64,000 nucleotides of DNA from Thioclava marina (lineage in GTDB: Bacteria > Pseudomonadota > Alphaproteobacteria > Rhodobacterales > Rhodobacteraceae): contig NZ_MPZS01000003.1 of the NCBI RefSeq assembly GCF_002020135.1, positions 1 through 64,000 of the forward strand, in the 5' to 3' direction. Shown piece after piece: positions 1 through 64,000 of this stretch (position 1 is the stretch's first letter; every line of letters begins with the position of its first letter). The notes below the pieces were generated by a model. That model saw only the letters and a list, made by a program, of their open reading frames with translations, had not been told where the DNA came from and did no database searches. Both the position numbers and the translations under genes were made by a program.

Positions 1-30
1 CAACCAAATCTTATGAAATACAGTTCGATG

Positions 31-51
31 GCGCCCCAAGGGGCGCTTTTT
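31..51 (+). terminator. Intrinsic terminator of a gene left of the window
   Basis: Arms GCGCCC and GGGCGC around a CAAG loop are followed at once by five T. No gene for this terminator lies inside the window, so it ends a transcript that enters from the left. Confidence 0.85.
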
Positions 52-563
52 GCATTCGGATTCCTCCGCTGGAAGCAAAGACAGTGCAAACGCCGAAACG
101 TGTAAGCCGCCAACAGGTCAAGGCTCCTATCGTCATACGGCGCGGGTCTTGAACTGCACACGATCTGCTCGGATCGATCTACGGAACGTTTGGAAACTAT
201 TTCGAAAATGTCTCGCAGCATCGCTGAGAAACTCGGTTTCTTTTTCTCCAGGCACCTTGTCCCAGATTCGTAACGGCGCCGAATGCATGGCGAGGAGGCG
301 CGACCCTCCGATGACTGCCTCGCAACTGGCTACTGTGCGTTAACCGCCGCCATGTCGCGCTCAGGTCTCTCGTCGCTGTTGTTGCCCTCCTCTGTCATGG
401 CGCATTGTCTTCGCGGCGCGGCAGGGCACGATGATCCATCTTTCCCCCATAAGCGTTTATTCGCTTGGCCTTCGCGACGTGGTGCGCCGCAGTGTCGCTC
501 CCGACCGAACGGTCACAAAGCTGAATCCAATCCTTGGTACTCCGCGCCAAAACGGAGTGGTCG
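52..563. other. Gene-free stretch before the pyruvate-kinase-like gene
   Basis: About 500 bases with no convincing gene. Two short overlapping open frames (50-343 and 283-567) have neither a ribosome binding site nor protein-like composition. The region should hold the promoter of the gene at 564, but I see no clear -35/-10 pair. Confidence 0.5.
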
Positions 564-2039
564 ATGATGACTGATGATTTGATCGAACTACGGCGCGAAG
601 TCGGTGCGTTGCGTGAAACGATTTCGCGCGCTGCGGTAGTGCGGCTCGAGGCGTGGCGGGATTGGATGGACTGCGAGGATTTTGCAGCCAGCGCGGAAAA
701 TTTCGCGCATTACCTTGCCCTGCGCCGCCACGACATTCGCCCTTTACAGCGAAAACTTATGCGATTTGGTCTGTCCTCTTTGGGAAGGGTCGAGAGCAAG
801 GTACTTCCCGAACTGGATCAGGTGATCGCGATCCTCGATGCGTTGATTGACGGAGCACAATTCGCCCCCGCTTCGGAAGCCGCTTTCTTCGCCGGTCAGA
901 ACCGGATTTCCGAACGCGCCAGACGGATCTTCGGACCGCTTACCGACCATGGCCCCGTGGGACTGCTGGTTACGATGCCAAGTATCTCCGCGCAGGATCC
1001 TGGCTTCTGCGAGAAGCTTGCAGCGGCGGGAGTCGAAGCGGTCCGGATCAACTGCGCGCATGACGACCCCGAGATTTGGCGTCGCATGATCGCTCATGTC
1101 GACGCCGCCGCCGGGACCGTTGGTCGGAGGATGAAAATTCTGATGGATCTGGCCGGTCCGAAGATCCGCACGGGAGCGCTTCGCGACGAGAAGGGGCAGA
1201 AACGCGTGCGTCTCGGTGATAGCTTCGCGCTTTGCTTTCCGGGCAGGCTCGGGATGGTCCCCTCGGGCCAACCGGCGATCGAATGCAGCTTGGCCGAACC
1301 CATCGAAGCCCTCGCGCTTGGGCATCGTGTGTTTGTCGATGACGGCAAGCTCTCGACGCGGGTGATCGCGCGCGAAGATTGGGGCGTGAAATTGCATGCC
1401 GAGATCGCCCCTTTGGAAAAGGGCTACAAGCTCAAGCCGGAAAAGGGGCTGAACTTCCCCGATTGCGCTTTGAATATCCCGGCGCTCACCGAGGCCGATC
1501 AAGAGGCCTTGCGCTTCGCGGCGGAGCATGCCGACGGGATCGAGTTCTCCTTCGTGCAGGAATTGCAAGACGTTGAGCTTCTACAATCGCTTCTGGCCGA
1601 GATCCGCCCCGATGACTGGCACGAACTCAGCCTCGTCCTGAAGATCGAGACCGAGCGCGCGGTACGCAATCTGCCGGATATGCTCGTGCGCGCGGCTGGG
1701 CGCCAGCCAACGGCCGTGATGATCGCGCGCGGCGATCTGGCGGTTGAGATCGGCTTCGCCCGTCTCGCCGAGATCCAGGAGGAAATCCTGTGGCTTTGCG
1801 AGGCCGCTCAGGTGCCGGTTATCTGGGCCACGCAGGTTCTTGAGAGCTTCCTCAAGACGGGCCTGCCCACCCGCGGCGAGATGACCGACGCGGCGATGGG
1901 TGCACGGGCGGAATGCGTGATGCTCAACAAGGGCCCCTATCTCTTCGAAGCGATCGGGGAGCTTGATCATCTCTTCGGGCGCATGGCCACACATATGAAC
2001 AAGAAAACACCCCAGCTGCGCGCGTTGAAGAGCTGGTAA
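564..2039 (+). CDS. Pyruvate-kinase-like protein, atypical
   Basis: About 491 residues related to the pyruvate kinase barrel. An N-terminal helical region of about 120 residues, not found in ordinary pyruvate kinases, precedes RINCAHDD (about 160), MDLAGPKIRTG (about 194), KIETE, MIARGDLAVEIG (about 386), and the WATQVLES and PTRGEMTDAA motifs. The usual MLSGETA segment is replaced by MLNKGPY, and the allosteric C-terminal domain is missing. The start at 564 is preceded by GGAG; a TTG at 534 in the same frame is less likely. The gene stands alone and meets the convergent isomerase gene with 6 bases between stops. It may be a pyruvate kinase or a relative with another substrate; a normal glycolytic role is not certain. 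Confidence 0.8.
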   Translation: MMTDDLIELRREVGALRETISRAAVVRLEAWRDWMDCEDFAASAENFAHYLALRRHDIRPLQRKLMRFGLSSLGRVESKVLPELDQVIAILDALIDGAQFAPASEAAFFAGQNRISERARRIFGPLTDHGPVGLLVTMPSISAQDPGFCEKLAAAGVEAVRINCAHDDPEIWRRMIAHVDAAAGTVGRRMKILMDLAGPKIRTGALRDEKGQKRVRLGDSFALCFPGRLGMVPSGQPAIECSLAEPIEALALGHRVFVDDGKLSTRVIAREDWGVKLHAEIAPLEKGYKLKPEKGLNFPDCALNIPALTEADQEALRFAAEHADGIEFSFVQELQDVELLQSLLAEIRPDDWHELSLVLKIETERAVRNLPDMLVRAAGRQPTAVMIARGDLAVEIGFARLAEIQEEILWLCEAAQVPVIWATQVLESFLKTGLPTRGEMTDAAMGARAECVMLNKGPYLFEAIGELDHLFGRMATHMNKKTPQLRALKSW

Positions 2040-2045
2040 GGGGCA

Positions 2046-2864
2046 TCAGCGCGCGAGTCCCTGCGCCTCGAGCGCCTTCACCGTCGCGGGCAGCCGCTCG
2101 AGACGGTCGCGCACTTCGAGGATCAGGCGCGGACTCGCCTCGCTCCGTTCTAGGGCGGCAAAGACCGCAGGCCAGGGAATCGTACCTTCGCCCGGATGCC
2201 AGTGGCGATCCGCATAGCCGTCGGCATCTTGCAGATGGACATGGCCAAGCCAGGCTCCGGCCTGTGCGACATAGTCCACCACAGGCGGGGCGCCGTAGCG
2301 GCCATGGGCCAGTTCCGCGTGGCCGGTATCGAGCGAGACGCGCAGCTGCGGATGGTCGATCGCCTGCACCACGCGCACGCGCGCCGACGGGTCGGTGTCG
2401 TCGATATTCTCCAGCATCACGGTGCAGCCGAACTCTCCCGCCCGAACCAGCACCGGGGCGAGGCAATCGGCCATCGCGTTCAGCATCTGATCGGCGACGG
2501 CAGGGTAATTGTCGCGATTGAGCACATGCCAGTAGGTGAAGGGTGAGTGCACGACCATGTGGCTGCCGCCCAGAGCCTTGGCAATCTCGAGCCCCTTGAG
2601 CAGGCGGCGCTGGATCACGGCGCGGATTTCCCTGTCGGGGTTCGACAGGTCGAGCCCGAAGAACGGTCCATGAATGCCGCGCAGCCCGCGGTGACCGTCG
2701 AGCGCGCGCTTGTAGCTTGCGATGAGTTCGCTCGGGTCGCCGGCGAAGATTTCGGGCATCACGAAATCCTGGATTTCGATGGCGCGGGCGGGCTCGAAGA
2801 TCCAGTCGCGCAGGGTGTCGAGATCGCGGCGCCGGATGGCAGCGCCCAGAAGCGGAAGGGTCAT
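2046..2864 (-). CDS. Sugar phosphate isomerase/epimerase-like TIM-barrel protein
   Basis: 272 residues of the xylose isomerase-like / AP endonuclease 2 barrel family. Expected metal ligands are visible in order: a His in VVHSPF, Glu in MLENI, SLDTGHAELAHG, GHVHLQDADG, HPGEGTI and a late Glu in ILEVR. It is the last gene of the minus-strand importer operon, 10 bases after the permease stop, so it probably converts the imported sugar, sugar phosphate or polyol. The precise substrate cannot be read from the sequence. Confidence 0.8.
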   Translation of the reverse strand: MTLPLLGAAIRRRDLDTLRDWIFEPARAIEIQDFVMPEIFAGDPSELIASYKRALDGHRGLRGIHGPFFGLDLSNPDREIRAVIQRRLLKGLEIAKALGGSHMVVHSPFTYWHVLNRDNYPAVADQMLNAMADCLAPVLVRAGEFGCTVMLENIDDTDPSARVRVVQAIDHPQLRVSLDTGHAELAHGRYGAPPVVDYVAQAGAWLGHVHLQDADGYADRHWHPGEGTIPWPAVFAALERSEASPRLILEVRDRLERLPATVKALEAQGLAR

Positions 2865-2874
2865 CGGGAAGTCC

Positions 2875-3684
2875 TCATTTGATGCCGGCGCGCATGAAGC
2901 TTTGCACGAACTGGCGCTGGAACAGCAGGAAGGCGAGCAGGAGCGGCGCCGAGGTCATCAGCGTGGCTGCGTTGATCACCGCCCATTCGGTGCCGCTATC
3001 GGTGGTGGCAAAGACCGACAGGCCGACGGTGACGGGGCGGGTCTCGACCGAATTGGTGACGATCAAGGGCCAGAGGAAATTGTTCCAGTGATAGCTGACC
3101 GAGACGAGCCCATAGGCGAGATAGGTAGGTTTGGCGAGCGGCACATAGACCCGCCAGAGGATCGCGAGCGGACCCGAGCCTTCGATCCGGGCAGCATCGT
3201 CGAGCTCGCGCGGGACCGTCATGAAGGCCTGCCGGATCAGGAACACGCCAAAGCCCGAGGCGATATAGGGCAGGGCGATCGCCTGCAGCGTATCGACGGC
3301 ATTCATCGCGTGGATGATCTTGTAATTCTCGACGATCAGGATGTCGGGCATCACCAGCAATTGCAGCAGGACAAGACTGAACAGCAGGTCGCGCCCCGGA
3401 AAGGAGAACCGCGCAAAGCCATAGGCTGCGAGCGAGCACAGCACGAACTGTGCCGCCGTGATCCCGGTCACCAATATGAAGGTGTTGAGGAAGTAGCGCG
3501 CGAAGGGGGCCGCGTTCCACGCCTTGACGAAATTCTCCAGCGTGAGCGGCGCGGTCAGCGTGAAATGCGCCTCATAGGCCGAGGGGTGAAACGCCGTCCA
3601 GACCGCGTAAAGCAGCGGCGCGATCCAGAGCGCGGCCAGCAACGCCGCGCCGCCATTCCACAGATATCGGTCGAACGCGCTCAT
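2875..3684 (-). CDS. ABC importer permease, UgpE/MalG type
   Basis: 269 residues with about six membrane segments. The inner-membrane coupling loop AARIEGSGPLAILWRVYVPL is the EAA motif that docks on the ATPase. The start MSAFDRYLW at 3684 overlaps the stop of the partner permease as ATGA, so the two are translationally coupled. It forms the channel with the 3681-4556 product. Homologues occur in glycerol-phosphate and carbohydrate importers; the substrate is inferred only from family and context. Confidence 0.85.
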   Translation of the reverse strand: MSAFDRYLWNGGAALLAALWIAPLLYAVWTAFHPSAYEAHFTLTAPLTLENFVKAWNAAPFARYFLNTFILVTGITAAQFVLCSLAAYGFARFSFPGRDLLFSLVLLQLLVMPDILIVENYKIIHAMNAVDTLQAIALPYIASGFGVFLIRQAFMTVPRELDDAARIEGSGPLAILWRVYVPLAKPTYLAYGLVSVSYHWNNFLWPLIVTNSVETRPVTVGLSVFATTDSGTEWAVINAATLMTSAPLLLAFLLFQRQFVQSFMRAGIK

Positions 3685-4556
3685 TTGTAATGCACCTTGC
3701 GGTCGAAGAGGAAGAATTGCCCGATCGCCAGCAGGCACATCAGCGCCAGCAGAACCACGCTCAGCGTCGCGCCATAGGCGGTGTCCCAGAACCGGAACGA
3801 GGTCTCGTAGATGTAGTAGAGCAGCAAGGACGACGCGTTGTCCGGTCCGCCGCCGGTGAGGATGAAGATGTGATCGACCAGCCGGAAGGCGTTGATCACC
3901 GCGTTGATCGAGACGAACAGCGTGGTCGGCATCAGAAGCGGCAGGGTGATGCGGCGAAAGATCGTCCACGCGCCCGCGCCCTCGATCTTCGCGGCCTCGG
4001 CCAGTTGCGGCGGGATCGCCTGCAGCGCTGCGAGGTAGAAGATCATGAAGAACCCGGCCTCTTTCCAGATCGCAACCACCATGATCGCGGGCAGGGCGGT
4101 TCCGGCATTGCCGAGGAAATTGCTCTGCCCGGCCCCGAATAGCCCCAGCACCTGGTCGATCAGCCCGAAGCCCGGCGTGTAGAAGAAAAGCCAGATATTC
4201 GCGACGGCGATCAGCGGCAGCACGGTCGGCGTGAAATAGGCCATCCGCGCCAGCGCGCGCCCCTTGAAGGGGCGGTTGACCAGCAGCGCCATCGCAAGCG
4301 CCAGCGCCATGGAGACCGGGATCGTTCCGAGCGCATAGATCGCGTTATTGCCAAGCACCTTCCAGAAGGTCGGGTCCTGGATCAGCCGCTCGTAATTCGC
4401 GAGCCCCACGAAATGCGAGGGTTTGCGCCCGCGCGGGGTGGAGAACAGCGATCCCCAGAGCGTCATCAGCGCCGGGATATGCGTGAACAGGAAGATCAGC
4501 GCCAGTGCCGGCGCGATCAGGGTCCATCCCCAGATCCAGTCGCGTTTGATCTTCAT
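3681..4556 (-). CDS. ABC importer permease, UgpA/MalF type
   Basis: 291 residues, six or so membrane segments, EAA loop AAKIEGAGAWTIFRRITLPL. The start at 4556 (MKIKRDWIW) follows an AGGAAAG ribosome binding site; an upstream in-frame start at 4604 would add 16 polar residues and lacks one. It lies 73 bases behind the binding-protein gene, with a strong stem-loop between, and overlaps the second permease by 4 bases. Confidence 0.86.
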   Translation of the reverse strand: MKIKRDWIWGWTLIAPALALIFLFTHIPALMTLWGSLFSTPRGRKPSHFVGLANYERLIQDPTFWKVLGNNAIYALGTIPVSMALALAMALLVNRPFKGRALARMAYFTPTVLPLIAVANIWLFFYTPGFGLIDQVLGLFGAGQSNFLGNAGTALPAIMVVAIWKEAGFFMIFYLAALQAIPPQLAEAAKIEGAGAWTIFRRITLPLLMPTTLFVSINAVINAFRLVDHIFILTGGGPDNASSLLLYYIYETSFRFWDTAYGATLSVVLLALMCLLAIGQFFLFDRKVHYK

Positions 4557-4580
4557 GCTCGGTCTTTCCTGATTGAGTTG

Positions 4581-4607
4581 GGGGCGGGCCCGCACGTGGC
4601 CCACCCC
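4581..4607 (-). other. Intercistronic stem-loop behind the binding-protein gene
   Basis: Ten paired bases (one G-T pair) at 4581-4590 and 4598-4607 with a 7-base loop, 22 bases past the stop of the binding-protein gene. No T run follows, so an RNA-stabilising or partial-termination element is more likely than a full terminator. Confidence 0.65.
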
Positions 4608-4629
4608 CGGGGAGTGCCCCTCTCGGGGA

Positions 4630-5913
4630 TCAGCGATAGGCGGCCAGCACCTGATCGGCCTTGGCCTGCGCTTCCTTCAGCGCCTCCTCGACCGGCTTCT
4701 GGCCGGTGATCGCGGCGGCAAGCGCATCGTTGAGGAACTGCGTCACGCGCTGGTTCTCGTGAGTGGACAGCTCCGCCTTGGCGTATTGCAGCTGATCACG
4801 CGCCACGAGGACCTGCGGGAAGCCCTTGGCATAGTCCTTCATCGTCTCGGTGTCCCAGGTGGCCGGACGCGGAGCGACATAACCGGTTGCCTTGGTCCAG
4901 ATCGCCGATTGCTCGGGTGCGGTGATCCATTCGATGAACTTAACCGCCGCTTCGAGCTGCTCATCCGAGCTGCCCTTGAAAAGGTAGAAGTTGCCGCCGC
5001 CGGTGGGCGCACCGCGCTGCGCCTTCTCGGGCAGCATCGCCACGCCGAAGGGGAAGGGCGCGTTGTCATGCATGTTGGTCAGGTTGCCGGTGGTGGTCCA
5101 GACCATCGCCGAGCGGCGCTCGAAGAAGTCCTTGGGCGTCGCACCCCAGTCAAGGATGCCGGGCTCCATCACCTTGTCCTTGGTCGACAGGTCCACGAGA
5201 TATTGCGCGGCCTCGATCACTTCGGGGCTGTCGAAATAGGTCTCGGTCCCTTCGCCATTGGTGAGCTTTCCGCCCGCTTCGATGACGAGCCCCTGGAACA
5301 GCCAGTAGGGGAAGCCCGAGGACGGGATACGCACACCCCATTGGGTCGTGTTGCCCGAAGCGTCCGTCTTGGTGAGCTTCTTGCCCATCTCGACCATCTC
5401 GTCCCAGGTCGCGGGCGGGGTTTCGGGATCGAGGCCCGCTTCCTTGAACGCGTCCTTGTTCCAGTAGAGCACCGGGGTCGAGCGCTGGAACGGGATGCCG
5501 TAGGTCTTGCCGTCGAACTGGCTGTTTTCCATGAAGGCCGGGTAGAAGCCTTCGATCCATTTTTTGCCCTCTTCGCCCTTGGCGTAATCGTCGAAGGGCA
5601 GGATCAGGTCATCGTCGAGCAGCGTGAACATGTCGGTCGACAGCGCCACCGCGATCTGGGGCGCGTTGCCGCCGCGCGCGGCGGTGATCACCTTGGTGAT
5701 CGTGTCCTGGTAGGAGCCCGCGTAGATCGGGTCGATCTTCACGTCCGGGTGGTCCTTCATATAGGTCTCGGTCAGGCCTTCGATCGTCTTCGCCGCACCG
5801 CCGCCGACGGCGACGGGGAAGTAGAATTGCAGGTCAACGGCGCTGGCGGGCAGCGCCGCAATCAGCGACAGGGCAGCGGCAGCCGCGGAGCCCTTGAGGA
5901 AATTGGCAAGCAT
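4630..5913 (-). CDS. ABC importer periplasmic binding protein, UgpB-like
   Basis: 427 residues. A signal peptide (about 1-25, ending ALPASA) precedes a type I extracellular solute-binding fold. The segment FYFPVAVGGGAAKTIEGL and the phrase PIYAGSYQDTITKVITAARGG are typical of a proteobacterial subgroup named as glycerol-3-phosphate or sugar binders. It captures substrate in the periplasm for the two permeases downstream. A DeoR-type regulator and a UgpC-like ATPase head the operon, which fits a polyol or glycerophosphate-type ligand, but the ligand is not proven. Confidence 0.85.
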   Translation of the reverse strand: MLANFLKGSAAAAALSLIAALPASAVDLQFYFPVAVGGGAAKTIEGLTETYMKDHPDVKIDPIYAGSYQDTITKVITAARGGNAPQIAVALSTDMFTLLDDDLILPFDDYAKGEEGKKWIEGFYPAFMENSQFDGKTYGIPFQRSTPVLYWNKDAFKEAGLDPETPPATWDEMVEMGKKLTKTDASGNTTQWGVRIPSSGFPYWLFQGLVIEAGGKLTNGEGTETYFDSPEVIEAAQYLVDLSTKDKVMEPGILDWGATPKDFFERRSAMVWTTTGNLTNMHDNAPFPFGVAMLPEKAQRGAPTGGGNFYLFKGSSDEQLEAAVKFIEWITAPEQSAIWTKATGYVAPRPATWDTETMKDYAKGFPQVLVARDQLQYAKAELSTHENQRVTQFLNDALAAAITGQKPVEEALKEAQAKADQVLAAYR

Positions 5914-6002
5914 TGTCAGTCGTCCTTCCTGTTATGTGGCGCAGCCGCGCCGGGGCTGTTGAACGGCGCCTGCGCGCCGGGTGTTTGAGCCGGGTCGTCC
6001 GG

Positions 6003-7061
6003 TCAGGGGAACGGCGCGAAGCCGGAGGGCGGGGTGACCCGCCGTCCTGTCCTCGCGTCGAAAAAGTGAAGATCGCCGGGCGCGAGGCCGAGCCGCAGCC
6101 CCGCACCGGGGCCGGGCAAGGCGCGTCCCGGCACCCGCATCAGCGCCTCCGAGCCGCCAATCCGGCCCGAGACCAGCGCATCGGCGCCCAGATATTCGCC
6201 GCCGGTCACCACCATCTCGAACGGGCCTTCGCGGTTCTCGAACAGCGCCTCGGGACGGATGCCGAATTGCAGCGCGCGACCTGTCGCGGCCTCGGCCCGC
6301 GCGCCGATCTCTCCCAACGCGGTTGCGGGCAGGATCTGCATTGGCGGCGTGCCGATGAAGCGCGCGGCAAAGGTGGTTTCGGGGCGCTCGTAGAGCGTTT
6401 TCGGATCGGCCACCTGCTCGACCCGGCCCGCATTCATCAGCACGACCTGATCGGCCATGGTGATCGCCTCGACCTGATCGTGGGTCACGTAAAGCATCGT
6501 GAAGCCAAGGCTTTGCTGCAGCGCGCGCAGTTCCACCCGCATTGCGTGGCGCAGCTTGGCATCGAGGTTCGAGAGCGGCTCGTCCATCAGGCAGACCGGA
6601 CGTTCCGAGATCACCGCGCGGCCCAGAGCCACGCGCTGCTGCTGCCCGCCCGAGAGCTGGCCGGGCTTGCGTGAAAGGTAATCGCTCAGCCCCAGAAGCG
6701 CGGCAACCTTGGTCAGACGCTCTGCGCGCTCCGCCTTTGGAACGCGGCGGGTGCGCAGCCCGAAGGTGATGTTCTCGGCCACCGAGAGATGCGGGAAGAG
6801 CGCGTAGGATTGGAACACCATCGACAGGTTGCGCTTGTCGGCGGGGCGCTGCGTCACGTCCTGCCCGGCGATCATCACCTGACCGCCGCTGGCCTCTTCC
6901 AGCCCCGAGACGATGCGCAAGAGCGTGGACTTGCCGCAGCCCGAGGGCCCCAGCAACGCGGTGAAGCTGCCGGCGGGCACCTCGATGTCGATCCCGTCGA
7001 GCGCCTGAGTTTCGCCCCAGCTCTTCGAGATGCCTTGCAGGCTGATCGCGCCGCCGCTCAT
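6003..7061 (-). CDS. ABC importer ATPase, UgpC/MalK type
   Basis: 352 residues. Walker [11 protein letters not shown]-loop in [11 protein letters not shown], signature [14 protein letters not shown], Walker [13 protein letters not shown] and switch His in YVTHDQ are intact. A C-terminal regulatory TOBE-type region starts near residue 240. The start at 7061 overlaps the stop of the regulator gene as ATGA. It energises the importer encoded just downstream. Confidence 0.9.
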   Translation of the reverse strand: MSGGAISLQGISKSWGETQALDGIDIEVPAGSFTALLGPSGCGKSTLLRIVSGLEEASGGQVMIAGQDVTQRPADKRNLSMVFQSYALFPHLSVAENITFGLRTRRVPKAERAERLTKVAALLGLSDYLSRKPGQLSGGQQQRVALGRAVISERPVCLMDEPLSNLDAKLRHAMRVELRALQQSLGFTMLYVTHDQVEAITMADQVVLMNAGRVEQVADPKTLYERPETTFAARFIGTPPMQILPATALGEIGARAEAATGRALQFGIRPEALFENREGPFEMVVTGGEYLGADALVSGRIGGSEALMRVPGRALPGPGAGLRLGLAPGDLHFFDARTGRRVTPPSGFAPFP

Positions 7062-7831
7062 GCCTGCTCCTCCGCGATGACCAACTGCGCACCGCGCGAG
7101 ATCAGCGCCGTCGCGTGATGCGCGGGGATCGCCCGGTCGCAGATCACCACGTCGAGATCGCGCAGATGGCCGCCGCGCACATGGGCGGAGCGGCCGAATT
7201 TCGTGTGATCGAGCAGCAGCACCGAGCGGCGGCAATTGCGCAGGATCGCCATCCGGGCGGCGACCTCTTCTTCGGTGAAATCGAGAAGGCTGCCATCCTC
7301 GGAGACGCCGCCCACGCCGAAGACGCCGAAATCCACCTGATAACGCGCGAAGAAAGCCTCGACCTGCGGGCCGAGCACATCGCGATCGCCCGGGCGCACG
7401 GCGCCACCGGGGATGCGCACACTCCAATCCGCGCGATCCGAGGCGATCAGCGCGATGTTGAGATTGTTCGTCACCACCATCAGATCCGAGCGCGCGCTCA
7501 GCGACTGGATCGCGATCTCGGGCGTGGTGCCGATCGAGACCGCGAGCGAGGCACCCGAAGGGATCAGCTCGGCGAAGACGCCGCCGATCGCGCGCTTGGC
7601 GCTTTCGTTCATCATCCGCCGCGAGGTGTAGAGAAGGTTCTCCGAGCCCGGCAGTTCGACGCCGCCGTGAACGCGCCGCAGAACGCCGGTCGCGCAAAGC
7701 TCGTTCACGTCGCGCCGGATCGTCTGGGGGGAGACGTCATGAATTTGCGACAGCTCCTCGATGCCGACCTGCCCGCGCGCACGGACCTGGTCGAGAATCA
7801 TTTTCTGTCGATCGGAGAGCGAGTTTTCCAT
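7058..7831 (-). CDS. DeoR/GlpR-family transcriptional regulator
   Basis: 257 residues. An N-terminal winged helix (1-60, IEELSQIHDVSPQTIRRDVNEL) is followed by the sugar-phosphate-sensing DeoRC domain with SIGTTPEIAI and VGGVSEDGSLLDFTEEE. It is the first gene of the importer operon and probably represses it until a phosphorylated sugar or glycerol 3-phosphate binds. A pair of 14-base direct repeats upstream (7875-7910) is the likely operator. GlpR is the closest named relative by type, but the effector is not shown. Confidence 0.88.
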   Translation of the reverse strand: MENSLSDRQKMILDQVRARGQVGIEELSQIHDVSPQTIRRDVNELCATGVLRRVHGGVELPGSENLLYTSRRMMNESAKRAIGGVFAELIPSGASLAVSIGTTPEIAIQSLSARSDLMVVTNNLNIALIASDRADWSVRIPGGAVRPGDRDVLGPQVEAFFARYQVDFGVFGVGGVSEDGSLLDFTEEEVAARMAILRNCRRSVLLLDHTKFGRSAHVRGGHLRDLDVVICDRAIPAHHATALISRGAQLVIAEEQA

Positions 7832-7874
7832 CCGGGGTCCGCATCACGGGTTTCGTTCCGTGCTGCAGTTTGAC

Positions 7875-7910
7875 CATTCAAATGAAACCTCGGTTGCATT
7901 CGTGTGAAAC
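7875..7910 (-). promoter_or_regulatory. Candidate DeoR-type operator
   Basis: CATTCAAATGAAAC (7875-7888) and CATTCGTGTGAAAC (7897-7910) are direct repeats 22 bases apart, two helix turns, 44 bases upstream of the DeoR-type gene. The first copy contains the palindrome TTCAAATGAA. Autoregulation is inferred. Confidence 0.5.
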
Positions 7911-8025
7911 TCTGGTGACGGATCATCCGCTCAAACCGGCGCCTCCCGAGCGAAGTTGACCTTTGGTCACTTGTCGCCAAGGCGCTTCGCTCTCGGCTAA
8001 GGCAATCACGTGTTGGACATGAAGG

Positions 8026-8250
8026 ATGGGGCCGGAAGTGGTTAGCTTCATTGCGGAAACAGATGGCGATGGGAATATCGTGGCGCTTTGGCGAGCCGGG
8101 CGCGGGGTACGTTCACCACGGCCAGTTGGAACGGGGCGGGAAGAGCTCGACGAGGTTTCGGTTCTGCTCGATGACGCCAAATTGTCCGGCGCATCGCTCG
8201 ACTCCATTCGCGATTGGGTGGAGAGCCTGCGCAGCGGAACCGCCCGATGA
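8026..8250 (+). CDS. Hypothetical small protein
   Basis: 74 residues, acidic, with no family I recognise. The N-terminal phrase FIAETDGDGNIVALWRAGRG and the end LDSIRDWVESLRSG look protein-like. The ribosome binding site is poor for the ATG at 8026; a GTG at 8038 is an alternative. It lies alone between two minus-strand operons and is convergent with the importer operon at 8273. Confidence 0.4.
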   Translation: MGPEVVSFIAETDGDGNIVALWRAGRGVRSPRPVGTGREELDEVSVLLDDAKLSGASLDSIRDWVESLRSGTAR

Positions 8251-8272
8251 GATCCGGGCATCTCGGGGACAT

Positions 8273-9970
8273 CTAGAGATTGGTCGCCGAGGATCCCGAA
8301 CGCTCGACCTTGCGCAGGGCTGAAAGAATCCCCAGCGGCACGAGCGTCGTTGCGATGATGGTGAGGAAGGCCACGGCCATGCCCTCGCCTATGGAGCCCT
8401 GATCGAACTGCCGCCAGACATAGGTGCCGATGGTGTCGGTCCCGACCGGCGCGACGAGCAGCGAGGCGACGAGTTCGCGCGCAGCGACGGTGAAGACCAG
8501 CAGCATCGCCGCCAGCACTGATGGCGCCACGAGCGGCACCAGCACGCGCCAGGCGGTGCGCGTCGCACTCGCGCCATGCACGCGCGCCGCCGCTTCCAGC
8601 GAGGGGTTGACCTGCTGGAAGGCGGCCACGGTGTACCGCACGGGTTGGGGCAGAAGAATGCAGACATAGGCGAGAACGAGTATGCCCAGCGTATTATAGG
8701 GCGTGACCGGCAGGGCAGGCTGGTTCCACAGCAGGATCAGGCCAAGTGCGACGACCACGCCGGGGGCTGCGTTGGGCAGCATCGCGAGCGCATCGATCAA
8801 GCTACGTCCTCGACCGCTTCCTCCGCGTGTCGTCACATAGGCGATGGCGATGCCGAAAAAGCCCGCGACGATGGCGGCCACGAGCCCGAGGCCGAAACTC
8901 GTTCCCATCGCGGAGAGCGCCCCCGAACTGTCTGTCATGATCGCGCGAAAGTTCTCAAATCCCATATTCGAGGGTTTCAGGCCGCCCGAGATCGTGCGCG
9001 AAAGCGCCGTGGCGAGGATGGCCAGTAACGGAAAGCCCGTCGAGACAAAGGCCACCAGTGCAAAGAGCGTTAACGCAGGGCCGCGCCAGATGCCGAGATT
9101 TCGCTGTGGGGCGCGCGTGCTTTTTCCGCCCACTACATCGAAGTCACGTGCTGTGGCGATGCGCCTCTGAAAGCCGAAAGCCGCGAGCGACAGGGCGATC
9201 AGGGCCAGCGACAGGAGCGCGGCCTTGGGCAGGTCGATCGGCCAATCCGAAAGAGAAGTGTCAATGCCGGTGACGAGCACGTCGAAATCGAACCGCGCGC
9301 CAAGCACCGCGGGTGTTCCGTATTCCTCGATCGTCATCGCGAAGACGAGCAGAAGGCTCGCGGCCACTGCGGGCGTCGCGAGCGGCAGGGTGATGCGCCA
9401 GAACGCCCGCCCCGGTCCCGCCCCGAAAACGCGCGATACATCCGAATAGCGCGCGCCGATCGCGGCGAAGCTGCGCGAGGCCGCGAAATAGATCACCGGA
9501 AAGGTATGCATCGCCATCACGAAGACGATGCCGGGCAGCGAGAACAGGAACCCCGCCAGGTTGATGCCGGTGAGCTGTTGCAGATAGCCCGCCGGTTGCA
9601 GCGAGAGAACCCAGCCCAGCGTCGCAATATAGGGCGGGATCATGAAGGGCACGAGAAACAGCAGATCCCAGATCAGCGCGCCGGGCAACCGGTAGAGGGC
9701 GCGTATCGCGGCAAGCGGGGTCGCGATCAGCGCGGAAGTCAGAACCACCCCCGCGCCGAGGATCAGAGAATTCGCGCTCTGCGTGGCGAAATCCTCGGAT
9801 TTGAGGACGGCGCCGAGATGTTCGAAGGGCCGGGAAAATGACCCGGCCCCGATGTCGGGAAAGATCGCCTGAAGGACGATGAAGACGAAGGGCAACGCGA
9901 CAACGACAATCAATGCCGCTGTGGTCAAGGCGGTCGTGACGCCGCTCACTGCTGCCCTTCGTTCCGCCAT
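8273..9970 (-). CDS. Fused double-domain ABC permease, FbpB/PhnU type
   Basis: 565 residues containing two complete permease halves, each with its own coupling loop (DVSRVFGAGPGRAFWRITLPL in the first half, EAAARVHGASATRTAWRVLVPL in the second). Such fused permeases serve ferric iron, thiamine and 2-aminoethylphosphonate importers. It starts 3 bases after the stop of the binding-protein gene. The Pho-box-like promoter and the adjacent phn genes favour an organophosphorus substrate over iron; this is inference. Confidence 0.85.
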   Translation of the reverse strand: MAERRAAVSGVTTALTTAALIVVVALPFVFIVLQAIFPDIGAGSFSRPFEHLGAVLKSEDFATQSANSLILGAGVVLTSALIATPLAAIRALYRLPGALIWDLLFLVPFMIPPYIATLGWVLSLQPAGYLQQLTGINLAGFLFSLPGIVFVMAMHTFPVIYFAASRSFAAIGARYSDVSRVFGAGPGRAFWRITLPLATPAVAASLLLVFAMTIEEYGTPAVLGARFDFDVLVTGIDTSLSDWPIDLPKAALLSLALIALSLAAFGFQRRIATARDFDVVGGKSTRAPQRNLGIWRGPALTLFALVAFVSTGFPLLAILATALSRTISGGLKPSNMGFENFRAIMTDSSGALSAMGTSFGLGLVAAIVAGFFGIAIAYVTTRGGSGRGRSLIDALAMLPNAAPGVVVALGLILLWNQPALPVTPYNTLGILVLAYVCILLPQPVRYTVAAFQQVNPSLEAAARVHGASATRTAWRVLVPLVAPSVLAAMLLVFTVAARELVASLLVAPVGTDTIGTYVWRQFDQGSIGEGMAVAFLTIIATTLVPLGILSALRKVERSGSSATNL

Positions 9971-9973
9971 CTC

Positions 9974-10924
9974 TTATTTTCCGAAGGCTTTGGTGAACAT
10001 GTCGAGCACCTCGCCACGGCTGCCGGCCTCGGTGCCCGATTTCGGCAGTTGCTTCAGTTCGGTGATCGTCGGACGCAGTGCCTTGATGTCGGTGCGCGCG
10101 GGCATCAGGTAGACTTTCGCAACCTCTTCCTGGCCCTTGTCGGACAGAACGAAGTCGATGAACTTCTTCGCGTCTTCGGCGTTCTGCGTGGATTTGAGGA
10201 TCATCATCGGTCGCGCCGCGATCACCGTGCCGCTCTCGGGCCAGATCACGTCAATCGACTCGCCCGTGGCCTTCGAGCCGAGCGCGATGTAATCGACCGC
10301 GCCGAAGACGGCAGCTTTCGCGCCTTGAAGAACCGGGGTGAGCGCGGCCTTGTTCGCACCCGCAACCAGAGCGCCGTTCCCGGCAAGCTTGTCGAAAAGC
10401 TCGCCCTGACCGTTTGCGTAAAGGCCCGAGACCAGTTCATAAGCAGAGCCGGAAGCCGCCGGATCGGGCATGGTGACCATCAGTTTGAAGTCGTCCTTGG
10501 CCAGATCCGCCCATTCCGTGGGCTTCGGCGTTCCGGAGTTCGGATTCCACGCGATTCCCAGCGCGGCGACGCCTTGCGCGACCGCCGTGTCGGACTTCAG
10601 GAAGTCCGGGACGTTTTGCGCATTGGGCGAGGTGTAAGCCATCAGGAGCCCCTGATCGGCAAACGCGGTTGCAGTGTCCCACGAGGCCGAGATCACGACA
10701 TCCGCCTGCGGATTGCTCTCTTCGGCCTTCAGGCGCGCCATCACCTTGCCGGTGGTTGCCTGATAGAGGTTCACATTGATCCCGGTCTCGGCGGTGAAAT
10801 CGGCCGCGAGCGCTTTGGCGAGGCTCGCGGGGCCAGCGGTATAGACGGTGATGTCGGCTTGGGCGGCAAAGCCCGTGGCGCTCAGGGCGAGGGCCAGAAG
10901 GCCGCTGCGAAGGGTGGTTTTCAT
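9974..10924 (-). CDS. ABC importer binding protein, ferric/2-aminoethylphosphonate type
   Basis: 316 residues with signal peptide to about residue 22 (ALSATGFAAQA). The mature start ITVYTAGPASLAKALAADF and the region VNLYQATTGKVMARL are typical of the FbpA/PhnS-like class. The start at 10924 follows GGAGA; an upstream in-frame start at 10945 is less likely. It lacks the two adjacent tyrosines near the C-terminus that mark classical ferric-binding FbpA, which makes an iron role less compelling. Unlike the other three binding-protein genes here, it has no stem-loop behind it. Confidence 0.8.
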   Translation of the reverse strand: MKTTLRSGLLALALSATGFAAQADITVYTAGPASLAKALAADFTAETGINVNLYQATTGKVMARLKAEESNPQADVVISASWDTATAFADQGLLMAYTSPNAQNVPDFLKSDTAVAQGVAALGIAWNPNSGTPKPTEWADLAKDDFKLMVTMPDPAASGSAYELVSGLYANGQGELFDKLAGNGALVAGANKAALTPVLQGAKAAVFGAVDYIALGSKATGESIDVIWPESGTVIAARPMMILKSTQNAEDAKKFIDFVLSDKGQEEVAKVYLMPARTDIKALRPTITELKQLPKSGTEAGSRGEVLDMFTKAFGK

Positions 10925-10948
10925 CGGTATCTCCGTTGAGTTCAATCG

Positions 10949-12025
10949 TCAGGGTCTTTTCGGTATGTCGAACCAGCGCAGCGCCTCGGGCGCGATATGC
11001 AGGCCGATCTCCTGGCCCGGCGCGATGCGCGACGCGGCCGAGATCTGGATTTCGCTCCCGTCGGGGAGCGCGAGGGCGAGTTGATAGTCGTCGCCGCGAA
11101 ACAGGCAGCGCAGCACGCGGGCGCGCAGGGAGGTCTCGCTCGTCCCGCAGATCCGGATGTCGCGGCGCGGGAGCAATACCGCCTTCGCCATTTGCGGGAC
11201 GGCGAGATCTCGCAACACAGCGCGCGCGGCATCTGCCGACAGGACTGCGCCGAGCCTGAGAAATTCGGCGACCCACGGGTTTGCGGGGCGATCGACCAAA
11301 ATCTCGGGCGGGGCGGCCTGAACGATCTGGCCCTCGCGCAGGATCGCGACTTCGTCGGCCAAAGAGAATGCCTCCGAGTGGTCATGCGTGACGTAAAGCG
11401 CGGTCAGCCCGAGATCGGCCACGAGCCCCGCGATTTCGTCCACCATGCTTTCGCGCAGCTCGCGGTCGAGGTTGGAGAGCGGCTCGTCGAACAGGACCGT
11501 GCGCGCGCCCGAGGCGATCGCTCGGGCGATGCCCACGCGCTGTTGTTGCCCGCCAGACAGCGCCGAGGGACGCCGGTCACCCATCGCCTCGAGCCCGACA
11601 CGCGCGAGCGCAGCTTGCGCTCTGGACAGACGTTCGGCGCGGCCAATGCCTTGCATCTCGAGCGGAAAGCCCACGTTCTGCGCGACGCTCATATGCGGCC
11701 AGAGCGCGTAATCCTGAAACACCATGCCAAGCTTGCGGCGTTCGGGGGGCAGGAAGAGGCCGCGGGCGGGGGCCGCGACGCAGCCGCCATGGACGAACAC
11801 CTCGCCCGCGCTGGGCGCCTCCAACCCCGCAAGCACGCGAAGCAAGGTCGTCTTGCCGCTGCCCGAGGGGCCGAGCAGCGCCAGCGCCTTGCCCGGTGCG
11901 AGCGACAGGTCTATGCCGCGCAGGATCTCGGCCGGGCCATAACTCAGACGCAGCGAACGCACCGCGAGCGCCGCGTCTTCATGCGCGGCGCGCAGGTTGG
12001 TCTCTTTCAGATTTGCCAGCATCAT
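10949..12025 (-). CDS. ABC importer ATPase, FbpC/PhnT type
   Basis: About 358 residues. Walker A GPSGSGKTT, MVFQDYALWPH, signature [15 protein letters not shown], Walker [12 protein letters not shown] and YVTHDHSEA are intact. A C-terminal TOBE-type domain follows from about residue 270. In-frame starts at 12034 (GTG), 12025 and 12022 are possible; 12025 is chosen because GGGCGGG directly precedes it. First gene of the operon ATPase - binding protein - permease, divergent from phnC. Confidence 0.85.
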   Translation of the reverse strand: MMLANLKETNLRAAHEDAALAVRSLRLSYGPAEILRGIDLSLAPGKALALLGPSGSGKTTLLRVLAGLEAPSAGEVFVHGGCVAAPARGLFLPPERRKLGMVFQDYALWPHMSVAQNVGFPLEMQGIGRAERLSRAQAALARVGLEAMGDRRPSALSGGQQQRVGIARAIASGARTVLFDEPLSNLDRELRESMVDEIAGLVADLGLTALYVTHDHSEAFSLADEVAILREGQIVQAAPPEILVDRPANPWVAEFLRLGAVLSADAARAVLRDLAVPQMAKAVLLPRRDIRICGTSETSLRARVLRCLFRGDDYQLALALPDGSEIQISAASRIAPGQEIGLHIAPEALRWFDIPKRP

Positions 12026-12061
12026 CCCGCCCACTTTCGGGAACTGGCCATATTGAAGCGG

Positions 12062-12079
12062 TGTAACAGAACGGTGACG
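12062..12079 (-). promoter_or_regulatory. Pho-box-like repeat upstream of the importer operon
   Basis: On the minus strand CGTCACC, four bases, TGTTACA: two 7-base half-sites with the 11-base period of PhoB sites. A third, weaker half-site (TTTGGTC) lies 11 bases further upstream. A CAATAT -10-like hexamer (12050-12055) follows. The ATPase gene starts 37 bases downstream. Confidence 0.5.
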
Positions 12080-12149
12080 TGGTGACCAAAGACAGCGTGC
12101 GACCGATCAGGGTGAGAAAACCATCGCTAGCCGGTGAGTATCATATATT

Positions 12150-12178
12150 CGTCACGTGAGGATAACGGAGCCGTTACA
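12150..12178 (+). promoter_or_regulatory. Pho-box-like triple repeat upstream of phnC
   Basis: CGTCACG, GATAACG and CGTTACA recur with exact 11-base spacing (12150, 12161, 12172), the geometry of PhoB half-sites. A CCTAAT hexamer at 12186-12191 could be the -10, and a strong GGAGG precedes phnC at 12218. Phosphate-starvation control of phn operons by PhoB is established in other bacteria; its use here is inferred. Confidence 0.55.
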
Positions 12179-12217
12179 CGCGCTGCCTAATTCCGCCCTC
12201 GAAACCTCGGAGGGCGC

Positions 12218-13039
12218 ATGCGGCTCGAATTCAGACATGTCAGCAAGGTTTTCGGCAGCAAGGCCGCCGTGGACAACGTATCACTGTCGATCGAAGGTGC
12301 CGGGTTCATCGGCGTGATCGGTCGCTCGGGTGCCGGAAAATCGACGCTCCTGCGGATGATCAATCGCTTGGGCGACGCCAGCTCGGGACAGATCCTGTTC
12401 GACGATGCGGATATTCTTGCCCTGAGTGGCAGGGACAAGCGCGACTGGCAGGCTCGCTGCGCGATGGTGTTCCAGCAATTCAACCTCGTGCCGCGTATGG
12501 ACGTGGCCTCGAACGTGCTGCACGGGCTGCTGGGGCGGCGTTCGACCCTCTCGACCCTGTTCAACCTGTGGTCCGAGGCAGACATTCGCCGCGCGCTGGG
12601 CATTCTCGACCGTCTCGGCATCGCCGAACAGGCCGCCAAACGTGCCGAGGCGCTTTCGGGCGGCCAGCAACAGCGCGTCGCGATCGCGCGCGCCCTGATG
12701 CAGGATCCGGCGATCATTCTCGCCGATGAACCGATCGCCTCGCTCGACCCGATGAATGCCCAGGTGGTGATGGACGCGCTCAAACGGATTCAGGTCGAGG
12801 ACGGGCGGATGGTGATCGCAAACCTGCACACGCTCGATACCGCGCGCCGTTATTGCGACCGCGTGATCGGGATGCGCGACGGGCGCGTCGTCTTCGACGG
12901 GCGCCCCGATCAACTCACCACCGGCGTCGCGCGCGATATCTACGGCGCCGATGCCAGCTTTTCCGAAGCCGCCACCTCGACCGAGATCGGGGCGCTCGGT
13001 GACGATCAGGAATACGCAGCCGCCATGCTGGGCGACTGA
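12218..13039 (+). CDS. phnC: Phosphonate ABC importer ATPase PhnC
   Basis: 273 residues. Walker [24 protein letters not shown] (characteristic of PhnC), signature [15 protein letters not shown], Walker [14 protein letters not shown] and NLHTLDTA. The C-terminal tail is a little longer than in E. coli PhnC. It energises phosphonate uptake with PhnD and the two PhnE permeases immediately downstream. First gene of the plus-strand phn transcript, behind the Pho-box-like repeats. Confidence 0.95.
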
Positions 13040-13092
13040 GTAGCAACCGGCCCGCTGCCAAGAACAAGGGCCACATCCTAGAGGGAACGACC

Positions 13093-14004
13093 ATGAAACA
13101 GATGCTTGCCATTCTGGCCGCGACGACCGCTCTGGCGGGGGCTGCGTCCGCGGAAGGGATCAAGGAATTCAATATCGGTATTCTGGGCGGCGAGAACGCG
13201 CAGGACCGTCTGGCTTCGAACGACTGCCTTGCGAAATACGCCGAAGAGACGCTGGGCGTGCCGGTCAAGCTGTTTGCGCCGGCCGACTATGACGGCGTGA
13301 TCCAGGGCCTGCTGGGCGGCACGATCGACATGGCCTGGCTGGGTGCCTCGGGCTATGCCAAGACCTACCTGACCGACCCCGAAGCGGTCGAGCCGGTGCT
13401 GGTGAAGGCCAATCTCGACGGCTCGTATACCTATTACTCGATCGGCTTTGCGCGCAAGGACAGCGGCATCAAGTCCCTCGAGGATCTGCAGGGCAAGACC
13501 TTCGGCTTCGGCGATCCGAATTCCACCTCGGGCTACCTGATCCCCTCGGTCGAGATCCCGCAGCAAACCGGTCACTCGATGCAGTCGGGCGATTATTTCG
13601 GTGAAGTGAAATTCACCGGCGGCCACGAGCAGACCATCGTCGCGGTGAACAACGGCGATATCGACGCTGGCGTGACCTGGGCCGACGGTCAGGGCAACTG
13701 GGAAGACGGCTACAACTCGGGCGCGCTGCGCAAGGCCGTCGATGCGGGCCTCGTGGACATGAACAATCTGGTCGAGATCTGGCGCTCGAAGCCGATCCCG
13801 GAAGGCCCGGTCGTGCTGCGCAAGGCGCTGCCGGCGGATGTGAAGGAAAAGATGACCGCGCTGGTCGAAGGCCTCAAGGCCAAGGATGCCGAATGCGCCT
13901 ATGGCGTGGCGGCCGGTGACACCGCGGGCTTCGTTCCGATCACCCACGACTACTACGACACGATCATCGAAGTGCGTCGCAAGAAGATCGCCGAAGGCTC
14001 GTAA
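13093..14004 (+). CDS. phnD: Phosphonate-binding protein PhnD
   Basis: 303 residues with signal peptide to about 20 (ALAGAASA). The ligand-binding core shows NIGILGGENAQDRL, LLGGTIDMAWLGASGYA and FGFGDPNSTSGYLIP; the last contains the loop that holds the phosphonate group in PhnD. It delivers phosphonates in the periplasm to PhnE1/PhnE2. It follows phnC by 53 bases with AGAGGGA before the start, and is followed by a strong stem-loop. Confidence 0.95.
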   Translation: MKQMLAILAATTALAGAASAEGIKEFNIGILGGENAQDRLASNDCLAKYAEETLGVPVKLFAPADYDGVIQGLLGGTIDMAWLGASGYAKTYLTDPEAVEPVLVKANLDGSYTYYSIGFARKDSGIKSLEDLQGKTFGFGDPNSTSGYLIPSVEIPQQTGHSMQSGDYFGEVKFTGGHEQTIVAVNNGDIDAGVTWADGQGNWEDGYNSGALRKAVDAGLVDMNNLVEIWRSKPIPEGPVVLRKALPADVKEKMTALVEGLKAKDAECAYGVAAGDTAGFVPITHDYYDTIIEVRRKKIAEGS

Positions 14005-14015
14005 GCTTTCCATCT

Positions 14016-14055
14016 GCGGCCGGGGGCGACGCGCTCCCGGCCGCTTTCCCTTTTT
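14016..14055 (+). terminator. Stem-loop with T run between phnD and phnE
   Basis: Nine paired bases (GCGGCCGGG at 14016-14024, CCCGGCCGC at 14036-14044) followed by TTTCCCTTTTTC. It sits in the 63-base gap after phnD. A partial terminator that lowers permease expression relative to PhnD is the likely role. Confidence 0.65.
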
Positions 14056-14067
14056 CAAGAGCCCTGC

Positions 14068-14940
14068 ATGACCGATATCGCCCCGCCCAGTGCCACCGCC
14101 GAGGATTATCTCGCGCAGACCCGCCGCAAGCGGCTTTACGGCGCGATCCTTCTGGCGATTTTCGTCGCCATGATGGCCTCGGGTTTTCGTCTCGCCGATG
14201 CGCGCAACGCGGGCGGGTTCTTCGAGGGGCTGCATCGTTTCTTCGATTTCCCGGCCGAGATCTTCTCAGAAGCCATCGCCAAATGGCAAAACATTCCCGG
14301 GCTTCTCTGGCGCTATCTTCCCTCGCTGATCGAGACGCTCAACATCGCGGCCGTCTCGACCCTGATCGGCGGGATCGCGGCGATTGTGCTGGCGCTTCTG
14401 TCGACCCGCGGCCTCTCGCTCTGGCCACGTGCGATTCCGGTCTTTCGCCGCGCGATGGACGTGATGCGCGCCTTGCCCGAGATCGTCGTGGCGCTGGTGC
14501 TGATCTTCCTGCTGGGCGTCGGGCCGGTGCCCGCGATGGCGGCGATCGCGCTGCATACGATGGGGGCGCTTGGCAAGCTGTTCTCCGAGGTCGCCGAGAA
14601 TGCCGATCTCAAGCCGGTCGAGGGGCTCGGCTCCACCGGGGCGAGCTGGTTCCAGCAGATGTGGGTGGGGGTGCTCCCGCAGGTCGCGCCGAACTGGTCT
14701 TCCTACGCGCTCTTGCGTTTCGAGATCAATATCCGCGCCTCGGCCATCCTCGGCTTCGTCGGCGCGGGCGGGATCGGCTACGACCTCAAGACCGCGCTGC
14801 AATGGGGGCAGGGACGCTATGACGCGGTGGTCGCGATCTTCGCGCTGCTCTTCGCGACGATCATCCTCGTCGATCACTTCTCGGATCGCGCCCGGGCGCG
14901 TCTGGTGCGCGGAGCGACCGCGAAGGAGGGCCGGATATGA
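14068..14940 (+). CDS. phnE: Phosphonate ABC permease PhnE, first subunit
   Basis: 290 residues with about six membrane segments. The coupling loop is EVAENADLKPVEGLGSTGAS, the form typical of PhnE. It pairs with the longer PhnE encoded next, whose start overlaps its stop by 4 bases. The two-gene PhnE arrangement is common in alphaproteobacteria. Confidence 0.93.
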   Translation: MTDIAPPSATAEDYLAQTRRKRLYGAILLAIFVAMMASGFRLADARNAGGFFEGLHRFFDFPAEIFSEAIAKWQNIPGLLWRYLPSLIETLNIAAVSTLIGGIAAIVLALLSTRGLSLWPRAIPVFRRAMDVMRALPEIVVALVLIFLLGVGPVPAMAAIALHTMGALGKLFSEVAENADLKPVEGLGSTGASWFQQMWVGVLPQVAPNWSSYALLRFEINIRASAILGFVGAGGIGYDLKTALQWGQGRYDAVVAIFALLFATIILVDHFSDRARARLVRGATAKEGRI

Positions 14941-16274
14941 CCATGACCGCGACCGACATCAACGCAGGCACCCGCTTCGCCGAGATCGACGATCTGTTCT
15001 GGCGGCGACGCCTGCGCGCCTTCGTCGTGCCACTGGGGATCCTCGGCTACCTGATCTACATCCTCTTCGCCTTCGACATCCCCGGCCTGGCGGCCAAGGC
15101 GCGGCCCGAGAACGCGGCGATCCTGCTGGGCGATTTCTGGTCCTACAAGACCCATGTCAGCCGCGATAACCGCTCGGGCGAGGTGACGGTCGCCATCGAG
15201 GGCGAGCGTCGCGGCATCTATCCCGAGGGCCAGTCGCCCGATTGGATCGCGCGGCAGGGCGCGACGACCGAGATCACCCTGCCCAAGGGCGCGCAGGTCA
15301 CCTATACCGACAAGGCGGCCGACGTTCTGGTGCCCGGGTACGGCACACTCCACGTCAGCCTTGAGGGCCGCAAGGTGGCGCTCACGCTGCCCGAGGGCAG
15401 AGAGATGCCCGACTGGATCTCTGCCTCCCGTAGCCGGGTCTCGATGGATCACGGGGACTGGCGGTTCTCGATGACGCCGAGCCGCACCGAAACCTTCCGA
15501 TATTTCCCCGGCTGGGAGCTGTTCTTCTTCACGCTCGACAGCCCTTTCCACGGCAAGTCCCTTCCCGACCTCGTGTGGCTTGCGGTTTCTGGCGAACGGG
15601 TGAACCCCGAGATGTCGAACCTCTCGGCCATGTTCGGCGATTTCTGGAACAACCAGATGTGGCATCATTCCGATGTGTTCTGGGCGATGTGCGAAACCGT
15701 TCTGATGGCCTTCCTCGGCACGATGGGCGCGGGTCTGATCGCGTTGCCGCTGGCTTTCCTCGCGGCCAGCAATTTCACGCCGCTCAACGCGATCCGCCTG
15801 AGCCTGCGCCGCTTTTTCGATTTCCTGCGCGGGGTGGACGGGCTGATCTGGACCGTGATCCTGAGCCGCGCCTTCGGGCCGGGGCCGCTGACCGGCTCGC
15901 TCGCGATCCTGATGACCGACACCGGCACGTTCGGAAAGATGTTCTCGGAGGCGCTGGAGAACATCGACGGCAAGCAGGTCGAGGGCGTCAATTCGACCGG
16001 GGCCAATGCGCTGCAGCGCGCGCGCTTCGGGGTGATCCCTCAGCTCGCGCCGGTGATCCTGTCGCAGCTTCTGTATTACCTCGAATCCAACACTCGCTCG
16101 GCCACGGTGATCGGCGCTCTGGTGGGCGGCGGGATCGGCCTGCTGCTGACGCAGGCGATCATCACCCAGAAGGACTGGGAAGAGGTCTGCTATTACGTGA
16201 TCCTGATCGTGCTGACGGTGATGGCGATGGATACGATTTCGGGCTGGCTGCGCCGTCGCTTCATCAAGGGCTGA
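14937..16274 (+). CDS. phnE: Phosphonate ABC permease PhnE, second subunit (long form)
   Basis: 445 residues. An N-terminal membrane segment (about 30-50) is followed by a soluble, probably periplasmic insertion of roughly 180 residues before the permease domain; the coupling loop is EALENIDGKQVEGVNSTGAN. The insertion explains the excess over the usual 270-290 residues. It overlaps the first phnE as ATGA, and the SDR gene follows after 4 bases. Confidence 0.92.
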   Translation: MTMTATDINAGTRFAEIDDLFWRRRLRAFVVPLGILGYLIYILFAFDIPGLAAKARPENAAILLGDFWSYKTHVSRDNRSGEVTVAIEGERRGIYPEGQSPDWIARQGATTEITLPKGAQVTYTDKAADVLVPGYGTLHVSLEGRKVALTLPEGREMPDWISASRSRVSMDHGDWRFSMTPSRTETFRYFPGWELFFFTLDSPFHGKSLPDLVWLAVSGERVNPEMSNLSAMFGDFWNNQMWHHSDVFWAMCETVLMAFLGTMGAGLIALPLAFLAASNFTPLNAIRLSLRRFFDFLRGVDGLIWTVILSRAFGPGPLTGSLAILMTDTGTFGKMFSEALENIDGKQVEGVNSTGANALQRARFGVIPQLAPVILSQLLYYLESNTRSATVIGALVGGGIGLLLTQAIITQKDWEEVCYYVILIVLTVMAMDTISGWLRRRFIKG

Positions 16275-16278
16275 GCGC

Positions 16279-16929
16279 ATGAAAATACTGATCACGGGCG
16301 TCAATCGCGGCCTGGGTCGAGCCATGGTCGAAGCGGGCGTCGCGCGCGGCTGGGAGGTGCAGGGCACGTTGCGGCGGGGCGACGCGCCGTCCGGCGTCGT
16401 GGCTCATGCGCTGGACATGGGAGAGTTCGATACCTTCGCGGACCTCGCCGCCCGGGTCGGCCCTCTCGACTGCGTGATCCTCAATGCGGGCATCATCGGG
16501 CCCGCGATGCAAAGCCCGCTCGAGATGGATTTCGATGGTTTCGCCGAGACGATACGGATCAACACGCTAGCCCCCCTTGCGCTCGCGCAGGCGCTCTTGC
16601 CCAATCTGCGCGCGGGGAAGGGTGGCCGCATTCTCGCGATCTCTTCCCAGATGGCCTGGATGGGCTATCGCAAACCCGACCGGATCGCCTATCGCGCATC
16701 GAAAGCGGCGCTCAACAAGGTAATGCAGGGGCTTGCCACCGAACTTGAACCCGAAGGTCTTCCCGTCGCGCTGATCGACCCCGGCTGGGTGCGCACCGAT
16801 ATGGGTGGGGCGCAGGCCGATCGCGACCCCGGCGACGTGGCGCGCGAAATTCTCGACACGGCTGGCGCCCTGACGCTCTCGCAGACCGGCGCTTTCCTTC
16901 ATTCCGACGGGCGTCCCCGTCCTTTCTGA
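16279..16929 (+). CDS. Short-chain dehydrogenase/reductase in the phn operon
   Basis: 216 residues. Cofactor motif TGVNRGLG near the N-terminus, NAG at about 75 (LNAGIIG), and the catalytic YRASK. The fold is a classical SDR of minimal length. It lies 4 bases behind phnE and 9 bases before the acetyltransferase, so it is co-transcribed with phosphonate uptake. A dehydrogenase is not part of the core C-P lyase pathway; it may act on a phosphonate side chain or on an aldehyde product. The substrate is unknown. Confidence 0.8.
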   Translation: MKILITGVNRGLGRAMVEAGVARGWEVQGTLRRGDAPSGVVAHALDMGEFDTFADLAARVGPLDCVILNAGIIGPAMQSPLEMDFDGFAETIRINTLAPLALAQALLPNLRAGKGGRILAISSQMAWMGYRKPDRIAYRASKAALNKVMQGLATELEPEGLPVALIDPGWVRTDMGGAQADRDPGDVAREILDTAGALTLSQTGAFLHSDGRPRPF

Positions 16930-16938
16930 GAGGCGACT

Positions 16939-17556
16939 ATGCCCAGGCTCGATCCCGACACGCCCTTGATCCCCGAGAATTGTGAGGTGAGCAATTCGCA
17001 GTTCGGCCGCTATTGCGAGTTGGGGCGCGGCAGTCGCGTGCTCAACTCCGAATTTGGCGATTACGCCTATTGCGACCGCTATGCCGATATCGCGAATGCG
17101 AGCGTCGGGAAATTCGCCAATATCGCCGCGTTCACCCGGATCGGGCCGACCGATCACCCGTGGCGCAACGCGGCGCAGCATCACTTCCTCTACCGTTCCC
17201 ACTACTATTTCGACGGCGAGGAGGATTGGGCCGAGTTCTTCGCCCATCGCGCGTCGCGCCGCACGATGCTGGGGCCGGATTGCTGGATCGGGCATGGCGC
17301 GATCATCAAGCCCGAAGTCACGATCGGGGCAGGGGCCGTGGTCGCCTCGGGCGCGGTGGTGACGAAGGATGTGGCCCCCTTCACGATCGTGGCCGGGGTC
17401 GCGGCCGAACCGCTGCGGATGCGTTTTCCCGACGAGGTCGCACAGGACCTGCTCGATCTCGCTTGGTGGGATTGGGAGCATGAGCGGTTGCACACGGCGC
17501 TGGCCGATTTCCGGGCCCTTCCGGCTGCGGAGTTCGTCGCGAAGTATAAGGGCTAA
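16939..17556 (+). CDS. Left-handed beta-helix acetyltransferase of phosphonate operons
   Basis: 205 residues with hexapeptide repeats (NASVGKFANIAAFTRIG, GPDCWIGHGAIIKPEVTIGAGAVVASGAVVTKDV) of the LbH acyltransferase class, including the conserved PTDHPW and DCWIGHGA segments. Members of this family recur in phn operons and are thought to acetylate aminoalkylphosphonates, a job done by PhnO in E. coli. The 3' end overlaps the convergent phnF gene by 4 bases. Confidence 0.85.
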   Translation: MPRLDPDTPLIPENCEVSNSQFGRYCELGRGSRVLNSEFGDYAYCDRYADIANASVGKFANIAAFTRIGPTDHPWRNAAQHHFLYRSHYYFDGEEDWAEFFAHRASRRTMLGPDCWIGHGAIIKPEVTIGAGAVVASGAVVTKDVAPFTIVAGVAAEPLRMRFPDEVAQDLLDLAWWDWEHERLHTALADFRALPAAEFVAKYKG

Positions 17557-18293
17557 GGTGCGTCTTGCCGCTTCAGATCATCCGGTCCGATCGTCAGTGC
17601 CACCCGGTCGCCGGAAAACCAACTGATACCGAATTCGATGGGTCGCCCGTCCGGGTCTGCGTTGATCGCCTCGGTGCGCAGCAGGGCCGCGCCCTCGGGC
17701 AGGCGCATCAGCCCCGCGCGGGTGCCCTTGGCCAGCGTCGCGGTGACCCGGGTCGAGATGCGGACGTAATCGGCCAGCCCCGCCGCGCGCAGCGCCGACG
17801 TGACCGAGGCGTGTTGTCTCAGGCCAGCGGGCAGCTCGGGAAACCGTTCAGCCGGAAAGACGGACCGGAAATGCGCGAGCGGCATTTCGTCGCCAAGCGA
17901 GATGCCTTCGAAGACATGCACCTGCGCGTGCTCGGGCAGGTCGAGCGCCGTGGCTTCCTCGGGGGCCGCGCGGCGGGTCTCGATCCGCAGCACCTCGCGA
18001 GAAGGCGTTCGACCCGAGGCGGCGACGTTTTGCTGAAACCGCACGCGCCGCGAAATCGGGTAATCTGCGCGCGGAGCATCGGCCACGAAAACACCCGAAC
18101 CGCGCCGCGCGATCACGAGACGATCTTCGGCCAGCGCAGCCAGCGCGCGCCGCACCGTATGCCGGTTGACGCCGAAACGCGTGGAAAGCTGCGCCTCGGT
18201 GGGCAGCCTCGCACCCGGCGGATAAAGCCCGGCGGCCAGCTCTTCTTTCAGGGCATTGGCGATCTGACGCCAGATTGGCTCACGGGTCGTCAT
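17553..18293 (-). CDS. phnF: GntR/HutC-family phosphonate regulator PhnF
   Basis: 246 residues from the ATG at 18293; a GTG at 18311 would add six residues. An N-terminal winged helix (LPTEAQLSTRFGVNRHTVRRALAAL) is joined to a UTRA ligand-binding domain (from about 75). It is divergent from phnG, with an inverted repeat between them, so it probably represses phnGHIJKLN and itself. Its placement between the uptake half and the lyase half is typical of alphaproteobacterial phn loci. Confidence 0.92.
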   Translation of the reverse strand: MTTREPIWRQIANALKEELAAGLYPPGARLPTEAQLSTRFGVNRHTVRRALAALAEDRLVIARRGSGVFVADAPRADYPISRRVRFQQNVAASGRTPSREVLRIETRRAAPEEATALDLPEHAQVHVFEGISLGDEMPLAHFRSVFPAERFPELPAGLRQHASVTSALRAAGLADYVRISTRVTATLAKGTRAGLMRLPEGAALLRTEAINADPDGRPIEFGISWFSGDRVALTIGPDDLKRQDAP

Positions 18294-18333
18294 GGAAATT
18301 TCACTTGCCACCTGAGAGGGAATCTGTCCAGAT

Positions 18334-18361
18334 TTGTCTAGTTGTATAGTAAACTAGGCAA
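18334..18361. promoter_or_regulatory. Candidate PhnF operator
   Basis: TTGTCTAGTT (18334-18343) and AACTAGGCAA (18352-18361) are inverted arms with one mismatch around GTATAGTA, which resembles the GT-N-TA core of HutC-type operators. It lies between phnF and phnG. Overlapping its left end, CTGTCCA-N4-TGTCTAG (18324-18341) also has Pho-box spacing, but the match is weaker. Confidence 0.6.
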
Positions 18362-18370
18362 GTCGGCAAG

Positions 18371-18814
18371 ATGTCCAGTCTTAACCAAGATCAAATAGCG
18401 CGGCGTGACCGCATGGGGCTTCTGGCCCGCGCCGAACCGTCGCGGCTCGAAAAGCTATTCCCCGAAATCCCAGTGCATGAGCTGCTGCGCGCGCCCGAAG
18501 CGGGCGCAGTGATGGTGCGCGGCCGGGTCGGGGCGTCGGGCGGTCCGTTCAACCTTGGCGAAATGACGGTCACGCGCTGTTCGTTGCGCCTCGAGGGGGG
18601 CGCGGTGGGCCATGCCTATGTGCAGGGGCGCGACAAGTCCCATGCGCTACGCGCCGCCGCGCTCGATGCGCTGGGCGAGGCTGGTTCGGAGCAGGTCGCG
18701 CCGATCCTGAACGCCCTGTGCGCCGAGGAAGCTGCGCGTCGCACCGAACGCGCCGAGAAAGCCGCGGCGACCAAGGTCGAGTTCTTCACGATGGTGCGGG
18801 GAGAGGATCAATGA
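18371..18814 (+). CDS. phnG: C-P lyase core subunit PhnG
   Basis: 147 residues. The segments EAGAVMVRGRVGASGGPFNLGEMTVTRCSL and AYVQGRDKSHALRAAALDAL are characteristic of PhnG, a component of the PhnGHIJ complex that, with PhnI, transfers the phosphonate to the ribose of ATP. The stop overlaps phnH as ATGA. First gene of the lyase transcript, 10 bases behind the putative operator and without a strong ribosome binding site. Confidence 0.94.
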   Translation: MSSLNQDQIARRDRMGLLARAEPSRLEKLFPEIPVHELLRAPEAGAVMVRGRVGASGGPFNLGEMTVTRCSLRLEGGAVGHAYVQGRDKSHALRAAALDALGEAGSEQVAPILNALCAEEAARRTERAEKAAATKVEFFTMVRGEDQ

Positions 18815-19374
18815 GCGATCTGTCCGGAGGCTTCACCCAAGCCCCCCAGCAATCGGCGCGCGCCTTCCGCGCGGTTCTCGAGGCGATGGCACGACCCGGC
18901 CGCGTGCAGGTGCTCGACGGGGCCGCCCCGCCCGCGCCGCTGTCGCCCGCCGCGGGCGCGGTGCTGCTGACGCTCGTCGATCAATCCACGCGGCTCTATC
19001 TCGCACCCTCGCATGACACGCCCGAAATCCGGCACTGGATCGCCTTCCATTGCGGCGCGCCGCTGACCGAGGCGGACGCTGCCGATTTCGCGCTGGGCAC
19101 CTGGGAGGCGCTGCAACCGGTCGCGCGCTTTGCGATCGGCACGCCGGATTATCCCGACCGTTCCGCGACCCTGATCGTCGAGTGCGACGCGCTGGCGCCG
19201 GCCAATGCCCGCCTCACCGGGCCGGGGATCGAAACCGAAGCCCTCGCGCATTTGCCCGAGACCTCCGCCTTCGTGGCCAATCACGCAAGCTTCCCGCTGG
19301 GCTTCGATTGCCTGTTCACCGCGCAAGATCAGGTGCTGGGCCTGCCGCGCTCGACCGAAGTGGAGGCGATCTAG
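18811..19374 (+). CDS. phnH: C-P lyase core subunit PhnH
   Basis: 187 residues. The N-terminus GGFTQAPQQSARAFRAVLEAMARPGRV and the end GFDCLFTAQDQVLGLPRST match PhnH, the structural dimer component of the lyase core. The start at 18811 overlaps the phnG stop by 4 bases, and the next gene begins directly after its TAG. Confidence 0.94.
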   Translation: MSDLSGGFTQAPQQSARAFRAVLEAMARPGRVQVLDGAAPPAPLSPAAGAVLLTLVDQSTRLYLAPSHDTPEIRHWIAFHCGAPLTEADAADFALGTWEALQPVARFAIGTPDYPDRSATLIVECDALAPANARLTGPGIETEALAHLPETSAFVANHASFPLGFDCLFTAQDQVLGLPRSTEVEAI

Positions 19375-20460
19375 ATGTATGTCGCGACCAAAGGGGGCGA
19401 GCGCGCGATCGACGCGGCCCATGACTGGCTCGCCGAGGAACGCCGTGGCGACCCGTCGGTGCCCGAGCTTTCCATCGCGCAGATCCGCGAGCAGATGCGT
19501 CTTGCGGTGAACCGGGTGATGGCGGAGGGCTCGCTTTATGATCCCGATCTCGCGGCGCTTGCGATCAAGCAGGCGCGGGGCGACCTGATCGAGGCGATCT
19601 TCCTGATCCGCGCCTATCGCACGACGCTGCCGCGCTTCGGGGCGAGCCTGCCGGTCGAGACCGACGCAATGGCGATCACGCGCCGGATCTCGGCCACGTT
19701 CAAGGATGTGCCGGGCGGTCAGGTGCTGGGCCCGACCTTCGATTACACGCACCGGCTGCTCGATTTCAAACTCGCCGCCGAGGGCGAGGCGCCGGAGGCC
19801 GCGCGCAAGCCCGCCGATGACACGCCCGCGCCGCATGTGCTCGCACTTCTGGATCGCGACGGGCTGATGGAGCCTCTGGAGATGTCGGATGCCGAGCCCG
19901 GTGATCTGACCCGCGAGCCGCTGGAGATGCCCGCCGACCGCCCGCTGCGTCTGCAGGCGCTGACCCGGGGCGATGAGGGGTTCGTGCTCTCGATGGCCTA
20001 TTCCACGCAGCGCGGCTACGGGCGCACCCATGCCTTCGTGGGCGAACTGCGTATCGGCACCTGCGCGGTCGAGATGGAAATCCCCGAGCTGGGTTTCTCT
20101 GTCGAGATCGGGGAGGTGGAGCTGTCGGAATGCGAGACGGTCAACCAGTTCACCGGCTCGAAAACCGAACCGCCGCAATTCACCCGTGGCTACGGGCTCG
20201 TCTTCGGCCAGAACGAGCGCAAGTCGATCTCGATGAGCCTCGTGGACCGGAGTTTGCGCTGGGAGGAGCTGGGCGAGGATGACACCGGCGCCCCGGCGCA
20301 GGATGCCGAATTCGTCCTCTATCACTGCGACAACATCCAGGCGACGGGCTTCCTCGAGCATATCAAGCTGCCCCATTACGTCGATTTCCAGTCCGAACTG
20401 GAGCTGATCCGACGCCTGCGCAAGGCGGCCGGGGCCGACATGCAGGAGGCCGCGGAATGA
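19375..20460 (+). CDS. phnI: C-P lyase core subunit PhnI
   Basis: 361 residues, the usual PhnI length. MYVATKGGERAIDAAHDWLAEER and the repeated FTRGYGLVFGQNERKSISMSLVDRSL region are diagnostic. PhnI is a nucleosidase-like subunit that links methylphosphonate to ribose by displacing adenine, together with PhnGHL. It abuts phnH with no gap and overlaps phnJ as ATGA. Confidence 0.95.
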   Translation: MYVATKGGERAIDAAHDWLAEERRGDPSVPELSIAQIREQMRLAVNRVMAEGSLYDPDLAALAIKQARGDLIEAIFLIRAYRTTLPRFGASLPVETDAMAITRRISATFKDVPGGQVLGPTFDYTHRLLDFKLAAEGEAPEAARKPADDTPAPHVLALLDRDGLMEPLEMSDAEPGDLTREPLEMPADRPLRLQALTRGDEGFVLSMAYSTQRGYGRTHAFVGELRIGTCAVEMEIPELGFSVEIGEVELSECETVNQFTGSKTEPPQFTRGYGLVFGQNERKSISMSLVDRSLRWEELGEDDTGAPAQDAEFVLYHCDNIQATGFLEHIKLPHYVDFQSELELIRRLRKAAGADMQEAAE

Positions 20461-21326
20461 CCGACCATGCCTACAATTTCGCCTATCTCGACGAGGCCAC
20501 CAAACGGATGATCCGCCGCGCGATTCTCAAGGGCATCGCGGTGCCGGGCTATCAGGTGCCCTTTGCCAGCCGCGAGATGCCGATGCCCTATGGCTGGGGC
20601 ACGGGCGGCGTGCAGGTGACGGCGGCCTGCCTCACGCCCGAAGATACGCTCAAGGTGATCGACCAGGGCGCGGATGACACCACGAACGCGGTCTCGATCC
20701 GCAAGTTCTTCGAACGCACGGGCGGGGTGGAGACTACCACCCACACGAGCGAGGCGAGCGTCATCCAGACCCGCCACCGCATCCCCGAAGAGCCGCTGCG
20801 TGAAGGCCAGATCCTCGTCTATCAGGTGCCGATCCCGGAGCCTTTGCGCTTCCTCGAACCGCGTGAGAGCGAGACCCGCAAAATGCACGCGCTCGAGGAA
20901 TACGGGCTGATGCATGTGAAACTCTACGAGGACATCGCGCGCCATGGCGAAATCTCGACTTCCTATGCCTATCCGGTGAACGTCGAGGGGCGCTATGTGA
21001 TGGACCCGTCGCCGATACCGAAATTCGACAATCCGAAACTGGGCGGCAATCCCGCGATCCAGCTGTTCGGGGCAGGGCGCGAGCAGCGGATCTATGCGCT
21101 GCCGCCCTTCACCGAGGTCGTCAGCCTCGATTTCGAGGATCACCCGTTTCAGGCCTCGAAAGCCGATCATGATTGCGATCTGTGCGGCTGCGCCACGAGC
21201 TATCTCGACGAGGTCATCACCGACGACCGGGGCGGGCGAATGTTCGTCTGCTCGGATACCGATTTCTGCGAAAGCCGCCGGAGCGCGGGGCATCGCGGGC
21301 GGTTGAGCCCGGAGGAGATGGCATGA
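20457..21326 (+). CDS. phnJ: Carbon-phosphorus lyase PhnJ (radical SAM-type)
   Basis: 289 residues. The C-terminal region carries CDLC, 21 residues, C, then five residues and C: the spacing of the Fe4S4-binding cysteines and the thiyl-radical cysteine of E. coli PhnJ. An extra Cys directly follows the second ligand by one residue. PhnJ cleaves the C-P bond of ribosyl methylphosphonate to release methane or another alkane. The set of ligands is complete, so the enzyme should be active. Overlaps phnI and phnK by 4 bases each. Confidence 0.96.
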   Translation: MTDHAYNFAYLDEATKRMIRRAILKGIAVPGYQVPFASREMPMPYGWGTGGVQVTAACLTPEDTLKVIDQGADDTTNAVSIRKFFERTGGVETTTHTSEASVIQTRHRIPEEPLREGQILVYQVPIPEPLRFLEPRESETRKMHALEEYGLMHVKLYEDIARHGEISTSYAYPVNVEGRYVMDPSPIPKFDNPKLGGNPAIQLFGAGREQRIYALPPFTEVVSLDFEDHPFQASKADHDCDLCGCATSYLDEVITDDRGGRMFVCSDTDFCESRRSAGHRGRLSPEEMA

Positions 21327-22093
21327 GGGATTTCAAGGATACCGCCCTTCTGCAGGTCGAGGGGCTGACCAAGCGCTATGGCGCGCGGATCGGCTGCGCG
21401 GATGTGAGCTTTGATCTCTGGCCGGGTGAGGTTCTGGGGATCGTGGGCGAGAGTGGCTCGGGCAAATCCACACTGCTGAGCTGCCTCGCAGGTCATCTCA
21501 CCCCCGATCATGGGCGCGTGCTTTATCAGGGGCGCGACACCCTCGCGATGAATGAACCCGAACGCCGGGTGCTGGGCCGCACCGACTGGGCCTTCGTGCA
21601 TCAGAACCCGCGTGACGGGTTGCGCATGGGCGTCTCGGCGGGCGGCAATGTGGGCGAGCGGCTGATGGCGGTGGGCGCACGCAATTACGGCGCGATCCGC
21701 GAGGCCGCGACCGACTGGCTCGCCCGGGTCGAGATCGACGCAGGCCGGATCGACGACCGCCCGCGGCAGTTCTCGGGCGGGATGCAGCAGCGCTTGCAGA
21801 TTGCGCGCAACCTCGTGACCGGGCCGAAGCTCGTGTTCATGGACGAACCGACCGGCGGGCTCGACGTGAGCGTACAGGCGCGGCTTTTGGACCTGCTGCG
21901 CGGGCTGGTGCGCGATATGGGGCTGTCGGTGATCCTCGTCACCCATGACCTCGCCGTGGCACGGCTGCTGGCCGACCGGCTGATGGTGATGCAGGGCGGG
22001 CATGTGATCGAGCACGGGCTGACCGATCAGGTGCTCGACGATCCGCAGGCGCCCTATACGCAGCTTCTCGTGTCTTCCGTCCTGCAGGTATGA
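21323..22093 (+). CDS. phnK: C-P lyase ABC-type protein PhnK
   Basis: 256 residues from the ATG at 21323, which has GGAGGAG before it and overlaps the phnJ stop. Walker A GESGSGKST, signature FSGGMQQRLQIARN, Walker B LVFMDEPTGGLD and the final YTQLLVSSVLQV are as in PhnK. It binds the PhnGHIJ core rather than a membrane permease. Confidence 0.95.
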   Translation: MRDFKDTALLQVEGLTKRYGARIGCADVSFDLWPGEVLGIVGESGSGKSTLLSCLAGHLTPDHGRVLYQGRDTLAMNEPERRVLGRTDWAFVHQNPRDGLRMGVSAGGNVGERLMAVGARNYGAIREAATDWLARVEIDAGRIDDRPRQFSGGMQQRLQIARNLVTGPKLVFMDEPTGGLDVSVQARLLDLLRGLVRDMGLSVILVTHDLAVARLLADRLMVMQGGHVIEHGLTDQVLDDPQAPYTQLLVSSVLQV

Positions 22094-22097
22094 GCCC

Positions 22098-22790
22098 ATG
22101 ATCGAGATCGAAAACCTCTCCAAATCCTTTACCCTGCACAATCAGGGCGGCGCCACGATCCCGGTGATGGCGGGCGCGCATCTGAGCGTGGCCCCCGGGG
22201 AATGCGTGGCTCTGACAGGCGCGTCGGGCGCGGGCAAGTCCACGCTGATGCGGATGATCTGGGGCAACTACCTTGCCGCCTCGGGCTCGATCCGGGTCGG
22301 CGGGCTCGACATCACGCGCGCTGCCCCGCGCGAGATCATCGCGCTCAGGCGCGACACGCTCGGCTATGTCAGCCAGTTCCTGCGGGTCGTGCCGCGCGTG
22401 CCGACGCTGCGGGTGGTGGCCGAACCGCTTCTATCCCTGGGAACACCCGAGGCGCAGGCCGAGGCGCGCGCCGCTGAACTCCTCGCCCAGCTCAACATTC
22501 CCGAACGGCTCTGGAGCCTTTCGCCCACGACTTTCTCGGGCGGCGAGCAGCAGCGGGTGAATATCGCGCGCGGCTTCGTGCATGGCTACCCCGCGCTGTT
22601 GCTCGATGAGCCCACCGCCTCGCTCGACGCGACCAACCGCGAGGTCGTGCTGCGGCTGATCGAAGACGCCAAGGCGCGCGGCGCGGCGATCGTGGGCATC
22701 TTCCACGACGAGGCGGCGCGGGCGCGGGTCTGCGACCGCGAGGTCGATGTCACCGGCTTCACCCCGGCTGCGGCGCGGGGGGCGGCATGA
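22098..22790 (+). CDS. phnL: C-P lyase ABC-type protein PhnL
   Basis: 230 residues. Walker [24 protein letters not shown] (typical PhnL), signature FSGGEQQRVNIARGF and Walker B LLLDEPTASLD. PhnL acts with PhnGHI in the first step and docks with PhnK on the lyase core. It follows phnK by 4 bases and overlaps phnN by 4. Confidence 0.95.
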   Translation: MIEIENLSKSFTLHNQGGATIPVMAGAHLSVAPGECVALTGASGAGKSTLMRMIWGNYLAASGSIRVGGLDITRAAPREIIALRRDTLGYVSQFLRVVPRVPTLRVVAEPLLSLGTPEAQAEARAAELLAQLNIPERLWSLSPTTFSGGEQQRVNIARGFVHGYPALLLDEPTASLDATNREVVLRLIEDAKARGAAIVGIFHDEAARARVCDREVDVTGFTPAAARGAA

Positions 22791-23326
22791 GCGGGCGGCT
22801 GATCGCGGTTGTGGGCCCGTCGGGCGCGGGCAAGGACACGCTGATCCGCGGCGCGATGGCGCGTGATCCCGCGCTGCACTGGGCGCGTCGCTCGGTTACG
22901 CGCCCGCCCTCGGGGACCGAGCCGTTCGAAAGCCTGACCGAAGACGAATTCGACAGTCGCCTCGCGGCGGATCGCTTCGCGCTGCATTGGCAGGCGCATG
23001 GGCTGCGTTACGGGGTGGCGCGGGCCGAGCTGCTGCCGATGGAGGACGGGGCCACCGTTCTCTTCAACGGCTCGCGTGCCGCTTTGGCCGAGGCATATGA
23101 GCAGTTTCCCGATTTGCAGGCCATCGAAGTCACCGCCCCGTCCGTGCTGCTGGTCAAGCGGCTCGCGGCACGCGGCCGCGAAAGTGCGGATGAGATCGCG
23201 GACCGGATCGCGCGCAGTTGCAAGGAGCTGCCCGAGGGACTGCCCCTGCGCCGGGTGATGAATGACGGCACGGTCGAGGAGGGCGTCGAGCGTCTGCTTG
23301 CGGCCCTTCAGCCGGTCAGGGCGTAG
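22787..23326 (+). CDS. phnN: Ribose 1,5-bisphosphate kinase PhnN
   Basis: 179 residues. P-loop GPSGAGKDT at residues 10-18 and a guanylate-kinase-like fold with RRSVTRPPSGTEPFESLTEDEF. It phosphorylates ribose 1,5-bisphosphate to PRPP, the last step of the C-P lyase route. Its 3' end overlaps the convergent DUF1045 gene by 19 bases. Last plus-strand gene of the phnG-N run. Confidence 0.94.
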   Translation: MSGRLIAVVGPSGAGKDTLIRGAMARDPALHWARRSVTRPPSGTEPFESLTEDEFDSRLAADRFALHWQAHGLRYGVARAELLPMEDGATVLFNGSRAALAEAYEQFPDLQAIEVTAPSVLLVKRLAARGRESADEIADRIARSCKELPEGLPLRRVMNDGTVEEGVERLLAALQPVRA

Positions 23327-23997
23327 CGATGCAGCAGATGGAACCGTCCACTTTCAGGCGCCTCCCCGAAAAGGCACAGCGAGTCGATCACATGCGGCGC
23401 GTCCAGATAGGGCGCGAATTCGCGTCGGGCGACGACGGCCACAGCCTCTGCGACCTCGGGGGAAAGGCGGCCGCTCAGGGTCAGATGCATCTGGAATTGC
23501 TCGAAGACGTAAGGGTAGCCGAAGCACTCCAGCAAGTCGCGCTGGCGGTCGCTGAGCGCCTCGGGGTTGCGCTTGGCCAGCTCGCTCTCGCTGAGCGGTG
23601 CGCGGGTGCGGTCGAGCCGTTCGACCACCTCTCCCGCCATGGCTTGCAACAGCGTCACATCCCCGACCGGACGCAGCGCAAGAAAATCGCCCAGGCGCGC
23701 CACTTCCAGCCCGTCCAGCGTGACCGGTGCAAGCTGCCCGGCCAAGGCTCCGAGCGCCTCGCCCAGATCGTCGCCCGTCAGCCCCTCGGCCAGCCGGAAC
23801 GGCGCCTTGATCGTGGCGTGAAACCCGTATTTGCGCGGTGTTTCGGTGATCTCGGACAGCGGCAGAGGCAGCCCGTCAAGCTGCGGCTGCGCGACCTCGG
23901 CACCCGTCACCGCGTCCCAACCCAGCCAGGCCGAGCCAGCCTGCATCAACCCGTCGCGCGGCGCGTAGTAGATCGCATATCGTGTGTAATATCCCAT
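23308..23997 (-). CDS. DUF1045 phosphonate-operon protein, 2H phosphoesterase-like
   Basis: 229 residues from the ATG at 23997. Two H-x-T motifs, YGFHATIKAPF (about 60) and MHLTLSG (about 175), place it in the 2H phosphoesterase superfamily, which opens cyclic phosphates. The family is widespread in phn operons. No metallo-beta-lactamase PhnP gene is visible in this locus, so this protein may replace PhnP in opening phosphoribosyl 1,2-cyclic phosphate; that is inference. It is divergent from phnM and convergent with phnN. Confidence 0.85.
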   Translation of the reverse strand: MGYYTRYAIYYAPRDGLMQAGSAWLGWDAVTGAEVAQPQLDGLPLPLSEITETPRKYGFHATIKAPFRLAEGLTGDDLGEALGALAGQLAPVTLDGLEVARLGDFLALRPVGDVTLLQAMAGEVVERLDRTRAPLSESELAKRNPEALSDRQRDLLECFGYPYVFEQFQMHLTLSGRLSPEVAEAVAVVARREFAPYLDAPHVIDSLCLFGEAPESGRFHLLHRYALTG

Positions 23998-24018
23998 GCC
24001 CGCCTTTTCCCCGCGTTT

Positions 24019-24036
24019 TGTCACGTCGATGTGACA
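24019..24036. promoter_or_regulatory. TGTCAC/GTGACA palindrome between DUF1045 gene and phnM
   Basis: Perfect 6-base arms with a 6-base spacer lie in the 80-base divergent gap. Read as direct repeats, TGTCACG (24019) and TGTGACA (24030) are 11 bases apart, like the half-sites upstream of phnC, so one element could serve both directions. Confidence 0.45.
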
Positions 24037-24077
24037 CTTCGCTGCGAAAGCGGCAAGACGTTCAACCGGAGCCTCCC

Positions 24078-25226
24078 ATGAGTGATCTCATCCTCGCCAA
24101 TGCAACCCTCGTTCTGCCCCGCGAGGTGATCCGCGGATCGCTCGTCATCGAAGACGGGCATATCGCGCGGATCGACGAGGGCGCGAGCATTCCCGAAGGC
24201 GCGACGGATTGCGGTGGCGATCTGGTGATGCCGGGGCTGATCGAGTTGCACACTGACAATCTCGAACGCCATATCGAGCCGCGCCCCAAGGTGAACTGGC
24301 CGCATTCGGCAGCGATCATCGCCCATGACGCGGAACTTGCCTCGGTGGGGATCACCACCGTTTTCGACGCGCTGCGCGTGGGCTCGATCGGTGTCTCCGG
24401 GTCGAGCCGGACCGATTACCACGAATATGCGCGTGCTCTCGCGAGTGAAATTCTGGGGATGCGCGATGCGGGCGGGCTGCGCATCAGCCATTATCTGCAT
24501 CTGCGCGCCGAAACCTGTTCCGAGACCCTGATCGAGGAGCTTGCGAAATTCGGGCCCGAGGATCGCGTGGGGATCGTGAGCCTGATGGATCACACCCCCG
24601 GCGAGCGCCAGTTCCGCGACCTGAGCAAGCTGCGCGATTATGTCTGCGGCAAGCACGGGCTGAGCGATGCCGCTTTCGACGATCACGTCGCAAGCCAGAT
24701 CGCGCTGAAGGAACGCCTTGGTGCGCATCATCTGGAAGCCGCGATCGCGGCGGCGGGGCGCTACGGCGCGGTGCTCGCCAGCCATGACGACACCACGGCC
24801 GAGCAGGTCGCGCAATCGGCGGCGCAGGGCGTGCATTTTGCCGAGTTCCCGACGACGCGCGAGGCGGCCGAGGCATGTCGAGCGCAGGGGATCGCGGTGA
24901 TGATGGGGGCGCCGAACTTGATCCGGGGCGGCTCGCATTCGGGCAATGTCGCGGCGCATGAGCTGGCAGAAGCGGACCTGCTCGATATCGTCTCGTCGGA
25001 TTACGTGCCCTCGGCGCTTCTGTCGGCGGCGCTTCTGCTGGGCGATCTCTGGGATGATCTGGCGCGCGGGATCGCCACCGTGACCGCGGCGCCGGCCGAT
25101 GCGGTCGGGCTTGAAGATCGCGGGCGGCTCGAGCCTGGCAAACGCGCGGATGTCATCCGCGTGCACCGGTTCAACGGGTCCGGTGCGCTGCGCGGCACTT
25201 GGGTCAAGGGCGAGCGTGTGGGCTGA
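24078..25226 (+). CDS. phnM: Phosphonate triphosphate diphosphatase PhnM
   Basis: 382 residues of the amidohydrolase barrel. PhnM hallmarks are PGLIELHTDNLERHIEPRPKVNWPH, SHDDTT and SSDYVPSALLSAALLL. It removes pyrophosphate from ribosyl-triphosphate alkylphosphonate to give the substrate of PhnJ. It is separated from phnN by the opposite-strand DUF1045 gene and thus has its own promoter, probably at the palindrome 40 bases upstream. The start at 24078 is the family start; a longer frame has no support. Confidence 0.94.
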   Translation: MSDLILANATLVLPREVIRGSLVIEDGHIARIDEGASIPEGATDCGGDLVMPGLIELHTDNLERHIEPRPKVNWPHSAAIIAHDAELASVGITTVFDALRVGSIGVSGSSRTDYHEYARALASEILGMRDAGGLRISHYLHLRAETCSETLIEELAKFGPEDRVGIVSLMDHTPGERQFRDLSKLRDYVCGKHGLSDAAFDDHVASQIALKERLGAHHLEAAIAAAGRYGAVLASHDDTTAEQVAQSAAQGVHFAEFPTTREAAEACRAQGIAVMMGAPNLIRGGSHSGNVAAHELAEADLLDIVSSDYVPSALLSAALLLGDLWDDLARGIATVTAAPADAVGLEDRGRLEPGKRADVIRVHRFNGSGALRGTWVKGERVG

Positions 25227-25260
25227 AATCTTGCCCGCAACGCCGGTCATCTGATCGTGC

Positions 25261-25692
25261 GTGTACCGTTCGCGGCAGGCAAAGGGCGACGTTCTCGTTG
25301 CGGTGAAGAGGTTTTCGGACTCGATGGACGCGGCGACCGGGGCGGCGCTTTCGGGGTTGAAGCCGGGCTATTCGGCGCGACTTGGGGCCGCTTTGCGCCA
25401 TGCCGGGAGAGATCTCGGCCAAGTGCCGCGTCATCGCCGCTTGTTGCTTCTTATCACGGATGGTGAGCCCTCCGATATCGACACGCCCGATCCGGAATAT
25501 CTGGTTCGAGATGCGCAGCGCGCCGTCCGCAGCCTGAGCGCGATGGGAATCGATGTTTTCTGCGTCGGCCCCGGACCGCGGAACAAGGAACAGGAGGCCG
25601 CTATCTTCGGACGGAACGGCTTTATCCAGATCGACACGCTCAACACGCTGCCGGACAAGCTCTTGTCGTTCTATCTCAGACTGACGCGCTAG
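25261..25692 (+). pseudogene. Truncated norD-like VWA-domain fragment
   Basis: The 143-residue frame corresponds to the C-terminal part of NorD-type proteins: LSGLKPGYSARLGAALRHAG, then RRLLLLITDGEPSDID and a C-terminal FGRNGFIQID. NorD proteins are about 600 residues, and the metal-site DxSxS motif that should open the VWA domain is missing because everything before it is gone. The only start is a GTG at 25261 without a ribosome binding site. No other nor gene is nearby. Best read as the tail of a deleted gene; a short functional protein cannot be excluded. Confidence 0.65.
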
Positions 25693-25753
25693 GTTCGCGC
25701 GGCATCCGTCAGGCACTGATTGGCCCCGGACTCGCGGCGCGCAAATCGAGAGG

Positions 25754-27232
25754 TCATCCACCGGACTTGCGCGCGTCGCGGATCGCGGGATGCAGCGCGC
25801 GGTAGCGGGCATATTGCGCGTCAAAGGCGACACGGAGATCCGCGCGTGGGGCGATGCGCTCGGCGATGGCCGGTGCGGTGCAGATCTCGGACGGAGCGGC
25901 GTTGGTCGCAGCGCAAAGGCCGAGGCGGGCCGCCCCGAAAGCCGCGCCGTAATCCCCGGCTTCGGGCAGCAGGATCTCGGTGTCGAGATTGGTTGCGATC
26001 ATCTCGAGCCAGAGCCGCGACCGCGAGCCGCCGCCGACCGCGATCAGCTGATCGACCCGCGTCCCGGCCTCTGCCAGCACCCGCTGACAGTCCCGGAAGG
26101 CGAAGGCGACGCCCTCCATCACCGCTTGTGTCATGCTCTCGGCGGTACTCAGATGCGACAACCCGGTGAAACTGCCGCGCGCGGTCGCGTCGTTATGCGG
26201 GGTGCGCTCGCCCGAGAGATAGGGCAGGAAGATCTCTTCTCCCGGGCCCCGATAGCCGCGCGCCACGGAACCGGTCAGCTCTACGACATCCCGCCCGACC
26301 AGATTTGCGATCCAGTTGAGGCTGTCGCTTGCCGACAGGATCACCCCCATCTGGTGCCACATGCCGGGCAGGGCATGGCAGAAGCTGTGCACCGCGCCAG
26401 CCGTATTGGGCGAAAACCGGTCATCTGCGACGAAAAGCACGCCGGAGGTGCCAAGCGAGACGAAGCCCTTGCCGGGGGTGATCGCACCGATCCCGCAAGC
26501 CGAGGCGGCATTGTCGCCGCCGCCGCCCGCAACGGGGACGGGGCTGGAAATCCCCCAGCGCGCGCGCAGTTCGGCGCGCAATGCGCCTGCGACCGCAGTG
26601 CCCTCGACGAGGGCGGGCATATGGTTGCGCGCGAGCCCCGTCGCCGCGAGGATCGTATCGGACCAGTCGCGCCTGCCGACATCGAGCCAGAGCGTGCCCG
26701 CCGCATCCGACATCTCCGAGATATGCTCGCCGGTCAGACGCAGCCGAAGGTAATCCTTCGGCAGGAGCACTTTCGCGACTTTCTCGAAGATCGCGGGCTC
26801 GTGGCGCGCGACCCAGATCAGTTTGGGCGCGGTGAAGCCGGGCATCGCGAGGTTGCCGGTGATTGCGTGCAGATCGGGGGCGTCAGTTTCAAGTGCCGCG
26901 CATTCCTCGGCTGAGCGCATGTCGTTCCAAAGGATCGCGGGGCGCAGCACCGCGTCGGCAGCATCGAGCAGAACCGCCCCATGCATCTGTCCCGACAATC
27001 CCAGCCCGCGCAGCGCAGCCATATCCTTGGGCGCCTTCGCGGCCAGCGCGTCGAGCGCGGCGAGCGTTGCCTGCCACCAGTCCTCGGGGCCTTGCTCGGA
27101 CCAGCCCGGATGCGGGCGCGAGACCGAGAGGGGCTGATGCGCTTCGGCCACAACCGTGCCGGTCGGGTCGATCAGCGCCGCCTTGACCCCGGAGGTGCCC
27201 AGATCGATGCCCAGATAGGTCTCGCGCGTCAT
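25754..27232 (-). CDS. xylB: Xylulokinase
   Basis: 492 residues of the FGGY kinase family. The N-terminus YLGIDLGTSGVKAALID, the LSGQMHGAVLLD motif with substrate-contacting residues, GGGGDNAASACGIG and the ATP-site VGGGSRSRLWLEMIATNL are present. It phosphorylates D-xylulose, the product of arabitol oxidation by MtlK. The start at 27232 follows AGGAAAGAAG; a longer frame to 27487 lies inside mtlK. Last gene of the polyol operon, 20 bases behind mtlK. Confidence 0.94.
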   Translation of the reverse strand: MTRETYLGIDLGTSGVKAALIDPTGTVVAEAHQPLSVSRPHPGWSEQGPEDWWQATLAALDALAAKAPKDMAALRGLGLSGQMHGAVLLDAADAVLRPAILWNDMRSAEECAALETDAPDLHAITGNLAMPGFTAPKLIWVARHEPAIFEKVAKVLLPKDYLRLRLTGEHISEMSDAAGTLWLDVGRRDWSDTILAATGLARNHMPALVEGTAVAGALRAELRARWGISSPVPVAGGGGDNAASACGIGAITPGKGFVSLGTSGVLFVADDRFSPNTAGAVHSFCHALPGMWHQMGVILSASDSLNWIANLVGRDVVELTGSVARGYRGPGEEIFLPYLSGERTPHNDATARGSFTGLSHLSTAESMTQAVMEGVAFAFRDCQRVLAEAGTRVDQLIAVGGGSRSRLWLEMIATNLDTEILLPEAGDYGAAFGAARLGLCAATNAAPSEICTAPAIAERIAPRADLRVAFDAQYARYRALHPAIRDARKSGG

Positions 27233-27252
27233 GTCTTCTTTCCTAATGCCGC

Positions 27253-28725
27253 TCAGGACGCGAGATAGGCGTCGATCGCGGCGCTCATGCCCTCGGCCCA
27301 GATCATCTCGAGCCAATGGGCGAAAGCGTCGGCGAAACGCGGCGTGTCGGCAAGATCGCCATAGGTCTGGCGCATCTCGAGCCAGCGGCGGGGATCGGAT
27401 TTCGCCTCCTGCGCGCGCAGCGTGAGCGCCTCCCAGAACGGATCGTTCGGGGTGATCTCGGAGCCGTCCTCGCGGGTGCCGGCGCACATCCGCGCCCAGG
27501 CAGCCTCGACCAGTGCAAGCCCGGATACCGGCTTGCCTGCGGCCAGACCCTCGCGCACCGAAGGCAGAACGAAGCCCGGGTGACGCGACGATCCGTCGAA
27601 AGCCACGCGCCGCGTCGTGTCGACGATGGCGGGGTTCGAGAACCGCCGCGCGATCAAGTCGACATAGGCTTCGGGTGTCATTCCGGGCACTTCGGCGACA
27701 TGGGGAGCGATCTCCTCACGCTCGACCTTGTCGTAGAGCGCGCGGATCTTGGGGTGCTCCATGCAGCCCGAGATCGTCTCGACGCGCAGCACCTCGCCGG
27801 GCACGGAAATCACCTGATGCCCGCCATTGAGAATGCGGATCTTCATCACCTCGTAATCATGCACCCGGTTCGAGAAGGTCGCGCCCGCGCGGTCCCAATC
27901 GGGGCGCCCGGCGCAGAAATCGTCCTCGATCACCCATTGACGGAAATTCTCATGCGTGACCGGCGCCGCGTCGTCGATCCCGAAAGCGAGCGCCTGGGCG
28001 AGCTCTTTCGGGCCGGTCGCGGGCACGATGCAATCGACCATCGAATTGGGAAAGGAGCAATTCGCCTCGATCCAGTCCGCGAGCTCGGGATCCTGCATCC
28101 GCGCGAGCGAGACCACCGTCTGACGCAGGATGCGGCCATTGCCTTGCAGATTGTCGCAGCTCTGGCCGGTGAAGGGGCCGGTGCCGCGCTCGCGCCGTAG
28201 TCGCAGCGCCGCGACCATCGCGCCGAATGCGGTGCGCGGGCGATCGGGATTGGCCGCGTCATGGACGATATCGGGATGGGCCGCGTCAAAGCCCTTGCCG
28301 GCGGGTTCGATGTAATAGCCACCCTCGGTCACGGTCAGCGCGACGATGCGGATATCGGGCTCGGCCATCCGCGCGATGAGCGCGCCATTGCCGTCCTCGA
28401 TCGCGACATAGTCGATCATCGAGCCCACGACCTCGGCCGAGGAGCTTTCGGGGCCAAGTTCGATCAGCGTCGTCAGATAGTCCTGAGCGGCCAGTTTCGC
28501 GCGCTGCACGGCGTCATAGGGGCGCACGCCTGCGCCGACGATAGCCCAATCCTGTGCGAGACCCTGCTGCATCAATCGGTGCAGATACCACGCCTGATGC
28601 GCGCGGTGAAAATTGCCCAGCCCGATATGCACGATCCCGGCGCGGAGCGCGCTTCGGTCATAGCGGGGCCGCTCCACGCTTTCGGGCAGGCGGTTCAGGG
28701 TCGCATTCGAGAGCTTGATGGCCAT
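27253..28725 (-). CDS. mtlK: Mannitol 2-dehydrogenase
   Basis: 490 residues of the polyol-specific long-chain dehydrogenase family. The cofactor-binding IVHIGLGNFHRAHQAWY, TVTEGGYY and the catalytic lysine segment MKIRILNGGHQ are present. It oxidises D-mannitol to fructose and D-arabitol to xylulose with NAD. It sits between smoS and xylB, as in the R. sphaeroides polyol operon. Confidence 0.94.
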   Translation of the reverse strand: MAIKLSNATLNRLPESVERPRYDRSALRAGIVHIGLGNFHRAHQAWYLHRLMQQGLAQDWAIVGAGVRPYDAVQRAKLAAQDYLTTLIELGPESSSAEVVGSMIDYVAIEDGNGALIARMAEPDIRIVALTVTEGGYYIEPAGKGFDAAHPDIVHDAANPDRPRTAFGAMVAALRLRRERGTGPFTGQSCDNLQGNGRILRQTVVSLARMQDPELADWIEANCSFPNSMVDCIVPATGPKELAQALAFGIDDAAPVTHENFRQWVIEDDFCAGRPDWDRAGATFSNRVHDYEVMKIRILNGGHQVISVPGEVLRVETISGCMEHPKIRALYDKVEREEIAPHVAEVPGMTPEAYVDLIARRFSNPAIVDTTRRVAFDGSSRHPGFVLPSVREGLAAGKPVSGLALVEAAWARMCAGTREDGSEITPNDPFWEALTLRAQEAKSDPRRWLEMRQTYGDLADTPRFADAFAHWLEMIWAEGMSAAIDAYLAS

Positions 28726-28756
28726 CTCGGGGGCTCCTTCTTCCGGCGTGGGCCGG

Positions 28757-29530
28757 TCAACTCATCCAGTTGCCGCCATCGACATTGAGCGTCTGGGCGG
28801 TTATGTATCGGGCGTCGTCGGAAGCGAGAAAAACGCATGGATCGGCGATGTCCTCAGGGCGGCCCATCCGTCCGAGCGGCACGGCCTCGCCGACAAGGCG
28901 TTTCTTCTCGCCTGGTGCGCGGTGCTCGTATTTCGCGAAAAGCGCGTCGACCTGATCCCACATCGGGGTGTCGACCACGCCCGGCGCGATGGCGTTCACG
29001 CGGATCTTGTGGGGGGCGAATTCCAGCGCGAGCGATTGCGTGAGCGAGATCACCGCCGCCTTGGTCGAACAGTAGATCGCGATGTTCGGCTCGCCCCGCC
29101 GTCCGGCCTGCGAGCTGAAATTCACGATTGCGCCGCCTTTTCCGCGCCGCTTCATCCCCGGCACGACGGCCTGAATGGTAAAGAGCGTGCCCGCGACGTT
29201 GATGTCGTATTGGCGGCGGTAGTCCTCGAAGGTGATCTCTTCGATCGGGGCCATGTTGAAGACGCCCGCATTGTTCACGAGAATGTCGATCCCGCCCCAG
29301 CGTGCCTCGATGGAGGCGACGCCTGCCGCGATCTCCTCGCGGTCGGTGACATCCATCGCGACGGCCATCGCCTCGGGGCCGAGGGCGGCGGCAGTCTCTG
29401 CCGCCTCCGCTTCGAGCCGGTCGGCCACGGCGACCCGCGCCCCCGCCGCGACATAGGCCGCGCAGATGGCCCGGCCGATCCCGCGCGCCCCTCCGGTGAC
29501 GAGGGCGACCTTGCCCGCGAGCGCGCTCAT
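28757..29530 (-). CDS. smoS: Sorbitol dehydrogenase (SDR)
   Basis: 257 residues. TGGARGIG cofactor motif, NNAGVF, catalytic Ser in NFSSQAG and YCSTK. The C-terminal [21 protein letters not shown] matches sorbitol dehydrogenases of this operon type. It oxidises sorbitol to fructose and galactitol to tagatose in relatives. The start at 29530 overlaps the smoK stop as ATGA. Confidence 0.93.
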
Positions 29531-30531
29531 GCGATCCGCATCCCGTCCGCGTCGAAGCGATGGATCTTGTCCTCCTGCGGGGTGAGGAAGATCGTGTCGC
29601 CATGGCGCAGGCTGACTTCGCCGCTGGTGCGCACGGTCATGCTCTCGGCGAGCCCGGTGCCCATCACGTGGAAGAACGTGTCCGAACCCAGATGCTCGGA
29701 AACGCCGACCGTGCCCTTCCACGCGCCTTCGCTGGGCGAGATCGAGATGTGTTCGGGGCGGATGCCGATGGTATGCGCACCAAGTCTCGCGGCTTCCGCG
29801 CCGGTGATGAAATTCATCTTCGGACTGCCGATGAAGCCTGCGACGAAGAGATTGCGCGGGCGCTCGTAGAGTTCGAGCGGAGCGCCGACCTGCTCGATCC
29901 GGCCCGCTTGCAGCACCACGATCTTGTCGGCCATGGTCATTGCCTCGACCTGATCGTGGGTGACGTAGATCATCGTCGTGGCGAGGCGGTTATGCAGCTC
30001 GGAAATCTCCAGCCGCATTCCAACGCGCAGCGCCGCGTCGAGGTTCGACAGAGGTTCGTCGAAGAGGAAGGCTGCCGGTTCGCGCACGATGGCGCGGCCG
30101 ATGGCGACGCGCTGGCGCTGACCGCCCGAAAGCTGGCCGGGGCGGCGATCGAGGTAATCCCCGAGGTTGAGAACCTTCGCCGCCGCTTCCACGCGCCTGT
30201 CGATCTCGGCCTGATCGAACTTCGCCATCTTCAGCGGGAAGGCGATGTTCTTGCGCACCGACATATGCGGGTAGAGCGCATAGCTCTGGAACACCATGGC
30301 GAGGCGGCGTTTCGCGGGCACCAGCCCGGTCGCATCCGTCCCGTCGATCGCGATCGTGCCGCTCGTGACATCCTCGAGCCCCGCGATCAGGCGCAGAAGC
30401 GTCGACTTGCCACAACCCGAGGGGCCGACGAAGACGGCGAACTCGCCATCGTTGATCTCCAGATCGAGCGGCGGGATGACCTCGACCTCGCCGAATTTCT
30501 TGGTGACCTTGGAAAGGGTGATCTGTCCCAT
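29527..30531 (-). CDS. smoK: Polyol ABC importer ATPase SmoK
   Basis: 334 residues. Walker [24 protein letters not shown], signature [14 protein letters not shown], Walker [13 protein letters not shown] and YVTHDQVEA, then a C-terminal regulatory domain from about 235. It powers SmoFG. It starts 10 bases after smoG. Confidence 0.93.
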
Positions 30532-30541
30532 GTCGCGCCCC

Positions 30542-31372
30542 CTATTTCACCGCGCCGAAGGTCAGGCCGCGGACAAGCTGTTTCTGAGAGAACCACCCCA
30601 GGATCAGGATCGGCGCGATGGCCATCATGGAGGCGGCGGAGAGTTTGGCGTAGAAAAGGCCCTCGGGGCTGGAATAGGAGGCGATGAAGGCGGTGAGTGG
30701 TGCGGCGTTCGCAGCCGTCAGGTTCAGCGTCCAGAAGGCCTCGTTCCAGGCGAGGATGACGTTGAGCAGGAGCGTCGAGGCGATCCCCGGTATCGCCATC
30801 GGCGTGAGGATATGAATTACCTCCTCGCGCAGCCCCGCCCCGTCCATGCGGGCGGCTTCGAGGATCTCGCCGGGGATTTCCTTGAAATAGGTGTAGAGCA
30901 TCCAGACGATGATCGGCAGGTCGATCAGGGTCAGGATGATCACCAGACCCGTGCGCGTATCCATCAGCCCGGTGTTCTTGAACAGCAGGAAGATCGGGAT
31001 CAGCACGCCCACCGGCGGAAGCATCTTGGTCGAGAGCATCCACATCAGCACGTCCTTGGTGCGCTTTCCGGGCACGAACGCCATCGACCAGGCGGCGGGG
31101 ATCGCGATGATCAGCCCGAGCACGGTCGAGCCGACCGAGATCACCACCGAGTTCATGAAATGCAGGAAGTAGTCCGAGCGCTCGTTGACCTCGATGTAGT
31201 TCTCCAGCGTCCAGTTGAAGAAGAGGAAATGCGGTGGCGTGGCCACGGCCTCCCCTTCGGTCTTGAACGAGGTCAGGAAGGTCCACAGGATCGGGAAGAA
31301 GATCAGGAAGGCCACGGCCCAGGCAATGGCGGTCACGATCACGCGGCGGCGGGTGGAAACTCTGCGAGCCAT
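30542..31372 (-). CDS. smoG: Polyol ABC permease SmoG
   Basis: 276 residues, about six membrane segments, coupling loop [20 protein letters not shown]. MalG-type subunit of the sorbitol/mannitol importer, 10 bases behind smoF. Confidence 0.92.
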
Positions 31373-31382
31373 GATATCCTCC

Positions 31383-32255
31383 TCACGCGTCGAGGTTCTT
31401 GCCGATCATCCGCATCAGGAAGATCGCAACGATATTGGCGAGGATGACGGCAATGATGCCGCCGGCGGAGCCTCCGCCCACGTCGAATTGCAGCAGCGAC
31501 TGGGCGTAGACGAGATAGGTCAGGTTGGTCGAGGCCGTACCGGGCCCGCCATTCGTGGTCACCAGGATCTCGGCGAAGACCGACAGCAGGAAGATCGTCT
31601 GGATCAGGATGACCACGGTCGTCGCGCGCGCCAGGTGCGGCACGGTGATATAGACGAAGCGCGAGATCGCCCCGGCCCCGTCCATCTCGGCCGCTTCCAT
31701 CTGCTCGCTATCAAGCGATTGCAGCGCGGTCAGCAGGATCAGCGTCGAGAAGGGCAGCCATTGCCAGGCCACGATCATGATGACCGAGAACAGCGGCGCA
31801 TGGGCGAGGAAATCGAAGGGCGGCAGCCCGAGCGAGGTCGCGATCCAGCCGAAGAGCCCGTTCACCGGGTTCATGAACATGTTCTTCCAGACCAGCGCCG
31901 AGACGGTGGGCATGACGAAGAAGGGGGCGATCACCAGGACCCTGACGATCCCCTGTCCCCAGATCGGCTGATCGAGGAGCAGCGCCAGCAGCGTACCGCC
32001 GACCGTGGTGATGAGGAGGACGCCCCCGACCAGCACCAGCGTATTGATCAACGCGGTGGTGAAGGCGGGATCGGTGAGGAAATACTTGTAATTGTCGAAG
32101 CCGATGAAGTTATGCGCGCCCGGCATCAACAGGTTGTAGTTGAGGAACGAGAAGTAGATCGTCATCGACAGCGGGACGATCATCCAGCCCAGCAGCAGCA
32201 GGACTGCCGGTGAGATCATCAGCCGCGATGCGGCGCGTGAATGCTTGGTGGCCAT
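31383..32255 (-). CDS. smoF: Polyol ABC permease SmoF
   Basis: 290 residues, about six membrane segments, coupling loop AAEMDGAGAISRFVYITVPHL. MalF-type partner of SmoG. It is separated from smoE by 73 bases containing a stable stem-loop. Confidence 0.92.
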   Translation of the reverse strand: MATKHSRAASRLMISPAVLLLLGWMIVPLSMTIYFSFLNYNLLMPGAHNFIGFDNYKYFLTDPAFTTALINTLVLVGGVLLITTVGGTLLALLLDQPIWGQGIVRVLVIAPFFVMPTVSALVWKNMFMNPVNGLFGWIATSLGLPPFDFLAHAPLFSVIMIVAWQWLPFSTLILLTALQSLDSEQMEAAEMDGAGAISRFVYITVPHLARATTVVILIQTIFLLSVFAEILVTTNGGPGTASTNLTYLVYAQSLLQFDVGGGSAGGIIAVILANIVAIFLMRMIGKNLDA

Positions 32256-32288
32256 CTCCCCCTCCCTCGTTTGACGGCAGAATTTGGT

Positions 32289-32316
32289 GGCGGGGCCGGT
32301 ATGGGGCGGCCCCGCC
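32289..32316 (-). other. Intercistronic stem-loop between smoE and smoF
   Basis: A perfect 9-base stem (32289-32297 with 32308-32316) lies 12 bases past the smoE stop. There is no T run. It has the same position and GC character as the stem-loop at 4581-4607. Confidence 0.65.
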
Positions 32317-32328
32317 GGGGTGGGCGGC

Positions 32329-33648
32329 TTACTTGATGTAGCCTGCCTTCTTCATTTCACGCTCGGTCAGGGACTGCGCGTTCTGAAGCGCCTGATCGGC
32401 CGTGATCTGACCCGCGAGGGCCGCCGAGAACTGCTGGCCGACAGCGGTGCCGATCGCCTGGAACTCGGGGATCGCGACGAATTGCACGCCGGTATAGGGC
32501 ACGTCCTGCACCGAGGGGCTCTTCGGATCAGCCGCGTTGATCGACTTCAGCGTCAGATCCGCGAAAGGCGCCGCGCTGGTGTAGTCGGGGTTCTCGTAGA
32601 GCGAGGTGCGGGTGCCCGGGGGCACGTTCGCCCAACCTTCTTTCGAGGCGACGAGCGCGGTGTATTCCTTCGAGGTCGCCCATTCGATGAAGGTCTTCGC
32701 GGCGTCTTCCTTCTGAGTGCCCGCCGGGATCGCCAGCGTCCAGGCCCAAAGCCAGTTGCCGTTCTTCGCCACGCCATCCTTGTGCGGGGCCATCGCGAAG
32801 CCGACCTGATCGGCGACCTTGCTGTCCTTGGGGTTGGTCACGAAGGAGGCCGCGACGGTTGCGTCCATCCACATGCCGCACTTGCCCTGCTGGAACAGCG
32901 CCAGGTTCTCGTTGAAGCCGTTCGACGAGGCGCCGGGCGGGCCGTATTCGTTCATCAGGTTCAGATAGGTGGTGAGGGTGTTCTTCCACTCCGGCGTGTT
33001 GAACTGCGGGTTCCAGTCCATGTCGAACCAGCGGCCACCCATCGAGTTGTCCATCGCCGAGAGGAAAGCCATGTTCTCGCCCCAGCCGGCCTTGCCGCGC
33101 AGGCAGATGCCGTAGATGCCCGCTTCCTTGTCGGTCATCGCGGCGGCGGCTTTCTCGATGTCGGCCCAGGTCGGGTCCTCGGGCATCGTGAGCCCGGCCT
33201 TCTCCATCAGGTCCTTGCGATACATGGTGAAGGAGCTCTCGCCGTAGAAGGGCAGGGCGTAGAGGTGATCATCCACCGTCAGGCCCGAGCGGATCGCCGG
33301 CAAAAGGTCGTTCACGTCATAGCTGTCGGGCAGATCGTCGAGAGCCACGAGCCAGCCCTGCTTGCCCCAGATCGGAACCTCGTAGGTGCCGATGGTCATC
33401 ACGTCATACTGACCGGCCTTGGTCGCCACGTCCGTCGTCACCTTCTGGCGCAGGACGTTCTCTTCCATGGTGACCCAGTTCACCTTGATGTCGGGATGCG
33501 CGGCGTAGAAGTCATCCATCAATCCCTGCATGCGGATCATGTCGCCGTTGTTCACGGTCGCGACGGTGATAGTGGTCTCTGCCATTGCGCCGCTGGCGGT
33601 CAAGCCAAGGACGCACGCGCCCGCGAGCGCGCGAAATTTCATTGTCAT
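32329..33648 (-). CDS. smoE: Polyol-binding periplasmic protein SmoE
   Basis: 439 residues with a signal peptide ending near residue 22 (LTASGAMA). A type I solute-binding fold with TITVATVNNGDMIRMQGLMDDFYAAHPDIKVNWVTMEENVLRQKVTTDVA, as in SmoE. It binds sorbitol and mannitol in the periplasm. The start at 33648 follows GGGAGGAG; a second ATG two codons later is also possible. First gene of the transport operon. Confidence 0.93.
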   Translation of the reverse strand: MTMKFRALAGACVLGLTASGAMAETTITVATVNNGDMIRMQGLMDDFYAAHPDIKVNWVTMEENVLRQKVTTDVATKAGQYDVMTIGTYEVPIWGKQGWLVALDDLPDSYDVNDLLPAIRSGLTVDDHLYALPFYGESSFTMYRKDLMEKAGLTMPEDPTWADIEKAAAAMTDKEAGIYGICLRGKAGWGENMAFLSAMDNSMGGRWFDMDWNPQFNTPEWKNTLTTYLNLMNEYGPPGASSNGFNENLALFQQGKCGMWMDATVAASFVTNPKDSKVADQVGFAMAPHKDGVAKNGNWLWAWTLAIPAGTQKEDAAKTFIEWATSKEYTALVASKEGWANVPPGTRTSLYENPDYTSAAPFADLTLKSINAADPKSPSVQDVPYTGVQFVAIPEFQAIGTAVGQQFSAALAGQITADQALQNAQSLTEREMKKAGYIK

Positions 33649-33687
33649 GTTTCTCCTCCCAAAGAATCCGAGCAGATGCCCAGAGTA

Positions 33688-33701
33688 TGAGCGAATGCTC
33701 A
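33688..33701 (-). promoter_or_regulatory. Candidate operator upstream of smoE
   Basis: TGAGC-GAAT-GCTCA is a perfect 5-base inverted repeat, followed by a further CTCAT (33702-33705 region). It lies 40 bases upstream of smoE in the gap behind the SorC-type regulator gene. Binding by that regulator is inferred. Confidence 0.45.
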
Positions 33702-33762
33702 CTCATGTGCGATTTTCTGTCAACTCCCTTTTCGAAAACCGTCCGGTTCGTGGGAGAAGAGA

Positions 33763-34719
33763 TTAGGAGAGAAGCGCCTCGGCGGTTTGTTCGGACGTCA
33801 CCAACCCGTTGAGCAGGCGTCCCTTTAGCGCCGCGCGCAGGGGGGTGACCTTCTCGGGGCCCGCAGCGATCCCGATCGTGTGAGCCCCCTCGCGCCCACC
33901 CGGGCGCAAGCCGCCAACACGTCGCGACAGGCGGCTTTCGAGAAAACGCCCCTGCGAATCGAAGCACCAGGAGGCGATCTCGCCCACAGCGCCAAGCGCG
34001 CGCTCCTCGCGCAGATCATCGGCCGAGATGAACCCGTCGACGTAAAGCGGCGCGCTCTCGCTCATCTGGCCGACGCCCACGAAGGTCACATCGGCCTCTG
34101 CCGCGAGCAATGCGACGATCTTGAGCTGCGGCAGCGCGTAGAAACTGCGCCGGATCTCGGGGTCGTCGAGCAGCACCGGCAGGGGCATCGGGTAGTGGCG
34201 TGCGTTCAGCTTGTCGGCCGCCCGCATGATCACGTCATAATTCGACGCGGTCCCGTCGGGAGAGATGTTGCCGATCAGGGAAACGAGCTTGTGCTGCTCG
34301 CAATTGATCTTCGGCAATTCTTCGACCATCGCGCGCAGCGCGCGCCCGGTGCCAAGCGCGATCGTCTGCGGTTCGGGCTGGCGCAGGAAACGCTCCATCA
34401 CGCTCGCCGCGACGGGGGCGATCGCATGGGTGGGATCGGCGCCCTCACCCAAGCGCGGGGCGACACGGACGGTTTTCAGGTCATAGCGCCGTTTCAGTTC
34501 GGCCTCGAGCGCGAGGCATCCGGCGATGCGATGCTCCAGCCGGACATGGATCAGCCCCTCCGCCATGGCCTTGGAAACAAGGCGCTGGGCGCGCTGGCGC
34601 GAGACGCCAAGCTCTGTCGCGATCTGATCCTGGGTCAGCCCGCCGACATAATAGAGCCAGGCCGCACGCGCTGCCGCATCGGTCGCGCTTTCCTCGGGAT
34701 CGGGCAGGCGCTTTTTCAT
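33763..34719 (-). CDS. smoC: SorC/DeoR-family regulator of the polyol operon
   Basis: 318 residues from the ATG at 34719. The N-terminal helix-turn-helix YVGGLTQDQIATELGVSRQRAQRLVSKAM is joined to a sugar-binding domain of the SorC type with IALGTGRALRAMVEEL, SLIGNISPDGTASNYDVIMRAAD and VGVGQMSESAPLYVDGFIS. It probably senses a polyol or its phosphate and controls smoEFGK-smoS-mtlK-xylB. The start codon overlaps the stop of the HAD gene by one base. The symbol follows the R. sphaeroides operon by position. Confidence 0.85.
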   Translation of the reverse strand: MKKRLPDPEESATDAAARAAWLYYVGGLTQDQIATELGVSRQRAQRLVSKAMAEGLIHVRLEHRIAGCLALEAELKRRYDLKTVRVAPRLGEGADPTHAIAPVAASVMERFLRQPEPQTIALGTGRALRAMVEELPKINCEQHKLVSLIGNISPDGTASNYDVIMRAADKLNARHYPMPLPVLLDDPEIRRSFYALPQLKIVALLAAEADVTFVGVGQMSESAPLYVDGFISADDLREERALGAVGEIASWCFDSQGRFLESRLSRRVGGLRPGGREGAHTIGIAAGPEKVTPLRAALKGRLLNGLVTSEQTAEALLS

Positions 34720-35402
34720 CAGCGGGCGGGCTCCTTCGCTTGCAACTCCGGGAATTGCACGAAAAAGCGCGAAAAGCCACCAAGTGTCACCTCGGGAGGC
34801 GGCATGCCCTCCGGCAGGTGTACATCGCTCATGTGGCTGCCTCCGGTGAAATGGCACAGACGCATCCCGGCTGCCTGGCCTGCGCGCAGGCCCATCAGGC
34901 TGTCTTCGATCACGAGGCAGCGCGCAGGTTCCGCGCCCATCTGGGCTGCGGCGTGGAGAAAGAGATCGGGGGCGGGCTTGCCATTTGCGACCTGCGAGGC
35001 GGTGAAGATGCGGCCCGCGAAAGCTTCGGAAAGCCCGGTGAGCTGGAGCGAGCGCGCCACGCGTGCGGGGCTTGAAGAGGTCGCGGCGCAAAACGGCACC
35101 GTCAGCCGCGAGAGCACCTCGGCAACCCCCGGCATGATCGTCAGATCGCGCTCGAACGCCGCCAGGAGACGGGCGCGGTAATCGGCTTCGAACTGGTCGG
35201 GGAGGGTGATGCCGAATTCCTCGCGCACGCGCTGGAGCACCACTGGATAGCTGCGCCCGAGAAAGTTCCGGGCGACAAAGCCCATGTCGATCTCGATGCC
35301 ATGTTCAGCCAATTCGGCAATCAGCATCCGCGCGCTGATCACCTCGCTGTCGATCAGCACCCCGTCGCAATCGAAGATGACGAGCTCGATGGCTGCGCCC
35401 AT
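34719..35402 (-). CDS. HAD-family phosphatase (phosphoglycolate phosphatase-like)
   Basis: 227 residues from the ATG at 35402. Motif I FDCDGVLIDSE, motif II CAATSSSPARVARSL, motif III Lys in NGKPAPDLFL and CLVIEDSLMGLRAGQAAGM. Beta-phosphoglucomutase/phosphatase subfamily with an inserted helical cap. It heads the polyol gene block, translationally coupled to the regulator, so it may dephosphorylate a sugar phosphate formed from polyols. Confidence 0.85.
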   Translation of the reverse strand: MGAAIELVIFDCDGVLIDSEVISARMLIAELAEHGIEIDMGFVARNFLGRSYPVVLQRVREEFGITLPDQFEADYRARLLAAFERDLTIMPGVAEVLSRLTVPFCAATSSSPARVARSLQLTGLSEAFAGRIFTASQVANGKPAPDLFLHAAAQMGAEPARCLVIEDSLMGLRAGQAAGMRLCHFTGGSHMSDVHLPEGMPPPEVTLGGFSRFFVQFPELQAKEPAR

Positions 35403-35557
35403 GTCCACGTCCCTTCGCTCCCCATGTCCAGTGAGCAACCTATCGCGAGGTTGAGCAATTTCTCAAGCGCCAAGGCGTCCTTGCCCCGCAAACGCGATCC
35501 TGCGCTGGCTGACGCAGCGGCCGCGGAACAGCAGTCCAGACCGCGTCGCGATCTATG

Positions 35558-37105
35558 TCACGAGATCTTCGCCTCGGCCTTGAGCGCATTGGCAAGAGAG
35601 CGGAAACGCGCCTCGGCGACCTCTCCGAAAAGTGCGGTGCCGCGCTTGGTCAGCTTCAGCTCCAGAACGCCCTTCTTGGCCGAATATTGGAGCTCTCCGG
35701 CGTCGCCGGGGCTGTGGGTCGCGAACATCGATCCGAAGCGCATCGCCTTGCCCAGCACCTCTGCTTCCTGAATGTCCTCGTCGCTCAGCAGGGGCAGGAA
35801 CGGTTCAAGGCGCGAGCCGTTGCGAGAGTTCTTGTAACGGTGCAGGAGCGCCACTCCGAGCCAGATCCGCTCGGCATGGGACATGGCCGAGTAATTCGCG
35901 CGGGTGACATTCTCGAAACAGGCCTCGGCGCGGTAATCGGGATGCGTGCGCCACGTCGTGTCGTGAAGCAGGCAGGCGGCGCGCACGAGGCGGAATTTCT
36001 CGGGCGGCAGCGGACCGAAGATCGGCTCGATGAAGGCGTGCAGTTTCTTGCCAAATCCGGGCATCCGGCTCATCACGCGCTCGGTATGGCGGGCAGCCTC
36101 GACCAATGGGTCACGGCGGCGCAGGCGCTCGGGCATCTGCTCGTAGAGCAGACCCTCGCGGATACCGTAGGCCGAGACGTCGATCTCCTTGGGCTGGAAG
36201 GTCTCGATCAGCTCGCGCAGCACTTGCGTGGCAAGCGGGACCAGCTCCATCCGCGCGGAGGAGGTGCCGGTCTTGGCCCGCAGCTTCTCGTTGTCGGATT
36301 TGGCGATCCAGTCGATCGTCTCCACCAACCCCTCGGGGTCCATCCGGTATTCGTGCAAAACCAGCAGCGGATAGCCGCGCCGCTCCATGTCGAGCCGTGC
36401 GATCGCGCGCCACGAGCCACCCACGAGGTAGATGCGTTCGTGATCGGTGCCGACCTGTGCGGCAAGCTCGGCCATCGTGGCCTGGATATGCGCGGTGACG
36501 GCCTTCTTGCCGCCCTCGATCTGTTGCAGGCGGAACGGGCCGAGTTGCGAGGTGGCGCGGCGCCAGACCTTCCCGGCGCGGATCTCGGCCAGCTCCATCG
36601 AGTTGCCGCCGATGTCGCAGACAAGCCCCTCGGCCTCGGGCCAGCCCAGAAGCACGCCCTGCGCCGAGAGCCTCGCCTCCTCGATCCCGTCGATCACATG
36701 GACCTTGAGGCCGGTCTCTTTCTCGATCTGCGCGTGATACTCGGGGCCGTCCTCGGCATCGCGCATCGCGGCGGTCGCAACGCAGGTGAGCGGGCCGATA
36801 TCCATCCCTTCGGCAAGGGCGGCGAAGCGTTTGAGCGCCACAAGGCCGCGCGCGCGCCCCTCGGGATTGAGCCGACCGGTCTCGGCCAGCCCCTGACCGA
36901 GGCCCGCCATTACCTTTTCGTTGAAGAAATAAGCCGGGCTGCGGGCCGCCCCGTCGAAGACCACCATGCGGATCGAGTTCGATCCGATATCGACGACGCC
37001 GACGCGCGAAAGCGCGCGCACGGACGGATCGTCGAAGAGCGGCTGACCAAAGGGATCCCAATCGTCGCCATCGGCAAGTTCCAGCGGCGCCTTGTTTTTC
37101 GTCAT
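35558..37105 (-). CDS. ppx: Exopolyphosphatase / guanosine pentaphosphatase
   Basis: 515 residues of the Ppx/GppA family. The N-terminal ASKHA motif VGVVDIGSNSIRMVVFDG (about 35) and the second phosphate loop VCDIGGNSMELAEI (about 165) are present; a C-terminal HD-like helical domain contains CLLHDTTWRTHPDYRAE. It removes terminal phosphate from polyphosphate or from pppGpp. It lies 39 bases behind ppk. Confidence 0.9.
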   Translation of the reverse strand: MTKNKAPLELADGDDWDPFGQPLFDDPSVRALSRVGVVDIGSNSIRMVVFDGAARSPAYFFNEKVMAGLGQGLAETGRLNPEGRARGLVALKRFAALAEGMDIGPLTCVATAAMRDAEDGPEYHAQIEKETGLKVHVIDGIEEARLSAQGVLLGWPEAEGLVCDIGGNSMELAEIRAGKVWRRATSQLGPFRLQQIEGGKKAVTAHIQATMAELAAQVGTDHERIYLVGGSWRAIARLDMERRGYPLLVLHEYRMDPEGLVETIDWIAKSDNEKLRAKTGTSSARMELVPLATQVLRELIETFQPKEIDVSAYGIREGLLYEQMPERLRRRDPLVEAARHTERVMSRMPGFGKKLHAFIEPIFGPLPPEKFRLVRAACLLHDTTWRTHPDYRAEACFENVTRANYSAMSHAERIWLGVALLHRYKNSRNGSRLEPFLPLLSDEDIQEAEVLGKAMRFGSMFATHSPGDAGELQYSAKKGVLELKLTKRGTALFGEVAEARFRSLANALKAEAKIS

Positions 37106-37144
37106 CGAGCCCGTCCGAGTGAGTCGTCCGGCCCCACGCTAGGG

Positions 37145-39310
37145 CTAGTCGAAGCTGTGGGCAAGTTTCGGAACGTCCTGTGCCCCTGCGGAACCCCGGC
37201 CCGAGAGCGAGGGATATTCCATGAAGAACCGGTGGCAGGAGAAGAGATCCTCCTTGCCCTCGGGCAGGTGGCGGATGAACTTGCCGTCGGGTTGCAGGAT
37301 CCAGCTCTGCGCCTCGTCGGCCATGTTCGCGGACATGATCTGGCCGACGATCTGCGCTTTCACGGTGGGGTTCTTCGCCTCGATCAGCGTCTCGACCCGG
37401 CGGTTGAGGTTGCGCCCCATCCAGTCGGCTGAGGAGAAGAACACGCGCGCCTCGTTCGAGGGCAGGCTGTGGCCATTGCCGAAGCAGACGATGCGCGAAT
37501 GTTCAAGGAAACGCCCGACGATGGATTTCACCCGGATGTTTTCGGACAGGCCCTTGATGCCCGGGCGAATGCCGCAGATGCCGCGGATCACGAGCGAGAT
37601 CTTCACCCCCGCCTGACTGGCGGCATAGAGCGCGTCGATCACTTCGGATTCGATCAGCGAGTTCATCTTCGCCCAGATCTCGGCGGGCTTGCCCTGCCGC
37701 GCGTTCTCGGCCTCGCGCGCGATCAGCTCGAGCAGGCGCGGCTTGAGCGAGATCGGCGAGATCGCGAGGTTTTCAAGCCCTTCGGGCTGCACATAGCCCG
37801 AGAGGTAATTGAACACCTTGGTCGCATCGCGCCCCAGCGCCGCGTCGCAGGTGAAGAAGCTCAGGTCCGTGTAGATCTTCGCGGTGATCGGGTGGTAGTT
37901 GCCGGTGCCGTAGTGGGTATAGGTCACGAGCTGGTCGCCCTCGCGGCGCACCACGGTCGAGATCTTGGCATGGGTCTTGTAGTTGATGAAGCCGTAGACG
38001 ACATGCGCGCCCGAGCGCTCCAGCCGGCGCGACTGGCGGATGTTCGCGGCCTCGTCGAAGCGCGCTTTCAGTTCGACCAATGCAGTAACCGACTTGCCGT
38101 TCTCGGCGGCCTCGCAAAGTGACGAGACGATCGGGCTGTCCTTCGAGGTGCGATAGAGCGTCTGCTTGATCGCCAGCACGTTCGGATCGTTGGCGGCCTG
38201 ATCGAGGAAGCGCACCACGAGGTCGAAGGTCTCATAGGGGTGATGCAGAAGGATGTCCTTCTGCTTGATTGCGGCGAACATGTCGCCCTCGTGGTCCTGC
38301 ACGCGTTCGGGCACGCGCGGGGTGAAGGGCGGCCAGAGCAGGTCGGGGCGCTCGCCCAGAACCAGTTCCTTCACATCAGCGATGCCGACGAGCCCCTTTT
38401 CCTCGACCACGTCCTCGGGAGCGACGTGCAATTCGCGCATCACGAGCGCTTGCAGGTCCTCGGGCGCGCCGGCCGAGACCGACATGCGGATGACCTGGCC
38501 CCGACGGCGGCGCTTGAGTGCGGTTTCGAATTCGCGCACGAGGTCTTCGGCCTCGTCCTCGACTTCGAGATCGCTGTCACGCAGCACCCGGAACGAGCAC
38601 GAGCCCACATCCTTGTAGCCCGGAAAGAGCGAGCCGAGATGCAGCATCAGGAGCTGTTCGAGCGGCAGGAAGCGGGCTTCACCGGGCAGGCGCACGAAGC
38701 GGTCGATCTGCTGCGGGATCGGCAGCAGAGCCTGCAGGCGGCGATGATCGTTGTCGCGCTCCAGCTCGAGCGCGAGGCAGAAGCCCGTATTGGGGATGAA
38801 GGGGAAGGGGTGCGCCGGGTCGATCGCCAGCGGCGAGAGCACCGGGAAGACCTTGTTGAGGAAGTGATCCGAAAGAAAGTCGAGGTCGCGCTTGGTCAGC
38901 CGCGAGCGCGATACGACATGGATCCCCTCGCGTTCCATCTCGCGCTTGAGCGCCGACCATGTCGCCTGCTGCGTATCCATCAGGCGGCGCGCATTGGCGT
39001 TGATCTTCTCGAGCTGCTCGGCCGGCGACAGCCCGTCGTCGGAAGAGTTCACGTTGCCCTCGCGCACCAGCTCCATCAGGCCGGCCACGCGCACGGTATA
39101 GAATTCATCGAGGTTGGTGGCCGAGATCGACAGGAACCGCACCCGCTCGAGAAGGGGCACACGCGGATTGCGCGCCTCTTCCAGCACCCGCCAGTTGAAG
39201 GCAAGCCAGCTCAGTTCGCGGTTGAAGAAACGCCCCGGTCCGGTGATCTCCGCTTCGGGCAGCGTGATCGGGGTCGGGAAGGGGGACTTGAGGAAATCGG
39301 CTTGTGTCAT
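37145..39310 (-). CDS. ppk: Polyphosphate kinase 1
   Basis: 721 residues. N-terminal FNRELSWLAFNWRVLEEA, YRTSKDSPIV, the autophosphorylated-His region KTHAKISTVVRRE with HYGTGNYHP, and the second catalytic His in LEHSRIVCFGNG. It makes polyphosphate from ATP reversibly. The start at 39310 is the family start; there is no clear ribosome binding site and a Pho-box-like sequence lies only 22 bases upstream. A longer in-frame extension to 39496 overlaps hdaA and is not supported. Confidence 0.94.
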   Translation of the reverse strand: MTQADFLKSPFPTPITLPEAEITGPGRFFNRELSWLAFNWRVLEEARNPRVPLLERVRFLSISATNLDEFYTVRVAGLMELVREGNVNSSDDGLSPAEQLEKINANARRLMDTQQATWSALKREMEREGIHVVSRSRLTKRDLDFLSDHFLNKVFPVLSPLAIDPAHPFPFIPNTGFCLALELERDNDHRRLQALLPIPQQIDRFVRLPGEARFLPLEQLLMLHLGSLFPGYKDVGSCSFRVLRDSDLEVEDEAEDLVREFETALKRRRRGQVIRMSVSAGAPEDLQALVMRELHVAPEDVVEEKGLVGIADVKELVLGERPDLLWPPFTPRVPERVQDHEGDMFAAIKQKDILLHHPYETFDLVVRFLDQAANDPNVLAIKQTLYRTSKDSPIVSSLCEAAENGKSVTALVELKARFDEAANIRQSRRLERSGAHVVYGFINYKTHAKISTVVRREGDQLVTYTHYGTGNYHPITAKIYTDLSFFTCDAALGRDATKVFNYLSGYVQPEGLENLAISPISLKPRLLELIAREAENARQGKPAEIWAKMNSLIESEVIDALYAASQAGVKISLVIRGICGIRPGIKGLSENIRVKSIVGRFLEHSRIVCFGNGHSLPSNEARVFFSSADWMGRNLNRRVETLIEAKNPTVKAQIVGQIMSANMADEAQSWILQPDGKFIRHLPEGKEDLFSCHRFFMEYPSLSGRGSAGAQDVPKLAHSFD

Positions 39311-39332
39311 GGCGCGCTTATCGTTGGAGTTT

Positions 39333-39350
39333 GTAATGCCTGCGTGACAG
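39333..39350 (-). promoter_or_regulatory. Weak Pho-box-like sequence upstream of ppk
   Basis: On the minus strand CTGTCAC, four bases, GCATTAC. The first half-site fits the PhoB consensus well and the second poorly. If used, transcription would begin close to the ppk start codon. Confidence 0.3.
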
Positions 39351-39360
39351 TTTGCGCGGC

Positions 39361-40035
39361 TCAGTCGAGACTGTCCAGCACCTCTGCGGCGAGCCTTTGG
39401 GTGATCGCGCGACGCTGCGCGAGCGCCTGCCGGTCGAGCGCGGCGACCAGCTTGCGCGCGGTGGCAAGCGAGCGGTCCATCCGCGTCACCAGCCACGAGA
39501 TCAGGTTCGGCGCCACGGTCAGCTGGCGGTCGGCAAACAGCTTGACCAGAACCGCGGCCAGAAGCGCGTCATCGGGGGGCGTGATGCGCACCGTGGCGGT
39601 CGCTTCCATCCGGCTGATCAGGTCGGGTAGGGTGAGGCCCCAGTCGCGCGGCGGCGTGCGTGCGGTCAGCAGCAGTTGCCCGCCCTCGGCCTGCATCAGG
39701 TTATGCAGGTGAAAGAGCGCGCGCTGATGCTCGGGGCTTTGCGCGATCGCTTCGGCATCCTCGATCACCGCCGCACCCTGGGCGACCAGGTCGGGGGCCA
39801 TGTCTTCGGTGAGATCGCGGGCGCGGAGCACGTCCGCTCCGTGCTCGTCGGCCCAGATCGCGGCGAGATGCGTCTTGCCCGCACCCTCGGGCCCGATCAG
39901 GATCATCCGCCCCAGTGGCCAGGCCTCTGGGCTGTCCAGCGTGGTCAGCGCCAGCGCATTCGCGGGGGCGATGAAGAAGTCCTCGCGCCCCTGCGCGGAA
40001 CGCAGATGCAGCGGGAAGGTCAACTGCTCGGCCAT
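39361..40035 (-). CDS. hdaA: DnaA-like regulator HdaA
   Basis: 224 residues. QLTFPL at residues 4-9 fits the beta-clamp-binding motif of Hda proteins. Walker A GPEGAGKTH, Walker B-like AAVIEDAE, sensor and lid region follow, and the DNA-binding domain of DnaA is absent. Hda proteins with the clamp promote ATP hydrolysis on DnaA to limit initiation. The start is 2 bases before the stop of the permease gene, so the two are co-transcribed. Confidence 0.88.
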   Translation of the reverse strand: MAEQLTFPLHLRSAQGREDFFIAPANALALTTLDSPEAWPLGRMILIGPEGAGKTHLAAIWADEHGADVLRARDLTEDMAPDLVAQGAAVIEDAEAIAQSPEHQRALFHLHNLMQAEGGQLLLTARTPPRDWGLTLPDLISRMEATATVRITPPDDALLAAVLVKLFADRQLTVAPNLISWLVTRMDRSLATARKLVAALDRQALAQRRAITQRLAAEVLDSLD

Positions 40036-40036
40036 T

Positions 40037-41152
40037 TCAGCTCTCGTTGTCGCTCGTCTCGGCTGCGCCCGTGCCGGTCCCTGTCTCCGCTGGAAGGCTT
40101 TGCGCCGACAGGCCGCGATAGAGCGCCCCATGCAGATATTGGTCAATGAAGAAACGCGCAACCACTCCGATCACCGCCGCGACCGGCACCGCGACCAGCA
40201 TGCCGACGAAACCGAAGAGCGTGCCGAAGGCGGAAAGCGCGAAAATCAGCCAGAGAGGATGAAGCCCCACGGAATCGCCAACGAGTTTCGGCGTCACGAA
40301 ATTGCCTTCGAGAAACTGGCCAAGCGCGAAAATGCCCGCGACGATCCCGATATTGAGCCATTCGCCCCAGAACTGGAACAGAGCCAGCCCGATCGCGAGC
40401 GTACCGCCGATGATCGCGCCGATATAGGGAATGAAGGTCAGCGCACCGGCAACCGAGCCCACGAGTAACCCGAAATCGAGCCCCGCCGCCATCAGCGCCA
40501 CCGCGTAGAAAGTGCCGAGCACGAGGCAGACCGTGACCTGCCCACGCACGAACCCCGAAAGCACCCGGTCGATGTCGCGTGCGATCTGGCGGATCGTGGT
40601 GACGTGGTCGCGTGGCAGCCAGCCGTCGATCTTGGCGACCATCCTGTCCCAGTCGAGCAGCATGTAGAAAGCCACTACCGGCACCACAACGATGTAGATG
40701 ACGACATTGACCACAGTCATCGCCGAGCTCAGGAGCGTCGCGGCGAGCTCCCCGCCACGCGACTTGATCGCGTCACCGAGGCTGTTGAGCGTGTCGTTGA
40801 CGACGGAATTCTGCAACAGGTTCGGGAAGCGTTCGACGAGGAACGCCTGAAGCGAGCGCAATAGGTCGGGGGCCAGAGCGACGAGTTGGCTCAGCTGACG
40901 CACCAGCATCGGAACGATCGCGAGCGACAGGATGACGAAGGCCAGCACCGCCACCAGCGCGATGATCGCCGTCGAGGCCGCCCGCGAGAGCCCCAGCTTT
41001 TCCAGCCGGTCGGCCAGCGGGTCGAGGAAATAGGCGATTGCGCCCCCCATGATGAAGGGAAGGATCACATTGCCCAGCCACCATAGTGAAAACACCAGCA
41101 CCAGCGTGGCGAGGCTCCAATAGGTGATCTGCTGGCGAACAGGCAGGGCCAT
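40037..41152 (-). CDS. AI-2E family (PerM/TqsA-type) membrane protein
   Basis: 371 residues, seven to eight membrane segments. The conserved central part LVGSVAGALTFIPYIGAIIGGTLAIGLAL and the downstream GNFVTPKLVGDSVGLHPLWLIFAL are diagnostic. Family members export small molecules or exchange ions; the substrate here is unknown. It is translationally close to hdaA. Confidence 0.85.
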   Translation of the reverse strand: MALPVRQQITYWSLATLVLVFSLWWLGNVILPFIMGGAIAYFLDPLADRLEKLGLSRAASTAIIALVAVLAFVILSLAIVPMLVRQLSQLVALAPDLLRSLQAFLVERFPNLLQNSVVNDTLNSLGDAIKSRGGELAATLLSSAMTVVNVVIYIVVVPVVAFYMLLDWDRMVAKIDGWLPRDHVTTIRQIARDIDRVLSGFVRGQVTVCLVLGTFYAVALMAAGLDFGLLVGSVAGALTFIPYIGAIIGGTLAIGLALFQFWGEWLNIGIVAGIFALGQFLEGNFVTPKLVGDSVGLHPLWLIFALSAFGTLFGFVGMLVAVPVAAVIGVVARFFIDQYLHGALYRGLSAQSLPAETGTGTGAAETSDNES

Positions 41153-41213
41153 CGCGGCTCCTTTGCGAAAGGGCGTTGTCCTAACGTGGCGAAACAGCGG
41201 GGGAAATCAAGGC

Positions 41214-42572
41214 TCAGCTCGCATCCGGGGCGGGATCGGGGGGCGGTGGCGGGACATAAGCCTCGGGATCGGCCTGCCATTTGCGCCATTGGGTGTAGAA
41301 GTCGTTTGGGTCGTCGTCAGTGAATATGGGCAACTCCCACTCTGGCCAATGAGCCGGGCGCGGCACTCCCTCGGGCAGGATCACCGAGGCGTCCCCGAAG
41401 GCGGCGGAGATTTGATCGGCGGTGAGTTCGACATCGTGGTAATCTACGTCTCTCAGCGCAGCACCTTGGAAAGTAGCTGCGCTGAGAGACGTAGAGGTAT
41501 CCATCCGCGCCCTGCGGAGGTCCGCCCCCTCCATCCGCGTCTTATTGAGGCGTGCGCCGGATAAGATGGCGGAGGATAGGTCGGCGTTTTGCAGGTTGGA
41601 GCCGCGCAGGTCGAGCCGGTAGCCGGCATAGGCGCCGATCAGTTCCATCCAAGCGAACAATTCCCTTTCGTAAGTGTCGAGCGCCTCTTCCGTCAACGCC
41701 ACTTCGTCGGCCTCAGGCAAGGCGGGGTAGGGCGTGTCGAAAACCCAGTCTGCATCCGGTTTGGCATCCGTGCCCCAGCGCGCCTCGTGTCGGCATTGAT
41801 TGGCGTCACGGCGCCCGAGGATCGACAGCGCAAGCTGGATGTCCCCGCGCGGCTTGGGGAGACGACTAGCCCAAGTCTTGGTCGCCTCGGGAGATATCCA
41901 ATCTTCTAAATCGTCCTGCTGCCGAATATTGTATTTCTCTTTGAAATCCTCGTCACGCAATGGCGGATCATCCGGACCGCTCGACGTTGTCTCGCGCTCG
42001 TAGGTTTCTCTCATCGAGATCCTCGCCTCGCTCGCCGGCGCGTTGTTGCGGATATAGGCGCAGAGGATTTCCATCACCCGCACATGGTCACGGCCCTTGT
42101 CATAAGCCACTGAGTCCTGCGAGATCCGTTCGAGCGAGAGGAGCCCGCCGATCCGCACCTCGATATTGGGTTCGCTACGCTCCTCCCCGTCGATCTTGAC
42201 CACCTTCTCCGCGCCCAGTTGCTCCACCGCCTTCGAGATCCGGTCGGTGATATGGCCCTCCTTCTGGAAACCGAGCTGGCGGTGCTTGATCACCGTGCCC
42301 CAGATCACGAAGGGCGCGCCGAGGATCGCCGCGATCAAAGCGCCTGCCCCCAGATTGGGGCCGCCCGCGCCGGTCCAGACCTGATGGGAGGTCCCAAGAA
42401 CGACGACGAAGGCCGCGATCAGGGCGAAGATCACGAGTATCGGGACGAAGATCAGAATCGCCGAGACGACAAATCCGATCAACCGCCCATAGGGGCGGGC
42501 CAGTTTCCAGTCCGGGGCGTCGGTGAGGCCGATCCAGTCGAGAAGGTCTTCGGGACGAGGTTTCTTTGCCAT
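41214..42572 (-). CDS. Membrane-anchored pentapeptide-repeat protein
   Basis: 452 residues. Two N-terminal membrane segments (about 30-60 and 75-95) are followed by a charged soluble region and, near residues 325-385, a pentapeptide-repeat run ([43 protein letters not shown]). The C-terminus ends with a proline stretch. The repeat fold is a right-handed beta-helix used for protein contacts. No enzymatic motif is visible and the function is unknown. It is divergent from proS. Confidence 0.8.
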
Positions 42573-42705
42573 CAAATGCTCGCGTTACAATTCCCGTAGC
42601 ATGGAGCAACTCCAAACATCTGCCAAGGCGCTGCCATCTTGCCCAATCCCCCCGTTTCCTCTAGGCCAAGCGCAACAAACGACCTCAACGCTCAAAGGAC
42701 CGCCG

Positions 42706-44043
42706 ATGCGCCTGTCCCGCTACTTTCTTCCCGTTCTGAAAGAAACGCCCGCCGAGGCGCAGATCGCCTCGCACCGCCTGATGCTGCGCGCGGGCATGAT
42801 CAAGCAACAGCAGGCCGGGATCTATTCCTGGCTGCCGATGGGCTACAAGGTGCTCAAGCGGATCGAGCAGATCGTGCATGAAGAGCAGATCCGCGCGGGG
42901 CATATTCCGCTCTTGATGCCGACGCTCCAGCCCGCGACGCTGTGGCAGGAATCGGGCCGTTACGATGCTTACGGCCCCGAGATGCTGCGCATCCGCGACC
43001 GCCATGATCGCGACATGCTCTATGGTCCCACCAACGAAGAGATGATCACCGACATCTTCCGCAGCCATGTGGAAAGCTACAAGTCGCTGCCGCTGACGCT
43101 CTACCACATCCAGTGGAAATTCCGCGACGAGGTGCGGCCGCGTTTCGGCGTGATGCGCGGCCGCGAATTCCTGATGAAGGACGGCTACAATTTCGACCTG
43201 ACCAAGGAAGACGCGCTGCACGCCTATAACCGCCACATGGTCAGCTACCTGCGCACCTATGAGCGCATGGGCCTCACCGCGATCCCGATGCGCGCCGATA
43301 GCGGCCCGATCGGGGGGGACGATACGCATGAATTCCTCGTGCTGGCCGAGACGGGCGAGTCGGAAGTGTTCTACGACGCCAAGGTGCCCGAGCTGAAACT
43401 GGGCAAGCGCGCCGTCGATTACGACAATCGCGACGAGGTCGCGGGCATCTGCGAGGAGTTCACCACGCTTTACGCCCGCACCGACGAGACCCATGACGAG
43501 GCGCTCTTCAACGAGATCCCCGAGGAGCGTCGCAAGGTCGGCCGCGGTATCGAGGTCGGGCAGATCTTCTATTTCGGCACCAAATATTCCGAGCCGATGG
43601 GCGCGACCGTGAACACCCCCGATCAGGGCAAGGTGCCGGTCCATATGGGCTCGCACGGGATCGGGGTGAGCCGTCTCGTCGGCGCGCTGATCGAGGCGAA
43701 CCACGACGAGAAGGGCATCATCTGGCCCGAGGGCGTGACGCCGTTCCATGTCGGGATCGTGAACCTCAAGCAGGGTGATGTGAGCTGCGATTCCGCCTGC
43801 GAGGCTCTGTATCGCGCCTTTGTCGAGCACGGGCTCGACCCGCTCTATGACGACCGCGAGGAACGGGCGGGGGCGAAATTCGCGACGATGGACCTGATCG
43901 GTCTGCCCTGGCGCATCACCGTCGGGCCGCGCGGGATTGCGGCGAACAAGGTGGAACTCACCTGCCGCCGTACCGGCGAGAGCGAAGAGATGTCGGCGGA
44001 AAAGGCGGTCGAGAAGGTCGCGGGGATCTATGCGGCGCTCTGA
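42706..44043 (+). CDS. proS: Prolyl-tRNA synthetase, short form
   Basis: 445 residues. Class II synthetase motifs: [26 protein letters not shown] (motif 2 region), [33 protein letters not shown] (motif 3), then an anticodon-binding domain. It lacks the central editing insertion of E. coli ProS, as is usual in alphaproteobacteria. The start at 42706 follows AAAGGAC. Its 3' end overlaps the next gene by 14 bases. Confidence 0.96.
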
Positions 44044-44524
44044 TCCGATCGTCGCGCTGGTCGCGGGGCTCCTGCTTGCAGGGGCCGCGCAGGCGGGCGG
44101 TCTGGTCGCGTGGTCCGATGGGGATCTGGGCATCGCCGCGCAGGTGCCGCAAGGCTGGGTCTCGGATACGATGCCAGGTGGCGGGGTGTTGTTCTCGGCG
44201 CCCGGCATCGATCCGCACAAGGCGCCTCATGTGGCGCTGCGGGCCCATGCCGACAACGGTTCGGATCTGGACGCGGCCCATGACCAGCTCCTGCGCGCGA
44301 TCCTGCTCGATGGCGAGACGGTTCTGAGCGACGACCAGGGCACGGCCGGTTTCGCGATCCGCTCGCAAGATGCTTTCGGAAAGGTGACACTGCACCAGAC
44401 CGAGCGGCTCGATTGCGCAAGCGGGGCGCTGCTCGCCTCGGTGCAGACCGATTATCCGGCCGGGATGGCAGCGCAGATGGCGCCGCTTCTGGCACAGGTG
44501 CCGGCCACGCTGACCTGCCGTTGA
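44030..44524 (+). CDS. Exported hypothetical protein
   Basis: 164 residues with a signal peptide ([23 protein letters not shown]). The remaining 140 residues have two Cys and resemble small periplasmic proteins of unknown role. It starts inside the proS end and is translated in another frame, so it is coupled to proS. Its stop codon lies at the first bases of a dispersed intergenic repeat. Confidence 0.7.
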
Positions 44525-44580
44525 GGGGGCGCTGCCCCCGCGCTGACGCGCCCCCCGAGGTATTTCGGGCAAGATGAAGA
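44523..44580 (+). repeat. Dispersed intergenic repeat, copy 1
   Basis: Starts GAGGGGGC, forms a GGGGGC/GCCCCC hairpin, continues to GCGCCCCCCGAGGTATTT and ends CAAGATGAAGA. A close relative in the opposite orientation lies at 52331-52388. It occupies most of the gap between the exported protein and lolC. Confidence 0.65.
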
Positions 44581-44667
44581 GGCGTGCACCCGCCAAGACG
44601 GGGCGTGCGGCCTTGACCTTTCGGATCAGCCGCGCCAGCTTGCGCCGAATTTTGGTGGATGGAGCCG

Positions 44668-45960
44668 ATGGCCGCACGCACTGCCCCGTTTTCCCGTTTC
44701 GAGTTCATGATCGCCTGGCGTTACCTGCGCGCGCGTCGCGCCGAAGGAGGCGTGTCGGTGATGACCTGGATTTCGCTCATCGGCATCACGCTGGGCGTGG
44801 CCGCGCTGATTGCGACGCTCGCGGTGCGCGCAGGGTTTCGCGCAGAGTTCGTCGGCACCATCGTGGGCTCGAACCCGCAGATCACCGTCTATTCCGCGCC
44901 GACCGAGGTGGTGGAGGGATCTGGGGTCTATTCGCGCCTGATCCGCGATTACACGCAGCGCACCGAGCGCATCAAGGCGATCCCGGGCGTGGTGAGCGCC
45001 GCGCCTGCGGTGCGTGGTCAGGCGATGGTGAGTTTCGGCGAGCGCTCGAACGTGGGCGATGTCTACGGGTTGGCGTTGAGCGATCTGAAGAACATTCCCA
45101 ATATCGCCCATTCCGAGGATGCGCAGGGCGATATCGACGATTTCGGTGCAGGGATCGCGATGGGGATCGGGATGGCGCGCGATCTGGGCGTCTCGGTCGG
45201 TGACACGATCAAGCTGATCTCGCCCAATGGTGCGAAGACGCCGCTTGGGACGAGCCCGCGGGTCAATGCCTACAAGGTCGTCTATATCTTCTCGGCGGGG
45301 CGCTACGATATCGACCAGACGCGGCTCTACATGCCCTTCAGCGAGGCGCAGAGCTATTTCAACCGTGAGGGAGGGGCGGACGAGATCGACGTGGATGTGA
45401 CCGATCCCGAAGAGGTCGAAAGCTGGGAGGCCGCGATCAGCGATGCGAGCGGGCCGGGAACCCTGCTGTGGACCTGGAAGGATGCTTCGGGCAGTTTCCT
45501 GCGTGCGCTCACGGTCGAGGATAACGTGATGTTCATCATCCTCTCGATCCTGGTGCTGATCGCCTCGATGAACATCACCTCGGGGCTGATCATGCTGGTC
45601 AAGAACAAGGGCCGCGATATCGGCATCCTGCGCACGATGGGGCTGAGCCAGGGCTCGATCCTGCGGGTGTTCTTCCTCTGCGGGGCGTTCACCGGCGTGA
45701 TCGGCACGATCGCCGGGCTGACGCTGGGGGTGCTGTTCGCGGTCAATATCGACAGCGTCATGAGTTTCGTGAACTGGCTGAACGGGGGCGGGGTCTGGGA
45801 TCCGTCGATCCGTGGGATCTATCACCTGCCGGCGAAACTTCAGCCGCTGGACGTGATCAAGGCGGTGGCGTTGTCGCTTTCGCTGAGCTTCATCGTGACG
45901 ATCTTCCCCGCGCGGCGCGCCGCGCGGATGAACCCGGTGGAGGCGTTGCGCTATGAATGA
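44668..45960 (+). CDS. lolC: Lipoprotein-releasing permease LolC/LolE
   Basis: About 430 residues. An N-terminal membrane segment (about 25-45) precedes a large periplasmic domain, and three more segments follow from about 290 (FIILSILVLIASMNITSGLIM). The end ARRAARMNPVEALRYE is the FtsX/MacB-type permease signature. With LolD it extracts outer-membrane lipoproteins from the inner membrane. Only one permease gene is present, as in many alphaproteobacteria where one LolCE protein serves both roles. An ATG at 44659 is an alternative start. Confidence 0.92.
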   Translation: MAARTAPFSRFEFMIAWRYLRARRAEGGVSVMTWISLIGITLGVAALIATLAVRAGFRAEFVGTIVGSNPQITVYSAPTEVVEGSGVYSRLIRDYTQRTERIKAIPGVVSAAPAVRGQAMVSFGERSNVGDVYGLALSDLKNIPNIAHSEDAQGDIDDFGAGIAMGIGMARDLGVSVGDTIKLISPNGAKTPLGTSPRVNAYKVVYIFSAGRYDIDQTRLYMPFSEAQSYFNREGGADEIDVDVTDPEEVESWEAAISDASGPGTLLWTWKDASGSFLRALTVEDNVMFIILSILVLIASMNITSGLIMLVKNKGRDIGILRTMGLSQGSILRVFFLCGAFTGVIGTIAGLTLGVLFAVNIDSVMSFVNWLNGGGVWDPSIRGIYHLPAKLQPLDVIKAVALSLSLSFIVTIFPARRAARMNPVEALRYE

Positions 45961-46633
45961 CGTGCTGATCTGCGAAGGCATCGCGAAGAGTTACAACCGG
46001 GGGAAGCCCAACGAGATCACGGTGCTGCGCGACCTGAGCCTCACGATCCCGAAAGGGAAGGTGACCGCGCTGGTTGCGCCTTCGGGCGCGGGCAAGTCGA
46101 CGCTGCTGCATATCGCGGGGCTCCTGGATACGCCCGATGCGGGGCGGGTGGTGATCGACGGCGAGGATCTGTCGGGCGCGCGCGACGGCAAGCGCACGGC
46201 GGCGCGGCGCGAGAAGCTGGGTTTCGTCTACCAGTTCCACCACCTGCTGCCGGAGTTTACGGCGGCCGAGAACATTATCTTGCCGCAGCTCGCCAATGGC
46301 GTGAGCCGATCCGCAGCCGAGGCGCGTGCGGCGGATCTTCTTGGCTGGGTGGGGCTGTCTGCGCGGATGGATCACCGCCCTTCCGCGCTCTCTGGTGGCG
46401 AGCAGCAGCGTGTGGCCTTCTGCCGGGCGCTGGCCAACGCGCCGAGCCTGCTTTTGGCCGACGAGCCGACGGGCAACCTCGATCCCGCAACCTCGGACAC
46501 GGTCTTCGACGTGCTGATGGGGCTCGTGCGCGAAACGGGACTTTCGGCGCTGATCGCGACGCATAACTTGGAGCTGGCCGCGAAGATGGATCGCGTGCTG
46601 CGGCTCGAGAATGGCGCTTTGACGGAGGGGTAA
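45953..46633 (+). CDS. lolD: Lipoprotein-releasing ATPase LolD
   Basis: 226 residues. P-loop APSGAGKST, signature ALSGGEQQRVAFCRA, Walker B LLLADEPTGNLDP and ATHNLELAAKMDRVL. ABC ATPase partner of LolC, overlapping it by 8 bases. The first P-loop glycine is alanine here. Confidence 0.93.
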   Translation: MNDVLICEGIAKSYNRGKPNEITVLRDLSLTIPKGKVTALVAPSGAGKSTLLHIAGLLDTPDAGRVVIDGEDLSGARDGKRTAARREKLGFVYQFHHLLPEFTAAENIILPQLANGVSRSAAEARAADLLGWVGLSARMDHRPSALSGGEQQRVAFCRALANAPSLLLADEPTGNLDPATSDTVFDVLMGLVRETGLSALIATHNLELAAKMDRVLRLENGALTEG

Positions 46634-46957
46634 ATGATCGTCTTTGGGATTTCGACCTGTGACACGGTGCGCAAGGCGCGCAAGGCTCTGGAAGCGGCGG
46701 GCCGCGACGTGGAGTTTCGCGACGTGCGCGCCGAGCCCCTGACGACCGAAGAGATTGCCGAGTTCGAAGCGGCGTTTGACGAAAAGATCGTCAACCGCGC
46801 CTCGACCACTTGGCGCGCTCTGAGCGAGGAAGAGCGCGCGGCGCCCATCGCCGATCTGCTGAGGGCCCATCCGACGCTGATGAAGCGCCCGGTAATCCGC
46901 GAGGGCGACAAACTCACGCTGGGCTGGGCGAAGCCGGTTCAGGCCGAGTGGCTCTGA
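46634..46957 (+). CDS. ArsC/Spx-like small protein (YffB type)
   Basis: 107 residues of the thioredoxin-fold ArsC family. STCDTVRKARKALEAAG holds the single Cys and downstream Arg of the C-x-x-x-R type motif, and MKRPVI is the conserved segment before the late loop. It begins directly after the lolD stop. True arsenate reductase activity is doubtful: YffB-like members are of uncertain function, and no ars genes are near. Confidence 0.82.
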   Translation: MIVFGISTCDTVRKARKALEAAGRDVEFRDVRAEPLTTEEIAEFEAAFDEKIVNRASTTWRALSEEERAAPIADLLRAHPTLMKRPVIREGDKLTLGWAKPVQAEWL

Positions 46958-46972
46958 GCGTCTGAGACGCTC
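46956..46972. other. Perfect hairpin between convergent genes
   Basis: GAGCGTC-TGA-GACGCTC at the end of the ArsC-like gene, without a T run on either side. It may contribute to ending the plus-strand lol transcript. Confidence 0.4.
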
Positions 46973-46975
46973 GAA

Positions 46976-47006
46976 AGCAAACGACCCGCGCAAATGGCGC
47001 GGGCCG
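46976..47006 (-). terminator. Terminator of the cold-shock gene
   Basis: On the minus strand CGGCCCGCGC-CATTT-GCGCGGGTCG is followed by TTTGCTTTC. It lies 26 bases past the cspA-like stop codon. Confidence 0.7.
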
Positions 47007-47031
47007 TTCGGGTCAAACCTGTGTCAACCGC

Positions 47032-47238
47032 TCAGAGCAGTTGCAGATCCGAAGCCGAGGCGCGACCGTCGCGACCCGACTGGAGCTCGTACGACACTTT
47101 CTGGTTGTCGGCGAGTTCCTTGAGGCCCGCACGCTCGACCGCCGAGATGTGCACGAACACATCCTTGCCGCCTTCGTCGGGGGCGATGAAACCATAGCCC
47201 TTGGTGGAATTGAACCATTTCACGGTGCCAGTGGCCAT
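47032..47238 (-). CDS. Cold-shock protein, CspA family
   Basis: 68 residues. RNP1 KGYGFIAPD and RNP2 VFVHISAVE are intact in one OB-fold. It binds single-stranded RNA as a chaperone. The 228 bases upstream contain no gene, so there is room for the long 5' leader typical of csp genes; a weak promoter (TTGTCA at 47396-47401) would give a leader of about 125 bases. Confidence 0.95.
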   Translation of the reverse strand: MATGTVKWFNSTKGYGFIAPDEGGKDVFVHISAVERAGLKELADNQKVSYELQSGRDGRASASDLQLL

Positions 47239-47466
47239 ACCGTCTTCTCCTTCGTAGTCTCCCGGGGGCGAGATTGCCGCCGGGCCGTGCAGCCAGTGTC
47301 TTTCGGGTCTTCCGGCTGCCTTTTACAGAAGCGAGGCGGTAGGAAAGTCTGCGAAACACGCTTTCCGAGTCTCTATGAGTTTTGCAAAAATGCAATGACA
47401 ATCCGTGAGGGGCGCAACTCCCTCACAGGCCAGTGAAATTTGGCGATCCGCCTGTTTTTGCGGCAA

Positions 47467-49416
47467 TTATCCGCGCAGGTCCGGCGGGGTCGATTCGGCC
47501 ACCAGCTCGGCCACGATCTCGTCGAGCGCGACCGTCGCAGTGCGGGTGTCGCCGAGCTTGCGGACCGAAACGGTGCGCTCCTCGACCTCTTTCATACCGA
47601 TCGCGAAGATATAGGGCACCTTGGCCAGCGAATGCTCGCGGACCTTATAATTGATCTTCTCGTTGCGGGTATCGGCCTCGGCGCGCAGGCCCGCGGCACG
47701 GAGCTTCTCGGTGACTTCGCGCACGTAGTCATCGGCATCCGAAACGATCGAGGCGACCACGACCTGACGCGGGGCGAGCCAGAGCGGCATCTTTCCCGCA
47801 TGGCTCTCGATCAGAATGCCGAGGAAACGCTCGAAGGAGCCCAGAACGGCGCGGTGGAGCATGACCGGACGGTGACGGTCGCCATCCGACCCCACGTAAT
47901 CGGCATCGAGGCGCTCGGGCAGGTTCGGGTCGACCTGAAGGGTGCCGCACTGCCATTGCCGACCGATCGCATCGGTCAGGGTGAATTCCAGTTTCGGGCC
48001 GTAGAAGGCGCCTTCGCCCTCCTGGATCTCGTAATCGTAACCGGCATTGCGGCAGGCATTGCCGAGGCTTTCCTCGGCATGGTCCCAGCTCTCTTCCGAG
48101 CCGATACGCTTTTCGGGTCGGGTCGAGAGCTTCACCGACCAGTCGTCGAATCCAAGGTCGGAATAGATCCCGGCGAGGAATTCGATGAATTTCTTCGTCT
48201 CGGATTCGATCTGGTCCTCGGTGCAGAAGATATGCGCATCGTCCTGCGTGAAGCCGCGCACGCGCATGATACCGTGCAGCGCGCCCGAGGGCTCATAGCG
48301 CGCGCAGGACCCGAACTCGGCCATGCGCAGCGGCAGGTCGCGATAGCTCTTCACGCCCTGATTGAAGATCTGCACGTGACAGGGGCAGTTCATCGGCTTG
48401 AGCGCGTTGATCGTCTTTTCGCGGGCATGCTCCTCGTCGACTTCGACGATGAACATGTTCTCCTGATAGTTCTCCCAGTGGCCCGAGGCTTCCCAGAGCT
48501 TTCGGTTGACGACCTGCGGGGTGTTCACTTCGACATAGCCGTCGGCGCGCTGCTTGCGGCGCATGTAGTCCTGAAGCGCGGTGTAGATCGTCCAGCCGTT
48601 GGGATGCCAGAAGATCTGGCCCGGCGCCTCTTCCTGCATGTGGAAGAGATCCATCTCGCGGCCGAGTTTGCGGTGGTCGCGCTTGGCGGCCTCCTCCATC
48701 ATCGTGACCCAGGCGTTGAGATCCTTCTTGGTCTTGAACGCCACGCCATAGATGCGCTGGAGCATCGGGCGGCTCGAGTCGCCCAGCCAATAGGCGCCTG
48801 CGACATGGGTCAGCTTGAACGCGTCGGCGGGCACCTGACCGGTATGCTGAAGGTGCGGGCCCCGGCAGAGATCCTGCCAGTTCCCGTGCCAGTACATCCG
48901 GATATCCTCGCCGGGCGGGATCCGGTTGATCAGCTCGACCTTGTACGGCTCGTTCGTGGCCAGGTAGTGGTCGATCGCATGTTTGCGGCTCCAGACCTCG
49001 GTCTTGACCGGGTCGCGTGCGTTGATGATCTCGCGCATCTTCTTTTCGATGGCGCCGAGGTCTTCGGGGGTGAAGGGCTCTTCGCGGTCGAAATCGTAAA
49101 ACCAGCCATTGTCGCGCACCGGGCCGATCGTGACCTTCACGCCGGGATAGAGGTCCTGCACCGCGCGGGCCATGATATGGGCGAGGTCATGGCGGATCAG
49201 CTCCAGCGCGGGGCCGTCATCGGCCATCGTGTTGATCGCGATCTGCGCATCCTCATGGATCGGCCATTGCAGATCCCAATGCGCGCCGTTGACCTGCGCG
49301 GAGATCGCTTTCTTCGCAAGCGAGGGCGCGATCGAGGCGGCCACTTCGGCCGGCGTCACGCCTGCGTCGTACTCGCGCGAATTGCCATCAGGGAAGGTGA
49401 GGGAGATCTGGGACAT
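47467..49416 (-). CDS. thrS: Threonyl-tRNA synthetase
   Basis: 649 residues. An N-terminal TGS domain, the editing domain with HDLAH and [10 protein letters not shown], then the class II core with zinc ligand Cys in [10 protein letters not shown] and motif 2 [23 protein letters not shown], and a C-terminal anticodon-binding domain. The start at 49416 follows GAGGAGGAC; the upstream frame extension to 49509 is not needed. Confidence 0.97.
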
Positions 49417-49600
49417 GTCGTCCTCCTCGTCGGTTTGGCGCCCACGGAACGCCCGGTTGCGGGATATATGTTGCCCGAGCCTTTTGCGCGCGCAGGGCGG
49501 GCCTGTCAATGGGGCGGGGGATGCAGAGATGTCGCGGGGCTTGTCGCCGCCGGAAATTGGCCCGCCGAAATGGGCCGATGCGGCGAAGTTGCCCGCGCTC

Positions 49601-50902
49601 CTACTCGACGAGCCCCGGCACCGGCAGTCCCGCCGATTGCCACAGCAGCACGAAATTGAGCCCCAGTACCACCGTCGCCCCCAGCACCGCGAGCCACAGC
49701 ACCGGCCCGCGGATCGCGAACCGGCCCATGATGTCGGGGCGCCGCGCGAAGACCAGAAGCGCCACCATCGGGACGGGCAGGGCGATCGACAACACCACTT
49801 GGCTCATCACCAGCGCTTCGGTCGTGTTCACGCCCAGCCAGACGACGACGAAAGCGGGGGCCATCGTGATCACGCGGCGCAACCAGACCGGAATGTGGCG
49901 GCGGATGAAGCCCTGCATGATCATCTGCCCCGCCATCGTGCCCACGACCGAAGAGGAAATCCCCGAGGCGATCAGCGAGGTCAGGAAGGCGGCAGCGGCG
50001 AACCCGCCCAGAAGTGGCGTCAGTGTGTGATAGGCAGTCTCGATCTCGGCCACTTCGGCATGACCCTGATGGAAGGCAGAGGCCGCCATGATCACCATCG
50101 CCATGTTCACCATTCCTGCGACGGCGAGCGCGATGATCACCTCGCGGTTCGAGAAGCTCACCAACCTTGCCTTTTGCGCAGGGTCGCTGGTGAGCGCCCG
50201 GTGCTGGGTCAGACCTGAATGCAGGAAGATCGCATGCGGCATCACCGTCGCGCCGATGATGCCCACCGCGATCGTCAGGGCGCGGGCATCGGGCATCGTG
50301 GGGGTGGTCAGACCCGCAAGCGCGCTGCCCCAATCGACGGGGGCCACGAACATCTCTGCCAGGTAACAGGCCCCGATCAGCGCCACGAGCGCGCCGATCA
50401 CGATCTCCATCGGCCGGAAGCCGCCACGTTCGAACATCAGGATCGCGTAGGTGACCACCGCCGTCACGCCCATCCCCCAGATCAGCGGCCAGCCAAAAAG
50501 CAGTGACAACCCGAGCGCGCCGCCCAGAAACTCCGCAAGATCGGTCGCCATCGCGGCAATCTCCGAGACGATCCACATCGCGATCGTGACGGGTTTCGAG
50601 AAATTCTCGCGCGACAGTTCGGCCAGGTTCTTGCCCGTGACGATCCCGACCCGCGCCGAGATCCCCTGGAAGAGCATCGCGATCAGGTTCGCGGCCAGTA
50701 CCACCCACAGGAGCTTGTATCCATAACCCGCGCCCGCCCCGATATTCGTCGCGTAATTGCCGGGATCCATATAGGCGACCGAAGCGATCACGGCAGGGCC
50801 GAAGAAAAGCCACATCGCGCCGCGCCGGGGCGATCCGGCCAGAACCTCGGCCATGGCCGACCGTGTCCTGTCACTCATTCCCTGTCCTGCGCGACTGTTC
50901 AT
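49601..50902 (-). CDS. mntH: Nramp-family manganese transporter
   Basis: 433 residues, eleven predicted membrane segments. The metal-site motifs [17 protein letters not shown] (segment 1) and [11 protein letters not shown] (segment 6) are present. Proton-coupled uptake of Mn(II) or Fe(II) across the inner membrane. The start at 50902 has AGGAGA at good distance; 50878 is an alternative. Divergent from the MntR-type regulator with a palindrome between them. Confidence 0.93.
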
Positions 50903-50928
50903 TGCCCGGGTCTCCTGTTGCTGCGCTC

Positions 50929-50958
50929 GCGAAATGTAGCCTTGGCTACAAATTTCGC
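50929..50958. promoter_or_regulatory. Candidate MntR operator between mntH and mntR
   Basis: TGTAGCC-TT-GGCTACA (50935-50950) is a perfect 7-base palindrome, extended outward by GCGAAA (50929) and TTTCGC (50953). It is 27 bases upstream of the mntH start, a position suited to repression by the adjacent regulator in the presence of manganese. Confidence 0.65.
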
Positions 50959-51076
50959 AAGGGGCTAAATTACGTTGACTTGGGAGGAGTGCCCGCGTCA
51001 TCCTTTTCCTTGGCTTCCGGCAGGCGCTGCGCTATGCGGGCGGCCCCCGCATCAGGCACCCGGCGAGACAGGAGCG

Positions 51077-51508
51077 ATGAGCGAAACCGACCCCTCTCAG
51101 ATCAAGGGCTTCAACCGTGCCCGTGAGCGCGCCTCCCGGGCGTTGCTGGAGGATTATGTCGAGATGATCGCGGATCTGGCGGCCGAATTCGGCGAAGCTC
51201 GGATCACCGAAATCGCGGCGCGGCTCGGCGTGGCTCATCCGACGGCCACGAAGGCCGTTGCGCGGCTCAAGCGGGAGGGACTGGCGGTCTCACGTCCCTA
51301 TCGCGGGGTGTTCCTGACCGAAGCCGGCGAGGCATTGGCCGAGCAGGTGCGCGCGCGGCACCGAACCGTCGTGGCGCTTCTACGCGCCGTGGGGGTGCCC
51401 GAGGATCTGGCCGAGCTCGATGCCGAAGGGATTGAGCACCATGTCTCGACCCGCACCCTCAAGGCGTTCGAGGCTTTCCTTGCCTCACAAGGCGGCAAAA
51501 CGGGCTGA
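51077..51508 (+). CDS. mntR: MntR/DtxR-family manganese regulator
   Basis: 143 residues. Helix-turn-helix ITEIAARLGVAHPTATKAVARLKREGL and a metal-binding dimerisation half with EALAEQVRARHRTVVALLRAVGVPEDLAELDAEGIEHHVS, where Glu and His residues fit the DtxR metal site. It lacks the SH3-like third domain. Start at 51077 follows AGGAG. It probably represses mntH when Mn is sufficient. The 3' end overlaps convergent rlmJ by 24 bases. Confidence 0.9.
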   Translation: MSETDPSQIKGFNRARERASRALLEDYVEMIADLAAEFGEARITEIAARLGVAHPTATKAVARLKREGLAVSRPYRGVFLTEAGEALAEQVRARHRTVVALLRAVGVPEDLAELDAEGIEHHVSTRTLKAFEAFLASQGGKTG

Positions 51509-52264
51509 GAGGCGCTCTGCCTCGCCCGCAAGTCCGAAGGGCGGATTCACCACGAACATACCCGAGCCGATCATGCCATGGCCTTCGCGCGCGGGGGGGA
51601 AGCGCACCTCGTGGCTCAGTGCCTCGGGGAAAGCGCCGCGCAATGCGGCGACCATCCCCTCCTGTGCGCCTGAGGCCAGAACCGGGTACCACAATGCGAT
51701 GATCCCGACGTTCCACTTTTTCGCGACCTGACCGATCAGCTTCGGCATCGCGACATAATCCGCCTTCTCCTCGAAGCTCGGATCGATCAGCATCAGGCCG
51801 CGGCGCGGGGTGGGGGGCGTGAGCGCCAGAGCCATCTCGCGCCCGTCTGCCTTGTGAACGGTGATCTTGCGCCCCACAGCCTGGCGCAGCGCGGTGAATT
51901 CCTGCGGATGCAGCTCGCAAAGCTGGATCGTGTCGATGTCCCGCAAGAGCGCCATGGCCACCAGCGGCGAGCCCGGATAGGCTTGCGGCCCATGCTTGGC
52001 CCGAACCGTGGCGAGCGCCCGCATATAGGGGTGATCGGGCGCAAACCAGCCCAAGCCCTCGATCCGTGCGATCCCCGCCGCTGCCTCGCCCGTTTTCACC
52101 GCCTCGGCCGCATCCAGCGCATAGAGCCCGCGCCCGGCATGGGTCTCGAGGTAACTCAACGGCTTGTCCTTGCGCGTGAGGTAGTCGAGCGCCGAGGCCA
52201 GCAGTGCGTGCTTGTGCACATCGGCGAGATTTCCGGCGTGATAGGCGTGTTGATAAGACAGCAT
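51485..52264 (-). CDS. rlmJ: 23S rRNA A2030 N6-methyltransferase RlmJ
   Basis: 259 residues. The N-terminus MLSYQHAYHAGNLADVHKH, the ETHAGRGLYAL SAM-binding region and the catalytic LIDPSFEEKADY are those of RlmJ; the usual N6-methylase tetrapeptide DPPY appears as DPSF. Start at 52264 follows GGAGG. The 5' side is preceded by an intergenic repeat and then the end of the CcsR-like transcript. Confidence 0.9.
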   Translation of the reverse strand: MLSYQHAYHAGNLADVHKHALLASALDYLTRKDKPLSYLETHAGRGLYALDAAEAVKTGEAAAGIARIEGLGWFAPDHPYMRALATVRAKHGPQAYPGSPLVAMALLRDIDTIQLCELHPQEFTALRQAVGRKITVHKADGREMALALTPPTPRRGLMLIDPSFEEKADYVAMPKLIGQVAKKWNVGIIALWYPVLASGAQEGMVAALRGAFPEALSHEVRFPPAREGHGMIGSGMFVVNPPFGLAGEAERLSARFAAL

Positions 52265-52330
52265 CGGCGGGCCTCCTTGCGCTCCTTCCTGCCCTGCGCC
52301 GCGCGTGAGGGCAATCCCGAAGCGCGGGCC

Positions 52331-52388
52331 TTCTTCTTGATCCAAATATCTCGGGGGGCGCCGCACGGCGTGAGGGCAGGGCCCCCTC
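52331..52388 (-). repeat. Dispersed intergenic repeat, copy 2
   Basis: Read on the minus strand it starts GAGGGGGC, continues CTGCCCTCACGCC, then GCGCCCCCCGAGATATTTG and ends TCAAGAAGAA. It aligns over its whole length with copy 1 at 44523-44580. It lies between the end of the hairpin array and rlmJ. Confidence 0.65.
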
Positions 52389-52410
52389 GACCTCTCCGCA
52401 TGGCGAGAAA

Positions 52411-52450
52411 AGAAAACGGCGGCGCCCAGGGAGGAGGAGGGGCGCCGCCG
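52411..52450 (-). terminator. Terminator hairpin of the DUF1127-CcsR transcript
   Basis: On the minus strand an 11-base GC stem (52417-52427 with 52440-52450) is followed by TTTTCTTTTC. Its loop is the CTCCTCCTCCCT motif itself, so the terminator is also the last anti-Shine-Dalgarno hairpin of the array. Confidence 0.8.
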
Positions 52451-52490
52451 TCTCTTTGCTACCTTGGGTCTCAGGGAGGAGGAGAGACCC
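52417..52490 (-). ncRNA. CcsR-like RNA, unit 5 (terminal)
   Basis: Short stem 52466-52472/52484-52490 (7 pairs), then the 11-pair terminator stem. Transcribed last. CCGAAG precedes the first stem on the minus strand. Confidence 0.7.
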
Positions 52491-52502
52491 TTCGGCATGT
52501 CC

Positions 52503-52568
52503 GACGCCGCTTCAGGGAGGAGGAAGAAGCAGCGTCTTACCCTTGGGCCCAAGGAGGAGGATAGGGCC
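52503..52568 (-). ncRNA. CcsR-like RNA, unit 4
   Basis: Short stem 52546-52550/52564-52568 with the degenerate loop, then a long stem 52503-52513/52526-52536 with one C-A mismatch. CCGAAG precedes the unit. Only 14 bases separate it from unit 3. Confidence 0.65.
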
Positions 52569-52582
52569 TTCGGTATCTGGTG

Positions 52583-52650
52583 GGCGGCACCCTCAGGGAG
52601 GAGGAGGAGGGTGCCGCCAAAACGATCGGTCCAGGGAGGAGGAGAGGACC
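52583..52650 (-). ncRNA. CcsR-like RNA, unit 3
   Basis: Short stem 52628-52632/52646-52650, then a perfect 12-pair stem 52583-52594/52607-52618. The latter is the near twin of the long stem of unit 1. Confidence 0.7.
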
Positions 52651-52745
52651 TTTCGCATTCTTGTACTCAGTTTGGACCCTTTGGTCCGCATATCAAGTGC
52701 TGCACTGCAGCATGCGACAGCCTGTCGCACCTGCGCGCTGATTGT
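52651..52745 (-). other. Motif-free spacer with three small hairpins inside the array
   Basis: This 95-base gap between units 2 and 3 lacks the CCTCCTCCC motif but holds three adjacent hairpins: GGACC/GGTCC (52674-52687), TGCTGC/GCAGCA (52698-52712) and TGCGACA/TGTCGCA (52713-52729). It may be a lost unit, a processing site or a separate RNA. Confidence 0.5.
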
Positions 52746-52821
52746 AGGCGGCGACCTCAGGGAGGAGGAGAGAGATCGCCGCCTGCTCAGCGCGGGTCTC
52801 AGGGAGGAGGAGAGAGACCCG
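52746..52821 (-). ncRNA. CcsR-like RNA, unit 2
   Basis: Short stem 52793-52800/52814-52821 (8 pairs), then a long stem whose outer 9 pairs (52746-52754/52776-52784) are perfect, with an inner C-A mismatch. Confidence 0.7.
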
Positions 52822-52878
52822 GGCAGCTCGGTTCCGGCATCGCAGCGTCTCGCCGCGCGGGGCCGGTATGGTCTGGAT

Positions 52879-52949
52879 GGCGGCGCCCTCAGGGAGGAGG
52901 AGGAGGGCGCCGCCGAGTTCCTAAGCCCCAGGGAGGAGGAGAGGGGCTT
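52879..52949 (-). ncRNA. CcsR-like RNA, unit 1
   Basis: Transcribed first, directly behind the DUF1127 gene. Short stem 52923-52929/52943-52949 (7 pairs) preceded by CCGAAG, then a perfect 12-pair stem 52879-52890/52903-52914. Confidence 0.72.
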
Positions 52950-52959
52950 CGGAAATCAA

Positions 52960-53163
52960 TTACTTGCCGTATGCGGCCTCATAGGCCACGCGGGTGATCA
53001 TCGAGCGATGCATCCCGAGATCGTCGAGCTCGCGGGAGGACAGCGAGCGGAGTTCGTTGAGCGTCTGACGGTACACCTTGCGACGCGCCATGGCGTCGGA
53101 GAGTTTTGCCTTGAGCTTCGAGAAGCCGCTTTCGCTCAGTTGGATGTCGTGAACGAGTGCCAT
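52960..53163 (-). CDS. DUF1127 small protein (CcaF1-like)
   Basis: 67 residues, basic. The C-terminal half RKVYRQTLNELRSLSSRELDDLGMHRSMITRVAYEAAYGK is the DUF1127 domain. In R. sphaeroides a DUF1127 protein encoded directly ahead of the CcsR RNAs is an RNA-binding factor made from the same stress-induced transcript. The start at 53163 follows GAGGCGAAG. The arrangement here is the same, so it is probably the host gene of the array. Confidence 0.9.
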   Translation of the reverse strand: MALVHDIQLSESGFSKLKAKLSDAMARRKVYRQTLNELRSLSSRELDDLGMHRSMITRVAYEAAYGK

Positions 53164-53505
53164 CGTCTTCGCCTCTTCTTTTCTCGTACGGGGCCCTGAG
53201 CGTTTTCCCGCTTCTGGGCCCGAATTCGTCACTGCGCTTTCTGTCGCGTTGTCCCTAAGATGGGCCGAATGCTGCGGGTGCACAATGCGCCGAGGCCTCA
53301 ATGCCGCCATGCAGAAAATGCATGAATGATTCTGACCCATTTCCGAGGCATATGCGCAAGAAACGTGCGCTTCGGATGCATGTTCGCATCTGAACCTGTC
53401 GGTTTAGACAGGAATGCGCTTGAACTGCGCGGCAAAAACGCCACAGTTCCCGGCGAATTGACCATTTTGACGGACGCTAACAGTCCGGGGAATCGGAGGG
53501 TTTGC
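53164..53505. other. Divergent intergenic region between the DUF1127 gene and mrp
   Basis: 342 bases without a gene. It must carry the promoters of both flanking transcripts. On the minus strand CCATCT at 53258-53263 resembles the -10 of heat-shock sigma factors but I see no matching -35. A CCTGTC/GACAGG hairpin lies at 53395-53412. Confidence 0.45.
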
Positions 53506-54588
53506 ATGGCTCTGAGCAAGGAGCAGGTGCTTGATGTGCTGCGTGCAGTCGAGGTGCCGGGGGGCGGAACCGCGGTGAGTCGCGATCTTCTGCGTGCGCT
53601 CGCGGTGCAGGACGGGGTTGTGAGATTCGTGCTCGAGGGTGCGCCGCAGGCTGAACTCGAGGCGATGCGCCCGGTGCTCGAAGCGGCGGTGAAGGCGCTG
53701 CCTGGGGTGGCGAGCGTGACGATCGTGGTGCCCGCGGGGCCGCCGCGCGGTATGGGCGGGACGGCGCAACAGGTGCGCGGCCCGGCAATCGGCGGTCATC
53801 CCAAGCCCCAATCGGGTCCGCAGCCTGTGCCGGGGGTGGCCAGGATCATCGCGGTCGGTTCCGGCAAGGGTGGCGTGGGCAAATCCACCGTCAGCTCCAA
53901 CCTTGCCGTTGCGCTTTCGCGAGCGGGCAAACGGGTGGGGCTGCTCGATGCCGATATCTATGGCCCGTCCCAACCGAGGATGATGGGAGCAACGCAGCGG
54001 CCCTCTTCGCCCGATGGCCAGACCATCCTGCCGCTGAAGGCGCATGGCGTCGCGCTGATGTCGGTCGGCCTGATGCTGAAAGAGGACGAGGCGGTGATCT
54101 GGCGCGGTCCGATGCTGATGGGCGCGATGCAGCAAATGCTTTTCCAGGTGAAATGGGACGAGTTCGGCCCGCTCGACGTGCTCTTGATCGACCTGCCGCC
54201 CGGAACCGGCGATGTGCAGCTTACGCTGTGCCAGAAGACGAAACTCGATGGAACGATCGTCGTGTCGACTCCGCAGGACGTGGCGCTGCTCGATGCGAAG
54301 AAGGCGATCGACATGTTCCGCAGGCTCGATGCCCCCGTGCTGGGGCTGATCGAGAACATGTCCTCTTATATATGCGCCAATTGCGGGCATGAGGCGCATC
54401 CTTTCGGTCAGGGCGGGGTCGAGGCGGAGGCGGCGCGTCTGGGCTTGCCTTTCCTTGGTGCGCTGCCGCTTGATCTCGATGTGCGGCTCGCGGGTGATGC
54501 CGGCACGCCGGCTGCGGCGGGCGAAGGGGCCGCGGCCGAGGCCTATGCGGCGCTTGCGGAGGCATTGATCGCGCGCGGCGCGGTCTGA
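53506..54588 (+). CDS. apbC: Mrp/ApbC-family Fe-S cluster carrier ATPase
   Basis: 360 residues. An N-terminal DUF59-like domain (1-80), a linker rich in Gly and Pro, then the P-loop domain with GSGKGGVGKST, IDLPPGTGDVQLTL and the cluster-holding Cys pair in YICANCGHEAHPFG. It carries Fe-S clusters to target proteins in the cytosol. Start at 53506 follows CGGAGGG; the longer frame to 53326 is unsupported. A strong terminator follows. Confidence 0.93.
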   Translation: MALSKEQVLDVLRAVEVPGGGTAVSRDLLRALAVQDGVVRFVLEGAPQAELEAMRPVLEAAVKALPGVASVTIVVPAGPPRGMGGTAQQVRGPAIGGHPKPQSGPQPVPGVARIIAVGSGKGGVGKSTVSSNLAVALSRAGKRVGLLDADIYGPSQPRMMGATQRPSSPDGQTILPLKAHGVALMSVGLMLKEDEAVIWRGPMLMGAMQQMLFQVKWDEFGPLDVLLIDLPPGTGDVQLTLCQKTKLDGTIVVSTPQDVALLDAKKAIDMFRRLDAPVLGLIENMSSYICANCGHEAHPFGQGGVEAEAARLGLPFLGALPLDLDVRLAGDAGTPAAAGEGAAAEAYAALAEALIARGAV

Positions 54589-54611
54589 TCCATTCCATAT
54601 GAAGATTCGAA

Positions 54612-54637
54612 AGGGCGCCCTTCGCGGCGCCTTTTTT
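54612..54637 (+). terminator. Intrinsic terminator behind apbC
   Basis: GGCGCC/GGCGCC stem around CTTCG followed by six T, 25 bases past the apbC stop. Confidence 0.85.
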
Positions 54638-55059
54638 CTCATTCTGCGCGCGGCGCTTCGGGGGCTCACGGGAATTCGTGGGATCTTGTTCTGGGAATTC
54701 ACGGGAGCGTGTGGCTGACGTGAGGGGGCGAGTCGCGGCGAAAATCGGGAAATCACAGGGAAATCGCGCCGAGTCGAGGCAAATCATCCTTTCGTGATGG
54801 GCGGTTTGAGGCTTGGCCCCTGGGATATTTTCGCCACGAAAGGCGTGCTTGGGTCGATCTTTTGGAAAAAATTTGAATCCTCTGGGAACTTAACCCACCC
54901 GAGCTTTGCCACTAAATATGGGGTTGAGTCCGAAAATTCATGCCATATAAAGCATGTTTTACCCGAAGGTCTCAGTTCCTGATGCCCTTTCGGCGTGATC
55001 TCTTCCCATTTCTCGGCAAATTTTTTCTTGCGTGCCATGAATTCCCATGGCATCCCTAA
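54638..55059. other. AT-richer stretch between apbC and the mraZ leader
   Basis: About 420 bases whose composition falls clearly below that of the neighbours between 54840 and 55090. It holds a possible small minus-strand gene (54784-55119), a GGGAATTC direct repeat (54670 and 54694) and, at 54813-54840, a sequence reminiscent of the core of the intergenic repeat (CCCCTGGGATATTTTC). Confidence 0.5.
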
Positions 55060-55119
55060 TTCATCGGAAGCGAGGACACAAAGAGGCATAAAGACCTCAC
55101 GGCGATACGCAGGTTTCAT
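54784..55119 (-). CDS. Hypothetical protein in an AT-rich stretch
   Basis: 111 residues from the ATG at 55119; the frame stays open to 55266. No family recognised. Segments such as MPWEFMARKKKFAEKWEEITPKGHQE and TCFIWHEFSDSTPYLVAKLGW look like a soluble protein. Codon use is AT-rich, unlike all neighbours. There is no good ribosome binding site. Its last 20 codons run into a sequence similar to the intergenic repeat. It could be an acquired gene, a remnant or chance. Confidence 0.35.
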   Translation of the reverse strand: MKPAYRREVFMPLCVLASDELGMPWEFMARKKKFAEKWEEITPKGHQELRPSGKTCFIWHEFSDSTPYLVAKLGWVKFPEDSNFFQKIDPSTPFVAKISQGPSLKPPITKG

Positions 55120-55264
55120 ACAGGCACCCGCTTCACGAAAATAAGAGATCCGGCGCGCGAGCGAGCAGACATCCCCCCCAGGTGGCGCGTGCAGTCGGAC
55201 ATACCCAGAGATGGGAACGAGGGCGGCGGATTGGGCAGTGGCAGCAGCCCAATCCGCCGTTTTC
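55060..55264 (+). ncRNA. UpsM-like leader RNA upstream of mraZ
   Basis: A very strong terminator ends at 55264, only 47 bases before mraZ, and no plus-strand gene lies in front of it. In R. sphaeroides the dcw cluster is preceded by a long leader whose premature end yields the sRNA UpsM of about 200 bases. The layout here is the same. The 5' end given is an estimate from that length; no promoter was identified with confidence. Confidence 0.42.
55224..55264 (+). terminator. Strong terminator in the mraZ leader
   Basis: A perfect 13-pair stem (55224-55236 with 55247-55259) and a 10-base loop, followed by TTTT. It would end a leader transcript before the cell-division genes unless read through. 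Confidence 0.85.
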
Positions 55265-55310
55265 ATTTCCGGGCTCCGGCCCGGTTCGGGACAGGTGATA
55301 GGAGCGCGCT

Positions 55311-55805
55311 TTGGCGGGCATGTTCATAGGCGAATACACCTTCAAGGTGGACAGCAAGGGTCGCGTGTCGATCCCCGCGCTGTTTCGTCGTGAGCTCGAG
55401 GAGGGCGACCCCGACCGTCCGAACAAAGAGCGTCCGCGCATGGTCATCGTCTACGGCGCCGATACCCAGAAAATGCTCCAGGTCTATACGCAGGCCGCTT
55501 TCGAAGCGCTGGCCGCCGATATCGCGGCGCTTCCGCGCGGCTCGAAGCAGCGCACGATCCTGCAGCGTCTCGTGCTTTCGAAATCGCATCCGACCGAGGT
55601 CGACAATGATGGTCGCCTGGTGATCCCGGCGCCGCTTCGCGCGAAGATCGGTCTGTCGAGCGAGGCCTATTTCTCCGGCGTGGGCGAGACCTTCGAAATC
55701 TGGAACCCCGAGACCTTCGCCGCTGCCGACGAAGCGAATATCGACCAGTGGGTCGAGGAGCAGGGCGAAGATTTCGACCCGCTCAGCCTTTTGTCACAGG
55801 GGTGA
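55311..55805 (+). CDS. mraZ: Transcriptional regulator MraZ
   Basis: 164 residues. Two SpoVT/AbrB-like halves: TFKVDSKGRVSIPALFRREL and the second copy VDNDGRLVIPAPLRAKIGL. The TTG at 55311 is preferred because GGAG lies six bases ahead of it; the ATG at 55320 is too far away. First gene of the division and cell-wall cluster, 3 bases before rsmH. Confidence 0.93.
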   Translation: MAGMFIGEYTFKVDSKGRVSIPALFRRELEEGDPDRPNKERPRMVIVYGADTQKMLQVYTQAAFEALAADIAALPRGSKQRTILQRLVLSKSHPTEVDNDGRLVIPAPLRAKIGLSSEAYFSGVGETFEIWNPETFAAADEANIDQWVEEQGEDFDPLSLLSQG

Positions 55806-55808
55806 GCC

Positions 55809-56816
55809 ATGTCGGATCGGGACGCCCTGCCAGACGCCCCCCATATCCCGGTTTTGCTGCGGCCGCTCCTTCGGGCGGTCGCGCCTGTCTCCGGCATCTG
55901 GCTTGACGGTACTTTCGGCGCGGGCGGCTACACGCGTGGCCTGCTCGAGGCCGGGGCCGACAAGGTGATCGGGGTCGATCGCGACCCGGCCGTGTTCGAG
56001 ATGGCCGAAAGCTGGCGTGGACAATATGGCGACCGGCTCGAACTGGTCGAAGGCACGTTTTCCGAACTCGATACCTATTGCGAAGAACCGCTCGACGGGG
56101 TGGTGCTCGATCTTGGTGTGTCGTCGATGCAGCTCGATCAGGCCGAGCGCGGGTTTTCCTTCCTGCGCGACGGACCGCTCGACATGCGGATGTCGCAAGA
56201 GGGGCCGTCCGCCGCCGATCTGGTGAACGAGACGGACGAGGCCGATCTCGCCGATATCCTCTATCAATACGGCGAGGAACGCGCCTCGCGCCGGATCGCC
56301 AAGGCGATCGTCGAGGCGCGCAAGGTTCAGCCTTTCGAGACCACGCAGCAACTCGTGAAGGTGATCGAGCGTTGCCTGCCGCGCCCGAAACCGGGCCAGA
56401 GCCACCCGGCCACGCGCAGTTTCCAGGGCATCCGCATCGCGGTGAATGACGAATTTGGCCAGCTCATCGAGGGGTTGGAGGCGGCAGAGCGCGCGCTCAA
56501 GCCGGGCGGGCTTCTGGCGGTGGTCAGCTTCCACTCGCTTGAGGATCGTGTGGTGAAGCGCTTCTTTGCGGCACGCTCCTCCACGGGTGGTGGCGGGTCG
56601 CGCTATGCGCCGGTTCAGCAAACCCTTGATCCGGCGTTCGAAATTCTCGTCAAAGGCGATGGTCCGGACGAAGAGGAACTAGCCGAGAATCCGCGTTCGC
56701 GCTCTGCGCGGCTGCGGGTGGGGCGGCGCACGCAGGCGCCGGCCGGCAAGGCTGATCGCAGTCAGCTGGGCCTGCCCGCGCTCGTGACCGGAGATAAGAA
56801 GGGGAAACGCCGTTGA
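55809..56816 (+). CDS. rsmH: 16S rRNA C1402 N4-methyltransferase
   Basis: 335 residues. [13 protein letters not shown], the SAM loop [54 protein letters not shown] and the late [16 protein letters not shown] are all present. It modifies the ribosomal decoding site. Overlaps ftsL by 4 bases. Confidence 0.97.
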
Positions 56817-57175
56817 GACTGCTTGCCTATCTCGCCACGTCTGTCTTCGTCATGGGGCTCGCCTTCTGGGCCTATCACGTCAATTACGACACGCAGGACA
56901 AGCTCGACGAGCTGCGCGATCTCAACCGTGAAATCGCCTCGCTCAACGAGGGTCTTTCGGTTCTCAATGCCGAATGGGCCTATCTCAACCGTCCCGAGCG
57001 CCTGCGAGAGCTTGTCAACCTGAACTTCGCCTCGCTGCGCCTGCTGCCGATGACGCCCGAGCAATTCGGCACCGTCGCCCAGATCGCCTATCCGACCCCG
57101 CAAGCCGACGCGCCCGACACCTCCGGTCTGTCCGACCCGGTTGATGTGAAGGCCGATCCCGAGGGAGGGAACTGA
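56813..57175 (+). CDS. ftsL: Cell-division protein FtsL
   Basis: 120 residues. One membrane segment near the N-terminus (about 4-22), then a coiled coil ([38 protein letters not shown]). It bridges the divisome with FtsB and FtsQ in the periplasm. Position between rsmH and ftsI confirms it. Its stop shares one base with the ftsI start. Confidence 0.92.
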
Positions 57176-58989
57176 TGCGCACGCCCCTTCGTCCGCTTGC
57201 CCGTATCCTCGACGCCCGTGCCAGGGGCGAGAATCCCGACGCGATCGAGCGTGAAAACCGCCGCCTGCGTGGCGAGGCGACCCGCGACAAGGCCCGTCAG
57301 CGCGCCGAGGGTCGTCTGCTGGTCATGTCGGTGCTGTTTCTCGCGGCCTTCCTGACGGTCGGGCTGCGGATGGGATCCTTCGCGGCGTCACGCCCCGAAG
57401 AGCCGCAAACCGATATCTCGACCGAGCAGATCCACGCTCAACGCGCCGATATCGTCGATCGCAAGGGCAGGGTGCTGGCCACCAACCTTCTCACCCATGC
57501 TCTCTACGCCCAGCCGCCGATGATGATCGACCCCAAGGGCACGGTCGACAAGCTGGTCGCGATCTTCCCCGATCTCGATCGCGAACGGCTGATCAAGGAT
57601 TTCACCGGCGGGCGCAAATTCGTCTGGATCAAGAAGCGCATCAGCCCCGAGCAGATGCAGGCCGTGCATGATATCGGTGATCCGGGGCTTCTGTTCGGCC
57701 CGCGCGAGATGCGGCTTTACCCGAACGGGCATCTTGCCGCGCATATCCTTGGCGGCTCTCGCTATGGCACCGAAGGGGTGAACTCGGCCGAGATCCTTGG
57801 CGTGGCCGGGATCGAGAAGGAATATGACGGCTGGTTGCGCGATCCGGGCAACGGCGGTCAGCCGCTCAAGCTCTCGCTCGATCTGACGGTGCAGGCGGCG
57901 CTGGAAGACGTGCTCGCGGGCGGCATGAAGCTGATGAACGCCAAGGGCGCGACGGCGGTTTTGATGAAGGTCCATACCGGCGAGATCGTCGCGATGGCGA
58001 GCCTGCCCGATTTCGACCCCAACGACCGGCCCGCACCGCTTTTGAAGGGCGATCCCTCCGACAGCCCGCTGTTCAATCGCGCGGTGCAGGGGATGTACGA
58101 GCTCGGCTCGACCTTCAAGATCTTCGCGGTGGCGCAAGCGATGCAGGACGGGCTCGTCACCCCCTCCACGATGATCGACACCAAGGGCCCGCTTCGTTGG
58201 GGCAAATTCAGGATCCACGACTTCCACGATTACGGCAAACAGCTCTCGGTCACGGATGTGATCGTGCACAGCTCGAATATCGGTACCGCCCGGATCGTGC
58301 AGCAGATCGGCCCCGAGAAGCAGCGTGAATTCCTTGGCAAGCTCGGCCTGCTCGAGCCCTCGCCGGTCGAGTTGATCGAGGCGCCCACGGGCCGTCCGAT
58401 CCTGCCCTCGAAATGGTCCGAACTCTCGGCGATGACCATCGGCTATGGGCACGGCCTGTCCGACAGCCCGCTGCAACTGGCCGCCGCCTATGCGACCATC
58501 GCCAATGACGGCAAGCGCGTGCTTCCCACGCTCATCGCACAAGGCGGCCCGCGAGAGCCGCATAAGCAGGAATTCGGCGCGCCCGAAGGCGATCAGGTCG
58601 TCTCGCCTTCCGTCGCGCGCAAGGCGCTGGCGATGATGCGCGCAGTGGTCACGCGCGGCACTGCGAGCTTCGGCGATGTCGCGGGCTATCAGGTCGCGGG
58701 CAAGACCGGCACCGCCGACAAGCCCAATCCGCAGGGCGGCTATTACGACGACAAGGTGATCTCGACCTTCGCGGGCGTCTTCCCGGTGACCAGCCCCGAA
58801 TACGTTCTGGTGCTGACGCTCGACGAGCCGACCGACACCTCGGGCAAGGAACCGCGCCGCACCGCGGGCTGGACCGCCGTTCCGGTGGCCGCCGAAACGA
58901 TCCGCCGCGTGGCGCCCCTGCTGGGTCTGCGCCCCGAGCCGACCACGCCGGATACGCTCGACGGGATCCGCCTTGTGAAGAAGGATTGA
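57175..58989 (+). CDS. ftsI: Septal peptidoglycan transpeptidase FtsI (PBP3)
   Basis: 604 residues. A basic cytoplasmic N-terminus and one membrane segment (about 50-68) precede the dimerisation region. The transpeptidase domain carries STFK (active Ser, in YELGSTFKIF), SSN and KTGT (VAGKTGTADKP). It cross-links septal peptidoglycan with FtsW. Confidence 0.96.
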   Translation: MRTPLRPLARILDARARGENPDAIERENRRLRGEATRDKARQRAEGRLLVMSVLFLAAFLTVGLRMGSFAASRPEEPQTDISTEQIHAQRADIVDRKGRVLATNLLTHALYAQPPMMIDPKGTVDKLVAIFPDLDRERLIKDFTGGRKFVWIKKRISPEQMQAVHDIGDPGLLFGPREMRLYPNGHLAAHILGGSRYGTEGVNSAEILGVAGIEKEYDGWLRDPGNGGQPLKLSLDLTVQAALEDVLAGGMKLMNAKGATAVLMKVHTGEIVAMASLPDFDPNDRPAPLLKGDPSDSPLFNRAVQGMYELGSTFKIFAVAQAMQDGLVTPSTMIDTKGPLRWGKFRIHDFHDYGKQLSVTDVIVHSSNIGTARIVQQIGPEKQREFLGKLGLLEPSPVELIEAPTGRPILPSKWSELSAMTIGYGHGLSDSPLQLAAAYATIANDGKRVLPTLIAQGGPREPHKQEFGAPEGDQVVSPSVARKALAMMRAVVTRGTASFGDVAGYQVAGKTGTADKPNPQGGYYDDKVISTFAGVFPVTSPEYVLVLTLDEPTDTSGKEPRRTAGWTAVPVAAETIRRVAPLLGLRPEPTTPDTLDGIRLVKKD

Positions 58990-59050
58990 AGCCGCTTTCA
59001 CGCCCCGTGCACGATGCCGCGCATGGGGCCCGGGCCGGGGTGCTCGCGCC

Positions 59051-59079
59051 TTGACCTTGCAAGGCTGCCACCGGATAAG
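59051..59079 (+). promoter_or_regulatory. Sigma-70-type promoter upstream of murE
   Basis: TTGACC (59051-59056), 17 bases, GATAAG (59074-59079), in the only real gap of the cluster (119 bases between ftsI and murE). It would start RNA about 23 bases before murE. Confidence 0.55.
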
Positions 59080-59108
59080 TGCGACAAGCTGAGTGAGGGA
59101 CGAACGAC

Positions 59109-60590
59109 ATGGCCGCTGGCAGCAAAATGCTGAGCGAATTGGGGCTGACCCCTTTGCACGGAGGGGATCGCGCGATCTCGGGGCTTTCGGTCGACAGTCG
59201 TCAGGTCAAACCAGGTCATCTCTTCGCGGCGCTTCCCGGGACGAAGATCCACGGGGCCGAGTTCATCCCCTACGCGCTGCGCATGGGCGCGGCTGCCGTT
59301 CTGACCGATCGCGCCGGTGAGCCGATCGCGCGCGAAGCGCTGGAAGGCACCGATACCGCCATCGTGATCACCGAGGATCCGCGTCAGGCGCTGGCCTTCG
59401 CCGCAGCCCTCTGGTTCGGGCGCCAGCCCGAGACGATGATCGCGGTCACCGGCACGAACGGAAAGACCTCCGTCGCGACCTTCACCCGCCAGATCTGGCA
59501 GCTGCTGGGCTTCGAGGCGGCCAATATCGGCACGACCGGTGTCGAGGGCAGCTATTCCGCGCCCTCGTCGCATACCACGCCCGAGCCGATCACCCTGCAT
59601 CGGCTGCTCTCGGACATGGCGGGTGTGGGCGTGACCCATGCGGCGATGGAGGCCAGCTCGCACGGGCTCGCGCAGCGACGCCTCGACGGGGTGACGCTGA
59701 CCGCCGCGGCCTTCACGAATTTCACGCAAGACCACCTCGATTATCATGCGAGCTTTGACGAGTATTTCGCGGCCAAGGCGGGGCTCTTCACCCGCGTTCT
59801 GCCCGAGGATGGCGCGGCGGTGATCAATCTCGACGATCCCAAGGGGCAGGAACTCGCGAAATACGTCACCGCACGCGGGCAGGAGCTGATCGGGATCGGC
59901 CATTCCGAGCAATGCGAGATGCAGATCCTCGGTCAGCGTTTCGACGCGACGGGGCAGGATGTGCGCTTCGCCTGGGAAGGCTGGACGCAGATGACCCGCC
60001 TGCCGCTGATCGGCGGGTTCCAGGCGATGAACGTGCTCACGGCCGCGTCGCTTGCCATTGCTTGTGGCGCCGAGCCCGAAGAGGTCTTCGCCACCCTACC
60101 GCGCCTGACCACGGTGCGCGGGCGGATGCAGCTGGCCGCGACTCGCGAGAACGGTGCGACGGTCTTCGTCGATTACGCCCATACGCCCGACGCGGTGCAG
60201 ACCGCGCTCAAGGCGCTGCGCCCTCATGTGATGGGGCGCCTCATCGCCATCGTCGGCGCGGGTGGGGATCGTGACACGACCAAGCGCCCGCTGATGGGCA
60301 AGGCGGCGGCCGAGAATGCCGATCTGGTGATCGTGACTGACGACAACCCGCGCACCGAAGACCCCGCCACGATCCGCGCCGCGGTGATGGAGGGCGCGCC
60401 GGGGGCGATGGAGGTGGGCGATCGTGCCGAGGCGATCCTGCGCGGCGTCGATGCGCTCGGTCCGGGCGACGCGCTGCTGGTGATGGGCAAGGGCCATGAG
60501 AGCGGGCAGGTGATCGGGTCGGACATCTACCCGTTCGACGATGCCGAACAGGCGAGCGTGGCCGTGGCCGCACTGGACGGGAAGATCTGA
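59109..60590 (+). CDS. murE: UDP-MurNAc-tripeptide synthetase MurE
   Basis: 493 residues. ATP loop TGTNGKTSV, the carbamylated-Lys region and DNPRTEDP, which reads the meso-diaminopimelate side chain. It adds diaminopimelate to UDP-MurNAc-L-Ala-D-Glu. GAGGGA precedes the start; the stop shares one base with murF. Confidence 0.97.
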   Translation: MAAGSKMLSELGLTPLHGGDRAISGLSVDSRQVKPGHLFAALPGTKIHGAEFIPYALRMGAAAVLTDRAGEPIAREALEGTDTAIVITEDPRQALAFAAALWFGRQPETMIAVTGTNGKTSVATFTRQIWQLLGFEAANIGTTGVEGSYSAPSSHTTPEPITLHRLLSDMAGVGVTHAAMEASSHGLAQRRLDGVTLTAAAFTNFTQDHLDYHASFDEYFAAKAGLFTRVLPEDGAAVINLDDPKGQELAKYVTARGQELIGIGHSEQCEMQILGQRFDATGQDVRFAWEGWTQMTRLPLIGGFQAMNVLTAASLAIACGAEPEEVFATLPRLTTVRGRMQLAATRENGATVFVDYAHTPDAVQTALKALRPHVMGRLIAIVGAGGDRDTTKRPLMGKAAAENADLVIVTDDNPRTEDPATIRAAVMEGAPGAMEVGDRAEAILRGVDALGPGDALLVMGKGHESGQVIGSDIYPFDDAEQASVAVAALDGKI

Positions 60591-62038
60591 TGGGCGTGCT
60601 CTGGACTTCGACCGACGCGGCGACCGCGACCCAAGGGCAGGTGACGCAACCTTTTGCCGTGACGGGGATTTCCATCGATACCCGCACGATCCGTCCGGGT
60701 GATCTCTTCGTCGCGCTCAAGGATGTCCGCGACGGGCATGATTTCGTACGTCAGGCGTTCGACAAGGGCGCGGCGGCGGCGCTGGTGAGCCGCATTCCCG
60801 AAGGGTGTTCGACATCCGATCCGTTGCTGATCGTGCCCGAGGTTCTGCCCGCGCTCGAGGCGCTGGGGCGTGCCGGACGCGCCCGGTCTCGCGCCCGGGT
60901 GCTTGCCGTGACCGGTTCGGTCGGCAAGACCTCTAGCAAGGAGATGCTGCGCGCGGTCCTGTCTGCGCAAGGCAGGGTCCATGCCGCCGAGGCCAGTTTC
61001 AATAACCACTGGGGCGTGCCGATCACGCTGGCGCGGATGCCCGAGGACGCCGATTTCGCGGTGATCGAGATCGGAATGAGCAATCCCGGTGAGATCGCGC
61101 CGCTCGCCCGCCTCGCGCGGCCCCATGCGGCGATGATCACCACCGTCGCCCCGGCCCATCTCGCGGCCTTTGAAAATATCGAGGGCATCGCGCGCGAAAA
61201 GGGAGCGATCTTCGAGGGGCTGGTCGCGGGCGGCACCGCCGTGATCCCGACCGGGCTCGAAGTGACGCCGATCCTGCGTGAGGCGGCGGCGACTGCCGCC
61301 GCGGTCGTCAGCTTCGGTCCCGAAGCAGGCGCCGACTACCGGCTGATCGAGGCGCGCATCGCGGGAGACGCGACGGTCGTTCAGGCTGAGCACCACGGAA
61401 AGCCGATGCTTTTCAAGGTTATGACGCCGGGCAAGCATTTTGCCACGAACGCTCTGGGCGTGCTGGCACTGGCCGAGGCCGCGGGCTGCGATCCGGCGGT
61501 CGCGGCGATGGATCTGGGCTCGTGGCTGCCGCCCGCAGGACGCGGTCAGCGCGAGCGGATCTATCTCGATATCGTGGACGAGGCCGAGAGTTTCGATCTT
61601 TTCGATGACGCGTTCAACGCCAACCCGGCTTCGATGGCCGCAGCGCTCGACGTGCTGGCGGGCGCGAGCCCCCGCGACGGGGTGGGGCGAACCGTGAAGG
61701 GCCGCCGCATCGCGATCCTCGGAGACATGCTCGAGCTGGGAGCGGACGAAGCCGCGCTCCATGCCGCGATCGCGGATCTGCCCTCGATGGCCTCGGTCGA
61801 TCTGGTGCATATGGCAGGCCCGCGCATGGCGGCGCTGCGCGACGCACTTCCGCGGGCCAAACGCGGTGAATGGTACAAGAGCGCCGAGGAACTGGCCGAA
61901 CGCGCGCGCCATCTCGTCGATCCCGGCGACGTGGTGCTGGTGAAGGGCTCGAAGGGTTCCAAGGTCAGCCTTGTCGTTGATGCATTGAAAAAACTGCGCC
62001 AGCCCGGCGCGGCCGAGGCGCATAGAGGAAAAGAGTAA
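60590..62038 (+). CDS. murF: UDP-MurNAc-pentapeptide synthetase MurF
   Basis: 482 residues. P-loop [36 protein letters not shown] and [14 protein letters not shown] are typical. It adds D-Ala-D-Ala to the MurE product. TAATG overlap with mraY. Confidence 0.96.
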
Positions 62039-63120
62039 TGTTGTATTGGCTTACCGACCTGTCCGATGGCGGGGGCGTGTTCAACCTGTTTCGCTACATC
62101 ACCTTCCGGGCGGGTGGGGCCTTCTTCACGGCACTACTGGTTGGCTTCATCTTCGGGCCGTGGCTGATCAACATCCTGCGGATGAAGCAGGGCAAGGGCC
62201 AGCCGATCCGCGATGACGGCCCTGAGGGGCATCTGGCCAAGGCGGGCACGCCGACGATGGGCGGGATCCTGATCCTCACTGCGCTTCTGGTCTCGACGCT
62301 GCTCTGGGCGCGGCTCGACAATGGCTATATCTGGGTCGTGCTCATGGTCACCTATGGCTATGCCGCGATCGGGTTTGCCGACGATTATGCCAAGGTGTCC
62401 AAGCAGAACACCAAGGGCGTGAGCGGCAAGGCGCGGCTGGGCTTGGGCTTCCTGCTGGCGCTTCTGGCCTCGGTCGCGACTTGGTACCTGCATCCCACGG
62501 AGCTGGCCGGTCATGTAGCGGTGCCGTTCCTCAAGGATTTGATCCTGAATCTCGGCTATTTCTACATCCCCTTCGCGATGTTCGTGATCGTGGGGGCGGC
62601 CAATGCGGTGAACCTCACCGACGGGCTCGACGGTCTGGCGATCATGCCGGTGATGATCGCCGCGGGAACGCTGGGCGCGATTGCCTATGTCGTGGGCCGC
62701 ACCGACTTCACCGAATATCTGGGCGTGCAATTCGTGCCCGGCACCGGGGAGCTGGCGATCTTTACCGCCGCGCTGATGGGCGGCGGACTTGGCTTCTTGT
62801 GGTATAACGCGCCGCCGGCGGCGGTGTTCATGGGCGATACCGGCTCGCTGGCCCTGGGCGGTGCGCTCGGCGCCATCGCGGTCTGCACCCAGCACGAGAT
62901 CGTGCTCGGTATTGTCGGCGGCCTCTTCGTGGTCGAGGCGCTCTCGGTGATCATCCAGGTCGCCTATTTCAAACGCACCGGCAAACGCGTTTTCCTGATG
63001 GCTCCGATCCACCACCATTTCGAGAAGAAGGGCTGGTCCGAACCGCAGATCGTGATCCGTTTCTGGATCATTTCGCTGATCCTCGCGCTGATCGGTCTTG
63101 CCACTCTGAAGATCCGCTGA
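62038..63120 (+). CDS. mraY: Phospho-MurNAc-pentapeptide translocase MraY
   Basis: 360 residues, ten membrane segments. [35 protein letters not shown] and [12 protein letters not shown] hold the catalytic Asp and His residues. It makes lipid I on the inner membrane. Last gene of the cluster in the window. Confidence 0.97.
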
Positions 63121-63190
63121 TCCCGACAAACGGTTTTCACGCCGCCGATTTATAAGGCGGTGCAATGAAACCTGACCCGGCTATGCCCGA

Positions 63191-63214
63191 TGCGCCGCCT
63201 TGCGGGGCGGCGCA
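63191..63214. other. Hairpin between mraY and the permease gene
   Basis: TGCGCCGCC/GGCGGCGCA, nine perfect pairs with a 6-base loop and no T run, in the 166-base gap. A second small hairpin, CCGCC/GGCGG, lies at 63142-63160. They may end the cell-wall transcript or belong to the leader of the next gene. Confidence 0.45.
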
Positions 63215-63286
63215 GAGGCTGCGAGATTTGTGCCTGTATGCCTTTCGCGCTCCGCTGCATGCAGAGGGGCTGCACGGGGAATGAGA

Positions 63287-64000
63287 ATGGGACAAGGTAA
63301 ACAAGCGCTGATCTACGGGCTTGAGGACAGGCCTGCACCGGGGCCGGCCTCGCTCGCCGCGCTCCAGCATATCCTCGCCTCGATCGTGGGCATCGTGACG
63401 CCTACGCTGGTGATCGGCGGTGCGCTGGGTCTGGGCGAGCACGTACCCTACCTGATCGCCATGTCACTTTTCGTCTCGGGCGTGGCGACCTTCATCCAGT
63501 CGAACCGGGTCGGGCCGGTGGGCTCTGGGCTCCTGAGCGTGCAGGGCACCTCCTTCGCCTTTCTTGGCGCGATCCTCGCTGCGGGTTTTACGGTGAAAGA
63601 GCGCGGCGGCACGCCCGAGGATATTCTCGCAATGATCTTCGGTCTCTGCCTCGTCGGCTGTGTCGTCGAGATCGTGCTGTCGCAATTCCTCGACAAGCTG
63701 GGAAGGGTGGTGAACCCGACCGTGACCGGCGTCGTGATCACCGTGATCGGGCTGAGCCTCGTGAAGGTCGGCTTCACCGATTTCGCGGGCGGCGCAGAGG
63801 CGGGTAAAAACCTCGGTCGGCCGCTGAACCTGGCGCTTGGCACCCTCGTCGTCGCGGTGATCCTGATGACCACCTTCCTCGGCAAGCCGATGCTGCGGAT
63901 CGCGGCGATCATGATCGGGCTCATTGCGGGGACGATTGTCGCAGCGCTCTTCGGCATGGTGGACCCATCTCCGCTGGCGCAGGCGCAATGGCTGGCGTTT
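63287..64000 (+). CDS. NCS2-family purine/uracil permease (partial)
   Basis: The first 238 residues are inside the window and the frame is open at the edge. LAALQHILASIVGIVTPTLVIGGALGLG, SGVATFIQSNRVGPVGSGLLSVQGTSFAF and NPTVTGVVITVIGLSLVKVGF are typical of proton-coupled uracil/xanthine/urate permeases. The start at 63287 follows GGGGA; an ATG at 63281 is too close to it. Confidence 0.88.
   Translation, partial: MGQGKQALIYGLEDRPAPGPASLAALQHILASIVGIVTPTLVIGGALGLGEHVPYLIAMSLFVSGVATFIQSNRVGPVGSGLLSVQGTSFAFLGAILAAGFTVKERGGTPEDILAMIFGLCLVGCVVEIVLSQFLDKLGRVVNPTVTGVVITVIGLSLVKVGFTDFAGGAEAGKNLGRPLNLALGTLVVAVILMTTFLGKPMLRIAAIMIGLIAGTIVAALFGMVDPSPLAQAQWLAF

Follow-up and report, generated by a model that had tools for sequence, protein, structure and literature searches.

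A ten-hairpin CcsR-like RNA array behind a DUF1127 gene in Thioclava and its copy number across the Rhodobacteraceae

Organization of the locus in Thioclava marina

The locus lies on the minus strand of Thioclava marina contig NZ_MPZS01000003.1 (assembly GCF_002020135.1), within a 64,000-nt stretch of DNA (positions 1 to 64,000, hereafter the window). Its hairpins, their covariation, synteny, the conserved promoter and operator, and the excess of matching Shine–Dalgarno sites were all computed in this study. The protein-coding part of the locus, at 52960..53163 (minus), encodes a CcaF1-like DUF1127 protein of 67 aa, which scores 46.2 bits against Pfam PF06568 (cut-off 23.3) and shares 61–81% identity with eight relatives from the genus; the DUF1127 protein of T. 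pacifica, the nearest relative, is 93% identical. Pfam confirmed the DUF1127 assignment in all ten relatives tested. Downstream of the array, an ORF at 51485..52264 (minus), which we take from its appearance to be an RlmJ-like 23S rRNA methyltransferase, is syntenic in the nearest loci and was recovered by tblastn in 13 of the 22 named loci. A divergent ORF at 53506..54588 (plus), presumably an Mrp/ApbC-type ATPase by recognition, provides a syntenic marker on the other side. Around the genome's three other DUF1127 genes, no motif hairpin was present within the 3.1 kb fetched for each.

Ten motif hairpins follow on the minus strand from 52954 to 52414, beginning 5 nt past the DUF1127 stop codon. 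They were identified both by direct reading and with a hairpin scanner, which confirms what an earlier sequence-only reading had reported: ten minus-strand hairpins with a common loop type directly behind the DUF1127 gene. The loops are of the CUCCUCCUCCCU type, the stems differ from one another in sequence, weak and strong hairpins alternate, and a U-run follows the last of them. Arranged as five units of one weak and one strong hairpin, the array comprises hairpins 1 (52918..52954) and 2 (52879..52914, 12 pairs) in unit 1; hairpins 3 (52790..52824) and 4 (52746..52784) in unit 2; hairpins 5 (52628..52650, 5 pairs) and 6 (52583..52618, 12 pairs) in unit 3; hairpins 7 (52546..52568, 5 pairs) and 8 (52503..52536) in unit 4; and hairpins 9 (52466..52490) and 10 (52408..52453, the hairpin proper 52453-52414) in unit 5, all on the minus strand and all backed by the scanner, covariation and folding. 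Hairpin 10, recognized by reading as well, carries a U-rich tail (52416-52408) and constitutes, by sequence and fold, a Rho-independent terminator whose own loop is the motif. A TTT behind the last stem recurs in 89 of 107 array rows, two of which (L070 and L164) represent one genome counted twice.

Every loop contains CCUCCUCCC except that of hairpin 7, where CCUCCUCCUU is found. This loop (52551-52562) had been regarded as decayed, an interpretation that we reject: the alignment reveals a single C-to-T change relative to the orthologues (a C-to-U in the RNA loop UAUCCUCCUCCUU), and the nearest relative has CCUCCUCCCU. Elsewhere in the window, the same scanner, which undercounts weak stems, returned four further hits on the two strands together. 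The 13-base pattern CTCCTCCTCCCTG occurs ten times in the genome, eight times in the array and twice elsewhere.

Two spacers, 52878-52825 and 52745-52651, contain structured sequence lacking the motif. The former, between units 1 and 2, includes a hairpin without the motif at 52834..52866 (minus; fold z -2.53 for 52877-52826), which is partly conserved in the genus alignment A3. The latter, between units 2 and 3, harbors a double dyad at 52698..52729 (minus), TGCGACAGGCTGTCGCA plus TGCTGCAGTGCAGCA, found to be conserved by genus comparison. Its first half (TGCGACAGGCTGTCGCA) is present in 12 of 16 Thioclava genomes and absent from every fetched locus outside the genus (164 loci fetched); its second half (TGCTGCAGTGCAGCA) is a perfect PhaR-type box within the transcribed array, with an exact copy in 11 of the 12 sequences aligned in A3. 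A promoter behind the double dyad (52729-52698) was also considered and rejected, as inspection of alignment A3 by eye revealed no conserved -10 element.

Folding, covariation and two-hairpin units

Each of the ten hairpins, folded alone, yields the proposed stem. Six of them have fold energies that beat all 200 shuffles, and hairpins 1 and 9 are each equalled by 4 of 200; the 5-pair hairpins 5 and 7, equalled by 18 and 16 of 200 shuffles, respectively, are unremarkable on energy alone. Across 12 orthologous genus arrays (the window and 11 relatives), 98.8% of 1197 pair cells are standard pairs, and 24 of 100 pairs exhibit two-sided changes (57 cells), values of pairing and two-sided change that none of 500 shuffles reached; when pairing partners were slid, only 36–47% paired. 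The tested structure was derived from the window; this gives it an advantage over the slid versions, though none where two-sided changes are counted. For extra pair types, these arrays did not exceed the shuffles (48 versus 45.8, 85/500). The compensating stem changes noted from the single sequence are thus borne out by the comparison, and we read the pattern as selection acting on the fold of the array RNA.

Within the window array, even-numbered hairpins are stronger than odd-numbered ones by a mean difference of -12.9 kcal/mol (one-sided permutation p 0.003). This upholds the alternation of short and long stems described earlier, and the five two-hairpin units suggested by it are a fair reading of the array. 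Among array rows with six or more hairpins, the even members are stronger on average in 65 of 82, with p below 0.05 in 37; pairing into two-hairpin units is thus common among the arrays without being general.

Hairpin number across the genus and family

The sequence-only reading had treated five units, more than the four known from Rhodobacter sphaeroides, as special to this locus. This did not hold: ten hairpins are the ordinary state of the genus, found in 13 of 16 Thioclava genomes (two others have nine and one has eight), and all 16 match the loop-pair pattern. Ten hairpins also occur in 16 of the 22 named loci, of which ten (L045-L052, L057, L061) are genus genomes and the other 12 may overlap the family genomes; among the 12 outside the genus, seven have ten.

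Across the family, a strict three-loop pattern was detected in 144 of 394 genomes, compared with 13 genomes for the reversed control pattern. Array size, determined for 55 arrays conditional on the three-loop pattern (L137, L148 and L150 were dropped, their arrays being not captured or at another place), ranges from 2 to 24 hairpins with a median of 6, and nine of the 55 arrays have ten or more. The largest, with 24 hairpins, consists of near-identical repeats of ~140 bp in a Rhodobacteraceae genome (L164:908-2161, minus). Exact repeats of 284 and 316 nt, one in each of two family genomes, point to recent tandem duplication in those genomes. When the class was searched beyond the family, the strict pattern turned up in 4 of 289 genomes, two of which belong to the Rhodobacteraceae; in the other two, short repeats account for the match and the scanner found no array, in a search that three-hairpin RNAs with other loop spacing would escape. 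The searchable literature contained no report of a 2–24 size range at one locus, the founding cuckoo RNA, CcsR and CcaF1 papers lying outside that search.

The window array itself tells a different story from these expanded ones. Duplication and turnover of its units had been proposed from the expansion and from two nearly identical 12-pair stems in units 1 and 3. Those stems are indeed alike, hairpins 2 and 6 differing by one compensated pair. Their likeness between species (0.82), however, almost equals that within one genome (0.85), arguing against a recent local duplication; the longest exact repeat in the array is 22 nt, and the hairpins are positionally orthologous over 12 genus arrays, with a mean likeness of 0.61–0.96 at orthologous positions. 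Recent duplication in the window array is thereby rejected, and neither these stems nor the loop of hairpin 7 point to turnover of its units.

Of 77 family loci (22 of them from genomes picked for many matches), 72 have a DUF1127 gene upstream of the array and five gave no upstream DUF1127 hit; in 59 of the 72, the stop codon is 15–30 nt from the first loop. It is likewise upstream in all 22 named loci, which were picked via their DUF1127. With tblastn, the divergent Mrp gene was recovered at 21 of the 22 named loci and, although most family flanks extend only 1.5 kb, at 58 of the 77 family loci. Judging by this recurrence of DUF1127 and Mrp (72/77 and 58/77), most of the family arrays represent a single locus.

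The loop-pair pattern has a second match elsewhere in at least five Thioclava genomes (G014, G004, G006, G007 and G008), and G006 and G007 have a third. Hairpins were checked at the second site of G014 (L029/L153), and no DUF1127 was found upstream there.

Promoter and two-box operator

Upstream of the DUF1127 gene, a conserved candidate promoter, TTGTGC-N16-CCATCTTA, extends from 53285 to 53256 (minus). Its -35 element (TTGTGC, 53280..53285) stands at a fixed distance from an upstream box, and its -10 element (CCATCTTA, 53256..53263) is supported by alignment A4 and example loci. The label RpoH-like is borrowed from R. sphaeroides, where ccaF1 has an RpoHI/RpoHII promoter (PMC10253847).

Two boxes accompany this promoter on the same strand. 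Box 1 (TTCTGCATGGCGGCA, 53302..53316), upstream of the promoter, is of PhaR type and has two mismatches to the family form TGCTGCANNGCAGCA (also written TGCTGCAnnGCAGCA); one of them falls in a PhaR half-site, where the window has GCGG for GCAG. Box 2 (TGTGCACCCGCAGCA, 53270..53284) starts 32 bp after box 1, overlies the -35 region and is PhaR-like with a 4-base spacer. When 500 nt of upstream sequence were searched allowing 2 mismatches, box 1 was present at 67 of the 77 family loci and 16 of the 22 named ones (83/99), and missing in 16 of 99; downstream controls gave 0/77 and 0/22, and shuffled controls 1/77 and 0/22. The distance from its end to the promoter TTGTG is 15–16 nt in 71 of the 83 loci and 7–8 nt in five, with no TTGTG in range in seven. 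Box 2 (TGTGCAnnYGCAGCA) is better conserved: within 2 mismatches, 21 of the 22 named loci and 75 of the 77 family loci have it upstream (96/99), compared with 2/22 and 3/77 for the downstream control. Where both boxes pass, their starts are 31–32 bp apart in 71 of 82 loci.

In R. sphaeroides, the PhaR site is given as CTGCNNNGCAG (PMC12542648). At the family level box 1 fits this site, and box 2, with its 4-base spacer, does not quite. The genome's own phasin gene, which adjoins phaR, has two CTGCNNNGCAG boxes 30 bp apart; the phaR product scores 95.3 bits against Pfam PHB_acc_N and the phasin product 24.7 bits against Pfam phasin, just below the 24.9 cut-off. Given the fit of box 1 and this phasin gene, control of the DUF1127–array locus by PhaR is a fair prediction rather than an established fact. 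Another regulator is possible, since box 2, the better conserved of the two, misfits the published PhaR site, and both boxes, lying between divergent genes, could also serve Mrp. In the searchable literature, PhaR and CcaF1 are not named together and a conserved two-box operator upstream of the locus was not found, the founding CcaF1 and CcsR papers lying outside that search; PhaR and CcsR co-occur there only in papers that, judging by their titles, do not concern bacteria.

The phasin gene also carries, in its 3'UTR between phaP and phaR (L001:1500 region, G000:C1:741492), a single hairpin whose loop is of the array type. The scanner detected this hairpin in 13 of the 16 Thioclava genomes, its stem differing between them and its loop core being shortened in one; in the other three genomes it was not found. 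A single hairpin of the array type in a phasin 3'UTR was not found in the searchable literature.

Relationship to known RNA families

The covariance search with Rfam models proposed in the sequence-only reading was run, and both CcsR1 and ar14 match the window, both below threshold. Four of the five units match CcsR1 (RF02791) with E-values from 3e-9 to 2.1e-6 and a best score of 44.0 against a gathering score of 65.3; unit 4 (hairpins 7 and 8) gave no CcsR1 match. The best match of ar14 (RF02344) reaches 57.0 bits (E 1.9e-9) in the window, below its gathering score of 58.8, which is passed in two sister species (62.9 in L046 and 59.7 in L045). In the window, none of the Rfam families attains its gathering score. 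The array has the position and appearance of a CcsR locus, yet is not a formal CcsR1 hit. The hairpin loops of 6C RNA are C-rich, like those of the array, and with a weak match (RF01066, 32.2 bits versus 47) this RNA is an analogue at most.

The cuckoo RNA family (Reinkensmeier and Giegerich 2015) shares with the array its adjoining hairpins, single loop motif and unconserved stems. It is described with 2–4 hairpins (PMC4504443), whereas the window array has ten and relatives up to 24. According to PMC10253847, a DUF1127 gene followed by CcsR-like RNAs corresponds to the published CIN1 locus: R. sphaeroides ccaF1 is co-transcribed with four CcsR RNAs from an RpoHI/RpoHII promoter, with RNase E processing, and CcaF1 is an RNA-binding protein that takes part in CcsR maturation. 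The Thioclava locus resembles CcsR1-4/ccaF1 in its DUF1127 gene, candidate RpoH-like promoter and terminal terminator, and in a 3'UTR array whose two-hairpin units carry the CCUCCUCCC loop. It differs in its five units instead of four, the internal double dyad and the two-box operator, a distinction drawn from the description of the R. sphaeroides locus. With alpha-r14/NfeR1 of Sinorhizobium meliloti, it shares the anti-Shine–Dalgarno loop CCUCCUCCC, stems free to vary and redundant seeds; there, according to PMC10746234, anti-Shine–Dalgarno loops with redundant seeds silence ntrB by covering the translation start. Alpha-r14/NfeR1 is, however, a trans-sRNA of three hairpins with its own sigma70 promoter and six genome copies, whereas by position the Thioclava array would be the tail of the DUF1127 transcript.

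The earlier identification of CcsR-like RNAs behind DUF1127, with anti-Shine–Dalgarno loops and a structure under selection, is supported by Rfam, Pfam, alignment and covariation. We consider it highly probable that the array is the Thioclava counterpart of the ccaF1–CcsR operon (CIN1 locus, cuckoo RNA), an estimate that also takes in the chain of events proposed below. The locus itself is an already known kind of regulator.

Predicted targets and proposed mechanism

In the organism's own genome, the pattern GGGAGGAG-N(3-10)-ATG has 29 matches at 28 sites, compared with 2 for the reversed pattern. An open frame of 97 aa or more follows at 23 of the 28 sites, and the remaining five have only short frames. 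By recognition, we take the longer frames to include glycerol kinase-like, branched-chain acid catabolism-like and acyl-CoA dehydrogenase-like proteins and solute-binding proteins, a gene set that fits a predicted silencing of catabolic and uptake genes.

Under the proposed mechanism, an RpoH-type stress sigma factor would drive a single transcript that spans DUF1127 and its ten-hairpin tail and terminates at hairpin 10. Transcription would be controlled through the conserved two-box operator, to which PhaR probably binds. RNase E, assisted by the DUF1127 protein, would then cut the tail into about five two-hairpin RNAs. By pairing with the extended Shine–Dalgarno sequence GGGAGGAG, their unpaired CCUCCUCCC loops would block translation of catabolic and uptake mRNAs. 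The many hairpin copies may raise the dose of one seed. Processing, stress induction and silencing are assumed by analogy with findings in R. sphaeroides and S. meliloti; control by PhaR, and the idea that the copy number serves to set the dose, are what we infer ourselves. Overall, we infer that stress-controlled and perhaps PHB-controlled anti-Shine–Dalgarno RNAs silence catabolic and uptake mRNAs. As a wider and tentative proposal, to which we give clearly less than even weight, the ccaF1–CcsR locus of the Rhodobacteraceae might act as a PHB-sensing translational brake, in which PhaR (which leaves DNA as PHB accumulates) and RpoH would gate an array of 2 to 24 identical hairpins, the dose would be tuned by tandem duplication, and the phasin 3'UTR hairpin would belong to the same circuit.

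At one syntenic locus, the number of copies of a regulatory seed runs from 2 to 24, a natural series in which to ask why a bacterium should need the same sRNA many times over, and the conserved two-box operator provides a handle on a possible connection of stress RNAs with carbon storage. Such a connection, if true, would fit the action on C1 metabolism and pyruvate dehydrogenase reported for CcsR RNAs of R. sphaeroides (PMC8625941).

Alternative explanations

The first hairpin lies only 5 nt after the stop codon, and DUF1127 adjoins the array at 72 of the 77 family loci, which could suit an array acting mainly in cis. It would then be an autoregulatory 3'UTR, rather than a supply of RNAs acting in trans: it would shield or fine-tune the DUF1127 mRNA and offer many landing sites to the DUF1127 RNA-binding protein. 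The RNA-binding role described for CcaF1 in CcsR maturation (PMC10253847) agrees with this. Protection, however, needs no single loop sequence kept in ten hairpins amid drifting stems; the same kind of hairpin stands alone behind another gene, phasin; and trans action of such loops is reported in S. meliloti (PMC10746234). We regard a mainly cis role as unlikely. Somewhat less improbable, though still doubtful, is that the loops form a general decoy mimicking the 16S 3' end, which would titrate mRNAs with strong Shine–Dalgarno sequences and broadly damp translation under stress, so that only the total loop number counts. One seed in nearly all hairpins and a hairpin number varying from 2 to 24 agree with this, as does a correlation between hairpin number and the density of GGGAGGAG-ATG sites (Spearman 0.48, p 0.001, 42 genomes; 0.39, p 0.03 in 30 genomes not picked for size; 0.07 for the reversed control pattern). 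That correlation is uncorrected for kinship or base composition, hairpin number also tracks genome size (0.34, p 0.03), some counted sites fall inside arrays (seen for G107), and twenty genomes without the strict array pattern show no difference in site density (p 0.19). The dose correlation is thus weak and confounded, and we do not take it as proof.

The repetition of the motif and two plus-strand ORFs of 177 and 247 aa across the array might instead suggest a DNA-level repeat (REP-like or a decaying mobile element) or a plus-strand coding repeat with incidental RNA folds. Covariation and synteny lead us to judge this refuted, leaving it a very small probability: the array occupies one syntenic locus, its stems covary on both sides, a terminator closes it, and the 13-base motif has only two other exact places in the genome. 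Silencing by anti-Shine–Dalgarno RNAs acting in trans is the reading that we prefer.

A further single hairpin, with the loop CTCCTCCTCCCT, was observed in the L010:1500 region (G000:C3:88168). It lies shortly upstream of a solute-binding-like gene, presumably, from its look, one for a nitrate-type ABC solute-binding protein.
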